From positions 20,596,184 through 20,660,183 of the forward strand of contig CAIIXF020000012.1 in the NCBI GenBank assembly GCA_903813345.2: 64,000 nt of DNA, in the 5' to 3' direction. How positions within the stretch are numbered: position 1 is the first letter of the stretch; each line of letters begins with the position of its first letter. Source of the DNA: Owenia fusiformis. Lineage: Eukaryota > Annelida > Polychaeta > Sabellida > Oweniidae. This document shows, piece by piece, positions 1 to 64,000 of this stretch. A program made the position numbers and the translations under genes. Under the pieces are notes generated by a model, which saw only the letters and a list, made by a program, of their open reading frames with translations, was not told the DNA's origin and ran no database searches.

Positions 1-348
1 CGCACGAGACATTTGAGCCCGGGTATGTGAGGCTGATCTGAGAAGTCTTAATAAACAGTACTTCTGTCAAAAAATAATTAAATTTAATTACATAAGAATC
101 GGTATGAAAGTGCCCCGTCCATATTTCATATTTGATTAAAGATAATTAGTGCGTTGGGCAAATAGATTCCTTTTTATTGCTGTTAATTCAAAATATTCCT
201 ATGCCGTGTACTAATTTCTTCAAAACTTTCCATCATTGACGTCAAGGATTGACGTCATTGATTTGACTCATTTGCATACAACCAATCAGCGCGCCGGAAA
301 TTATCGATTTTCTTTACTTTGTGGAAAGGTGAATTAGACTGCACTTTG

Positions 349-541
349 CAAGGAGGATTGGCTCCCAGAATGCAACACCGATATTCTGCAAAACAATCAC
401 CTAGCGATAGCTTTGTTGGAGAGTATCGGGTCATTCTCCATGCAGTCGTACAAATTATACAGACACGAATAGCAAATGACGCATGCGTGGAGATTAAAGA
501 ATATCGAGTTGGAACCCTGGCTTCCAATCCTCCTTGGCACT
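349..541. repeat. imperfect inverted repeat
   Basis: GCAAGGAGGATTGG...CGATATTCT at 349-397 recurs inverted at 499-541 (AGAATATCG...CCAATCCTCCTTGG). The open frames crossing it are explained by this foldback structure. Confidence 0.6.
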
Positions 542-600
542 TTGGTAGTATTCATGACGTCATATGTTGGGTAACAGGCGTTGATTTAAGGTGCAGTCAG

Positions 601-678
601 GGGGGGGGGAAGATTTCCCAAAGATGACCTATTATATTGGGGGGGGGGGGAGATTTCCCAAAGATGACCTATTATATT
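601..678. repeat. tandem duplication with G-tracts
   Basis: Two adjacent copies of a roughly 39-bp unit: a run of G followed by AAGATTTCCCAAAGATGACC and TATTATATT. Confidence 0.8.
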
Positions 679-1016
679 AGCACGTTCGAAAACAAATTTT
701 ATAAACAGGCCTCAATTTGCCGTTGGAATGAATCTCCAAATGTTCACTGTAGTTTTACGAGTATTCTCTACAAGTATGGATCGAGTAACTCCAATAGTAT
801 TGCCGTAAGTTTGAAATGATGATGTTGAACTGCTGGTAACGCCAATTCCCACAATTTCAAATTTAACTCTGCGCATGCGCAGCACTGAGAGAGCAAGTGC
901 TCATGATTGTTCACGTGATCGAATCCTGCGATTTGGAGATGATGCAAGAGATGATGTAATGGGGAATCCCCGAATACGATAGAATATGAAAGAATTATGG
1001 GAGCTACTCCTGAGGT

Positions 1017-1440
1017 GCAGTGGTACTTAACAGGAAATGACAAAACAGGAAGTGACAATACCATGCTTGATTTCAAACATTTTTTGAACCAAAATAATAG
1101 AGTTCCGCTTTGACCTCCAGTCAATTTAACTAGTTGCACATATCATTTACATGACCAGGATCACAATGTACATGACCAGGATCACAATGTACATGGTCAG
1201 AATGACCCCTAATGTGATGAAATCACTTTTCAGCCCTCTGAAAATGTGACCGAAAAATAAAAGTAGGCGTTAGGAAAGGTCACTGAACAGAATTTTTTGA
1301 ATTTTTCAGAAATTGTGCCCAATAAATTGCTCTAATGTTACTGTATCTTTGAAATTTTAGAAAATTATATGAAACAACAATGGCGGTCATAAAAAGGAAA
1401 AAAGATCGCTTTTCAATTCAGTTTTTTATCGTACCTAATA
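1017..1440 (+). repeat. repeat family R1, plus-oriented copy
   Basis: Matches the units at 11.6-13.1 kb: TTAACAGGAAATGACAAAAC, then GACCTCCAGTCAATTTAACT, AAAATGTGAC and TTGCTCTAA blocks in the same order. A partial inverted copy at about 2105-2265 gives the region 1017-2265 a foldback layout. ATCGTACCT/AGGTACGAT forms a small palindrome at its end. Confidence 0.7.
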
Positions 1441-1463
1441 AAGGTACGATATTGTCGTCAGCT

Positions 1464-1602
1464 TGACGGGCGGGCGGCGGGCGGGCGGGCAGGCGGCGGG
1501 CGGGCAGGCGGCGGGCGGGCGGGCGGCGGGCGGGCGGGCGGGCGGCGGGCGGGCGGGCGGGCGGCGGGCGGGCGGGCAGGCGGCGGGCGGGCGGGCGGCG
1601 TC
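1464..1602. repeat. GC-rich minisatellite (GGCGGGCGGGC)n
   Basis: About 140 bp of GGCGGGCGGGCAGGCGGC-type repeats in AT-rich surroundings. Frames are open through it on both strands only because of composition. Confidence 0.9.
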
Positions 1603-2100
1603 TCACTTTTCAGCTTGTCTAGGTTTCCAGCCAAACCATTGGACAGATTCATCTGAAATTTTCAGGAATGTTTCTACGTATCAAAGAACTGATTAGTTTT
1701 TGGGCATTCTGGGTAAATTTTAAGGTGGCCATTTTGGATTTTCCGTCCTAAAATCTTCACTTTCAAGACTTGTCTACAGGTTTCCAGCCAAACCATTTGA
1801 CGGATTCATTTGAAATCTTCAGGGATGTTTCTACATATCAAAGTTAACAACGGATTAGTTTTTGGACATTCTGGTTAAATTTTAAGGTGGCCATTTTGGA
1901 GTTTCCGTCCTAAAATCTTCACTTTCAAGACTTGTCTACAGGTTTCCAGCCAAACCATTTGATGGATTCATCTGAAATTTTCAGGGATGTTTCTACGTAT
2001 CAAAGTTAAGAACTGATTAGTATTTGGGCATTCTGGGTAAATTTTAAGGTGGCCATTTAGGATTTTCCGTCCTAAATTCTTCACTGTCACACTGCTGTGT
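1603..2100. repeat. three tandem units related to the 162-bp satellite at 48-50.5 kb
   Basis: GGTTTCCAGCCAAACCATT recurs at 1622, 1779 and 1941 (spacing 157 and 162). Each unit also has TTTTCAGGGATGTTTCTACG, GGGCATTCTGGGTAAATTTT and GGCCATTTTGGATTTTCCGT. The inverse complement of these blocks, in order, forms the 48-50.5 kb array. Confidence 0.75.
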
Positions 2101-2104
2101 TTTA

Positions 2105-2265
2105 GGTACGATATTGTTCACGTCTGTGCCTTGTTCAAAAGTTTATGTTCAGTGACCTTTCCTAAGTGCCTATACTTTTAGCTCTTTTTGAGTCACATTT
2201 TCAGAGGGCTTAAAAGGGTATTTCATCATGTTTTGGGTCATTCCGACCACTATTCTGATACTCCT
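2105..2265 (-). repeat. partial inverted R1 copy
   Basis: TTCAGTGACCTTTCC, then TAGCTCTTTTTGAGTCACA, TTTTCAGAGGGC and TTTCATCATG are the reverse complement of the right half of R1 at 1017-1440. Confidence 0.65.
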
Positions 2266-2269
2266 AGCA

Positions 2270-2940
2270 TCTCTCTCTGTTGCATCGCGGATGCTCTCCA
2301 GAAGGATAGAGATGGAGAGGGAGTGGGTTACCACGATGACCATACACATTTTTGTGTAGATTGGTTCTATAGTGAACTAGCATTTCGATTAGACATTTTT
2401 ATGAAGGATAAAATAGCAAAGATAAACAATTTTGCAATTCTGGCCTTATTTTATGACTAGACATACACGTAGCTCTACGAGTGCATTATGAGGTATGAGG
2501 TATACGATTTTTATACAAAGCCCGAAGTATTGACTGAGGGAATATTGTGATCGAGTGACAATTTATCATAATTACACAAGGCAATATACCTATTGTCAAA
2601 GGGTAAAACCCATAGCATTAAACTGTTTATTTCATAAAAATCCTGGGATACTCAATAAGCAAAACAATCCAACATAATTTGAAATGAACAAAAAATGCAA
2701 CAAATGTTTGGCCAAACCATTGGAGAAAATTATTATTGGGATGTACTCTGTATACAATGGTACCTGTGTCAATACCTATTACATATAACAGTATTCGAAA
2801 GATCATTTACAGCAAACCCCTTCACAGAAGGCGCTATCGAAACATCCAAGAGGGGATTTTGATCATTGGTTTACAGTTCTGATAAATGTTCTAGTTCCAA
2901 ATTCTCAGTTCATTGTTCATGAAATCTGCAACATTTGGTG
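2270..2940. other. no recognised feature
   Basis: AT-rich sequence with short open frames lacking splice or family support. I see nothing assignable. Confidence 0.5.
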
Positions 2941-2941
2941 C

Positions 2942-3025
2942 ATTGTTTGCACCACCAGCCCTTCTGCGATGTGAAAAATGTTGCACCACCAGCCCTTCTG
3001 CGGCGTGAAAAATGTTGCACCACCC
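2942..3025. repeat. 34-bp minisatellite, about 2.5 units
   Basis: TTGCACCACCAGCCCTTCTG followed by CG(A/G)(T/C)GTGAAAAATG is repeated in tandem. The frames here are open because of the repeat. Confidence 0.8.
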
Positions 3026-3029
3026 TATC

Positions 3030-3981
3030 CTGGCAGAGGGGTTTCTCACTAAGAATTTGCACTTCCGGCTCTTCAAAAAGTATTGGAACTATTACCACCA
3101 ATGAACGCACTGAAAGAATAATATATATTCATGTTTCTAGTAATTAAGAATGAGTACAGAGAACTGTAGAAACTATGTGAGCGGACATTAACATGGAATA
3201 AATAGGCAGTGGGACTTTAAAAACACCGTTTCACTTGCGAGGTGTTCTACTCAGCATGTTCTTCTGTTATCATAACAAAAATAGTATTACATCTTAATAA
3301 CTGACTAACTCAAACCTTAATTTTTATATTGATTTTATGCAGGGCGTCAAATAAGTCTGTTCTCCCCCTTAACATTTTAAATTTAGAAATAACATAGGGT
3401 TTTATATACCATTTTAAAGGGAAGTTGCTGACCACCCACTTTTCAAAGAGATTGGTTAAGTTCAAAATGAGCATTTTTAGTGATGTTTATAATTCACATT
3501 TTTAATAGTTTTTAATAGTTCTTTCCAAAGCAGCTTGGACAGTCTCAATTCTACAAGAATACGATTCAAAAATGTTCACAAACAGGGGTGTTGCACTCCC
3601 AAGGCTTTTAAAAGCTGTCTTGATGCATTTGAGGAATGTTTCATGGCTATGAAGTTTCTCCTCTAGTTGATCTTTGATTAATGGTCAACTACATCCTTTC
3701 GAGAAACATTGTAGCAATTCTATTAGGAAGAGTTAATTATTTTCTAAGAGTAATCAGCATTTTCCATAAGCTTTAGAATGGTATATCAATTAGAAAGCCC
3801 ATGATCATATTTACATTTTCCCAAGGTTCATAATGGATCATTTGCAAAGCCATACATAGCTATCATAAGATAAAGTGAATAGTTTTCAACACAGATCTGT
3901 AAATGCAGTGTATAAAGACAAATATCAGTTCAACTGAAATATTCAGAAATAAAATTAAAGAAAATCAATTACCTCCAATCG
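3030..3981. other. no recognised feature
   Basis: AT-rich, no repeat or exon recognised. The left breakpoint of the 2.45-kb triplication is near 3982. Confidence 0.5.
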
Positions 3982-6430
3982 TCTGTCATAGCCTTGTACC
4001 CCCCCCGGCTCAAGATTTACATCATCAAGTCAACTAACTGCTTGGGCAGATGTAACTCTGTAGGAAGAATGGAATAGTGGAGTATATGTATATTCTTTAA
4101 GAATAAATTGAAATGTGGTGTTTCGTTTTTCAAAGCAGTTGCCATCTTGATTTGGCCCAATGATTCAGGCAACTATCACAGACCACATGTGAAAATAATG
4201 AAACATGGCTTCATGGTACATTTGTACATTAAGTGAAATCAAGGCAGTCATCATTTAGTGTATTTCTTAGAAAAAATGTTTGCCAAACATACATGTGCCA
4301 GCAATGGGATTAGAATCCCAACAAGTGAAAAATGTGTCATTGTTGAATAACCGTACTGAACCAGAGAGCAAAATCATCAAATGATAGAACTGATTATGTG
4401 TACAGTACCTTTAACAAGATGGTATGTAGATATAAATGCTGCAGATAGGTAGCACAAATTGTAGATTCTCTGTGGTTTTCCTTTCGTGTTTCTTTTTGTT
4501 CTCTCCAAGGCAAGAGGTACTGTATGTAGATACAAATGCTGCAGATACATGTAGGTACCAGCAATTGTAGATTCTCTGTGGTTTTCCATTTGTGGTTCTT
4601 TTTGTTCTCTCCAAGGCAAAAAGACTGCACCTGAAAGTACATTTAAGGAAAAGATCAGCGATGGTTCAATTAAAAAGAAAGAAAACCCCGAAACTAAGCC
4701 CACAATTTTAGCATGAAAACCCAAAAGAAAAGACCCTTCAATCTACAACTGTAGCTAAAATGAACACAAGACTTCAGACCTTCGAAATTTAGATCTGGAG
4801 TAGAACTTGAAGTCAACTTTAAAATTGAATCATTACTGAGTAAGTATTGGTCAATGAAATACAATACAATACAAAACAATACAATACAAAACTATACAAT
4901 ATAATACAATTCAATACAATACAATACTAAGCACTAGATCCATGATCTTGGTCATCTGGTTCGTTGGTTGTCTGGTTCGTTGGTTGTTTGGTTCGTTGGG
5001 TGGAGTGTTGGTTAGTTGGTTGATTAATTAGTTAATTGGTTGGTTAGTTTTAACCTATTGGGTGGTCTGGTGGTTGTCTGGTTGGTTAGTTGGTTGGTTA
5101 GTAAGTAAGTTGGTTGATTAGATTAAGCCTATTGGGTCATTGGTTGGTCGGTTGGATGTCAGGTAGGTTGGTTTGTTGTCTGGTTGTTTGATACCCCCCC
5201 CCAAGAAAAATTAACTGGAGTGATGACTTCCCAAAAACTTGAATTAAACAACCACGTCCACAATCAAAAGACCCACATCGCTCCCTCAAATCCAACTCAA
5301 TAAAAAGGTGACTTGAGACCCCCATCCCATGAAATTAAACTGGAACGGTACTAGAAGAAGCCCCCCACCACACACAGACTATGGAGTGAATAGCTTCCCA
5401 AAAACTTGAATTAAGCAACCCAAGCTAAAATCTATAAGACCACAGCTCAAACTAAAAAAGTGAAGTGACTTGAGGCCTCCCCCATTAAAAGTAGAACTGA
5501 AATAGTACTGGGAGTAGCCCCCTGCTAATGGGATGCAACTGATTGCAAGAGATAAAACTGGTCAAAATGCAACATCTACGGTAAGTCCTGGAAACTCGAC
5601 CCTCGTGGAGAAAAATGTGATTTCAACAGGACCGTCTTTTCGCAGGGATTCACCATCTGTGCTACAAATAGATAAAAACATGTTGTAGTAGTTGTTATTT
5701 TACATAAAACTTTACATGAAAACTTTAAATAAAACTTTACATTATACTTTACACTACACTAAAAATTTACAGAATATTACAAAAGTTAAAATTTATTTCT
5801 CCCAATTTGATATAAACCAGTAGACTTCCATATTTCTGATTTTGAAACATGAACTCTATCCCCCCGGAAACCCAACCACCCACCCTCCCACTTTACCTTA
5901 GAGTCCAAGTTTCTCCATCAGAAATATGGGTCGGCCAACAAAAGTCCACGAGTAAATATCAAACTGGTAGGCGCCCCCCTATCCCTATGCAAAACCAGGA
6001 AGGAATACTTAACTTAGGTAGCAGGAACGTCGGTTGTAGTCCTAGTTGGCACGCAGCTGTTGTCTCCGTTGTGTCTTGGTCATTGGGCTCCTCATCTCCA
6101 AGCTGAAAGTAAACCTGAAAACAGAGGAACTAAACTGATGTAATAATTGAATAAAAAAAATGTACTTACTTTGGTGCTTTGGTGACAGGAACACGAACAC
6201 CTCTCGCCCATGATACTGTTTACGTGGACTGGACCTGATGGCTCAAAGTTGTCGAAAGACTGATCCAGCTGTCGCCCTAACTTGGTGTGTTCGCTGCATC
6301 TCTCTCATAGTTGTACCTGAAAGATACAAGATAAGAAAATGAAAAATACAAGGATGCAACTTGGTCGAGTAACTTACAATACAAGTGGAGGAGGGAATAC
6401 CAAGACATTCCTCTCATTGACTCTAGTAAA
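3982..6430. repeat. 2.45-kb tandem unit, copy 1 of 3
   Basis: The unit begins TCTGTCATAGCCTTGTACC and recurs at 6431 and 8891, nearly identical throughout. It contains an internal 90-bp duplication (about 4440-4625), a (TACAA)n tract (4857-4925), a GGTTGGTTGTCTGG-type minisatellite (4955-5190), C-tracts and a diverged roughly 170-bp direct repeat (5200-5530). Exon-like segments lie at its right end. Confidence 0.93.
6014..6293 (-). CDS. candidate exon pair, unidentified gene, triplication copy 1
   Basis: Segment 6170-6293 (after TGCAG, before AAA|GTAAGT) reads EHTKLGRQLDQSFDNFEPSG and ends GERCSCSCHQSTK. Segment 6014-6114 (after TTTTCAG, before AA|GTTAAG) reads VYFQLGDEEPNDQDTTETTA and ends LGLQPTFLLP. 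Phases agree (0/0) across the 55-bp intron between them. A further open segment at 5580-5661 (TDGESLRKDGPVEITFFSTR) would follow in phase, but its donor (ACC|GTAGAT) is weak. I do not recognise the protein. It may be a live gene, tandemly duplicated exons or a pseudogene; the acceptor at 6293 is purine-rich and doubtful. Confidence 0.35.
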
Positions 6431-8890
6431 TCTGTCATAGCCTTGTACCCCCCGCCCCCCGGCTCAAGATTTACATCATCAAGTCAACTAACTGCTTGGG
6501 CAGATGTAACTCTGTAGGAAGAATGGAATAGTGGAGTATATGTATATTCTTTAAGAATAAATTGAAATGTAGTGTTTCGTTTTTCAAAGCAGTTGCCATC
6601 TTGATTTGGCCCAATGTGAAGTAGGAATTATTCAGGCAACTATCACAGACCACATGTGAAAATAATGAAACATGGCTTCATGGTACATTTGTACATTAAG
6701 TGAAATCAAGGCAGTCATCATTTAGTGTATTTCTTAGAAAAAATGTTTGCCAAACATACATGTGCCAGCAATGGGATTAGAATCCCAACAAGTGAAAAAT
6801 GTGTCATTATTGAATAACCGTACTGAACCAGAGAGCAAAATCATCAAATGATAGAACTGATTATGTGTACAGTACCTTTAACAAGATTGTATGTAGATAT
6901 AAATGCTGCAGATAGGTAGCACAAATTGTAGATTCTCTGTGGTTTTCCTTTCGTGTTTCTTTTTGTTCTCTCCAAGGCAAGAGGTACTGTATGTAGATAC
7001 AAATGCTGCAGATACATGTAGGTACCACCAATTGTAGATTCTCTGTGGTTTTCCATTTGTGGTTCTTTTTGTTCTCTCCAAGGCAAAAAGACTGCACCTG
7101 AAAGTACATTTAAGGAAAAGATCAGCGATGGTTCAATTAAAAAGAAAGAAAACCCCGAAACTAAGCCCACAATTTTAGCATGAAAACCCAAAAGAAAAGA
7201 CCCTTCAATCTACAACTGTAGCTAAAATGAACACAAGACTTCAGACCTTCAAAATTTAGATCTGGAGTAGAACTTGAAGTCAACTTTAAAATTGAATCAT
7301 TACTGAGTAAGTATTGGTCAATGAAATACAATACAATACAAAACTATACAATATAATACAATTCAATACAATACAATACTAAGCACTAGATCCATGATCT
7401 TGGTCATCTGGTTCGTTGGTTGTCTGGTTCGTTGGTTGTTTGGTTCGTTGGGTGGAGTGTTGCATTGGTTAGTTGGTTGATTAATTAGTTAATTGGTTGG
7501 TTAGTTTTAACCTATTGGGTGGTCTGGTGGTTGTCTGGTTGGTTAGTTGGTTGGTTAGTAAGTAAGTTGGTTGATTAGATTAAGCCTATTGGGTCATTGG
7601 TTGGTCGGTTAAATGTCAGGTAGGTTGGTTGGTTGTCTGGTTGTTTGATACCCCCCCCCCCCCAAGAAAAATTAACTGGAGTGATGACTTCCCAAAAACT
7701 TGAATTAAACAACCACGTCCACAATCAAAAGACCCACATCGCTCCCTCAAATCCAACTCAATAAAAAGGTGACTTGAGACCCCCATCCCATGAAATTAAA
7801 CTGGAACGGTACTGGAAGTAGCCCCCCACCACACACAGACTATGGAGTGAATAGCTTCCCAAAAACTTGAATTAAGCAACCCAAGCTAAAATCTATAAGA
7901 CCACCGCTCAAACTAAAAAAGTGAAGTGACTTGAGGCCTCCCCCATTAAAAGTAGAACTGAAATAGTACTGGGAGTAGCCCCCTGCTAATGGGATGCAAC
8001 TGATTGCAAGAGATAAAACTGGTCAAAATGCAACATCTACGGTAAGTCCTGGAAACTCGACCCTCGTGGAGAAAAATATGATTTCAACAGGACCGTCTTT
8101 TCGCAGGGATTCACCATCTGTGCTACAAATAGATAAAAACATGTTGTAGTAGTTGTTATTTTACATAAAACTTTACATAAAGACTTTAAATAAAACTTTA
8201 CATTATACTTTACACTACACTAAAAATTTACAGAATATTACAAAAGTTAAAATTTATTTCTCCCAATTTGATATAAACCAGTAGACTTCCATATTTCTGA
8301 TTTTGAAACATGTACTCTATCCCCCCGGAAACCCAACCACCCACCCTCCCACTTTACCTTAGAGTCCAAGTTTCTCCATCAGAAATATGGGTCGGCCAAC
8401 AAAAGTCCATGAGTAAATATCAAACTGGGAGGCGCCCCCCTATCCCTATGCAAAACCAGGAAGGAATACTTAACTTAGGTAGCAGGAACGTCGGTTGTAG
8501 TCCTAGTTGGCACGCAGCTGTTGTCTCCGTTGTGTCTTGGTCATTGGGCTCCTCATCTCCAAGCTGAAAGTAAACCTGAAAACAGAGGAACTAAACTGAT
8601 GTAATAATTGAATAAAAAAATGTACTTACTTTGGTGCTTTGGTGACAGGAACACGAACACCTCTCGCCCATGATACTATTTACGTGGACTGAACCTGATG
8701 GTTCAAAGTTGTCGAAAGACTGATCCAGCTGTCGCCCTAACTTGGTGTGTTCCCTGCATCTCTCTCATAGTTGTACCTGAAAGATACAAGATAAGAAAAT
8801 GAAAAATACAAGGATGCAACTTGGTCAAGTAACTTACAATACAAGTGGAGGAGGGAATACTAAGACATTCCTCTCATTGACTCTAGTAAA
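6431..8890. repeat. 2.45-kb tandem unit, copy 2 of 3
   Basis: Same order of blocks as copy 1. Differences are mainly single bases, tract-length changes in C-runs and the (TACAA)n tract, and small indels, pointing to a recent duplication. Confidence 0.93.
8475..8753 (-). CDS. candidate exon pair, unidentified gene, triplication copy 2
   Basis: Same two segments as copy 1 (8630-8753 and 8475-8575), both open. In the first segment two changes are silent and one replaces P by S; the second is identical. Splice sites are kept. Confidence 0.35.
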
Positions 8891-11270
8891 TCTGTCATAG
8901 CCTTGTACCCCCGCCCCCCGGCTCAAGATTTACATCATCAAGTCAACTAACTGCTTGGGCAGATGTAACTCTGTAGGAAGAATGGAATAGTGGAGTATAT
9001 GTATATTCTTTAAGAATAAATTGAAATGTGGTGTTTCGTTTTTCAAAGCAGTTGTCATCTTGATTTGGCCCAATGTGAAGTAGGAATGATTCAGGCAACT
9101 ATCACAGACCACATGTGAAAATAATGAAACATGGCTTCATGGTACATTTGTACATTACGTGAAATCAAGGCAGTCCTCATTTAGTGTATTTCTTAGAAAA
9201 AATGTTTGCCAAACATACATGTGCCAGCAATGGGATTAGAATCCCAACAAGTGAAAAATGTGTCGTTGAATAACCGTACTGAACCAGAGAGCAAAATCAT
9301 CAAATGATAGAACTGATTATGTGTACAGTACCTTTAACAAGATGGTATAGATATAAATGCTGCAGATAGGTAGCACAAATTGTAGATTCTCTGTGGTTTT
9401 CCTTTCGTGTTTCTTTTTGTTCTCTCCAAGGCAAGAGGTACTGTATGCAGATACAAATGCTGCAGATACATGTAGGTACCACCAATTGTAGATTCTCTGT
9501 GGTTTCCCATTTGTGGTTCTTTTTGTTCTCTCCAAGGCAAAAAGACTGCACCTGAAAGTACATTTAAGGAAAAGATCAGCGATGGTTCAATTAAAAAGAA
9601 AGAAAACCCCGAAACTAAGCCCACAATTTTAGCATGAAAACCCAAAAGAAAAGACCCTTCAATCTACAACTGTAGCTAAAATGAACACAAGACTTCAGAC
9701 CTTCAAAATTTAGATCTGGAGTAGAACTTGAAGTCAACTTTAAAATTGAATCATTACTGAGTAAGTATTGGTCAATGAAATACAATACAATACAAAACAA
9801 TACAATACAAAACTATACAATATAATACAATTCAATACAATACAATACAATACCAAGCACTAGATCCATGATCTTGGTCATCTGGTTCGTTGGTTGTCTG
9901 GTTCGTTGGTTGTTTGGTTCGTTGGGTGGAGTGTTGGTTAGTTGGTTGATTAATTAGTTAATTGGTTGGTTAGTTTTAACCTATTGGGTGGTCTGGTGGT
10001 TGTCTGGTTGGTTAGTTGGTTGGTTAGTAAGTAAGTTGGTTGATTAGATTAAGCCTATTGGGTCATTGGTTGGTCGGTTAAATGTCAGGTAGGTTGGTTG
10101 GTTGTCTGGTTGTTTGATACCCCCCCCCCCAAGAAAAATTAACTGGAGTGATGACTTCCCAAAAACTTGAATTAGACAACCACGTCCACAATCAAAAGAC
10201 CCACATCGCTCCCTCAAATCCAACTCAATAAAAAGGTGACTTGAGACCCCCATCCCATGAAATTAAACTGGAACGGTACTGGAAGTAGCCCCCCACCACA
10301 CACAGACTATGGAGTGAATAGCTTCCCAAAAACTTGAATTAAGCAACCCAAGCTAAAATCTATAAGACCACCGCTCAAACTAAAAAAGTGAAGTGACTTG
10401 AGGCCTCCCCCATTAAAAGTAGAACTGAAATAGTACTGGGAGTAGCCCCCTGCTAATGGGATGCAACTGATTGCAAGAGATAAAACTGGTCAAAATGCAA
10501 CATCTACGGTAAGTCCTGGAAACTCGACCCTCGTGGAGAAAAATGTGATTTCAACAGGACCGTCTTTTTGCAGGGATTCACCATCTGTGCTACAAATAGA
10601 TAAAAACATGTTGTAGTAGTTGTTATTTTACATAAAACTTTACATAAAAACTTTAAATAAAACTTTACATTATACTTTACACTACACTAAAAATTTACAG
10701 AATATTACAAAAGTTAAAATTTATTTCTCCCAATTTGATATAAACCAGTAGACTTCCATATTTCTGATTTTGAAACATGAACTCTATCCCCCCGGAAACC
10801 CAACCACCCACCCTCCCACTTTACCTTAGAGTCCAAGTTTCTCCATCAGAAATATGGGTCGGCCAACAAAAGTCCACGAGTAAATATCAAACTGGGAGGC
10901 GCCCCCCTATCCCTATGCAAAACCAGGAAGGAATACTTAACTTAGGTAGCAGGAACGTCGGTTGTAGTCCTAGTTGGCACGCAGCTGTTGTCTCCGTTGT
11001 GTCTTGGTCATTGGGCTCCTCATCTCCAAGCTGAAAGTAAACCTGAAAACAGAGGAACTAAACTGATGTAATAATTGAATAAAAAAATGTACTTACTTTG
11101 GTGCTTTGGTGACAGGAACACGAACACCTCTCGCCCATGATACTGTTTACGTGGACTGGACCTGATGGCTCAAAGTTGTCGAAAGACTGATCCAGCTGTC
11201 GCCCTAACTTGGTGTGTTCGCTGCATCTCTCTCATAGTTGTACCTGAAAGATACAAGAAAATGAAATATA
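8891..11270. repeat. 2.45-kb tandem unit, copy 3 of 3 (right end lost)
   Basis: Collinear with copies 1 and 2 up to the CTGAAAGATACAAG block near 11260, after which similarity stops and R1 repeats follow. Confidence 0.92.
10942..11220 (-). CDS. candidate exon pair, unidentified gene, triplication copy 3
   Basis: Segments 11097-11220 and 10942-11042 match copy 1 and remain open, with the same GTAAGT donor and TTTTCAG acceptor. Confidence 0.35.
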
Positions 11271-11339
11271 CAAGTCTGCATCTTGGTACTGTATTTTCCT
11301 TTTTATTACAGCAATTATTGTTTCAGACAGTTTTAAATT

Positions 11340-13165
11340 TTTTTAAGATTATATCATTGGATACATTTCATGAAAGAATCTGTTCAGTGACCTTTCACGA
11401 GCACCTACTTAAAAGCCAGGGTGCATGTTAGGAACTTTTCGGCAAACCTTAATTCATTCACATGTTATCTTTACAACAGGAATCACTCCTTCACATTGTC
11501 TATATAATCTTCCTGATTTGCACAAAGACTGCACTTACGTGCAGAGAAAAGACTTGCGAGAAGAATGTTTTGATGAAGTGTATAAAAAACGAGAAAATGC
11601 AGTGAAAAAAATTTGTTATGTTTGTTCAATTTTTTTAAGGTGCTATGGAAGTTAACAGGAAATGACAAAACAAAAAATGTCAAAACCATGCTGGATTTAG
11701 AAATTTTTTTGAATCAAGATAACAGAGTTCTGTTTGGACCTCCAGTCAGTTTATCTAGTTCCACATATCATTTACATGACCGGGAACACAATGAAAATGG
11801 TCAGAATGACCATAAACATGATGAAATAACCTTTTCAGCCCTCTATAAAATGTGACTGAAAAATAGCTAAAAGTATGTGCTCAGGAAAGTTCAGTGAACA
11901 GAATCTTTTGATTTTTTCAGAAAATGTGTCCAATATATTGCTCTAAATGATACAATTTTTGAAATTTAGAAAAATCGTCTGAAACAATAATGGCTGGAGT
12001 TAAGGTCTCATGGAAGTTAACAGGAAATGACAAAACAAAAAATGACAAAGCCATGCTGGATTTTGAAAATTTTTTGAACCAAGATAACAGAGTTCTGTTT
12101 GGACCTCCAGTCAGTTTAACTAGTTCCAAATATCATTTACATGACCAGGAACACAATTGAAAGGGTCAGAATGACCATAAACATGATAAAATAACCTTTT
12201 TAGCCCTCTGAAAATGTGACTGAAAAATAGCTAAAAGTAGGTGCTCAGGAAAGGTCAATGAACAGAATCTTTTGATTTTTTCAGAATATGTGTCCAATAT
12301 ATTGCTCTAAATGACACAATCTTTGAAATTTTAAAAAATCGTCTGAAACAATAATGGCTGTAGTAAAAAGGAAAATAGATCGATTTTCAATTCAGTTTTT
12401 TTCAATTTTTTCTTTTTCTAAGAATGATATCAAATTTTTTTGAATTGTATCATTTAGAGCAATATATTGGGCACATTTTCTGAAAAAGTCAAAAGATTCT
12501 GTTCAGTGACCTTTCCTGAGCACCTACTCTTAGCTATTTTTTAGTCACATTTTCAGAGGGCTGAAAAGGTTATTCTATCATGTTTATGGTCATTCTGACC
12601 ATTTCAACTGTGTTCCTGGTCATGTAAATGATATGTGGAACTAGTTAAACTGACTGGAGGTCCAAACAGAACTCTGTTATCTTGGTTCAAAAATTTTTCA
12701 AAATCCAGCATGGCTTTGTCATTTTTGTTTTTTCACTTCCTGTTAACTTCCATGAGACCTTAACAGTTTTTTCATTTTTTTCTTTTTCTAAGAAAGATGT
12801 GAATTTTTTTAAAATTGTATCATATAGAGCAATATATTGGGCACATTTTCTGAAAAAGTCAAAAGATTCTGTTCAGTGACCTTTCCTGAGCACCTACTCT
12901 TAGCTATTTTTCAGTCACATTTTCAGAGGGCCTAAAAGGTTATTTCATCATGTTTATGGTCATTCTGACCATCTCCATTGTGTTCCCAGTCATGTAAATG
13001 ATATGTGAATCTAGTTAAACTGACTGGAGGTCCAAACAGAACTCTGTTATCTTGGTTCAAAAAAATTTCAAAATCCAGCATGGTTTTCACATTTTTTGTT
13101 TTGTCATTTCCTGTTAACTTCCATAGCACCTTAAATCCAGCATGGTTTTGTCACTTTTTGTTTTG
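11340..13165. repeat. cluster of R1 repeats, two direct and two inverted copies
   Basis: Plus-oriented copies at about 11640-11990 and 12001-12410, then minus-oriented copies at about 12415-12770 and 12771-13135, with a palindromic centre near 12412. Shared blocks include GAAGTTAACAGGAAATGACA, TTTGGACCTCCAGTCAGTTT and AGCAATATATTGG. Fragments flank both ends. Open frames here recur in each copy without start or splice support. Confidence 0.85.
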
Positions 13166-13387
13166 TCATTAATAATTAATACCAATACAAATTAGGTTAT
13201 TCTTTCCAAACTCTTCTCTAAGTAAACCTAGTAAGTGGTCAATGGAAATCCAGTGTTACTGAGAATCCTGGAGTAGAAATTTGTAAAATTGAAAAGGTGG
13301 CCATTTTGAATGATTTTTCTTAAAATTTCAGCATTTCATGGAGTTGCCAATTACCTGCTACCAGGTTTACTAAAAAATACATTGCAA

Positions 13388-13490
13388 GGATACGTTTCTG
13401 AAAAAAGCAAGGAAATAAACATTTGCCTTCATGCTACGTTTTGTACCAGGAAATAACATTGGCAGGTACAGTAGCATTTTTTCCAAACTG
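13388..13490 (+). repeat. fragment shared with 54.2-55.1 kb
   Basis: TTTCTGAAAAAAGCAAGGAA, CCTTCATGCTACGTTTTGTA and AATAACATTGGCAGGTA blocks match the arms of the inverted repeat at 54200-55140. Confidence 0.6.
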
Positions 13491-13979
13491 TTGTTTGGAA
13501 AGAATAACCTAACCATAGAAAATATCCGTACCGTTGTCGTTGTGCTGCATGACACCACCATTCGTACTTTTGTAGTTTGTGTTTTACCCATTCCATAGTT
13601 TTCTTCGTCTGGTATGCTTTTAGACTGAGTTATTTTCGTTTTTACGTGTCGGCATCTTTCAACTTAAAATTCCTTTGTTCTTATTTGTATAATGAATGCT
13701 CATAGGGATCTAACCACGTGATCAGACGTAAGGTGGTCTGTTGAGATTGACCAATGAACACCACCGAGTAATCGAATGGTTGTACGGATTCGTTTTAAGC
13801 GTCTGGTATCAGTTCCAAATATATCTTATTTCCCAAATGGTTTCCTGATCATGTTCGAATTTCACAACGCTAAAAATTAAATACATGCTTGTGTGAATAT
13901 TGCGTTCTATTTATACAACGTTTCAATCACATAAACTAAACATTAAAATAACATGAACATAACTTTCTTGAAAATGCCA

Positions 13980-14690
13980 ACATAAAAACTAATCCATTCT
14001 TCGTGGAGAAAGTTTAAGTCCAATAAAGTTACGTTATTAAGCAAAGTAACGTGTTTTTAAAATGCCTACATAAAATGTATTCAATCTTCGTAAAGAAAAG
14101 TTAAAGTCCAATAAAGTTACGTTTTTATGACAAAGTAACGTGTTTCGAAAATGTCTACATAAAAATTCATCCATTTGTCTTGGGGAAAGTTTAAGTCCAA
14201 TAAAGTTACGTTTCAAGGCAAAGTAACGTGTTTTGAAAAGTGACGTGTTTTGAAAATGCCTACATGAAAACACATCCATTGTTCGTGGACAAGGATAAAG
14301 TCTAATAAAGTTTGTAAAGCAAAATAACGTATTTTGAAAATGCCTACAAAAAAATTCATTTATTCTTCGTGGATAAAGTTCAAGTCCAATAAAGTTACGT
14401 TTTTAAAGCAAAGTAACGTGTTTAGAAAATGCCTACATAAAAATTTATGCATTCCTCGTGGAGAAAAGTTAAAGTCCAATAAAGTTACACTTTTATGGCA
14501 AAGTAGCGTGTTTTGAAAATACCTACACAAAAATTCATTCATTCTTCGTGGAGAAGTCCAATAAAGTTTCGTTTTAATGGCAAAGTAACGTGTTTTGAAT
14601 ATGCATACATAAAAAAGCATTCATTCTTAGTGGAGACAAGTCAAAGTCCAATAAAGTAACGTGTTAAATGCAAAGTAATATGATTTAAAA
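13980..14690. repeat. about 88-bp tandem array, 8 units
   Basis: GTCCAATAAAGTTACG recurs near 14021, 14109, 14198, 14303, 14387, 14477, 14559 and 14649. Each unit also carries CAAAGTAACGTGTTTTGAAA and ATTCATTCTTCGTGGAG. An extra 17-bp duplication lies near 14225. Confidence 0.88.
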
Positions 14691-14699
14691 AATGCAAAC

Positions 14700-16255
14700 G
14701 TATTAAGTAGATTAATCTTCACGAAAAATGACTCCAAGTAGCGCTTTTTTGAAAGGATTATCTGACCATTTTAACAAGTCTTCTTCACATAAATTGTCTT
14801 CGAATTGTTACTTGTAAAAGAGACAAAAAAGCGTTACTTTTGAAATGTCAATATTTTCTTTCCCTTAATCATGACATCTTGGTTGAGCAATTTTCTTGAT
14901 TGAGTGCTTTCATACAATCTCTTGGATACCTTCCAATACCCTATACTCACTGGGGATTGCATCAGAACTATTAGCTTAGCGATCATCAGGCCGTATCAGT
15001 TCAGGAACATTTTGCAAATTGTGCTTATTTCTTAGTGCACACCACATGTTTAAGTGAGACGCTGGTGACATATTTTATTCAAGTAAAAGTGTATTATTCA
15101 TGATCCATGGCTAGATAACAACCTCAAGTTTCATTTGGTATGCAAATTATGACTTTATATCAAAAATTAAAAAAGTTAGCACTTTGAAAAATGGCGTTTT
15201 TTTGGCCCACCCTGTATATCTGTATCAAATAGTATAGTTTCCATATAGCTTTTGAAATCTCGCTAAATCTCGTTTTTCGTGAGATTTTAAGAGACTTGCA
15301 TATTACACCTCTAATGACTTACATTACCTTCTTTTAAATGGCATATTTGAATTCAGTGAAATGTTTTCTCCTTTAATAGCTTTGATTTACACAGTTATGT
15401 AATTTGAATAATTTTCTATAACAATTTAAAAAAACTTGGGCCAAATGTCCATAGATGCAATGCTAAAATTCTTTAAATCCGTGGATTATTTGTATGTCAA
15501 TCAACATTTGCATGTTTAATCACATCATGTACATAAACAGGGTCATCATGTGGTATATCATTCAAATTTTATACAGATTCAACAAACACACTTTGATAAA
15601 TCATGAAATTAAGCCACTTTTCCAAGATTTTAGCATGTAAACGAATGGAGCTCTAGCCCGAGTTAAAAGCTGAATAAAAGATGGCAGCACGAGATTTCAT
15701 TGATTTTTCTGCTATTTAGAAACTATCCTATTCCAAGTAAGAATGATAAAATCTTTTCCCGTGAGAAGCTTTAGTGCAAAACTTTTCGAACGACCCTGAT
15801 ATTAAGTTGGAATTCTACATTTTTGCGATCGCATCCACTTGCGATCTGCGTTGCGACGAGCGTGTGATGAGATGCAACTCAGGGGTTGCCCTTGCGCAAA
15901 TTGTCGATACGCAAACGCAACGCAGACGCAAATCTTGCGACGAGAGCGTGATAAGATCTCTGAACTGCATTGGGCAGATAAATAAATTAAAACTCAAATT
16001 GACAGTTCTAAAATAAATTAAAAACCGGCTTTGAGTCTGATTGGCTGCCTGGCTCAAGGCACTTGCCGATGGTCGTGAGCTTGTGTCATTTGAAAGGGTT
16101 TCCCTCGATTGCCATTCTGATACTCATCACATCTATCTGGGAAGTATGTACTATTGTGAAGCCTCCAAGAATGTAAAGGAATATGGCCAATGTAAAGCTT
16201 TTTGAAAATGCCTGAATTAAAAGTTCACATCTTTGCATCCTAATGCATTGAAAGG
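14700..16255. other. no recognised feature apart from a short imperfect direct repeat
   Basis: AT-rich. At about 15850-15960 the block TTGCGACGAGCGTGTGATGA recurs as TTGCGACGAGAGCGTGATAA. Nothing else is assignable. Confidence 0.5.
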
Positions 16256-16263
16256 GTGACTAT

Positions 16264-16589
16264 TGCCTGGGTCACATTTGCTGGCGCCCGGCCGATTGAG
16301 TGTTTTGTTCAATATTGTATTCAATTTTGAACAAAATACTCAATCGGCCGGGCGCCGTAGTGAAAATCGGAGCAAATGTGACCAAGGCATATGTTCCAAC
16401 ACCCGTGTTTTTCAAATCTTCTCAAGTTGGTGAAAAGACTGTTCAGTAATGCCTTTGTCACATTAGCTCCGATTTTCACTACGGCGCCCGGCCGATTGAG
16501 TATTTTGTTCAGAAATGTATTCAATTTTGAACAAAATACTCAATCGGCCGGGCGCCGGCCGATGAATCGCAGCAAATGTGACCCAGGCA
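16264..16589. mobile_element. double-hairpin foldback element
   Basis: Ends TGCCTGGGTCACATTTGCTG and its inverse. Inside are two GC-rich palindromes (GGCGCCCGGCCGATTGAGT...ACTCAATCGGCCGGGCGCC), one per half, with the halves themselves inverted around about 16420. Target duplication is unclear (TAT/TAA). The 135-residue frame at 16391-16798 runs through this structure and is not a gene. Confidence 0.7.
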
Positions 16590-16839
16590 TAAGTGGGGTG
16601 CTTTTAAAGGATCCGTTACCTAATGTACCTGAAAGTGCCCCCAAAGGTTTCATTGAAAATAATATGGAAATAGTTACTTTTATCAATTATGAACACATCA
16701 AAAATGAAATTAGGTCATTTGGATTAAAACTAAGGTCATTCAGTGCATTTAAGTTTGACAACACAAATCATTCTAAATATCATTTAGGGGTATGTTAGTC
16801 TTCAATCATGATCATTTTAAGTATGTTGACCATTCCTCA

Positions 16840-17280
16840 ATCGATATATCAGAACATCGTTCAGGTAGAACACAAAGGGCAACATATTGAAAACACATAT
16901 TATAAAAAAAACTAAAAACTTAATATATCTTTTGAAAAAATGAACCTTAATAAAAGTGTTCTCAACAAGAGTACCATGATCACCTCAGTTGATATACAGT
17001 AGGTATTCAAACAAGAGGGTATATTAAAATATCATTAAGGTGGGACACAAATGGCAACATACTGAAAACACAAATCCTAAAATAAACCCTAAAAAGAATA
17101 TATCATATGGTAAAATGAACCTTGTTAAATGTGTTCTGAACAAGTACCATGATCACCCTTATTGTAAATACTGTAGCTTTAACCTAGGTATTCAACCTAG
17201 ATACTATTATATATGTCAAAACATCATTAAAGATAGAATACAAAGATAGGTAGAACACAAAGAGCAACAGTTGAAAATAC
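16840..17280. repeat. diverged tandem duplication, unit about 180-200 bp
   Basis: ACACAAAGGGCAACATATTG / ACACAAATGGCAACATACTG, AAAATGAACCTT, AAGTACCATGATCACC and TAGGTATTCAA blocks recur in order. Confidence 0.7.
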
Positions 17281-17299
17281 AAAACCTAAATTCAAGCTA

Positions 17300-20215
17300 A
17301 ATCTAGTTGAGACTTTCCATTGCATTATGTTTTCATTTGGCATTGTGAAAGAAATTAAAACAATGACAGATGACATAATGGTCTTAGTTTATTTCATATG
17401 AACACTTTAACAAGCAATATCCATTCAAACAAATGACTAATACGAAACATTTTTTTGATTATCAGGCTCATTGCTTACATATCACATGTTCTAATAGTAT
17501 ACCCCATGAACAGATTTTTGAAAAACATATTTTAAGTTACCGGTGATTTAATTGCTTTATTGCAAATGACACATGTTTCCTTGTTATCATTGATAATTGA
17601 ATACATGTCTGTTTAGAGGTTTGAACATGGTGTTCAGAATTATCTATGGGAACCCGGGTTGGATGTCTCTGTGGCGTAATACGTTGACACAATCGTTATA
17701 GTAAATGACAGAGTTTGTTGCAAGGTTCAGTTCAGAATGTCTTTCCAAATAAGATTTTCTATTTTCGTAGAAGGTTTTGTGTTGCATCTTCCTCAAGCAA
17801 TACATTCAAGGCAGAATGGATTCTTGACTATAATGGCAATTTCAATATGGCCTCCATTTTAAAACTAAAATTTTTGCTATACTTTCATATTGTGTATCTT
17901 CCACACTTAGGACCCTCTCTTATTTCATGTTTGAATTATAAAATAGTGTCAATACTAAACAATAAAGGTAAATTTAGAGGGGGTCTGGTTTGTGGAAGTG
18001 CCTCAATCTGTCAATGAATGGAGAAGGTCATTCACTGTTTACAACAAAAACACAATAGGGTGTCTTTCAATACAATAGGATTACTAACTATTTATGTATG
18101 AATGGCACTTGAAATGAAGCTTTGTAGATCAGGACACATTGTAGTTCTTATATTGACAGGTGAAATTAAGTCTATCTACAAAACTCAAGATTTTAATCAA
18201 GGTTTTGTGAAAATATGTCAAAATTACTCATTTGAAGAGTCAACATGACATGTGTTTAGAACCACTGTTAAAAACACCTTTTTACCATATATTCCACACT
18301 ATTTTTATGATTTGTTGAAAATATACTTAATAAAGATTCAAATTGCATAAAAATAATTCTGGAATTACATTTTACCCTTTTAAATAATTTTCTAAGTTCT
18401 TATAGGTACACTAATAGGTACAGATCCTTTCTCAACTCGTCATTGTAAAAAAAGCTTTACTTTAAAACGGCACAAATGTTTGTCCCTAAATGTTGACACT
18501 GATGTGTGAAGCTAATAGAAGGCCACGATCGAACTCAATTGTGTTCAATTCTGACGGTTGGTTGTTCTCAATATATCAGCAATACTATACCCATAAGTTA
18601 GATATTATATAAGCAGCTGCAATTATAATGGGATATCACTGATTGTTCTGGGGAGACACCTAAGGTGTAGTCTGACTTTCAGAATTTAGCCCTAGCTTGG
18701 TGCAATGTTGAAAGACCTTTCCTTGAAGGTATTGCTTTCCAAAATTTGCAGGAGATCTGGAGCATCAAGTGTTAATCTTAGGAAACAACGCCTGAAGGGA
18801 ATGGTCATTACAAAATAAATTAATTTCACACACTGCAAAACATTTTCTACAAAATCATCTAAAAGATAAAAATCACTAAAATAACATATTTTCAATGAAA
18901 CTTCTTGCAAGGGCCAAGTTGGCAAAGTATCAATTTCAATATCAATTTGTTAGAGTCCAGTTTTCACCTTGACTGCTGTTAACTAGTGACCTCGAGTCTG
19001 TTATTGGTTATATAATGGAATGCAGTTATGTGAAATAGCATCTTTAGGATTGGCTGGAATTATACACACCTTTCCTAGCTATGTGTGAATATAGGATTCT
19101 ATATAATCATATTACATATGATCATACTATGATTATATTATGATGGTAACCCCAGTGCACTTTAATCACTGCAAATGAACTCAGCTAAAACTCATGCTTA
19201 ACAATTTTATTGCTTGCATAATCAATGAAATAACATTGCATGGTTTGTTAAGTTTCCATAATTCACAGTTCACAATCCATAATTCAACTCTTGCCTAGAT
19301 CTGAATAGAAATAATTCTCATTTCAATCAATCATAGTTCATGAACTTTGAAATTTCAATCTAAAAAAGTGGTTTCAAGGTTTTAAAATCCTGAAAATTGA
19401 AATATCTTGTATTGAACAGATAATATTTTTCTTTAATGAACATATTTTAGATTATGTTATAATCAAACTCAACAAGGAAAATTGATTAACTAAATCTACT
19501 TATCATACAAATTTAGAGGTGCTTTTCCTATGCCAATCATGTAAATCTGACTCAGATTAGCCACCTGAAACTGCCAAACACAAACTGCAAAGCATACACT
19601 GGGAGTAGGGCTCCAGGGGCATTCTCCCCTCAAAAGGTTTACATTCTTAAGTAAAACAATCGCAAAGGGCAAGATATACAGGGTGTGCCCAAAACTTCTG
19701 GCCATCGAGCACTTTGTAAACTGTAAAATCCTACTGTAAATGTTAAATCATTTAATTTGACTCATCAAATATGACAATAAATATTTTATGTAGTCAAAAT
19801 ATTAATTTATTTCAATCTAAACTTACATGTGAACAAACATTTATCAACATTTCAAATACAGTTTTTTTAGGATTCTACATGGCATACATTTAGTTATAAT
19901 TACAATTACCACTTTGATTGTCCCATGTGACATAAATCTCACACTTTGAAGTCACAATGTCAGATGTTTCGACATCAAAAAAAAAAAATTTCTGTTAAAA
20001 AACACATTCAAAACACCTAAATAGATTAATCAATGAATCCTCATGGAATATAGAATACATTGTGAACACCGCTAGTGACACAAGAGATAGATTTCCCAGG
20101 CAAAATATTTTCTGCATTTCACTTGTATCATTAAATAACTTACTTAATAGGTTTAAAATAAAAATCTAAATACATGTACAGAATAAAATGTGACTAGGCC
20201 TACACACAGATTGTC
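17300..20215. other. no recognised feature
   Basis: AT-rich sequence. Short frames lack splice sites, domains or repeat of codon pattern. I see no RNA gene or element boundary. Confidence 0.5.
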
Positions 20216-23200
20216 CGGGGAGTATCGTGATGCAACACCACCATATTGTTGGCCAGACTTCCGGTGATAGATTTTCATATGATATTTTGTTTCCCCAATT
20301 TAAACCCACTTCTAGGACGAGTTTCCCAATAATCATACACGTGCAGTTAGCGCACGATCTATATTTAAAGAAACTGTCATTAGTATACATGTAGCATCAT
20401 CAAGAAGCAATTCACGGTTTTAGTTCCTCACTATTGATGCAACAACACCAAAGCGAAGATGCAACACCACTCCTGATGATGGTCTCATGTTTGAGCAATG
20501 ATGCAGCAACACCAATTAATAGTAAAAAGACCACGTGCAGAATGGCAAGTGATTTTAGACGGTCATATCTTTCACCATGAGTACTTTCTGGGCATAAATA
20601 CAGTAGTTTTTATCAAAACAATATGTTTTCTTTCAAGTGAAGTACCCATGATGATAAATTTATCAATCGAACAATTCGAAAAATTATGAATAGGGACCCC
20701 ATGTCAACATTTTTTTCAAAATATTGAACCTATTTACTCAAAAGAGGATCTCCCTTTTCTGATTTTTATTGCATGAAAAGATTATTCAACAAAGGGTCTA
20801 AAACATCTTCAAAAATATAATTGTATTGAAAGTCTAGTTTTGAAGATATCAATTTTCGATGACCAAAATGATGCTGAAAACAATGGATAGCACTAGTTTT
20901 CCCTTAGGGAAAATGAAGGACCCACGGACCCGTGCTCACACATTTTGGAACCTTCAGAGGAATGTATATCCTGACTTTCAAACAAATTTTTTTTTACTTA
21001 TTCAGAGCTCAGTAAGGTCTTTTGTGATAAGCTGACCAAAATTTACATCCAAAAATCAATTTGAAAAAAATCATTTTTTTGACCTTTCGAAGGTAACTGA
21101 AGGTCAAGTAAAGTTCAAATATTGAAACTAATGTTAGATTTGAACTCCTGGCAACTCGTAGATGATTTTCAAAAAAGAATTTGGTCAAATTGAAGCAAGT
21201 TGAAAAATAACTTATTTTTACTGTTTTTTTTACATCAAATATCTCAAAAACAGTAAAAATTTAATGCTGACATATATTGAGCAATATGTAAGGAATGCTT
21301 AAATCTAGTAATGATGTAATTCATTGCAAGAAATGATCAAGTATAAGGCAAACTTTGAGAAACTTGTCAATCACAAAACCTGCCATTGCCTTTATACATG
21401 AGAAAGTTCCTGAAAATGACTAAGTCCTACTTTTTGTCAAATTGACAATCCCATAGGCCCAAAGAGTAAACACCAAAAACTGTAATTCCAAGAGCTTTGA
21501 AATCTTCAACAAAGTGTCTAGTATTTACAGAAAATTTGACTTTTTGACGCCAAAATCCGCAATTTCTCAAAAACCGGGCGAATTTGGGAAATGGCGATGA
21601 TAGGTCAAATAGGCAGTATGGATATGCATAAAAATATGAATGTGGATATGACTCAATCCGAATAGCAGTTTTAATTTGTGCAGCCAATGTTGACAGACGG
21701 ACTGATGGACGGACAGACCGACGGACGGACCAACAGACGGACGGACGCCTGGTCGATCCCATAGGCTCACTGTGTGAGCCAATAACATGGGATATGTGGT
21801 TTTTAATTTTATCGCATTTCAATACGCATCCCCTTCTCAGAAATTGTTCATATAGTGTAGGAGAAACTTTTCATATGTTTAAATTGAGAGAAGCAAGATT
21901 ATCTTTTTAGAAAATAAGCCTAACATTTTTTGAAAAGTGCCATAATTTTTCAGAGAGTTGGATTGATATTTTACTATCATGGGGACTTAACTTGAAAGAA
22001 AACATATTGTTTTAATAAAAACCATTGTTTTTATGGCCAGAAAGTGCTCATGGTGAAAGATATGACTGTCTAAAATCACTTGCCATACTGCACATGGACC
22101 TTTCAGAAGACAATAAATCTCGAGAGGAAACAGATTTCTAAATGCTACTAATGTAACACCGGGCCATTACCCATTTTCGTTCTTCTCAAGGCATTCAAAA
22201 TACACGTCCTGCGGGCGAAGATTCTTTATACGTATTTACAAAAATTTATACTTTCAAAATATCATAATGGACTGTAGTTGTTCTATAACATAGTTCAATC
22301 GCCTTTAACATGGCAATTGCGAGCTATAGTCACCCAATCTATTTTCATAAACCACTGTTCCATAGCTTGATGACCATGACTCCAGTTAGTATCATTCAAA
22401 ATGGTGGACAAACATCTCGGTAAACATGACGAGCTATTGGAAATTATCTGTCATCCATCTCTGGAACAGTGATAAACTAGTAGATGTACGTTACCACTGT
22501 TTATCAAAATATAACTAATAAAAAAGTTTAACTGTACGTGACATTTGTGAGCTTATCGGAGAACATTTCAAAAAGCATGTTGATATCATATCATAGATGA
22601 AGCAATCATCCCATATATGATATGATTCTTTATTTCCTCCAATTTGGAGAGCCAACGTGTAAAAACGTTTAATTGAATATACAAGTGAGGTCTAGTTACA
22701 CGTTTTATGAAAATCTGCACGGCGCACATGTAGAAGTATTGTTCTCTTTGGATTCGTTCTCTCTGACTGTCAGGTAAACAAAAGAGATAGGAAATAGGGC
22801 CCAAAAAGGTAAATTGACAGGGGTACTGCAGCCGGGGTGCAGTTATCCCAGATTCTCCCCGGGTCCTTGTGAAATATCATATTGTCTCTCGGAATAAAAC
22901 CAATATTGAATCCCTGCCCTCTCTGGACAATGTATAATCTTTATTTTTCAGATACAATATCAATGAGGTTGGCTCCTGAGGATTCAATACTTAGCCTATG
23001 TATTTAGTTTGCCTTGTATATTCTTTTAACTTTGATAAAGACAGATACATTAAGAAACCAAACAGAATACGTTTCATTCATGGACCAATGATTCAATGAT
23101 ACATTATATTAGCGTTTTTGCATCAGCACATTGGTGTTGTTGCATCATCGATAATAAACAGAGTGGTGTTGTTGCATCAATAGCGAGGAATTAAAACCGT

Positions 23201-23412
23201 GAATTTATCGCTTCTTGATGATGCTACATGTATACTAATGACAGTTTTTTAAAATATAGACCATGCGCTAGCTGCACGTTTACGATTATTGTTCAACTCG
23301 CCTAGAAATGGGTTTAAATTCGGAAAACAAAATATCGTAAGAAAATCTATATCACCGGAGGGCTGGCCATCTTGATGCAATAACACAGTGTTGTTGCATC
23401 ACGATACCCCCC
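20216..23412. mobile_element. 3.2-kb TIR element with about 300-bp arms of GATGCAACAACACC iterations
   Basis: Left arm about 20216-20520 and right arm about 23110-23412 are inverse copies (outer end GGGGAGTATCGTGATGCAAC; iterated ATGCAACAACACC). Inside, 20535-21000 and 21780-22100 form a second inverted pair, also found at 61.15-62.5 kb. A GACGGACGGAC tract lies at about 21690-21760. No transposase is recognisable, so non-autonomous. Confidence 0.75.
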
Positions 23413-23495
23413 AGTGGTACATGGTATCTGTGGAAATTCATTTCACTTCACCATGGCACATTTATGCATCAATAAGATAACTTGTATAATTTGTA

Positions 23496-24247
23496 CACTC
23501 CCCTCCATAAGTTTGGCAACCTTTTTCCCCCATTGAACTACGTGTTAAAGCCTCTTTACGTTTGAATTTTTATTTACTTAACCGGCGATGAAATAACTTA
23601 TGATATTGATGGAAACGTAACTTGACTTTATTTCCAATACCTCCAAATTTTCTCAATTTTTTTCTTCAATTCGTTAGGTCGAAAATTGATGATAAATTTG
23701 ATGAATTTTTGAAAATCGTCATTCCCATGTAATCCAATGGGAAATAGAGGGTTCGGGGCAAATCAGAAATCAGGATTTTCTTTTCAGTAAAAGATTCAGC
23801 AAAAAAAATTTTATATAGAAAATTGAATTGAAAAACAATTTGGACTTTAAAGCCCTATAACTTTGTTGAACCTGAAGAAACATATTAATTTTTTGTTAAA
23901 TAAAGTTAAATTCAATTGCCTGCCTAACTCGTATTTTTTGCAAGGACTCGGATGGATGGATATTCTGTCATATGACTTGCGGCAAACCAACCATTTCCCA
24001 TTGGTTAACATGGGAATGTCGATTTTCAAAAATTCATCAAATTTATCATTAATTTTCGATCTATTGTAATTGAGGAAAAAAATTGAGAAAATTTGGAGGT
24101 ATTGGAAATAAAGTCAAATTACGTTTCCATCAAAAGTGTAAGTATTTTCCTCGCGGGTTAAGTAAAAAATAAAAATTCAAAGGTAAAGAGGCTTTAACAC
24201 GTAGTTCAATGGGGGAAAAAAGGTTGCCAAACTTATGGATGGGAGTG
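23496..24247. mobile_element. 752-bp foldback MITE, TA target site
   Basis: Starts CACTCCCCTCCATAAGTTTG and ends with its inverse (CAAACTTATGGATGGGAGTG), flanked by TA on both sides. The two arms of roughly 300 bp are near-perfect inverse copies, so the whole element can fold into one hairpin. Same TIR family as 42576-42764 and 45710-45897. Confidence 0.85.
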
Positions 24248-24417
24248 TACATATAATATTCATTCATGATTTTGTAAAAAAAGTTTGCTTTACTCCACAA
24301 TAAATGTTGGAGACCAAGTGTATTGTCCTATCTTCCAGTTTATAAAATACACAGATATGTTAGTTCCTTCTGAACAAACCTCACATCCTAAATCGTTCAT
24401 GGGATTATGTCAACTTA

Positions 24418-25683
24418 CACGGGGAGATATTATATATGCTGATCACTAAAGTACATGTAGTACAAAATTAGTACTAAATCAGCACTCTGGCAAAAGTGCA
24501 CTCATAAGCACTTATGTCACAAGTGCTAATTTAGTACTAAAATCATGATATGAGTACTCATTTAATGCTGAAAAATCAATTTTATTACAGTCGAAATGTT
24601 GAGACATGCGCAGACCTCTATTTAGTGATATTTTCATTTCAAATATGGCGGCCAATCCGATGTCTGACGACCCTTACAAAGAATCTAGGCAGTTTGCATT
24701 TTTACCTCCTGTGAAATAACAAGTGGAATTTAGTCGTTGTTTTGTGTTTTATTATCATTCTGCATCGTAATTCTATGTGATATGGTGTTGAAATGTCAGC
24801 AGAAATACATATCCATACGATAATCGAGTGAATCAGATAACAGATTTTTCGAAAACCCGTCTCGTGCTAAGAGTGTAAAAACTTGTATTAACATACTCAA
24901 AAGGGCCAATGAGCACATCAATGTCAAGCTAAATCAATGTTGTGTCTAAAACAGGTACCTGATCTACTCAAAAGAGCTTGTCATTCACGTATACACGCTT
25001 AGCAAACACGGCGAAATGATCTGAATCTTGGAATTTCGTTCCAGAGCTAGTAATGTTTGCTCCGGTCTTCGTCATAAGTGTCATCAGACTTCACGCATGC
25101 TCAGGAGAAAAACCATCAACCAATAACGTTTTATAAATCAATTTTGCGCATGCGCCTTACAACGGTAAAGAATTCGTATTTATAAACGAACCAATTTGAG
25201 ATAACCCGATATCAGTCGGAGAAATCTGACGATCTACGAAACTCAGTTCAAAAAATCAAATGCGGACTGACGGCGTATTCTACTATGTTTGGATCTAAGA
25301 TTTTCAGTATAGATAAAGTCTTTTATGATCTTTCGAATGAGGTAAGTCTCTAGTTCGAAAGACAATCGTATCAACTTGAACAAAAGTTGAGTTTTGACAA
25401 AAAATTTTAACATGCGCAGAAGTCCCATTTTCGTTATACCATATTGACTGATTAGTACTATTTTATCACTCATGATATGAGTACTCATTTAGAGCTAAAA
25501 AATCAATGAAATTACTGCTATTTTATCACTCATCATATGAGTACTCAATTAGTACTAAAACATGCAATAAATCAGTACTCGTGCCATAAGTGCTCATTTA
25601 ATACTAGTATTTACTGAAATGAGTACTCAGTTAGCGTTAAAATGCCAGGAGTACTTTTTTAGTACTCAACATATCTCCCTGTG
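24418..25683. mobile_element. 1.27-kb TIR element, TA target site
   Basis: CACGGGGAGATAT at the left and ATATCTCCCTGTG at the right, both flanked by TA. Subterminal regions are packed with degenerate AGTACTCATTTAGTACTAAAA-like units. No transposase frame. A Kozak-like start at 24644 (AATATGGCGGCC) opens a 24-codon frame. The element begins 95 bp past the SLC17 stop. Confidence 0.85.
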
Positions 25684-25777
25684 TACATATGTATTAAATT
25701 CTGATCTATCAATTAGAATAATATCCAACTAAAAATATCACATTTTAAAACATGACCGAATTCCATAATTTGTGTCT

Positions 25778-25885
25778 TTAGTCTGAGCTGTGTTGATATC
25801 TTTGTTCTGGGGTCTCAGATATAGATGGCAGTCTCTCATACCCAGCCTTGCCATCTTCCTGTTGAATCTGGTTAGTTTCATCAAC
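25778..25885 (-). CDS. SLC17A5: SLC17 exon 13 (C-terminal tail and stop)
   Basis: Acceptor TTATTTCAG, phase 0. It encodes 35 residues, [20 protein letters not shown] and [15 protein letters not shown], then TAA. YERL (Y512-L515) fits the YxxΦ sorting pattern. Assignment rests on the open frame, splice site, phase and position, not on strong homology, so it is less certain than the others. Confidence 0.75.
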   Translation of the reverse strand, partial: VDETNQIQQEDGKAGYERLPSISETPEQRYQHSSD

Positions 25886-28800
25886 CTGAAATAACAAATG
25901 GTGTTGAAGACTGAAAAATTCTCTGGGTTTCAATGGTTCATGGTATACATACATTAAAACTCTTCAAAAACATTTTCAAAGTTTCTTAGCCTAATATCAC
26001 ACCGAAATAGCCTGACAACGGTTAAGTCAGATACCATTGTCACAAATGGCGGACATAACCATCACTTCAACTCTTTAATCACTTGGTTCTCATTTCATGG
26101 CATTTTATCGTCGCTAATTCTGTGCATGTATTAAGCTCTTGTGATGATGTAATCCCAATTTCTATCAAATTGTGTCGTGAATCGCTATAATACATCAATT
26201 TCATTCAACGTACCATAAAGCCACGTCTCTCCTCTTTGCAATGATATGTCATTCATTCACATGTGGTAATGGTTGGGTGAGAAATCCTTCCATTTGCACA
26301 GTGGGTCAAAATTGGCTCTGCACCAAGTTTTAGATATTGAAAAAATTAGTACCATGGGTATTGGGCTAACATGGTGACAGAAAATAATAAAAAAAAAACG
26401 GATATAATTTTTTGCTGATTTTTTGTAACAAAATTATTTCAAGCCACTTGCCACTATTTTGGACTGACTGAGAGACAGATGGACAAATTGATGTTAAGTA
26501 AAATGGCTGAAAAAAAATGGATATAATTTTTTGCCAATTATTTGTAACAAAATTATTTCATACAACTAATCTTTACAGTGACATGGCTTTTTGCAATGCA
26601 AGACACCTGAAATTATTTGTAAAGCTAGGAAATGGGCCAAAATTGAATTTTGCAAGACAAAAATGGCGACCATTTTGATATCAGGCAAGCTTTTGAACCA
26701 GGAGTCATAGGGGAGTTTTTTGTATTGATGTTGAACAAAAATAACTTGAAACTGGAATCCTATCGACAGAGGTTTTAAGCAAATAGTCCAAAAGAGGATT
26801 TCGCGAGACAGATGGACAAATTAATGTTAACTAAAATGGCTGAAAATAAAAAAAAGGATATAATATTTTGCCGATTTTTTTAAACAAAATTATTTCATAC
26901 AACTAGTCTTTACAGTGACATGGCTTTTTACAATGCAGGACAGCTGAAATTATTTGTAAAGCTAGGAAATGGGCAAAAAGTGAATTTCGCGAAACAAGAA
27001 TGGCGACCATTTTGAAAATAGGCGAGCTTTTGAACCAAGAGTCATAGGAGAGTTTTTTGTATTGATGTTGAACAAAATTAACTTAAAACGGGAATCCTAT
27101 CGACAGAGGGTTTAAGGTAAATGGTCCAAAAGTGGATTTTGCGAGACAGATGGTCAAATCAATGTTAACTAAAATGGCTGAGAATAAAAAAAATGGATAT
27201 AATTTTCTCTGATTTTTCGTAACAAAATTATTTCATACATTTACTCTTTACATTGACATGGATTTTTACAATGTAGGACACTTGAAATTATTTGTAAAGC
27301 TAGGAAATGGGTCAAAAGTGAATTTCATCAGACAAAAATGGCGGCCATTTTGAAAATAGGCGAGCTTTTGAACCAGGAGTCATAGGGGAGTTTTCTGTAT
27401 TGATGTTGAACAGAAATAACTTAAACCAGGAATCCCATCGACAGAGGTTTTAAAACGTGCCACTGTTATTGACAGAAAGTGGATTTCGCGAGTCAGATAG
27501 AGAAATCAATGTTAACTAAAATGGCTGAAAATAAAAAAAATGGATATAATTTTTCGCTGAATTTTTGTAACAAAATTATTTCATATATCTACCCTTTACA
27601 TTGACATGGATTTTTACAAAGTAGGACACCTGAAATTAGTTGTAAAGCTAGGAAATGGGTCAAAAGTGAATTTCGCGAGACAGATGGACAAATCAATGTT
27701 AACTAAAATGGCTGAGAATAAAAAAAATAGATATAATTTCGCTGATTTTTCGTAACAAAATTATTTCATACATTTACTCTTTACATTGACATGGATTTTT
27801 ACAATGTAGGACACTTGAAATTATTTGTAAAGCTAGGAAATGGGTCAAAAGTGAATTTCGTCAGACAAAAATGGCGGCCATTTTGAAAATAGGCGAGCTT
27901 TTGAACCAGGAGTCATTGGGGAGTTTTCTGTATTGATGTTGAACAGAAATAACTTAAAACAGGAATCCTATCGACAGAGGTTTTAAAAAGAGCATCTGTG
28001 CTCAGAATTCCTCCACCAGATATTGCAAAACCTCAAAAAAGAATTGCCCGTGGGCTGCTTTTCTCTGGTTTTACCCACAAATGACTCAGGGCTGAACCAT
28101 GCATGAGGTGGACAGATGAGCACATCTTTATGTGCAAGGAAGTGGTGGCAGTTTTTGAGGGGTATAGGATGTATTCTTGCAAGAGTATGAATATGAACAC
28201 GTTACTGTCTTTGCCACACCTGACACACCTTCTTCCAATAGCCCATATGCCCTTTGTACTGACTTTCACAATGTTTAAAACTTGGGTCTGAGCTGAATTT
28301 TGCAAAATAAATGATTATTCGGCCAGACATGACTCCCTGTTAATGAATGATATTCCATTGCAAAGAGGAGTAATTTGGCTTTTTGGTACATTAAATGAAA
28401 AGGATGCAGTCAGCATTGGTTTTATGTTTTCTTCCAATATTGCACCAGGTTCCGAACACTGACTTTTGCGATGGTACAAAGCTAATTTTGGCTCACTTTG
28501 CAAATGGAATGATTACTCGCCCAACCATGACCAAATATCAATGAATGATATATCATTGTAAAGAGGAGACACATGGCTTTATGGTGCATTGAATGAAATC
28601 AATGCTGTCATCACTGGTTTTGTGCTTTTCCGAGATAACAATCTGTTGCATTTTTTTTGATACGAACTGTATAGCGTCTTCGATATTGTCAATGACAATG
28701 GAATCTGAATTTGAAATAATTTACAAAGACAACAGCATATGGTAATACACGGTCCATTGCTCCGTATCTCATATTGATCGGTTAAATTAAAGACTTTATT

Positions 28801-29633
28801 TCGATGGTAGAACATTATTAACTGTACAATGAGTATAAAGACACTTGCTTGATTGTTGTTCCAAAGGAATTTAGTCTAGGTGCTCTATTAAACATACAGT
28901 TCATGAAAATCTAATTGAAGTGATGGTTATGTCCGCCATATGTGACATTGGTATCTGACTTTACCGTTGTCAGGCTATTGATACAGTACAGATCTACAGC
29001 TCAATGTACAATTTACAGTTCATGACTCTGATCTACCCACCTTCTTCACCATCTTGTATCCTTTCTTGGCCCATGGTTGTTCAACACCAGAGCCAAATAT
29101 TATATAAAATATTGCACCAAATGTGTAGATGGCTGCACTAATGTAGAACACCTTCTGCCATTGTATTCTATTTTTCTGTAAAGCAAAAGCGTTAAATTAC
29201 CATAAATGTCTTTCATGAACATACATACATATGTGCCTTATTATCTCTCTTCTTTATAACACCCATCAACACATTATTCAGAACAACTAGAAAATGGCAA
29301 CTCCACGGAGCAGCAAATCCCAACGAACACTATATAAATCATCAATCTGTACAGTCACAATGTAATATCTACTCTTACCATCTACTCTTACCTTCAATAA
29401 ATATTTTAAATCATTGTAGTATCAGTAATGGTGAAATTTCTGCTCTAGTCAGCCATTTTGAATTTTCAGAGGTGCAAATCAAAAAAACAATGCCATAATT
29501 GTGATCTACTCTGAAATTTCTTCAATTTGAGTATAATATAGCCATACTTTTAAGACATCAGAAAATAATTGCGAAATCCAGCATTAGGCCGCCATTTTGA
29601 ATTTTTTGAGGCCCGAATCAGGAAAACGCTACA

Positions 29634-29674
<41 letters not shown>

Positions 29675-32600
29675 TCACTCATTTATTTCATATATACATA
29701 CTACAGCATTCTATAAATATTTTTTGTGTTTACAATTGACGGGCTAAAGGTTGTCGCCAACATAAGTTATATATCAAGAAGTAATACAAAAAGCTTATTC
29801 TTATGATGCTTTATCTACAAAACAAGTTCTTATGATCTTTTTATCTACCAAATTTACTGTTTTTTTTTTTTTATTGATCCAGTATTATTTATGGATACTG
29901 TGCTTGTTACATGTATTTCATATGTAGTTGTATGCATCTATGGAATAACCTCATTCATACATCCCTCATTCATACATTCATTCACTCATTCAATCATCTT
30001 TTCGTTCGTTACACATTTTACAATATGTTAAATATGATCTTTGGTTACATATCTATTTATTTTTATTACTGTTACACATAATTTTTTATTATGTCAATGG
30101 AAAATATAAAGTTAATACAAAAATAAAAACAATACATATTCTTATAACTTTTCATAAATGACTGCTAATTCATCATTCTTATTAAAAAAAAAAAAATTTT
30201 TTAATAAGAACGCTACAATATTTGCAATCTACTCTAACTTGCCTTTCATTTGAGTATAATAAAGCTATACTTCAAAAACATCTCAAAATTAACGCAAATT
30301 CCAGTTTTTTCCAATCCCCCATTTAAGGCCCCTGGGGGTCAGGGTGAAAAACCCAGGATATATGTGAAATAGATAGATGTAGTTAATATACTACCAAAAT
30401 TTCAAATAAAAATATTTATTATTTTGGTTTAAAATGAAAAACATAAGATTTTTGCAAAAAATTCCCGCCATTTTTAAACTGGCAGCCATCTTGAAACGTA
30501 AAACTATTCACCAATATACATCTTTCTACCAAATATGAAGAAAATCTGTCAACTAGTATTCGAGTTATCTTCCGGACAGACGGACAGACTGACTGACTGA
30601 CGGACGGACGGACGGACGGACGGAGGGCTTCACTATATCCCTACAGAACTTCGTTCGCATATGGATATTACTAAAACCACTGCAGCATTAAGTGTAAAGG
30701 TTTTTATTGAGGAAAATACCGGATTTATATTGCGTAAATAGAGGTTATTTAATGGGAGGTTTTTGATACAGGGTATATCTGAGGGAAATACAATATATTT
30801 ACCTGAGGGACCGTAGGGGCCGAGGGTTGATATATTGTATTTACCGAGGGATATACCCTGTATCAAAAATCAAGCATTCAATAACTGATTTATCCTATAC
30901 TTAGTAGATTATGAGAATAAAATATGCATTGAATGTTAGGGAATCCTAATGTAGTAATTACAAATGATAATTACAATCAAAACATGAATATTTTATCTCA
31001 ATTTTAAGTCCTCAACAATTTTTGTTTTTTAAACTCAACAGCTTTTAAGATAGTGTATGAAATTAATATTTATCAAAAGTATATCCCGGGAATTCAAAAA
31101 AGCACTGAAAGAAATTCCCGGGGATTACTGATGAGCGGGTGATATATATATCTCCCGCTCACCTCAGATATCAATTATATTCCCGCATGTTATTTACCTA
31201 TAACACTACTAAGTATGGGATAAGTACATGTAGTATGGTTAGGGCAACCAGTATAATGGCTACAGACCTTACAGTAGTTAGTTCCAATTCAATTCTGATT
31301 AGATCAGATGATTGCTTTTAAAGGAGGATAAACCGTTTTTTAAATCAAAGACGCCCTCCCCAGATACTTTTATAAAACATTTAACAGAATTTCCAAATTG
31401 AATACACTTACAGCAGTAGCTGTTAATAGCCCTACAACTTGTGGTCCCAGGAACCCTGGTATAGTAGCTGCACTGTTTGTTATGCCCATCAATGTACCTA
31501 AATGAAAAAAACAACAATACGTCCATGAATAGTTTTTGAATCTTATTTTAACATCAAACTATAAAAACTGAAAGTGAAAAGAAAATTTTGAAACTGGTGG
31601 CTTTTTGAAAATAGGCTTTCAAAAATTTAAACCACCACTTTTTCTGATAATAAATGAAAATAATGTGTGTTTTAGTAAATAAATTCACAATTCATTAAGC
31701 CTATCACCAATCAGTGATATGCTATTGCATTATATTTTTTAGTGATAGAACAATAAAATAGAGCTTCATGATAACAGATGGGAGTGATGGAGTTAGGGTT
31801 GAGGTAAACTAATGGAGCTTATTCCCCCTCTTTATCTACTAATAGTAAGAGTTTGCAGCCTAAGCATGGAATATATAATTTATATTATGGTGAGTTTTGG
31901 ATATAGGATATAGTTTATTATATTTATAGGGTATCTAACTTTAAATACATTTATAACCAGCAGAAAAAGTATAAGATCATGTTGAAGTAACTGAAAATGT
32001 GTGTACATGTACATGAAAGTAGTTTTCACCTGCATTGTCGGGAGCAATATCTAAGTGATTAACGTTATATCCTGACATTGTGAATCCCTGAATGCCCACA
32101 GCCAGCGTAAGCACAATCACAGCAAGTGTGCGGTCACACCCTATATAACCCATTATGACTAATAGTGCAGCAGGTATAACAAGACCTGCAAATAAAAGGA
32201 GATCATTTATAGAAGGGAAATAGACACAAGAGGAGGGAGATGTGACACTAGTTTTCATCTAATAATAATGACAGTGCAAGGGGAATAATCAGACCTGAAA
32301 ATACAACAAGGTAATTCATACTTGGGGAAAAAGAAGGGCAATGGAGGGGGAAGTGACACTGCTGGTTTTCATCTGAAAGTTTATATTTGGAAACATAAGG
32401 ACATGGGAGGGGTTTGCCATGCATGCAGAATGTGGATCTTATTCCAATTGAAAGGAATAATGTCTCCATTATTACAGAAATGTATAAAGCAAGTCAAAAT
32501 CATGTTCCATCTGATCCATTTTTTACAAAAAATGCAGACATAATTGTTTTTTTTTCAATATGAAATTAATAATAATGAAGACAATGTTCCTTCAATAATC

Positions 32601-35600
32601 AGTTGTGTTGTATCTGTACCTGCAAAATCAGGTGCAATATCAAGATGGTTAATGGCATACGCACATTGCACAGCACCACCCAGCCCAATACCTAATGTTA
32701 TCAATACAAGGGCATGGATGCGATCACAACCTATATAGCCTACTGCCACTAAGGCTACAGCTGGACAAATAAAACCTGGATTAAAAATATACAACATCAG
32801 GAAAAATAAAGGCATGGTCAAGAAGATATATTTCAATTGTGAAAATAGTTCAATAAATGTACGAGCCCCCTTCATCATTGTTTTGTTAACCCGAAGCTCA
32901 TTGCTAATGACATAACCACCATTAGCTCATTAGTAATTGGCCTTTGCACTGGGGATGAACTGGAAACGAGGGAGGTTTTGCCTCGTATCAAAATGGCGGC
33001 GCGTGAAAAAATTTCATTCGGTAAGATTTTTGTTTTTTACAATTTTCGTGCTTTTATCCTTCAAATTAAAACTTAATATTTGGCAAGTAAATAGTTCATA
33101 AGTTCCGGTTTTATAATATGATTACAAATTAGAAATCAATACTGGCATTGCTGAGATATTTACATATCAATTCTCTCACTTAGGAAACGAGGCATGTTTC
33201 TCAAGGAAACGAGGCAGCTATATAGCATTCTTAAGAATGAAACGAGGCAACCATATTTAATTAAAAATGTTTTGTTTTTATTACAGAACGGGGCCTACAA
33301 AAAGAAGCGTCCCTGTTCAAATGACATTTCTGTAACACAGGAAACGACAACATTGCTGATATTGTATTCCATATGATGCAACAGCATGATGGTAATCTCT
33401 CTGTACGGAAACGAACGTTAGATGAGAAAACAGGTTCATTTGTATACACGTCTCATCATTTTGGCGTATTTCATTAAAGAATACAAACAGTAAAATCCAA
33501 TGTACACCAATGAGACAATGCCAGTGTGCTCCTTGACTTTGCTATTTTTGTAATATAGGCGAGTCATTTAATTATTACCATGGTCATTCGTTTTTTATCG
33601 TATCTGGAATTATATTCTATCAAATATAGCCATCTCGAGCAACAACAATGCCCCATTTGCGTACGATTAGTAGGGAGGTTTAAAGACACATGTTTTAAAG
33701 AGAAGTGTACGTAAACGTGTCAAATTGCAATCTTCAGAGAACTAGTTCTTGTCTTCAACGTCTTTATTTGCATGAATGATTACAAAGGTATCAGTTAAAC
33801 TGTTTTAATTGGGTCTTTGTACAAGTCAATCCAGAACGGAACTATAGATCCCAGGGGTCATTTCACGTTTACGTTCGCCATTTCTAAAATACGTGTAGCT
33901 TAAGCTCCCTATTAAAATAGCACTTCTTTGAACGAGATTTTTCTTATTTGAGAGAACATTTTGATGATATATGCGCTACCATTGATAGCTCGGATAGCTG
34001 GCTCGTTTATTGGAATTGACACTCAAAGCAATGCTATTTAACGTTTTCGAAATATTTAAAAAATAAAACAGTATAACTCCATAGCATAAATTTTAAGCTG
34101 CAGCAAAGAATGAATCGAGTGAAGTGCTTTGCTTGCATTCGACGCTCGCCAGAACACCCCCCCCGCTACCCAATCAAAAGCTGGCTACACAACCCTGTAA
34201 TACGCATGGCCCACATTTGAATTCAACCACGGAAATTAAGCTTAGATTAGATCAATATTCCTATATAAAATAGACACTCACTTGGTTTATTTCTTGTTTT
34301 ATATCCAAAGAACATGTGTAAGTTTCTATAGATATATTATATATAACATATTTTTGGCATGGGGAGACGGCTATCTATCCATAAAAGGGTTGCGTAATTG
34401 TATACAAAAGAAACGATTACGTAACCATTGTATAATATTACGCAATAATATTACGCAATGAAAGCGCAAAATCCTGATAATGCAAACTTATATTATCGAA
34501 ATCTTTGGGACAAGACTGAAGAACATGTTGTCTTGCTCTGAAAGATAAATGACCAGTGTAGCGCTTTATGAACAATATGGTTATTCTTTTTAACTCTTAC
34601 ATATATAATCATGTATATCGTGTAAAACGTAATCGGTCGTATGTGACCAGAACGGTGGAAATAAGATCATTAAATGTAGACACTATCACAGAAAGAATAG
34701 TTGCCTCGTTGCAAGTCAAACATTGCCTCGTTTCATTGTTACAAAATGTAGACAGGTGCCTCGTTTCCTAAGTGAGAGAATTGAAATGTAAATATCTCAG
34801 CAATGTCTGTATTGATTTCTAATTTGCAATCATATTATAAAACCGGAACTTATAAACTATTTACTTGCCAAATATCAAGTTTGAATTTGAAGGATAAAAG
34901 CACGAAAATTGTAAAAAACAAAAATCTTACCGAATGCAATTTTTTCACGCGCCGCCATTTTGATACGAGGCAAAACCTCCCTCGTTTCCAGTTCATCCCC
35001 AGTGCTTTGGACTATTAACCTCTGAAGGTGACCAATCATTTCACCTTTTACCTTGGCCTTTTGACCAATCATAGAGCACTGTACAGCACACAATCACATA
35101 CTATTGAGAACTGTCTATGTGAGATAACAGACTCCTAATTGAATAAACAAGTTCAACATTTTGTTGGTTATAGAGTATGAGAAGAGTATCTTTAATAGAG
35201 TACAGTATACCTAATGTATTGAATATTTTCCTCACACTAGTAGTGGAGAGTATGTGTGCTCTTAGGTAATCTGCTATTTGACCTCCTACATTGATGAGTA
35301 TCCACATTACAAGGTAGGGAATGGCAGACAGAAATCCATTCTAAAAGAAAAAGGAGTTAAAGACATATTTTTATTCAATAATACTATTGTTTTCCCAGGG
35401 AAATAAAATTGTATTGTCCCTCTTAAAATCGTATTCACTCAAAAAACATATTCACCCAGGAAATATCGTATTGTGATCATATTCACCTGAGAAAAATCAT
35501 ATTGGGATTGTATTCACTCAAAAATCAAATTAATGAAAAAACAATCAATGGTCACTATGCTTGGGACTACAGTACACATTGCATTTCATTACGTATATCA

Positions 35601-38600
35601 CTTTGTTCAGTACATTCACAGGAAGTAGTCAGATGAAAATTCACTACTAATAACAACACAGATGATTTCATCGCTGAGCAACAGAACAAAAACACTAAGA
35701 TATAACAGCATCAGATGGCAAAGCATTTGGAAAAACATGTATGAGATAGTTCTATGTAAGTTCATCTCTCTGGTTAATATATCAGAAACAAGTCAAATTC
35801 TTTACTTCAGAGAATATTTTTAATTTATTGAGACTTATTACGATGATATATTTATCTTAAGGTTATTATTAGGTCATTCGTTTTTTCGTATCTATGTTTT
35901 TTGTTGTTGTTATTTTTTAGGTTACTAGGTCATTTGTTACATAATTAAATTTTCCATTGTCTGTTTATGACGTCACATAAATGTATACATGCTGTTATAT
36001 TTTGAAAAAGACTAAGGGATATTAGTCAAAAGTCTCAATAAATTAAAAATATTCTCTGAAGTAAAGAATTTGACTTGTTTCTCATGTATGAGATATTTCT
36101 CTACTTGATTCAGAAAATTCAAACAATTTGCTGAAGGATTTTTTGATCATGTTTTAAAACGAAAAGGTCATTTCATGATTGATTTTCAACTTTATGAATT
36201 TTATTCCAGGTTTTTCCAATATGAATTTTATTCCATGGGTTATATGATACTGACCTTGGGAAATATCATATTATCCTGGAATTAAATCTATATTGAACAT
36301 CAACCATGAAATAACCTTTATCCCATGGTTGCAAGGATATAGATCGAATATCACATGAAGATATATTTGATATGTGGATCAAGATATCATATTTTTGCAA
36401 AAAATGCTCAAACCATCGAATATCACTTTTAAACTATCAAATATCACTTCTTAAAGAGTGATATACAAGAAAAATTCAATTACATTTTTGTAAATTCATT
36501 TTCACCATTTTAATCAACGTTTTTTCAAAATATTAAAAAAAATCTTTTCAACTGTTTTTCACTGATGATGATTTGCAGACAAATATCCATTCTAGATGAC
36601 ACTATTCTCAAACTATTGAGACGTTTTAACTGACTTTCCAGTCCCCTCTCCTAGTTTCTTACCTCTGATATATCAAACTTGAGTACATCTTTCATATAGG
36701 TAGGGAGACATGTTAGTAGAGTATAGAATCCCCAATTGTTGCAGAAATGAGCCACAATAATTGCCCAAACTCTTATAGATTTGAATATTTCTAACCATGG
36801 GGTGGGGTGGTGCTGGAATACAGAGCATGAATACAATGATTATGTTTATTGACCTTTAAATGAATAAATATTAGGGACTCTATAATTGTTTTATGTACTT
36901 CAGTTTATATAACAATACCAGGCAACATAGGAAAGCAACAATTTGAGGATGATAATCGTCATTTCTGGAATTACAGGGTGATCAATAAGTAGTGACAATG
37001 ATGCTCCCATTTAATATAAAACCGATTTAAATGAAACTTGGTGAATTTGAAGGCATAAAAGTACTTAATTATCTTGTACAATAAAAATTGCTAACACTCC
37101 ATTGTAACGCATTAATAGTTTCCATGGGAACTTAACACCTATATCAGAGTTCCATCGAATGATATTCAGTCAATTTAAGCGACTCCTGGTCCTGCTATAT
37201 GGGTCAATTCATTCACAAAATATTTTGTTATTGAAAACCAAGTCACTGCTCATGTTCAAAATAAGTACCACCTCGACAAACACATTCTCTATTCCCCCTA
37301 ACCCACTCATGATAGAATACATTGGAAGTCAATCTGTCACTGGTCAGCCACTTCTTCGATGATCCTCTAGTGTGCCACGACCATCCTTGAACTTCTTGTG
37401 CCAGCTAACTCTTCCCTCAGACATAAATGTAATATAGTCCCCAAAGGTATTTCTCAAAAACCTAGTTGTATCATGCACTGATAGGTTATTCTTTACACAG
37501 TGTTGTATTTAAGTTCTCTGTCTGATGCTGTTTTTTCTGCCAGTGAAGACATTCCTTGATCCATTTTGCCACCTTTCCAATATGACTACCCAGGCTAAAA
37601 GATGGATTTTCACCCGTATTTCATTCATAATCTTGTCAACAATTTAGCATCTATGACATTACAACAATACAACTGACAATTCATCATTTAGAAAATTGCA
37701 TAATTTCTTATATTAGAAAATGACTATATTTCAAATAATTCAATCAACAGCTATGCCAAGAAAGGAAATAAGCAAAGTTAAAAGTAGAATAAAATGACGA
37801 TCACCAGGCAAATGTCATCTGCCATCTGCTCTGGATGCCGTACCCCTGTGTTACTTATTCACCACCAAATCATACATATTCTGACCATGTATCCTTTCTC
37901 TTGGTAGTTAGATTGGGAACTTATTTTGGCGCATTTTTGCCAAGTTTCATATTATACTATTGAAACCTCTTCAAATGGGAGCATCATTGTCACTACTTAT
38001 TGATAACCCTGTACAAACAGATCAAATTAAATTGCTTTATAAAGTTTTACATTCACAATGCGCTTTTAATTTTTAAAGAAGCAATGCTATCAATTGAAAA
38101 CTGGCATGTGCGATCAACATGCACTACCGTATAAAAGGTTTAATCCAAAAGCCCATACATATTACTCATTCAACATCCATCCTCCACTAGAGTGTGATTT
38201 TCACTTACTTTAATATCTTCTTTAATCTTATCATCGTGAAGGTTTTCTTCTATGTGGTTTCTCTCTGCCTTGGTGATATTTGGATGCTGTGCCGGTGTGT
38301 CACATACAATTAACATCCAAGCTACAAACCACAGGCAACCAAGCGCACCTAAAAACATTGCTCATCCATATCATATCTTAAAAGTACTAATTATTGCAAA
38401 AGCCTTAAGGAGGCTAATAATAAATTAGCACTTCCCCAGGCTTTCCTAATAGAAAATAACTTGTAAAATTATTTTGCTGCAAATAAATAATGCTTAAAGC
38501 TAATATAAATCATTGTTAAATTATTGTTATTACAGGGTGTCCCAGAAGGCATGAGACTTTATCTTAGGGACACAGAGGATATGAATGGATTTGGTTGCTT

Positions 38601-41600
38601 TGTGACACCTATATTCAGAGATAAGTAACACAATGCTGTGGCATATACAAATATAATAAAATCCTTATTTAATGCAATGTAGATTGAATACTTCTTTTTA
38701 TGGGATTTTTAAATGCAACATGGATGGATACTCTGGTTTAGTAGGGCAAAACAAAAGAGGTCACAAATACTTCAGTCTATAAAAACATACACTCGTATTG
38801 CTACGAAACAAGCTGATACATTGAACAATTGTGGGATCCTAATATATGCATTACCAAAGCAATATGATGTGATGCCTTCCAGAGTCTACTTGGAAACAGC
38901 ACTAAAACTATGGTTCCGGTCTGCTGATTACAGTTCATTAATACAGTCATTATTACATCTTATTTCATATTCTAATTTTTCATTTTATGTTGATCATCTA
39001 CATACCAAACACATAGAAGACAGAAGGCCAGCCTCCAGCAAAGCCATATTTACATAACAGTCCTGATATAGGCAAAGAAACCACTGTCCCAAATTGAGAA
39101 CCTACAAAATAATGTGTCGTAAGATTACATAGACATACATGTTTGTACATGACATAATGATCATTTCATGAACCATAAAATCGCTGAAATAAGTTTATCA
39201 CTTTGTAAATCACACAGAAAATATCTTGAATATCACAACCGGGTAGTAAAATTATTGAATTAAAGAGAAGGATTCTATAATATTCTGTGGCTTGGGGATG
39301 ACATTTGAATGTACTCCCATGTTTTACTGACCTGCATATGAGAAAACACAAAGTTTACTGCGCTCTAATCTAGGAGCCCACTTTGCCCATATTGCATGCA
39401 TGGCTGGGAATGTAACACCCTGTAAGTATACACATCAATAATGTAACACCCTGTAAGTATACACATCAATAATGTAACACCCTGTAAGTACACATCAATA
39501 ATGTAACACCCTGTAGGTATAAACATCAATAATGTAACACCCTGTAAGTATACACATCAATAATGTAACACCCTGTAAGTATACACATCAATAATGTATC
39601 ACCCTGTAAGTATACATAATACTATCAATAATGTAACACCCTGTAAGTATACATAATACTATCAATAATAGAACACCCTGTAAGTAAGCAACACCATATT
39701 AATGTAACACGATGTAAACAAACACAAACTCCCCAGGGGGCCATTCTTGGTACAAATGCAACTTATGATCGTCGTAACTTACTACTCGACTCGTCGTAAG
39801 TTTAAATATTTACGACCGAGTTACGACAGGTCGTAAGTTACGACCACAATGTTTTTGGAAACCGTTGTATCTTAGTTGTAAATAACCATACTTACGACCG
39901 ACCGTAAGAAGTAAAGTTATATCACATGATGATCATGTGATTCATCGAAATCAAAATTGCCAGCATAGTATTCAAAAGTCATGAGTATAATGATTCCCGT
40001 TCCAACCAACGTGAAATTGCAAATCTCCCGTTCTAAACACAGCTCTGTAGCTGATCGGGTATCTGAAGTAGACTAAGTAGCGCTTGTTTTGCATGCCCGC
40101 TATATACATTACTGTATTGATTCACTGGCTTTGTGTTACACGGTTGTGAAAAATATCGCTAGCTTAAACTCTCTATTCACTTTATTAAAAACACGAGATT
40201 CGAAACCGTAAGAATACTTTGGGGCAGACGGCGGGACACGGCATGTGTACTCAATGTGCAAGATATTCAAATCACACCAAATACAAGAATTAATAAAAAA
40301 AATTGATGCCCAAAATTAGCCACATAATGGCTAATGGTGAGTTCACATGGCTAATGTGACAGCTACTTTACCAAGTTACGAACAGAGTGAAGATAAGACA
40401 CCCCTAACCCTGGTCGTAACTTTACATTGAAGTTACAACAATGTATGAAAAATGCATTTTTACCAGTCGTAGTAAGAGAACAATGACTTACGACCAGTCG
40501 TTAGTTATGAACGTTTCCAAGAATGGCCCCCATAGTAGCAATTCTCCATTGAACAAAACAAATTTTATCAAATCACTCATATTTAGAACATGAAAAATTA
40601 GATTTTTTCATACAAAATGGTGGCCATTTTTAATTCAGTGGCCAACAAAGTTTTGCTATCAAAAATGACAGCCATTTTAAATTTCGATGAATGCTAGATG
40701 CATAAAAGTAGAGAAACTAGAAAACAGCTACATGTACTCAAAAGAGTAACAGTTGTCAGACAAACAGCTGGAGCGCTTTTCCCTTGAACTCAATTGGATG
40801 GATAATTATTCAGTTTTTTTCTAAAAATGTCTCAAACACTTTTTAAAGTTGTGACAAATAATATTTGGATGATTAAACAATATCTTCTTTGCACGCAACC
40901 TGTGGCAATTACCTCTCCAATCCCCTCAATTATTCTGACAGCTACTAACACAGGGACACTCCAACGAGCTGCTACTGGAGTGAGGAGGGTGAGAGCAGAC
41001 GTACATAGGACCCCAAAGCCAAATAGCTTCTTCCCTATCAAAATAATAAAATGTAAGCTTTTTATTTTAGATAATTTTGTATGCTGAACCATCTAGTGGT
41101 GAGGAAAGAAAACCACCAAGCTTTTGAACGAATATAAATGAAGCTTTTGAAAATGTAAATACATGTAATAGCAATGAAAAATTACACATTTACAGGAACT
41201 GTCTGTGATAGTCTAATAATCGTAAAGATTAAAAATTTATTGTTTCAAATTGATGCCTTTAAGTTTGAATTTATTTTAAAATATATTTCAAACATATTTT
41301 TATTACCCCTACCCCCAAAAATGCAAGTGACAATCAAAATTATAGCAATATGAAAAACATGGTACCCCTTGACCCAATAAAGTCAAGGATTTGATAATCC
41401 TGACAAGAAAACTATACACCAATTCATAATTTGTACATTCTATAAATGATAAACAGTTGTCAAATTACTATTAAATCAACACTCATGTTTATTCATCATT
41501 TTTATTATCATTTTACAATAACAATCATTTGTTGATATCAAGAAATAATTTTACTCTCAATACTATCACTAATTTTGATTGAATTTATAGACTTCTCACA

Positions 41601-44600
41601 CAAGACACACATGACATAGTACATCCATTCCATAGATAGCACTGTCAATATTCATGATTGTACATGAAGTTCTTTTCAAATGTAATACAATACATATTAT
41701 AGTGCTACGGCCAAGGCGATTTGTGTCCAAAACACCTAGATTCAATTTGACTTTAGATTCTTGTAGGGGACCCCAAGGCATGTAAAAAAAAGTTTGTGAA
41801 CCCTTGCAAAGTAGGCTCAAAAGTGCTGAGTCAGCAAATTTTATTATTTTCGAGTCAGAGTTTGACCATATGCTTGAAACTATTTAATATCTCATTTCAG
41901 GATGTTGCAATTATAATGAAACATTGTCAATATATCAATAAGGCATGTATGAAGAATTCCTGAAAGTTTGGGTCTTCACCAACAAAATTTTGTGGAGATA
42001 TGGGATAATTTGTCCCTAAAAGTACATCATTTCTCTTCAAAATTTCTTAATCAGTCGATAGTTAATCAGTCGTTTAAAAAACAGTAAGGGCCTATGGTAC
42101 ATAAAACCTGATTTAAAACTTCACTGATGATGTTAGCAAATATTTCTTGAATAAGTTTCAATAAAAAGTACAAGTATCTATTTTTTCTGATTTTTCTCTT
42201 TACCTTCCCCTAAAAATTCAAGAAAGGGGGCGTGGCACATAACACTTCAGTTGTTGAACTTGTTGCTAGGGTCAAATAGAAAATGTGTATCATTATAGCA
42301 AAAAGTGTTATTCTAAATAAATCTTAACACTATTTGTGACATCATGATATGCTAAACATATTCATTATCTACCATTTTATATTTTTTACAGCTTATCATT
42401 GCCATACCCCATAAAACTGTTTAGGGTATGTGTGGTCAGCAATAGGAAATACATGTATGTGTACTTTTCACATTAACATTTTTCAAAATTGTATTTCAGA
42501 TGCCATTCTATTCTTATGTTGTTCATGCAGTTATGGTATGTTAAGAATGAATTATGATGATAATATGTTATATTACACTCCCCATCATAAGTTTGTCCCC
42601 CTTTGAATCACTTATTAAAGTTTTTCATGCTGTTTGGCAATTTTAAACAAGACATCAAGCTTTTGGAATAAAGCAATAAGGAACAAAATCAAGGTTCAAA
42701 CATTGACAGACCTTAATATGTAATCATATGAAAACTTGCAGTTGCCAACCTTATGGAGGGGGTGTATAATAAGTATTATATGTGTCATAAATTGTTTAGT
42801 TGTAGAAACCTGAAGCAAAAGGAAATAATAGTGCTATACATTCTCTCAAAGACAGTGATCAATTCCTTGGCATTGGGTTTGTCTACATTACTTATATGAT
42901 ATGTGACATAAGTGAGTTTGGTCCTAAGGCCAACATATTCCAATGGTGCAGAATCCCACTCGACCCATCAAGTCCCACCATGCCATATCGAGTCCCACAA
43001 TGTCCCAAGAGACCTTGTTAACTTTGCCCCATTGAGTCTCATCGAGTCCCTCCATATCCCATTGAGTCCCACGGAAATGATGTAATTTTGTTTAGAAGGT
43101 TTTGTCAAGGTCATTTTGATCCCATAGTTAGCTCAATGAAGTCCAATGGATTTCCATGAGGTCCCACCCAATGTCAAAATCAATGGAGGTCCCACCGTGC
43201 CGTATTGGTATATGTTAGGCTTTAGCAAAGTAACTTCCTTTGTTTACATTCATCAAATCGTTAAAAAGGAAAAGTTGTCAAAACTTTGTAAGAGCGTGAT
43301 CATTTGGACCGATTTCACTTGTCTGGTACGGATATTTTAGTTTTACACGAACTGAGGGGGCTAGTGCCATTCATAATATCTTCAAATAAACTTTTTCTCC
43401 TGCATTCAATTCATGACCACATGTTACTACAGAATCCATAGGATCCTCGGGGATGAGCCATTCCATGGTCACTTGGCCTTGGATTGAATGTCTTTAACTG
43501 GTGAATAGGTTTATTATGAAGGGGTTTCCATGATAACATATGGTCTTGGAAAAACAGATTCCAAAAGTCAATGGGAGTGACAAAACGTAAGTAATGCTTA
43601 ATAACTGAGTGTGGATCGGTTGATCCCAAGATATTATCAGTCAGTAGCTTATTACGTACTATAACAGTTAGCAGGGAACAAAAACTGGAACTTACTGTTA
43701 CGCGGTAATCACGATACAAAATATGTCATATTCCGCGATGAATATGGCATATTCACTTGCGGTGTATGACAGATTCACCTGCGGTATATGGCATACACAC
43801 TAACCAATGAGAATGTGATTGTATTGTATTGTATTTTGTTTTACCACCAATGAAGGTGAGCCATACCTCTTGGGTATGTCCCGTATATATACGGTCGTAA
43901 TTTACGTATTAATTAAACATGGACGATAGACCCAGAAACCCCTCCTTGAAGGAGCCCTGTGTTCTTTTATGTGCATTTATACATAGACATACAAGTACAC
44001 ACCACAGCCTTTTGTACGAGTTGCGGACCACTCAGTCAAAACCCCTGAAGTACTTCACGCAAACAGGCAAATTTAGTCTTGCCTGAACCGGGGATCGAAT
44101 CCGGGACCTATTGCGTAAGAGGTACCTGTGCTACCGCTGAGCTACACGGGTGGACTGATATAGAGTACGCAATTGTCAATTGCTTAGATTGAACGAACAA
44201 GTTAAACATTATAAATTATTATAATGATTACTGAATCAACAGCACTGTATGTCAAATATATTAACTTAGAATATATTAACTTAGCAGAAGTATCAGTCAC
44301 CAATCTCGTGCAATAAACTTACTCAATCAATCCAGGATTGATACATTAGTACTGGACGCACTAACTATATTGGTAATCCAGTGTAGTTTTACATTAAGAG
44401 TCGATTCTCGCAACCAATCAAATCAAGGCTTTCTGTATCACGTTTTCACCTGCGGTATATGTCATATTCACCTGCGGTATATGGCATATTCCGCAAGTGA
44501 GCATGACATATTCCGCAGGTGAGTATGGGGTATTCACTGAAATCAATGTATCGCATATTCACTGCGGAATATCGCATACTCACCTGCAGAATATGCCATA

Positions 44601-47600
44601 CACCGCAGGTGAGTATGGCATATTCACCCGTATCACAAATACTGCGCAACCATGAATGTATGCCATATACCGCGTAACACTTACTGTCGATCATGCTGCT
44701 CCATGAATAATGAGTCATCTGTACAAAGCATAATCAAGGTGGTAGAAGCAAATGAGAACCCATTTAGATTGAAAATTCTGATAATTAGCCATCTTGATTC
44801 TCAAGGTTTCAATTGCTCCAACTGTATAATAACATGGAAGTCGAAGATGATAATAAGCTCCATTAAATACTTACTATGGAGGTGATGACTAATGACATCA
44901 GAAAGAGTTTATCATAATTATCAAGAATACTTCACTGGTTGAAAGAGATGCTAAAAGATAAAGTGAAAGTGAAATTGATTCCAATATTGAGATTTTAAAA
45001 ATCTATTTCTCTGTTTTGGTGCATAAATACAAAGGAGGTCACTTTGCTGGGGCTTCTTAACTCTTCTATCTACAGCTAGGGATACAATTGTTTCCTGTAC
45101 AAAGTACAATCAATTCCCTTGATACTATGTGAAGTATAACTATTGGGTGCTAGACTAGCAGTGAAACATTTTCTCCAATTCCTTAGGGACAATAGGGGCG
45201 TAGCCAGCTTTGGTTCAGTGGGGGTTTGATCGCCAAAATTTTTTCGGTTTTCAGTCAGGGGGATGCGACTGTGGCATAAAAAAGCTAAAAATTAAGATCT
45301 ATCTTGAATTTTACATATCTTGATTCAACTTCCTTCAAAATAGGGCTAGAAGCTTAAAATAAAAAGCATTATAAAACTCTTCTTCTATCTCATGGTTATA
45401 TTTTTATTGGTTATTGGGGGGGGGGGGGGGGGGGGGGGTGCGATCCTATTGCACCCCCTGGCTAAGCCTATGGACAAGATGTATTATTTTGATATAAAAA
45501 AAACATACACATCTTGTTATGTTCTACAGACTACAACTAAACAATTTATGACATATATACAATACGAAGTGTGCAAACTGCAACCAGGCTCCGAGAAACT
45601 CTGGCTCTTAATCATTTGGTGTTACAATTTGTTATTATATAGCTAATTATTTGCAGCAACAATAGGAGTCTTGTTGCAGTTTACATGGACCCTATACTAT
45701 AAGCATGTACACCCCCTCCATAAGTTTGGCAACTGGAAGTTATTATATGATAGCATATCAAAGTCTGTCAATGTTTAAAACTTGATTATGTTCCTTATTA
45801 CCGTATTTCAGATACTTCGATTTCATATGCCATAAATAAACAGGCTTTAATAAGTGATTCAAAGGGGTTTGAGTTGCCAAACTTATGATGCTAAGTGCTA
45901 TCATTCATAAACATAAACCATAACTACATGAACAACATCAGGAAAGAATGGCACCCGAAATACAGTTTTGAAAAATGTTATTAGTTCACATACGTACATG
46001 TATTTCCAATTGCTGACCACACATACCCTAAATGGTTTTATGGTTTATGGCAATGATAAGCTGTAAAAAATATAAAATGATAGATAATGAATATGTTTAG
46101 CATATTATGATGTCACTTATAGTGTTAAGATTTATTTAGAATAATACTTTTTGCTATAATGATACATATTTTCTATTTGACCCTAGCAAAAAGTTCAACA
46201 ACTGAAGTGTTATGTGCCACGCCCCCTTTCTTGAATTTTTGGGGGAATGTAAAAAGAAAAATCAGAAAAAATAGATGCATGCACTTTTTATTGAAACTTA
46301 TGCAAGAAATATTTGCTAACATCACCAGTGTAGTTTTTAATCAGGTTTTATACACCGTAGGCCCTTACTGTTTTTTAAATGACTGATTAACTATCGACTG
46401 ATTAAGAAATTTTGAGGAGAAATGATGTACTTTTAGGGACAAATTATCCCATATCTCTACCAAATTTTGTTGGATAAGACCCAAACTTTCAGGAATTCTT
46501 CATACATGCCTTATTGATATACTAACAATGTTTCATTACAATTGCAACATCCTCAAATGAGATATTAAATATTTTCAAGCATATGGTCAAACTCTGACTC
46601 GAAAATGATAAAATTTGCTGACTCAGCACTTTTGAGCCTGCTTTGCAAGGGTTCACAAACTTTTTTTTACATGCCTTGGGGTCCCCTACAAGAATCTAAA
46701 GTCAAATTGAATCTAGGTGTTTTGGACACAAATCACCTTGGCCGTAGCACTATTACATATTATGGATTATTTAATCTGAAAACATAGGAACAAATCCTAT
46801 GCTAAGGGCTGATGTGAAAAAAAAAATCACTCCACCCTGGTGGGAATCGAACCCACAACCTCTCGATTACATGTCAGGTGCTCTACGCTTGAGCTACAGA
46901 GCCTACTGACTCTTTTACATCAACATTGCATTTATGGCATCACAGCCATGACTTGTACTGATCAAGCCAAAGTCAAGTTGGAGATCAGTCTCCACTCTCC
47001 TCCACAATTTCGCCTGAAAATGATGACCTACTATTATGTTGATTTAAACTTGCTATTGCACAGTAGTATCTCCAGTAATCATTAGGTGAAGGTTTTAAAT
47101 AAGATAAAACTAAGGACAACATCAATCTAATATTTCTACTGACTGAAACTTTTATTCACCAAGTATATGTTAACTACAATACCTTCTAAACTACAGAGCA
47201 TGTATGCTAGAAGTCCTTCAACAATGATATTAATTCCTGCATGTTATGCTGCATACAGAGTCTAGTTATACCAAGGAGTGACAAATCCCGAACATAACAT
47301 TCTTAATAAATCCCTGGTCATTTTCCACATTACAAGTACATGATATAAATAACCAGAGGTGATAGAGTAGTATCGTCTCCTTACTGCACTGGTCATAAAC
47401 AATGGATTTCATCAGCTCTCATTTCTTTCTTGGGACTCTCAGTGTGTTGTCTTGGAATGGTGTCGACTTTGCTGTCCAGTACTTTTCATTAAAAGTCCTC
47501 AGCTCCTGGTAGATTGAGTCTTGGTTTCCTTTTAAGGGTGATATTATTTCTCTTCTGGTGCCTTACCTTTGGAGTTTGGAATTTCATACAAAGAGACATT

Positions 47601-50600
47601 GGATCCCTTAAAATCTGAATTCAATCCTTCAAATGATTTGACTAGAAATACAAAGTGCACACTTGCCCAGTCCCAGAGAGCCTTCCTAGCACCCCAGATG
47701 GCCACCCGATCACAATATAGAACCCAAAGGTGCGATAAAACATAAGCCAATTGCTCAGATATTCAGGCAATTGAGACATCGAGCTACTAAATCTCAAAAT
47801 TCATCTTGTTACCTCCATATCTCTCAGACAGCCATCCCCCTGGAATTTGTGTTAGGATGTAACCATAGAAGAAAGAACCCAGAATCAACCCTTGCTCATT
47901 GCTATTCCAATCAAACTCTCCATCCTAAAATAAATAAAATACTTTTATGGTATATTTGGGATGCAGACAAAATAAAAAACAAGAACACAAATGTGTACAA
48001 AATGTTCCCACCTATGGGTGATCCCGTCAAATGGTTATCCTAAAAATGAGTAGACAAAACTTTACCGACACAATTTGAGGACGGAAAATCCAAAATGGCC
48101 ACCTTAAAATTTACCCAGAATGCCCAAAAATTAGTCAGTTCTAGATTTTCATACTAAGAACCACTCCTGAAAATTTGAAATTGATCCGTCACACAGTTAA
48201 CCAGAAAACATGTAAACAAGACTTTACTGACAAGATTTGAGGACAGAAAATCCAAAATGGCTGCCTTGACATTTATCCAGAATGCCAAAAAACTAATCTG
48301 TTCTAGATATTCATACTAAGAATCATCCCTGAAAATTTCAAATTGATCTACCAAACGGTTCACCTGGAAATGCGTAGACAAGACTTTACAAACAAGATTT
48401 TAGGAGAGAAAATCCAAAATGGCTGCCTTGACATTTACCCAGAATGCCCAAAAACTAATCGGATCTAGATTTTCATACTAAGAATCATCCCTGAAAATTT
48501 GAAATTGATCTACCAAACGGTTCACCTGGAAATGCGTAGACAAGACTTTACAGACAAGATTTTAAGACGGAAAATCCAAAATGGCTGCTTTGACATTTAT
48601 CCAGAATGCCAAAAAACTAATCAGATCTAGATTTTCATACTAAGAATCATCCCTGAAAATTTGAAATTGATCTACCTCACAGTTAACCTGGAAATGCGTA
48701 GACAAGACTTTACAGGCAAGATTTTAGAACAGAAAATCCAAAATGGCTGCCTTGACATTTACCCAAAATGCCAAAAAACTATAATCAGATCTAGATTTTC
48801 ATACTAAGAATCATCCCTGAAAATTTGAAATTGATCTTCAAAACGGTTCACCTAAAAACGTATAGACAAGACTTTACGGGGAAGATTTTAAGACAATAAA
48901 TCCAAAATGGCTGCCTTGACATTTATCTAGAATGCCAAAAAACTAATCAGATCTAGATTTTCATACTAAGAATCATCCCTGAAAATTTCAAATTGATCTA
49001 CCAAACGGTTCACCTTGAAATGCGTAGACAAGACTTTACAGAAAAGATTTTAGGACGGAAAATCCAAAATGGCTGCCTTGACATTTACCCAGAATGCCCA
49101 ACAACTAATCAGATCTAGTTTTTTAGACTAAGAATCATCCCTGAAAATTTGAAATTGATCTACAAAACAGTTCACCTGAAAACGCGTAGACGACTTTACA
49201 GACACGATTTTAGAACAGAAAATCCAAAATGGCTGCCTTGACATTTACCCAAAATGCCAAAAAACTAATCAGATCTAGATTTTCATACTAAGAACCACCC
49301 CTGAAAATTTGAAATTGATCCGTCACACAGTTAACCAGAAAACATGTAAACAAGACTTTACTGACAAGATTTGAGGACAGAAAATCCAAAATGGCTGCCT
49401 TGACATTTATCCAGAATGCCAAAAAACTAATCTGTTCTAGATATTCATACTAAGAATCATCCCTGAAAATTTGAAATTGATCTACCAAACGGTTCACCTG
49501 GAAATGCGTAGACAAGACTTTACAAACAAGATTTTAGGAGAGAAAATCCAAAATGGCTGCCTTGACATTTACCCAGAATGCCCAAAAACTAATCGGATCT
49601 AGATTTTCATACTAAGAATCATCCCTGAAAATTTGAAATTGATCTACCAAATGGTTCACCTGGAAATGCGCAGACAAGACTTTACAGACAAGATTTTAAG
49701 ACGGAAAATCCAAAATGGCTGCTTTGACATTTATCCAGAATGCCAAAAAACTAATCAGATCTAGATTTTCATACTAAGAATCATCCCTGAAAATTTGAAA
49801 TTGATCTACCTAACAGTTAACCTGGAAATGCGTAGACAAGACTTTACAGACAAAATTTTAGAACAGAAAATGCAAAATGGCTGCCTTGACATTTACCCAG
49901 AATGCCAAAAAACTAATCAGATCTAGGTATTCATACTAAGAATCATCCCTGAAAATTTGAATTTGATCTTCCAAACGGTTCACCTAAAAACGTATAGACA
50001 AGACTTAACGGGGAAGATTTTAAGACGATAAATCCAAAATGGCTGCCTTGACATTTATCTAGAATGCCAAAAAACTAATCAGATCTAGATTTTCATACTA
50101 AGAATCATCCCTGAAAATTTGAAATTGATCTACCAAACGGTTCACCTGGAAATGCGTAGACAAGACTTTACAGACAAGATTTTAGCACGGAAAATCCAAA
50201 ATGGCTGCCTTGACATTTACCCAGAATGCCCCAACAACTAATCAGATCACAATTTTCATACTAAGAATCATCCCTGAAAATTTGAAATTGATCTACCAAA
50301 CGGTTCACCTGGAAATGCGTAGACAAGACTTTACAGACAAGATTTTAGGACGGAAAATCCAAAATGGCTGCCTTGACATTTACCCAGAATGCCCAACAAC
50401 TAATCAGATCTAGTTTTTTAGACTAATCATCCCTGAAAATTTGAAATTGATCTACCAAACGGTTCACCTGAAAACGCGTAGACAAGACTTTACAGACACG
50501 ATTTTAGGACGGAAAAATCCAAAATGGCCGACAATAAAAAAGTGATTATGAGTTTTTGCTGATTTCTTTTTACAAAATTATCACATATAACTACTGTTAA

Positions 50601-53600
50601 CAATAACATAGGCTTTTACAACAAAGTACACCTGAAATTATTTATAAGGCTACTAAATAGTTAAAGTATGAAAACTGAAAAACACCATTCAATATGATAC
50701 AAAGTATTATCGTGCGCTAACTTTCCTTAAAACATTCAAAATGGCTGACATGACTGAGCAAACAGGTCCAAAACCAATTCAGATCTAGAATGAAGTGAGC
50801 TGAACAAGATGTTAAAGTTTTAAAAGCAACTGTGAAGCCATTTTTCTTAAAGTTTGCAGACAAGGATTTTAGCATTTGACTTCAAAATGGCTGACAGGAA
50901 GTAGGTATCGAGTTAATTTTTTTTCGTCCACATCCGTATGCAATCATAAGTTATCCCTGAAAATTTGAAGGTGATATCTGTAGCGGTTTTGGAGAAAACT
51001 GCCAGACGTAAGGACAGACGGACATCATACAGACAGAGGGACGTGCCTAGGCCGACAATATGGCCCCACACTATGTGGTGGGGACATAACAAGACACATA
51101 TACACAGTGATAAATATCACACTTTTTGTCTGCACTTGCTTCTGTAGAAATTTAAAGTTGAACAGATGGTTTCCTGGAATTTTAATGATAAGATTTACAG
51201 AAAATTTCCATATGACTACTACGTTATTTACCCAGCAAGCCCTAAAAATAATTAGATCTTGGCACAATTTTGCATCTGTAAAAAATATTTCAATGAATAA
51301 GCAGTTTTCCTGGAATTTTGATTGATAAATAAATAGTACCGTGGGTACTGGGCTCACATGGTGTTGCTCAAAAGTGAGGATACCTGAAATTATTTGTAAA
51401 GCTAGGAAATGGGCCAAAAGTGAATTTCGTGAGACAAAAGTGGTGGCCATTTTGAAAAAAGGCGAGCTTTAGAACCAGGAGTCATAAGGGGAGGCATCAA
51501 AAGTTCGATGTCGGATAGAAAACTAAATAAATCTAGTTAGGGGGGAGGGGGTTCAAACCCAATTCAGTTTGCTATCCGACAAATTTCAACATTTCAAATT
51601 TTCAGCAATTTCGACTAAGACTGCCTTGGAATTGTTTTAAAAAAAGATTTTACCTGCTGCTTTCTCACAGGCTGGTATCGAAATATTTGTCCGCTGTGAC
51701 GGAGCATGCTATTTTTCATAAAAACACTAAGAATACTTCACGATTTGTTTTTTAACTCATATGTTTCGTTATACCATACAAAATTACTTACTCCATGCAA
51801 TGGATATATCATTTGCGGGTAACTTTCACTTCTGTTTGAAGTCCAATTACGCTGGGAAGAAAAGCTATTGAAAATGGCGCCGGAGTATCATACTTCAAAA
51901 TGTACCATTTCTTGTTTAACTTTCTAATGGCACGATATAGTGACACGATACTATTTACACATGGTTTCAGCATAAATATGAAGGTATAAATGAGATGTTG
52001 ATGTATTTGGTCTTTTCAATTCGTTTATAAAAATAATGTTTAATTTTTTTTGTCCGCTGTGACGGAGCAGTTGCAAATGTGAACTGTGAAAATGCTCCGT
52101 CACAGCGGACAAAAAATATTAATATTATTTTTTATAAAAAAATTAAAAAGACCCAATGCATTAATATCTCATTAATACATTCAGCGTTATGCTGAAAACA
52201 TATGTTAATATTATTGTGTCACTATATCATGCCATTAAAAAGTTAAAAAAGAAATGGTACATTTTAGAGTTTGATACTCTGGTGCCGTTTTCAATAGATT
52301 TTACTCCTAGCGTTATTGGACTTCAAACAGAAGTGAAGGTTACACGCAAATGATATATCCATTGCATGGAGTAAGTAATTATCTTTGATATAACGAAACA
52401 TATGAGTTAAAAAATAAATCGTGAAGCATTCTTAGTGTTTTATGAAAAATAGCATGCTCCGTCACAGCGGACAAATCTTTCGATACCAGCCTGTGTTTCT
52501 CATCAAGATCATAACAATGGATTCTATTCTATCAATAGTTGTTAAAAGCCACAAATTACGATAGGAATTAACAAAAACTAGATCGTGTTTAGCAATAATT
52601 TTTCAAATTCTCAAACCGGAAGTCAGCGATCAACTTTCATGGTATTTAGTTTTTGGGGGAGGGGGGGGGGGGTCAGAGTCAAAACTAGATTTATTTAGTT
52701 TCCGATCCGATATCGAACTTTTGATGCCTCCCCCAAGGGACTTTTCTGTATTGATGTTGAACAAATATAACTTAAACAGGAATCCTATCGACACAGGTTT
52801 TAAAGCAAATGGTCCAAAAGTGAATTTAGTGAGACAAAAATGGCAGCCATTTTGAAAATAGGTGAGTTTTTGAACCAGGAGTCATAGGGGGGTTTTCTAT
52901 ATTGATATTGGCAAAAATAACTTAAAACAGGAATCCTATTGACTGGCCAATTGTTGACAGATGGACGAACTGACGGACGGACGTACGTACGGATGCCTTC
53001 CCTATATCCCTCCAAACTTTGTTCGATGGGATAATTAAAAGTGAGCGAAAATTTAAACATTATTGCACAGCAAGAATGAAGCTATTATTAGTCTTCAAAT
53101 GAATCTTTAAAATATACTTTTTCAAAGTGCAATAAAAATGTGATGATTTGTCTTACATGTATAGTTGCATTAGTGTTGTTTGTAGCATCAGGGTTTGGGC
53201 ATTCTGCAGCTGCTGAGGTATTACTCTCTCCAGTAGTATTTAGCTTCACCATAGCAACCATTGCCACACTGAGGTTAACACGAAGGGCATAGACATTTAC
53301 GAAGCCAAGGAATGCCATAATTGCCAACAAATGCCTTTTCCCAAATAGAGGAAGCTTCTCTTGCTCTAAAAAGATTACAAAATAACTGAAGCATTTGACA
53401 GTAGTTAACTAGAGAAACACCTTTTTGGGTTGTTTTGGTTTATATCAAACCCACTTAGTGCATTGTGGGATCCACAGCCTTTACTATCCTTTTGGAATAG
53501 TTCAGACTGTGGGATACTGACTGTAATAAATGTTTCCTTTAACCCTAAAATGTACGGACCAACCAAATTATTTACAGAGTTCTATTGACTATGAGTATCA

Positions 53601-55360
53601 TGGGAAGGCATTACCTGCAGTTGCATGATTACATAAGCAGACAAAGCCTAATGAGTGTGACCAAACACAATGCCCTCCCAAATAATCCAAGTGTTGACAT
53701 TTGCATGATAATTATTGTTTAAAATTATAAATTGGAAAACAATAAGAAAAAAAGAAGTATGTCAACATTATCATAGTTATTAATTTTCAATATAAAAACA
53801 AGAACCATCAAGATAAATAAAAGTTTTCCACATAATGAATTCATTGAATTAAAGTTTACAAAGGGGAAAACAGGACGGTGCATTCTTAGGTACTAATTTA
53901 TTCCTCCATATACACTGATTTACTTGGAGAATGCACTGGCTAGGAACATGTTCTGCCTCATGATATATCAGAGTCTCTCAAAAACGTTAGGTAAAGAGGG
54001 ACTCTGATAAATCAGAATGCACTTAGTGTGTTATTTTCGGAAAAATTAACATGGCTGAAACTCCCTCAATTACAAAACGCCACAGCTTTACTTCACATTA
54101 CACATAACTATCCGAAAGAAGGACAAGTACATATGTTTCTATTCTTTATATACTGTTGCAATATAGTCATTTGATTCAAACGTAGTTCCAAACATTTAAG
54201 GCTCAGCTGGAAAGTAACATTTTGGTAAAAATTGCTATACCTGCACATGTTATTTTCTGGTACAAAATTAAGTATGATGTATGAAGGCATGTGTGTTTTT
54301 CCTTGCTTTTTTCAGGAAAGTATCATTACACTGTTTACTCTGTAAACCTGGAAATAGGTCAATGGTTACTCGAGTCTCTAGCCAATACTTGGCTAGAGGG
54401 GATTTCATCTGGAATACTGTGAACTCTATTTGAAAAAAGCTGGCCTCTGTGTCATAAATTTATTGAATATTTTAAAAATTCCCAGATAAATAAATCATTA
54501 ATCAAAACGAAACCAGCTCGGCTCCTTGATGAGATATGACATGATTTCATCAGGATTTCATCTAAAATTAAAACAAAATGGCTCCAAGAAAAATGGCGAT
54601 GTTCGAAAACTGGACGAAATGTCGTTAACGTCTGACATTAGTAACTGGCTGTAAATTCTAAGTTAGCGATCCAGAAGATGTGAACTAATACACTGATCGT
54701 TTTATGTGTGTTTTGGAATTTTTGGTGAGGTAATAAGACCAAAACTCGCAATTCAAATTGTGATGTGGAAAAATGGCGGACATATGATTTCAAATTTTAT
54801 GATTACGACATGACCAGTCGTTCATGCAGGAATATATCTTTACTGGAAGGCCACGATACAGTGGCCTTAGAAGAAGGTAAGTCAATGGTAGCTCCTGTGC
54901 TGTCTGGAAACTTTGAATGAAAATTTGGAAAATAGAAAATGTGAAATATCAGAATTTCCTTGAGTTCCCATTTAACTCCTACCAGCTATTCTAAAATAAG
55001 ACAATGCAATGATACTTTCCTGAAAAAGCAAGGAAATTGACACATGCCTTCGTACTTTATTTTGTACCAGAAAATAACATGTGCAGGTATTGCAATTTTA
55101 GGTAGGTATTACCAAAATGTTAGTTTAGTTTCCAGCTGTACCTAAAATTTCCTACTGTAAAATAAATAAATGGCATATTGACTTCGACTTTAGATTCTAA
55201 TTCTAACCTATTACCCACACACAAGTATTACAGATTTTATGCCATAAAATTTCAACTTCTGGTCCGCTTAACTCCGAAAACAACACAATATCTTACCTGC
55301 ATCTCTCCCCTCATCTTCATCCGATAAAAGTGGTTCGCGTAAACCCACTTCGTCTTCCAT
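25778..55360 (-). CDS. SLC17A5: SLC17-family anion transporter, sialin-like, 13 coding exons (whole gene span)
   Basis: Joined exons (55297-55360, 53157-53365, 47813-47924, 40913-41034, 39332-39419, 39006-39101, 38209-38348, 36663-36812, 35211-35340, 32620-32775 or 32030-32185, 31412-31497, 29041-29175, 25778-25885) give 531 residues. SLC17 proteins are 12-helix major-facilitator carriers; sialin exports sialic acid from lysosomes with protons. Family hallmarks seen: YALRVNLS in helix 1 (residues 47-54), four N-glycosylation sequons in the first lumenal loop (N64, N70, N84, N87), [22 protein letters not shown] (R162, E165, E169), FPAMHAIW (H177), NHLDIAP. R32, K130 and H177 align with human sialin R39, K136 and H183, sites altered in sialic acid storage disease (known). 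An acidic N-terminus with EPLL and a C-terminal YERL resemble endolysosomal sorting signals. Sialin is the best match, but another invertebrate SLC17 paralogue cannot be excluded; family assignment is firm. Confidence 0.9.
26006..28979. mobile_element. about 3-kb TIR element filling SLC17 intron 12
   Basis: Ends AATAGCCTGACAACGGT and its inverse. Arms of about 65 bp (26006-26071, 28914-28979) include GCGGACATAACCATCACTTC. Its right end is about 60 bp from the exon 12 donor. Homologous sequence in inverted orientation lies at 58560-58880. No target duplication found. Confidence 0.75.
26330..27990. repeat. about 340-bp tandem repeat array (R2), about 5 units
   Basis: Blocks in order: AACTAAAATGGCTGAAAATA, GTAACAAAATTATTTCATAC, GAAATTATTTGTAAAGCTAG, AAAATGGCGGCCATTTTGAA, CTTTTGAACCAGGAGTCAT and AGGAATCCTATCGACAGAGG. 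Relatives occur at 50530-50670, 51340-51487 and 52735-52960. Confidence 0.85.
29041..29175 (-). CDS. SLC17A5: SLC17 exon 12 (helix 12)
   Basis: 135 nt, residues 452-496. Acceptor TTTACAG, donor AAGAAG|GTGGGT. It encodes [20 protein letters not shown] and [10 protein letters not shown], matching the last helix of sialin. If the donor is not used, the frame reads six more residues (VGRSES) to a stop at 29020-29022, giving a 502-residue form. Confidence 0.92.
29452..30330. repeat. two diverged units with GCCATTTTGAATTTT, interrupted by a retroposon
   Basis: Blocks AATCTACTCTAA, TTTGAGTATAATAAAGC and TATACTTCAAAAACATC recur before and after the insertion at 29640-30208. Confidence 0.6.
29640..30208 (-). 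mobile_element. retroposon with poly-A tail and 15-bp target duplication
   Basis: AACGCTACAATATTT occurs at 29625-29639 and again at 30209-30223, directly bordering the insert. A T-run of more than 30 bases at the left is the minus-strand poly-A tail, preceded on that strand by AATAAATGAGTGAAT. No coding frame is seen, so a SINE or 5'-truncated LINE. It lies in SLC17 intron 11. Confidence 0.85.
30577..30626. repeat. (GACG)n-type microsatellite
   Basis: GACAGACGGACAGACTGACT then GACGGACGGACGG. Similar tracts lie at 21690-21760, 51010-51040 and 52960-52990, each at the edge of a repeat block. Confidence 0.85.
30758..30871. repeat. 114-bp palindrome
   Basis: TTTTTGATACAGGGTATATC...AAATACAATATAT pairs with ATATATTGTATTT...ATATACCCTGTATCAAAAA. 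A small foldback element in SLC17 intron 11. Confidence 0.8.
31081..31190. repeat. short palindromes with CCCGGGAATT
   Basis: TCCCGGGAATTC / AATTCCCGGGGA and GAGCGGGTGATATAT / ATATCTCCCGCTC are adjacent inverted pairs in intron 11. Confidence 0.55.
31412..31497 (-). CDS. SLC17A5: SLC17 exon 11 (helix 11)
   Basis: 86 nt, residues 423-451. Acceptor TCATTTAG, donor ACTGCT|GTAAGT. It encodes [20 protein letters not shown], the conserved GxxxGxTN.xATIPG motif of SLC17. Phase 1 in, phase 0 out. Confidence 0.93.
32030..32185 (-). CDS. SLC17A5: SLC17 alternative exon 10b
   Basis: 156 nt, phase 1 in and out, acceptor TTTGCAG|GTCTT, donor TGCAG|GTGAAA. It encodes [18 protein letters not shown] to [15 protein letters not shown], a second version of the segment in exon 10a. 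Using both would insert a duplicate helix pair, although it would stay in frame, so mutually exclusive use is inferred. No stop or broken splice site is seen. Confidence 0.9.
32248..32294 (-). pseudogene. truncated relic copy of SLC17 exon 10
   Basis: After an acceptor-like TATTTTCAG the minus strand reads [15 protein letters not shown] then a stop. This parallels the beginning of exon 10b ([13 protein letters not shown]). The preceding pyrimidine-rich tract is also duplicated: a roughly 110-bp tandem duplication covers the intron end plus the first part of the exon, with GATGAAAAC at both unit borders (near 32250 and 32365). It cannot encode the full segment. Confidence 0.7.
32620..32775 (-). 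CDS. SLC17A5: SLC17 alternative exon 10a
   Basis: 156 nt, phase 1 in and out, acceptor AATCCAG|GTTTT, donor TGCAG|GTACAG. It encodes 51 residues from [18 protein letters not shown] to [12 protein letters not shown] (helices 9-10 region). It is the same length and phase as 32030-32185 and matches the same part of sialin. By eye about 26 of 51 residues are identical. Its helix 10 reads [13 protein letters not shown], less like human sialin ([12 protein letters not shown]) than exon 10b is. Confidence 0.9.
32947..35004. mobile_element. 2.06-kb TIR element, 5-bp target duplication CTTTG
   Basis: Arms of about 290 bp start CACTGGGGATGAACTGGAAA and end with the inverse. CTTTG at 32942-32946 and 35005-35009 flanks it. 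GAAACGAGGCA is iterated at the inner arm ends. Each arm contains ATGGCGGCGCGTGAAAAAAT followed by TCGGTAAG, resembling a start codon plus splice donor. It occupies most of SLC17 intron 9. No transposase found. Confidence 0.85.
35211..35340 (-). CDS. SLC17A5: SLC17 exon 9 (helix 8)
   Basis: 130 nt, residues 328-370 plus one base. Acceptor TTCTTTTAG, donor TTAG|GTATAC. It encodes [20 protein letters not shown] then [20 protein letters not shown]. Phase 0 in, phase 1 out, which lets either exon 10 variant follow. Confidence 0.92.
35785..36085. mobile_element. 300-bp foldback element
   Basis: AGAAACAAGTCAAATTCTTT...TTTATTGAGACTT at the left is inverted at the right end. Lies in SLC17 intron 8. 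Confidence 0.75.
36663..36812 (-). CDS. SLC17A5: SLC17 exon 8 (helix 7)
   Basis: 150 nt, residues 278-327, phase 0 in and out. Acceptor ATTCCAG, donor TCAGAG|GTAAGA. It encodes [20 protein letters not shown] and [20 protein letters not shown], close to the family consensus. Confidence 0.94.
36974..38011. mobile_element. degenerate mariner-type transposon, TA target site
   Basis: TIRs begin CAGGGTGATCAATAAGTAGT and end ACTACTTATTGATAACCCTG, flanked by TA. About 1.04 kb with a decayed transposase N-terminal part on the minus strand. Lies in SLC17 intron 7. Confidence 0.85.
37330..37565 (-). pseudogene. mariner transposase fragment
   Basis: The minus strand gives [18 protein letters not shown], a stop or frameshift, then [20 protein letters not shown] and DHRRSG, matching the second helix-turn-helix linker of mariner transposases (F.WHKRF..GR..VEDD.RSGRP pattern, known). 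Stops interrupt it and the DDD catalytic region is absent. Confidence 0.75.
38209..38348 (-). CDS. SLC17A5: SLC17 exon 7 (helix 6 and central cytoplasmic loop)
   Basis: 140 nt, residues 231-277. Acceptor GTTTTTAG, donor TTAAA|GTAAGT, phase 1 in and 0 out. It encodes the helix [19 protein letters not shown] and a charged loop ([16 protein letters not shown]), as expected between the two six-helix halves. Confidence 0.92.
38350..39005. other. SLC17 intron 6; solitary transposon-like end only
   Basis: TACAGGGTGTCCCAGAAGGC near 38534 resembles a mariner-type end, but no partner end is seen. The rest is unremarkable AT-rich DNA. Confidence 0.4.
39006..39101 (-). CDS. SLC17A5: SLC17 exon 6 (helix 5)
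   Basis: 96 nt, residues 199-230 plus one base, phase 1 in and out. Acceptor TTTTGTAG, donor TTTG|GTATGT. It encodes [17 protein letters not shown] and [11 protein letters not shown], matching the family's cytoplasmic loop and helix 6 entry. Confidence 0.93.
39332..39419 (-). CDS. SLC17A5: SLC17 exon 5 (FPAMHAIW segment)
   Basis: 88 nt, residues 170-198 plus one base. Donor GCAG|GTCAGT, acceptor ACTTACAG|GGTG. It encodes [21 protein letters not shown]177 aligns with human H183. The acceptor and the first 11 bases of the exon are reiterated in the tandem array that begins here and extends to 39715. Confidence 0.93.
39408..39715. repeat. 31-bp tandem array reiterating the exon 5 splice acceptor
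   Basis: AATGTAACACCCTGTAAGTA plus TACACATCAAT is repeated with ACCCTGT at 39417, 39448, 39479, 39508, 39539, 39570, 39601, 39638 and 39675, plus a degenerate unit near 39710. On the minus strand each unit reads ACTTACAG|GGTGTTACAT, the acceptor and first bases of exon 5. Confidence 0.93.
39736..40531. mobile_element. about 800-bp TIR element with CGTAAGTTACGAC iterations
   Basis: Left end GGGGGCCATTCTTGG and right end CCAAGAATGGCCCCC. Subterminal regions carry repeated TCGTAACTTACGACC-like units in both orientations. No clear target duplication. It sits in intron 4, next to the tandem acceptor array. Confidence 0.78.
40913..41034 (-). CDS. SLC17A5: SLC17 exon 4 (helices 3-4)
   Basis: 122 nt, residues 129-169. 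Acceptor TTGATAG, donor GGAGAG|GTAATT. It encodes [11 protein letters not shown] (K130 aligns with human K136) and ends at RIIEGIGE, with the charged residues R162, E165 and E169 lining the transport path in family members (known for sialin E171 and E175). Confidence 0.93.
42576..42764. mobile_element. 189-bp MITE, TA target site
   Basis: CACTCCCCATCATAAGTTTG at the left and AACCTTATGGAGGGGGTG at the right, flanked by TA. Same TIR family as 23496-24247. Confidence 0.82.
42955..43075. repeat. degenerate minisatellite with ATTGAGTCCCA units
   Basis: Variants of CATCGAGTCCCACC and CCATTGAGTCCCAC recur about six times. Confidence 0.6.
43696..44679. mobile_element. 984-bp TIR element, CTTAC target duplication
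   Basis: TGTTACGCGGTA begins the element and TACCGCGTAACA ends it. CTTAC lies at 43691-43695 and 44680-44684. Subterminal clusters (43720-43800, 44440-44650) hold many copies of CACCTGCGGTATATGGCATA in both orientations. A tRNA-derived sequence is nested inside. Confidence 0.85.
43816..44157 (-). mobile_element. tRNA-derived SINE-like sequence
   Basis: At 44078-44153 the minus strand has GTGTAGCTCAGCGGTAGCAC (A box) and GGATTCGATCCC (B box) with a partial cloverleaf. The minus-strand 3' end is a CAAAATACAATACAATACAA tail at about 43816-43840. No clear target duplication. Confidence 0.65.
45191..45473. mobile_element. short TIR element with poly-G tract
   Basis: AATAGGGGCGTAGCCAG at the left and CTGGCTAAGCCTATGGACA at the right are imperfect inverse ends. 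A run of about 20 G lies near the right end (45416-45438). Confidence 0.6.
45710..45897. mobile_element. MITE copy at inner end of the right arm
   Basis: CACCCCCTCCATAAGTTTGG at the left, preceded by TA; GCCAAACTTATGATGC at the right, with a decayed terminus. It is the inverse partner of 42576-42764. Confidence 0.72.
46833..46903 (-). pseudogene. tRNA-Thr(UGU)-like pseudogene or SINE head
   Basis: The minus strand reads GGCTCTGTAGCTCAAGCGTA ... GTGGGTTCGATTCCCACC, with good T and D arms. The anticodon loop is CATGTAA: UGU would mean Thr, but base 33 is A instead of U, the anticodon stem has a mismatch and the first acceptor pair fails. Followed by a T-run, a possible pol III stop. Not a functional tRNA as read. 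Confidence 0.6.
46910..47812. other. SLC17 intron 3, no recognised feature
   Basis: A 68-codon minus-strand frame at 47544-47750 has protein-like composition but no splice or family match. Nothing else is seen. Confidence 0.45.
47813..47924 (-). CDS. SLC17A5: SLC17 exon 3 (helix 2)
   Basis: 112 nt, residues 92-128 plus one base. Acceptor TTTTAG, donor GGAG|GTAACA. It encodes [19 protein letters not shown], then [13 protein letters not shown], the most conserved stretch of the SLC17 family. Phase 0 in, phase 1 out. Confidence 0.93.
48060..50530. repeat. 162-bp satellite array, 16 units, with 7-unit higher-order repeat
   Basis: The anchor CAAAATGGC occurs at 48091, 48253, 48415, 48577, 48739, 48903, 49065, 49225, 49387, 49549, 49711, 49873, 50035, 50197, 50360 and 50520. 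Unit-specific variants recur seven units later (48253/49387, 48903/50035: spacing 1132-1134). Lies in SLC17 intron 2, next to exon 3. Confidence 0.95.
50531..50670 (+). repeat. fragment of repeat family R2
   Basis: GTTTTTGCTGATTTC, ACAAAATTATCACATATAAC and CACCTGAAATTATTTATAAG follow the same order as R2 at 26-28 kb, at lower similarity. Confidence 0.6.
51340..52960. repeat. R2 unit split by an inserted inverted-repeat element
   Basis: R2 sequence runs to about 51487 (ACCAGGAGTCAT) and resumes at about 52735 (TTTTCTGTATTGATGTTGAA). The block between them is the element 51488-52733. Confidence 0.8.
51488..52733. mobile_element. 1.25-kb inverted-repeat element with nested giant palindrome
   Basis: Outer ends GGGGAGGCATCAAAAGTTCG and its inverse. 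Inside, 51667-52495 is a palindrome in which TGTCCGCTGTGACGGAGCA occurs four times (near 51688 and 52048 direct, 52092 and 52453 inverted), marking both the ends and the centre of the hairpin. No transposase. A GACGGAC tract lies further right, at 52960-52990. Confidence 0.85.
53157..53365 (-). CDS. SLC17A5: SLC17 exon 2 (helix 1 and first lumenal loop)
   Basis: Residues 22-91. The acceptor TTTTTAG and donor CAT|GTAAGA fit, phase 1 in and phase 0 out. It encodes the helix 1 signature [11 protein letters not shown] and a lumenal loop with sequons at N64, N70, N84 and N87. R32 aligns with the Salla-disease residue R39 of human sialin. Confidence 0.9.
53370..54195. other. SLC17 intron 1, right part of no recognised content
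   Basis: AT-rich with no repeat boundaries or exons that I can support. Confidence 0.45.
54200..55142. mobile_element. about 940-bp inverted-repeat element in SLC17 intron 1
   Basis: CAGCTGGAAA...TAACATTTTGGTAA near 54200 and TTACCAAAATGTTAG...TTTCCAGCTG near 55142 are inverse ends. The inner arms share CTGCACATGTTATTTTCTGG and CCTTGCTTTTTTCAGGAAAG. A fragment of the same family is at 13388-13490. Confidence 0.7.
55297..55360 (-). CDS. SLC17A5: SLC17 exon 1 (start codon, N-terminal tail)
   Basis: The ATG is the complement of 55358-55360, in context AAAATGG. The exon encodes residues 1-21 plus one base and ends GCAG|GTAAGA. The encoded tail reads [20 protein letters not shown]: a dileucine within EPLL followed by an acidic cluster, like the sialin N-terminal lysosomal signal, although the residue four before the first leucine is L rather than D/E. 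Confidence 0.85.
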
Positions 55361-55368
55361 TTTGTTTA

Positions 55369-55378
55369 GTCACGTGAC
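55369..55378. promoter_or_regulatory. CLEAR-type E-box (GTCACGTGAC) upstream of the SLC17 start
   Basis: A perfect 10-bp palindrome GTCACGTGAC lies 8 bp upstream of the SLC17 ATG, the consensus bound by MiT/TFE factors (TFEB) at lysosomal genes (known in vertebrates). A variant, GTCACATGAT, lies at 55388-55397. A regulatory role here is inference. Confidence 0.55.
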
Positions 55379-55424
55379 CTGTAGCTCGTCACATGATCCG
55401 AAAAGCAGGTCGCACACATATACG

Positions 55425-56120
55425 TATGTGGAAGCCCAACCTGAGCCCAACTGTTCTGGGCTACCCAAGTGTTCTGACTCTTGCCCAACTGTTCTTACAA
55501 CCCAAGTGTTCCGAGATCGCTTATTTGTCATATTTTGTACTTCACAAAAGAGGGTTCAAAAAATTAAGTTTTGCTAGAAAAATGCTAGGATGAAAAAAGA
55601 GAGTCCTAAAATGTTGGCTCGATCGTTGAAAGTTAATTTGACCCAATTTCTAAAAATATGGACCCAATTTTTAAAATCTGATGCCCATTTTTTCAAAAGG
55701 CCAATTTTCCAAAAATGAGGTATGTTCCTGAAATTGAGACCCAGCCTAATTATATTGATATATTCTGTCTAAATATTCTATTGGGGGGGGGGGGGGGCTC
55801 TATTGCTCAGGAGTGTCCCATGGTACAAAAGTCGAACAACCGGGGATTCTACATTCCCCAATGGGTACACTGTTAGTTCGTTATATGAATAAATGGAAAG
55901 CCTTTTTGTGCACGAGGCAGCCACATTATAAGTGAGCTTAATTCCAACAGTCATCTCTGTAGAAACCTAAAATTGATATTACTCGGAAATTGAAAATCAC
56001 CGTATCGATTGTATTTGATAAAATAAGTAAACCCAGAATACTTGGGCCAAGTCGGAATACTTCGGCAAGAGTCGGAATACTTGGGTAGCCCAGAACACAT
56101 GGAGCTTCACATACATAGGT
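55425..56120. repeat. inverted repeat upstream of SLC17
   Basis: CTGGGCTACCCAAGTGTTCT at about 55466 and its inverse (AATACTTGGGTAGCCCAG) at about 56080, with CCCAACTGTTCT-type iterations on both sides. Between them lie a G-run (about 55783-55797) and low-complexity DNA. Confidence 0.65.
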
Positions 56121-56495
56121 GGTCATCTTGGAATATCCAAGTGGTTTATAACAGTTGGAGCAACTAATACTATACAGGCCCGTAGACTGGGGGGAGGCTC
56201 TGGGGCCTCGTCCAAGCCCCCCCCCCCCCCGATATCTCCTAAAAAATGTGGACCTACCTTTTTGCTTCCTTGAAGAAAAACTTGCTCTTCCCCACATTCA
56301 CTGGGCAATTACTTGAGGATTAAAAACTGGCGTTACTGTGCATTGTTTTTCGAATTTGGGCATTATTTTTCAAAATTTGGCCCAATTTCTTTCGCGTACA
56401 TATTTGTGCCCCTTTCCCTCTGTTTTTTAAGATCGTACTTATAGCCTTCTGGCGGTTCCAGGAAGGAGGGGGGGGGGCATGGGCCCGGAAAAAAT

Positions 56496-56935
56496 GTTGG
56501 CCCAAAAATATTGTATGGCCTCTTTATTGAGCCTTTTTGGGAATTACTTGACCTTTTTGAGCCTTATTTTGTTCCATTTTAGGCCAAGATTTTCAAGAAG
56601 TGAAGTCAAACGAATGCAAAGGGTAGAATTTGGGTTTTAGGGACCTAAAAAATTTTACGCGCGGCCCTAGGAAAGAAAAAAATGCCGAGAAAAAAATGTT
56701 GGGCCAAAAATATTGTAGGACCTCTTTAGTTGGCCTTTACTTGACCTTTTTGGACCTTATTTTTTTAATTTCAGGCTAAATTTTCAAACATATTGTAGGG
56801 CCTCTTTGGGCATTAATTGACCTTTTTGGACTTTACTTTTTTCAATTTAAGGCCAAATTTTCAAAAAACGGGCCATAAATTTTCAGAATTTTGGTTTTAG
56901 GGCCCTAAAAATTTTACGCGCGGCCCTAAATATAT
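56496..56935. repeat. three tandem units ending TTTTACGCGCGGCCCTA
   Basis: Blocks GGCCCAAAAATATTGTA, GGCCTCTTTA, TGACCTTTTTG and TTTTAGGGCCCTAAAAATTT recur. Preceded by C- and G-runs (56217-56230, 56466-56477). Confidence 0.7.
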
Positions 56936-57054
56936 GTTAGTCTTGATGAAACATCCAAACTTGAATATATTTTGACATGGGCCACACGCCTAACCATCGA
57001 CAAAGTACAGTTACAAAATATACCGTACTAAGCTTACACTTTATAAGATGAACC

Positions 57055-58550
57055 ATGTCACTACTTAACTGATTTGAAGCAAATACAATGATGTAGGTTT
57101 GAATGTAGGTTTAAAAAAGTAATCTGAGGAATGCATTAAGAATTTCATGTTTGATTTTTTGAAGTTTGTTTAGGAAGAGATTTAACTTTCTAATAACGAT
57201 AAAATATTTTCGAACAGTGCTCGATTTGTTCGTAGTCAATCTACCCATCCGTGTTCAATGGAAAATGTTGTGTTTTTACACATTTCCTTTGATCAGTTTC
57301 CTCCCCTGTCGTCTAAGAGTGTCGAAGAATTTTATGAGAATATGTTTCTTTAAACATTTAAGGTCTGTTGGAGATTAATAAGTATTAACATATTGGCTAT
57401 AATTTAAAAAATCATACGTTATCAACTCGAATGTACGTTACGTTGTCCCATTGAACTTACTCAATTCACAGTTAACCCTAATGCGTAGCGCCCGGTACGC
57501 TGGGTACGCACAGGTGTACCAGATGGTTGCAAATTCGCTCCAAATTTCAAAAATTTCCTGGGGGAGAACCCCCAGAATGCTCGGTTTTTGATTCTTGACT
57601 CTTGTTCCTGTGGTGGTGGCGTACTAGTTAGAAAAATAGCGCTACGCCTATGATTTCATAACACTAACAGACACTGAGGGGGTCAGATGCATTTAAAATT
57701 GAAACAGAACAATTACAGAATTACTTCAATTTGATTGAACTATTGAGACAAACGGGATTTTAAAAGGTCATATTCAATAAGCTAGTATAGATCAGTAGAT
57801 CTATCTATCTATCTATATCAATGTAACTAACAAAACGTAAGGTACAGCCGCCAAATAATCAAACAGGCTGGAAGCAGACTCCGTGGCAGTGCTAGTCTTC
57901 AACATATTCTATTCCGAGACACTGGATGGGACTGGAAGCTGGAAGCTTACAACAAATGGGCACAAATTAATCACCACCACAACAATACGTTCATAAAATG
58001 AAAAAGCAAAAAGGATCTTGAACATGTTCGTTAAGATCACTTGTTAGTCATAGAAACCTTAATGAATTTTCAAAAATGAAATCATTACATTGCGTAATAA
58101 TAATATAACGCTTATCTCATGAATTTCAGTTACGGGGACAACGTACCTTTGAGTTGACAACGCACATTTCTGATTTTTTAAAATTACAACTGATAAATAC
58201 TTGAATATTCATAATCTCCACCCGTCCTAAATTGTGTAGTATAGAGAAACATAATCTCATAAAAATAATCTACACTCTTAGGCAACAGGGGAAAAAATGA
58301 TCAAAGGAAATGTAAAATACCCAACATTTTCCAACCGATCAAGTAGCAGAAGTAGATTGACTACGAAAAAAATCGAGCACTGTTCGAAAATCTTTTAACG
58401 TTATTAGAAAGTTAATGTCTTTCTAAACGAATACACACGAACTTAAACATGAAATCTTTTAAGTATTCCCAAGATGAGTTTTATACAACCTACATCACAC
58501 CTGCATCATTGTCTTTGATTCAAATCAGTTAAATAGTGACATCGTACCGA
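57055..58550. mobile_element. inverted-repeat element, arms of about 270 bp
   Basis: Left arm 57055-57330 and right arm about 58275-58550 are inverse: GTCACTACTTAACTGATTTG / CAAATCAGTTAAATAGTGAC, CGAACAGTGCTCGATTT / AAATCGAGCACTGTTCG. No coding content. Exact ends not found. Confidence 0.65.
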
Positions 58551-58559
58551 TCTCATTTT

Positions 58560-58880
58560 CCTATGGTCCCATGCAATACATCCAACATAGTCCGTTGTCC
58601 CATCTTACCATGACCATTGTCTTTGTAAATTATTTCAAATTCAGATTCCGTTGTCGTTGACGATATCGAAGAAGCTATATTGTAGCGATTCACGACCCCA
58701 TTTGATAGAAATTGGGATTTCATATAGTAGGATTACACGAGCTTGACACATGCACAGAATTAGCGACGATAAAGTCCCATGAAACGAAGACCACGTGATT
58801 AAAGAGTTTATGCGACGGTTGTCCGCCATTTGTTACAACGCTATCTGAATTTACCATTGTCAGGCTATTCCGGTATGATT
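58560..58880 (-). repeat. inverted fragment of the 26006-28979 element
   Basis: GTCGTGAATCGCTATAATA, AGCGACGATAAAGTCCCATG and CGCCATTTGT...ACCATTGTCAGGCTATTCC blocks are the inverse of 26006-26230. Confidence 0.65.
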
Positions 58881-59029
58881 CTGTTGCTATTTCTTGCCTG
58901 GTCTTCCTGATTAAATGTGCATGATTTTCAATAATAATTATCACACTCTTCTACTCTTATCATACATCTTCCATAACAAGCCTTTTTATATCACAAAATC
59001 ATGGTGTCGGACTGTATGCAGTAATGGTT

Positions 59030-59150
59030 TTCGGTACAACGCACATGGATTATAGTTCAACGCGCATCGGTATATCATGTTTATTGGTTTTCGGTACAAT
59101 GCATGGTCGGTATATTGGTTTTCAAAATGGGTTTCGGTATAATGCGCGTC
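59030..59150. repeat. short repeats of GGTTTTCGGTACAA
   Basis: The motif recurs four times with small changes between about 59020 and 59140. Confidence 0.5.
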
Positions 59151-59339
59151 TTACAATGTCGAGGTGACGTGGATGATGTCTGAACCCATGCATTTGGAGG
59201 ACTGTGATGTAGAATGAAGTACAGTGTACACAACTATTTATTACAATTATATATAAACCAGAACAACAGCAACGCCAAAGCGTAGCGAATCCCATCGAAC
59301 AGCCATGGATGGCATTTTTACAAACAAAGTATATAGCAA

Positions 59340-59806
59340 AAATGGCAGGCATTTTTCAAAATGGTCGCCTTCTACCAAAAGTGTCATTAGACCATTTGCC
59401 ATACTTATAGTATTCACATACCAAATATGAACAAAATCGCTCCACTACTTTTCGAGTTATAGTAAAATACGTTAAAATGGCGGCCATTTTGAAAAATGGC
59501 CGCCTTCTACCAAAAGTGTCATTAGACAGTGTGCCATGCTTACAGTATTCACATACCAAATATGAACAAAATCGCTTCACTACTTTTCGAATTATTATAA
59601 AATACATTAAAATGGCGGCCATTTTTCAAAAAAAATTTCAAAATGGCCACCTTCTACTAAAAGTGTCATAGGATAGTGTGTCATGCATTTTAGCATTCAC
59701 ATACCAAATATGAACAAAATCGCTCCACTACTTTTCGAGTTATAGTAAAATACGTTAAAATGGCGGCCATTTTGAAAAAAGTGTCATTAGACAGTGTGCC
59801 AACCTT
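59340..59806. repeat. 135-148-bp tandem array, interrupted
   Basis: CCAAATATGAACAAAATCGC recurs at 59421, 59556 and 59704, with AAAATGGCGGCCATTTTGAA and GTGTCATTAGACAGTGTGCC. The array resumes at 63944 after the inserted element. Confidence 0.85.
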
Positions 59807-61149
59807 TAGTGTGTGCCAAAACTCCAGAAAATCACAAAAACCTATGTTGTGGTAGCTTACTATGAAGTGACCCATTATCATAATAGATTGGTCCATCAAC
59901 TATTCATTTTTACTTGTCTGCACTCAAAAAGGTGACACGAATGGGCTAAACGGCTTGCCACAAGGTGCAACCATCAAAAAGATGAGTTTGATAAAAAATT
60001 ATTTTTTTCAAATAATAGCAATTGGTATACAATATAGGGGGCAAATTTGATATTGATAAGTATGATAGTCCATTTGCGTGTGGCCATTTTTATAAAAAAC
60101 AATAATTGTGAAGAATTATATATTTCTGACCTGAAAATACCATCTTAATTCAAAAGTCATGGTCGTTAATGATAATATTCCTATTTCACCTATTCAATGT
60201 TTTCAAAATATTTTAATTATCATTATATTCATTTTTGGCAAAGTAAATAAATATAGGGCTCATACAAGGATCAACTTTATTTGCAATATTTTCATATTTA
60301 GTGATGTTTTGAAAAAATATAAGGTTAAATACAATTTTATTTGTTAAATGTTTAACAAAATAAACATAGTGTGTTTATTTCATTGTTTCGACTGAAAAAT
60401 TGCAATTCATTGCTCTTCCTCTTAGAACGGCAGGGGATATACAAGTACATAAACAGTCTTAAAAAATGTTGATCCTTGTGTAAGCCCTACACTTATTTAC
60501 TTTGCCAGAAACTGATATAATGGTTATTCGTCGGTATGAAAATCATTTCAAAGGTAAAATAGGAAGAATGTCATTGAACTTGGAATAAAAAGCATTATAT
60601 GGTTAGAAATACCAAATTTTTACCATAATTGTTTTTAATAATATAACCATACCCTAATGGACTATCTTATTTACATTTCAATAACCAATGTGCATTATAT
60701 TTTGCATGCTTCAGTGCAATTATTTGTAAAAATGTTTTTAAATCTTACATTTTTGACTGGAAAGTGAAGAGACAATGCTCAAATATACTCATATTATTGG
60801 TCACATTTGGTTATTTCACAAAAACAGATTCGGGATTTTTTAGTCCAGGCATATGAAGAAACTAGTGTGAATTAAATGGTCTATTATATGTTGTTTGATT
60901 TATAGCTAAACATAATATGTTGAACCTGCTTTGGCCATTAAACTTTAAATTTGCTTTAAATTTAGATTTTGGGAAACACATCCGCTTACTGATCCAATTC
61001 AGAACTACTAGAGAAAGTAACTCTCGTGAAAAACTTCGTCAATGTGACTGTTGATTACTGATTGCAGTCATTAAACTAATGACCTCATATTTGGATATCC
61101 TCTCTTCTGATAAGATTTTACAATTCACTTAAAATTGGCAAAGGACCAG

Positions 61150-62510
61150 GTATAGTATGGCAAGTGATATCTGGCGGCCATATATTTTACCATGACTACT
61201 TTCTCAATATAAATATGACATTTCTCAAAAACACAATACTGTAAAACGGGTAATTTTGACACCGGGAAATTTTAGCGATTTTTCAATTTAAGGGGGTTTT
61301 AGCGCGGGAAATTTTAGCGAAATGAAGATTAATCTTTAAAAAATCAAATTAGCGAAATGCATTAGAAATTTTATCATTTATGGCAGAAGAATGAATAACG
61401 GACATGACAGGGGAATTATCAAAATGTAAGACTTCTAACGCATATGGTATTGGTCCAAACTACTGTAATCTCATCTGACTAATCACAAAATCACGGTAGC
61501 ATCTAAAATCGTTGATTTTTCGGTCCAAACTAATCTCAAATTACAAACCAGAAGTCGAGCACTGAACGAAAAGCTCCTTAAATACTAGTATTCATGTAGT
61601 TTCCCGGGAATTTGCAAATTTTAGCGCCAGGTTTATTTTAACCCCGGTTTATTTTAGCGAATTGAATTTTTAGCGAAACTATAGCGATCGCTAACAATCG
61701 CTAACAATTACCCCTCGCTAACAATACCCGTTTTACAGTATGTTATCTTTCAAGAAAATTCAATTCTCAATGATTATAAAAATATCATTTGAACAATCTA
61801 AAAAACTATGAATGGGGAACCCATCTCAACATTTTTTGAAATTATTTACTCAACAGAGGTTCTTTTTTATTTGAATTGTATGAAAATATTATTCAACAAG
61901 TGGTCTAAAACTTTTTCATTAGTAGAATTGTAATGAAAGTCTAGTTTTGGAGAATTTTCAATGACCAAAATTATGCTGAAAACAATGGATAGTTTGAGTT
62001 TTTCCAATGGAAAATAACATGGAATTTGTGGTTGTAAACTTTATCGCATTTCAATACCCGTCCCCTTTTCAGAATTTATTAATTCACTAGCGTAGAAGAA
62101 ATTTTGATATATTCAAATTAATAAAAAAAAATACTTTAGAAAATAAGCCTAATATTTTTCAAAAAGTGACAAGGTGGGATTCTTATCAATAATATTTCAG
62201 ATATATTTTCATATATTTATATTTTCAATTTCAATTTATTCATACATTCAAGCATTATGTTTACGAATATTATTAATAACAGTAGGCACCACAGGTGATG
62301 CTTATACCCGTACATATAGTAGTAAAATCATGTAGTGTATCATTAAGTTGTCAAGGAATCAAACCAGAATGAAATCATAAAAAATAAGTTGAAAAATAAA
62401 GGTTGAGGGGGATTCATGATGTTTTTTCTTTTCGAGTGAACAGGTTGGATGATATCATTTTATCACGGGGACTCTACATAAGAAAAATCATATTGTTTTC
62501 ACAAAAACAC
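61150..62510. repeat. second copy of the inner inverted repeat of the 20-kb element
   Basis: AAAACTATGAATGGGGAACC, TATTCAACAAGTGGTCTAAA, GAAAGTCTAGTTTTGGAGA, ATGCTGAAAACAATGGATAG and TTTATCGCATTTCAATACCC match 20660-20890 and 21808 in order. About 900 bp present at 20.9-21.8 kb is missing here. Confidence 0.78.
61239..61738. mobile_element. 500-bp MITE, TA target site, empty site known
   Basis: CTGTAAAACGGGTA at the left and TACCCGTTTTACAG at the right, flanked by TA. The inside is built of TTTTAGCGA-type units. The paralogous uninterrupted sequence near 20617-20636 (AAAACAATATGTTTTCTTTC) shows the unoccupied TA. Confidence 0.9.
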
Positions 62511-62552
62511 GTTCAGCCCCAAAACGCCAAATACTAATTAGATATTGAGCTA

Positions 62553-62689
62553 TGACCTTGAAATGACCTTGATCCATAAACACTGACATATGGATCTCTG
62601 GTCACTTTATCATTGGTCATTAAATAGGACTGTAGCCCCACAGTTGCCAACTACCTAGATATTGACCTTTGACCTTGAAATGACCTTGA
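62553..62689. promoter_or_regulatory. cluster of nuclear-receptor-like half sites
   Basis: TGACCTTGAAATGACCTTGA occurs at 62553-62572 and 62670-62689, and TGACCTTTGACCT (a DR1, inverse of AGGTCAAAGGTCA) at 62663-62675. Inside a mobile element; function is inference. Confidence 0.35.
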
Positions 62690-63943
62690 CACCAGGTCAC
62701 CTAATCATTGGTCGTCAAAGGTCACAATTGTTCTCAATTATATTATAACTATTACTACTAACAATTATAACTCTTAAGTAAATGTTGCAATGAATGCTCA
62801 CACATATCCTGTTGTACATCAATCTAGTGCAACTGCTACAGGTATCACTCTGACACGTATCTGTGAACAAATCAAACTTCTTTGATGTTGATGTTATGCA
62901 AATTGGTATCTTTTAATATGACGTACGTGAGATAAACCATCAATTCTAGGATTGTCACAACTTGCATTAATAAAATCAATTCCCATCTCATCACTATCAC
63001 ACCCATTACTACAAGATGATGTCTCTTAGATTTGTAGATCACTGTCTGCAAGCTATAAACTAAAAAGAATCAACTTCACTATCTGCTGCATCACTATAAA
63101 TATAGAGGGTTGTCCTGGAAGTGATGCACTATATGCTCGTAATACTTTTTTATTCAAAATCAAAAGTCAATGATACTATTCCTATTTTACCTATTAATGA
63201 TTTTTATATATCCGAATAACCATTATATAAGTTTTTGACAAAGTAAATAATTGTAGGGCTCACACAAGGATTAACTTTTTGAAGACTTTTTCGTACTGGT
63301 GTAGACTCTCCTGCTTGCAAAGCAGGGGCGATGAATTGAGATTTTTCAGTCGAAACAAGAAAACAAACATATAATTATTTTTTCTTCAACAAATAAAAGT
63401 TAAAATTGAGTTTACCTTCGTATTTTTTCAAAACATCATTTAATATGAAAATGCTGTGAACAAAGTTGATCCATGTGTGAGCCCTATAATTATTTACCTT
63501 GTCAAAAACTAATGAAATGGTTATTGGTATATTTAAAAAACATTGACTATATAAAATAGGAATAATATCCTTGACAACAGTAACTTTTTAATTGAAAACG
63601 CATTTTAAGGTCATAAATATCCAATTTTTTACCATAATTGTTTTTCACAAAATTACCACCCCCGAATGAACTATCATTACACATCAATATCAAATTTGCA
63701 TCTTACTTTGTATACTTACAAGTATTAGTTTAAAAAAATGTATATTTTTCAAACTCATCTTTTTGACGGTCGCACCTTGGTGCAAGCCGTTTAGCCCTTT
63801 CGTGTCACTATTTTGACTGCAGACAAGTAAAACTGAATAGACAATAGATCAATCTAAAATGACTATGGGTCAATTCAAAGTAAGCTACCACAACATAGGT
63901 TTAGCCTAACTAAGCCACTTAGAAAGCAATTTGGCACACACTA

Positions 63944-64000
63944 CTTATAGTATTCACATAGCAAATATGAACAAAATCGCTTCACTACTTTTCAAGTTAT
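63944..64000. repeat. continuation of the 135-148-bp tandem array
   Basis: GTATTCACATAGCAAATATG and AACAAAATCGCTTCACTACT match the units at 59340-59806. Confidence 0.8.

Follow-up and report, generated by a model that had tools for sequence, protein, structure and literature searches.

Within a window of 64,000 nt (the whole stretch of DNA analysed), which belongs to C12, a large contig of an animal genome of 498 Mb, one exon of an SLC17/sialin-like transporter gene is preceded by a tandem array of boundary copies that provides nine complete and equally good splice acceptors, of which the last alone can yield protein; the choice of a 3′ splice site is here the subject of a natural experiment. 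The structure is a mirage-type minisatellite, 'mirages' being the name used in amphioxus for tandem minisatellites that duplicate intron/exon boundaries (PMC3087553), and it matches the description of mirages in every structural feature examined. It is probably a recent boundary minisatellite that the gene tolerates, with splicing mainly at the exon-proximal acceptor and perhaps a low level of leak to decay. Most likely, copy number varies and the array is either neutral or carries a slight cost.

The host gene lies on the minus strand, from ~53.4 kb to 29 kb of the window. Its 11 joined exons, with either copy of a duplicated exon described below, are all flanked by GT/AG and form a single open frame of ~429 residues that is near full-length compared with human sialin (8dwi; E 2.7e-139 over 418 residues); an additional C-terminal exon was located at ~29.1 kb. 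A pseudogene as host was ruled out, as all 11 exons are open and have GT/AG flanks, and the gene that carries the nine-acceptor array looks functional. The exon adjoining the array (39332..39419, minus strand) is a coding exon of 88 nt with phase 0 at its start and phase 1 at its end; it has the donor CAG|GTCAGT and aligns to human sialin, and the next exon of the gene lies at 39006-39101. Upstream of it, an intron of 1493 nt (39420..40912, minus strand), with the donor GAG|GTAATT, separates it from the preceding exon (40913..41034, minus strand), which encodes ...RIIEGIGE and ends in phase 0. The initial annotation had named 39332-39419 'exon 5'; this is a real exon of an intact gene, but the fourth one in the model, and it becomes the fifth only with another 5′ exon. 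An acceptor preceding the first modelled exon suggests that one more 5′ exon exists.

The array was detected by TRF at 39409-39717 (period 31, 7.8 copies, 90% matches, score 401). The unit combines 21 nt of the intron end with 10 nt of the exon start, and the last copy continues into the exon. The exonic portion, GGTGTTACAT, with which the exon opens (10 nt; 39410..39419, minus strand), is repeated upstream in eight further copies that differ from it at no more than one position; TACAGGGTG is present in nine copies in the array, and two or more copies appeared in none of 2000 mononucleotide shuffles. Mapping of the ACTTACAG|GGTGTTACAT acceptors on the minus strand gave nine positions (39678, 39641, 39604, 39573, 39542, 39511, 39482, 39451 and 39420), and the units measure, from the exon outwards, 31, 31, 29, 31, 31, 31, 37 and 37 bp. 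The splice AG is kept in nine of ten units. As in mirages, the tandem unit spans the boundary and adjoins the authentic exon, and its copies retain the splice dinucleotide. The measured lengths bear out the proposed 31-bp unit with 29- and 37-bp variants. Likewise, the nine AG acceptors of near-equal context that had been reported are real by TRF, by acceptor mapping and by the matrix scores given below, with the exon-proximal 39420 counted among them. Of the span of 39332-39715 given to the array, 39332-39419 is the 88-nt exon itself.

The coding consequences were followed by translating the extended exon for each upstream acceptor, with the phase fixed by the preceding exon. All the units are on the minus strand. 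Unit 1 (39420..39450, 31 bp) contains the AG of the authentic, exon-proximal acceptor (39420..39421), which is the sole acceptor of the array with an open frame. A stop is met from unit 2 (39451..39481, 31 bp; AG 39451-39452, +31 nt), unit 3 (39482..39510, 29 bp; AG 39482-39483, +62 nt), unit 4 (39511..39541, 31 bp, with the ACCTACAG variant; AG 39511-39512, +91 nt) and unit 5 (39542..39572, 31 bp; AG 39542-39543, +122 nt), as well as from units 7 (39604..39640, 37 bp; AG 39604-39605, +184 nt) and 8 (39641..39677, 37 bp; AG 39641-39642, +221 nt), each of which also carries an extra GATAG (39622-39623, +202 nt, and 39659-39660, +239 nt, respectively). The frame is kept only from unit 6 (39573..39603, 31 bp; AG 39573-39574, +153 nt) and from the outermost AG (39678-39679, +258 nt), and an in-frame TGA follows in both cases. 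The outermost segment (~39678..39715) also comprises a tenth unit, decayed and now lacking an AG (ACATCGTGTTACAT), which a mobile element adjoins. In total, the ten upstream AGs (eight acceptors plus the two GATAG sites) all meet stops, either in the array or in the exon.

Accordingly, no upstream acceptor of the array leaves an open frame, as a frame-preserving tandem alternative acceptor would. As 31 equals 1 modulo 3, three units are read in all frames, one of which has a TGA (CAT TAT TGA), and for this reason no three-unit read-through of the standard 31-bp unit stays open. This bears directly on the reading put forward in the initial annotation, according to which the competing acceptors provide a graded set of isoforms, with steps of three units restoring the frame. 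Nine acceptors of near-equal context are certainly present, but there is none at +93, the third upstream one being at +91, and those at +153 and +258 run into the TGA, so the claim that three units (93 nt) restore the frame fails. As a source of extended proteins the graded set is refuted by the sequence of this allele, and the reading as a whole has next to no chance of being correct. The array cannot be a source of protein variants and, since it is unable to extend the protein, any use of its upstream acceptors would reduce the productive output. NAGNAG tandem 3′ splice sites resemble it in that several AGs precede one exon and may compete, but their AGs are 3 nt apart and keep the frame, whereas here the spacing is 29-37 nt and no upstream site is productive.

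The choice among the nine acceptors was approached with a position weight matrix (PWM) built from only 25 native acceptors of the same genome, with a scan for YTNAY branch-point candidates and with RNA folding. In the PWM the nine sites scored from 10.3 to 13.9 bits, inside the range of the native acceptors (-0.3 to 16.5), with the authentic one at the low end (10.3) and the outermost one highest (13.9); the two GATAG sites scored -1.0 and 2.0. Branch-point candidates were found in every unit, those for the authentic AG at distances of 15 and 34 nt before it, and further ones precede the array, at 39699 and 39715. Regarding RNA structure, the minimum free energy (MFE) of the whole array was -87.7 kcal/mol (z -2.48 against dinucleotide shuffles), arrays of shuffled units folded equally well in 7-20% of cases, and the mean unpaired probability of the authentic AG (0.24) was like that of the others (0.19-0.32). 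Thus, no feature marking out the authentic acceptor was found by PWM, YTNAY scan or RNA accessibility, and sequence alone leaves the choice of acceptor undecided. Recursive (ratchet) splicing was ruled out by eye, as the junction reads CAG|GGTGTT and not CAG|GT.

An RNA hairpin could in principle hide the upstream AGs and bring the authentic AG closer to a branch point that lies upstream. Neighbouring units do pair, as the MFE and z-score above reflect, but the folding of the shuffled-unit arrays and the pairing of the authentic AG, which is like that of the other AGs, both speak against such a role, which we consider quite improbable.

Splicing normally takes the first AG that follows the branch point, except for AGs closer to it than ~12-15 nt (PMC1431707). 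By this rule, the authentic site would be chosen from a branch point in the final one or two units, and 39678, an unproductive acceptor, from the candidates that precede the array (39699 or 39715). The same rule can be held in favour of a splicing rheostat, in which the upstream acceptors are used appreciably, their transcripts go to nonsense-mediated decay and the number of units sets the expression of the transporter. Eight complete and equally strong upstream acceptors, each with branch-point candidates, and the unproductive outcome of every one of them would fit such a device. Further support comes from the VNTR in intron 18 of human ABCA7, whose 25-bp unit begins at the splice donor and whose length correlated with lower expression, retention of one unit being a frameshift (PMC5954066). 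However, this one-unit retention amounts to ~2% and is independent of VNTR size (PMC5954066), and amphioxus mirages are reported without disturbance of splicing (PMC3087553, PMC3902484), so the rheostat appears unlikely. A stronger version, in which poison acceptors tuned by copy number produce heritable and possibly somatic variation in expression, is more doubtful still. The ABCA7 repeat is comparable to the present array in that a tandem repeat of short units begins at the very splice site, which each unit can thus repeat, and in that use of the next site retains one unit, with a frameshift and a premature stop. It differs in lying on the donor rather than the acceptor side, in its copy number (~12 to 427), in that it acts chiefly by causing the following exon to be skipped and in that its unit is not reported to include exonic bases.

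The tolerated minisatellite that we favour would have arisen when a 31-bp stretch, consisting of 21 nt from the end of an ancient phase-0 intron and 10 nt from the start of the exon, was amplified in tandem, presumably by slippage or unequal exchange, with the outcome of eight further complete 3′ splice sites in the intron. As the gene is intact, we infer that enough transcripts use the authentic site. Most splicing would then rely on a branch point in the final one or two units and end at the exon-proximal acceptor, and it would be through this preference that the gene stays functional, whereas a minor fraction may take upstream acceptors and yield transcripts that are destroyed or truncated. 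Against this explanation stand the facts that no sequence feature favours the authentic site, whose PWM score of 10.3 is at the low end, and that simple scanning from 39699 or 39715 would choose the unproductive 39678.

The origin of the repeat at the exon boundary is supported by comparison with 16 spliced and two intronless matches in paralogous genes of the same genome. The phase-0 intron position was common to all 16 spliced matches examined, at the exact codon, and the sequence GVTFPAMHA at the exon start is conserved in human sialin. In contrast, no tandem copy of the exon start was detected in the 16 paralogous introns or at nine other acceptors of the host gene; one paralog has a lone one-mismatch 10-mer at -337, which is at chance level. 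Among ~72 exon-like matches in 22 loci there was a single boundary-spanning array, and two 2-copy repeats near exons of paralogous genes do not cross the boundary. The old shared intron position and the conserved GVTFPAMHA imply that the exon edge is ancestral and that the repeats derive from it. Therefore, the earlier proposal that the repeat started at the exon boundary, so that a functional acceptor was amplified, is well founded (conserved GVTFPAMHA, 16/16 introns shared, 0/16 with an array), and an intact host gene with an ancestral boundary is a further trait shared with mirages. The unit was not found elsewhere in the 498-Mb assembly by exact and 3-mismatch searches. As it is present only here genome-wide, a dispersed satellite or mobile element was ruled out as its source. 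Two SLC17-like genes (C6:24334010-24335197 and C6:27813667-27814845) lack introns over ~400 residues and have open frames of 580 and 462 codons; they look like retained retrocopies.

Boundary arrays have been proposed as raw material for intron gain, and the present one could be regarded as the first stage of such a process, in which an inner unit becomes a new exon between array-derived introns. The units do carry exon starts with acceptors, a model of this kind exists for amphioxus globins (PMC3087553) and, in the potato RdRp gene, a boundary duplication turned into a new intron (PMC4974935). However, the donors on the sense strand look weak by eye (AGG|GTGTTA, GAT|GTGTAT), and it is the antisense strand that has a good donor motif, GTAAGT, so this is a highly improbable account of the array. 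The potato duplication, like other intron gains by tandem duplication (PMC4974935), shares with it a duplicated piece that extends across an intron-exon boundary and includes the branch site and the acceptor, but there a new intron is spliced, while here ~nine copies are found with no sign of a new intron. As ACTTACAG and CTGTAAGT are reverse complements of each other, the array on the plus strand (39409-39680) doubles as a series of motifs that resemble strong donors, CCT|GTAAGTAT; these antisense motifs would matter if antisense transcripts exist.

The closest counterparts of the array are the amphioxus mirages, which also consist of tandem boundary copies that end at the authentic boundary, many of them keeping the splice signal. 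In BflGb6 the intron 3′ end and the 5′ part of the exon are duplicated, as here, and the globin BflGb9 is also a mirage gene. Splicing is reported to be normal for the mirages of Adh3, globins, TnC and PGBD5 (PMC3087553, PMC3902484), the second of these giving undisturbed splicing for Adh, troponin C and PGBD5 (PMC3902484), and the units of the Adh3 mirages range from 10 to 72 bp, which brackets the 31 bp found here. The edge units of mirage clusters are the most diverged, which here applies to the outermost unit. The differences are that the gene is another one, that the genome is probably not that of a lancelet and that length polymorphism and regular splicing are documented for the amphioxus cases, whereas the present array was read from one assembly.

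Regarding the lineage, the annelid haemoglobin linker domain Eryth_link_C was detected above the Pfam cut-off in three places on one contig, which would point to an annelid. GFP genes are frequent in lancelets, and a search for this family in the genome, by a method that does not establish absence, found none. If the genome is that of an annelid, the array would be a mirage outside lancelets; no report of such a mirage was found in the literature searched, which is weak evidence of novelty. The array belongs to a known type of structure, here in a new gene and probably in a new phylum, and it suggests that mirage minisatellites, described from lancelets, occur in other animals too.

Several other repeats were observed in the host gene and elsewhere in the window. 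A 156-nt exon encoding the GYIGCDR...NHLDIAP region is present in two copies (32620-32775 and 32030-32185, minus strand), both of phase 1-1, with good splice sites and 53% protein identity, which makes them candidates for mutually exclusive exons; the sequence between the two includes the remnant of a third copy, truncated but with an acceptor, near 32260-32294, and no comparable pair was seen in other SLC17 genes of the genome. The intron with the array also contains, immediately next to it, an element with inverted termini (39736-40532; GGGGGCCATTCTTGG ... CCAAGAATGGCCCCC). Copies elsewhere in the genome, in both orientations, fall into different sets for its middle (~39940-40177) and for its outer parts, so that one element seems to be nested in another. 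The first intron of the modelled gene contains a 162-bp satellite in ~15 copies (48044-50528), the reverse complement of which apparently forms the unit of a 3-copy array close to the start of the window (1603-2089). Finally, the conceptual translations of 41596-42323 and 46129-46787 are near-identical on opposite strands, which suggests that the second intron of the model contains a long inverted repeat.
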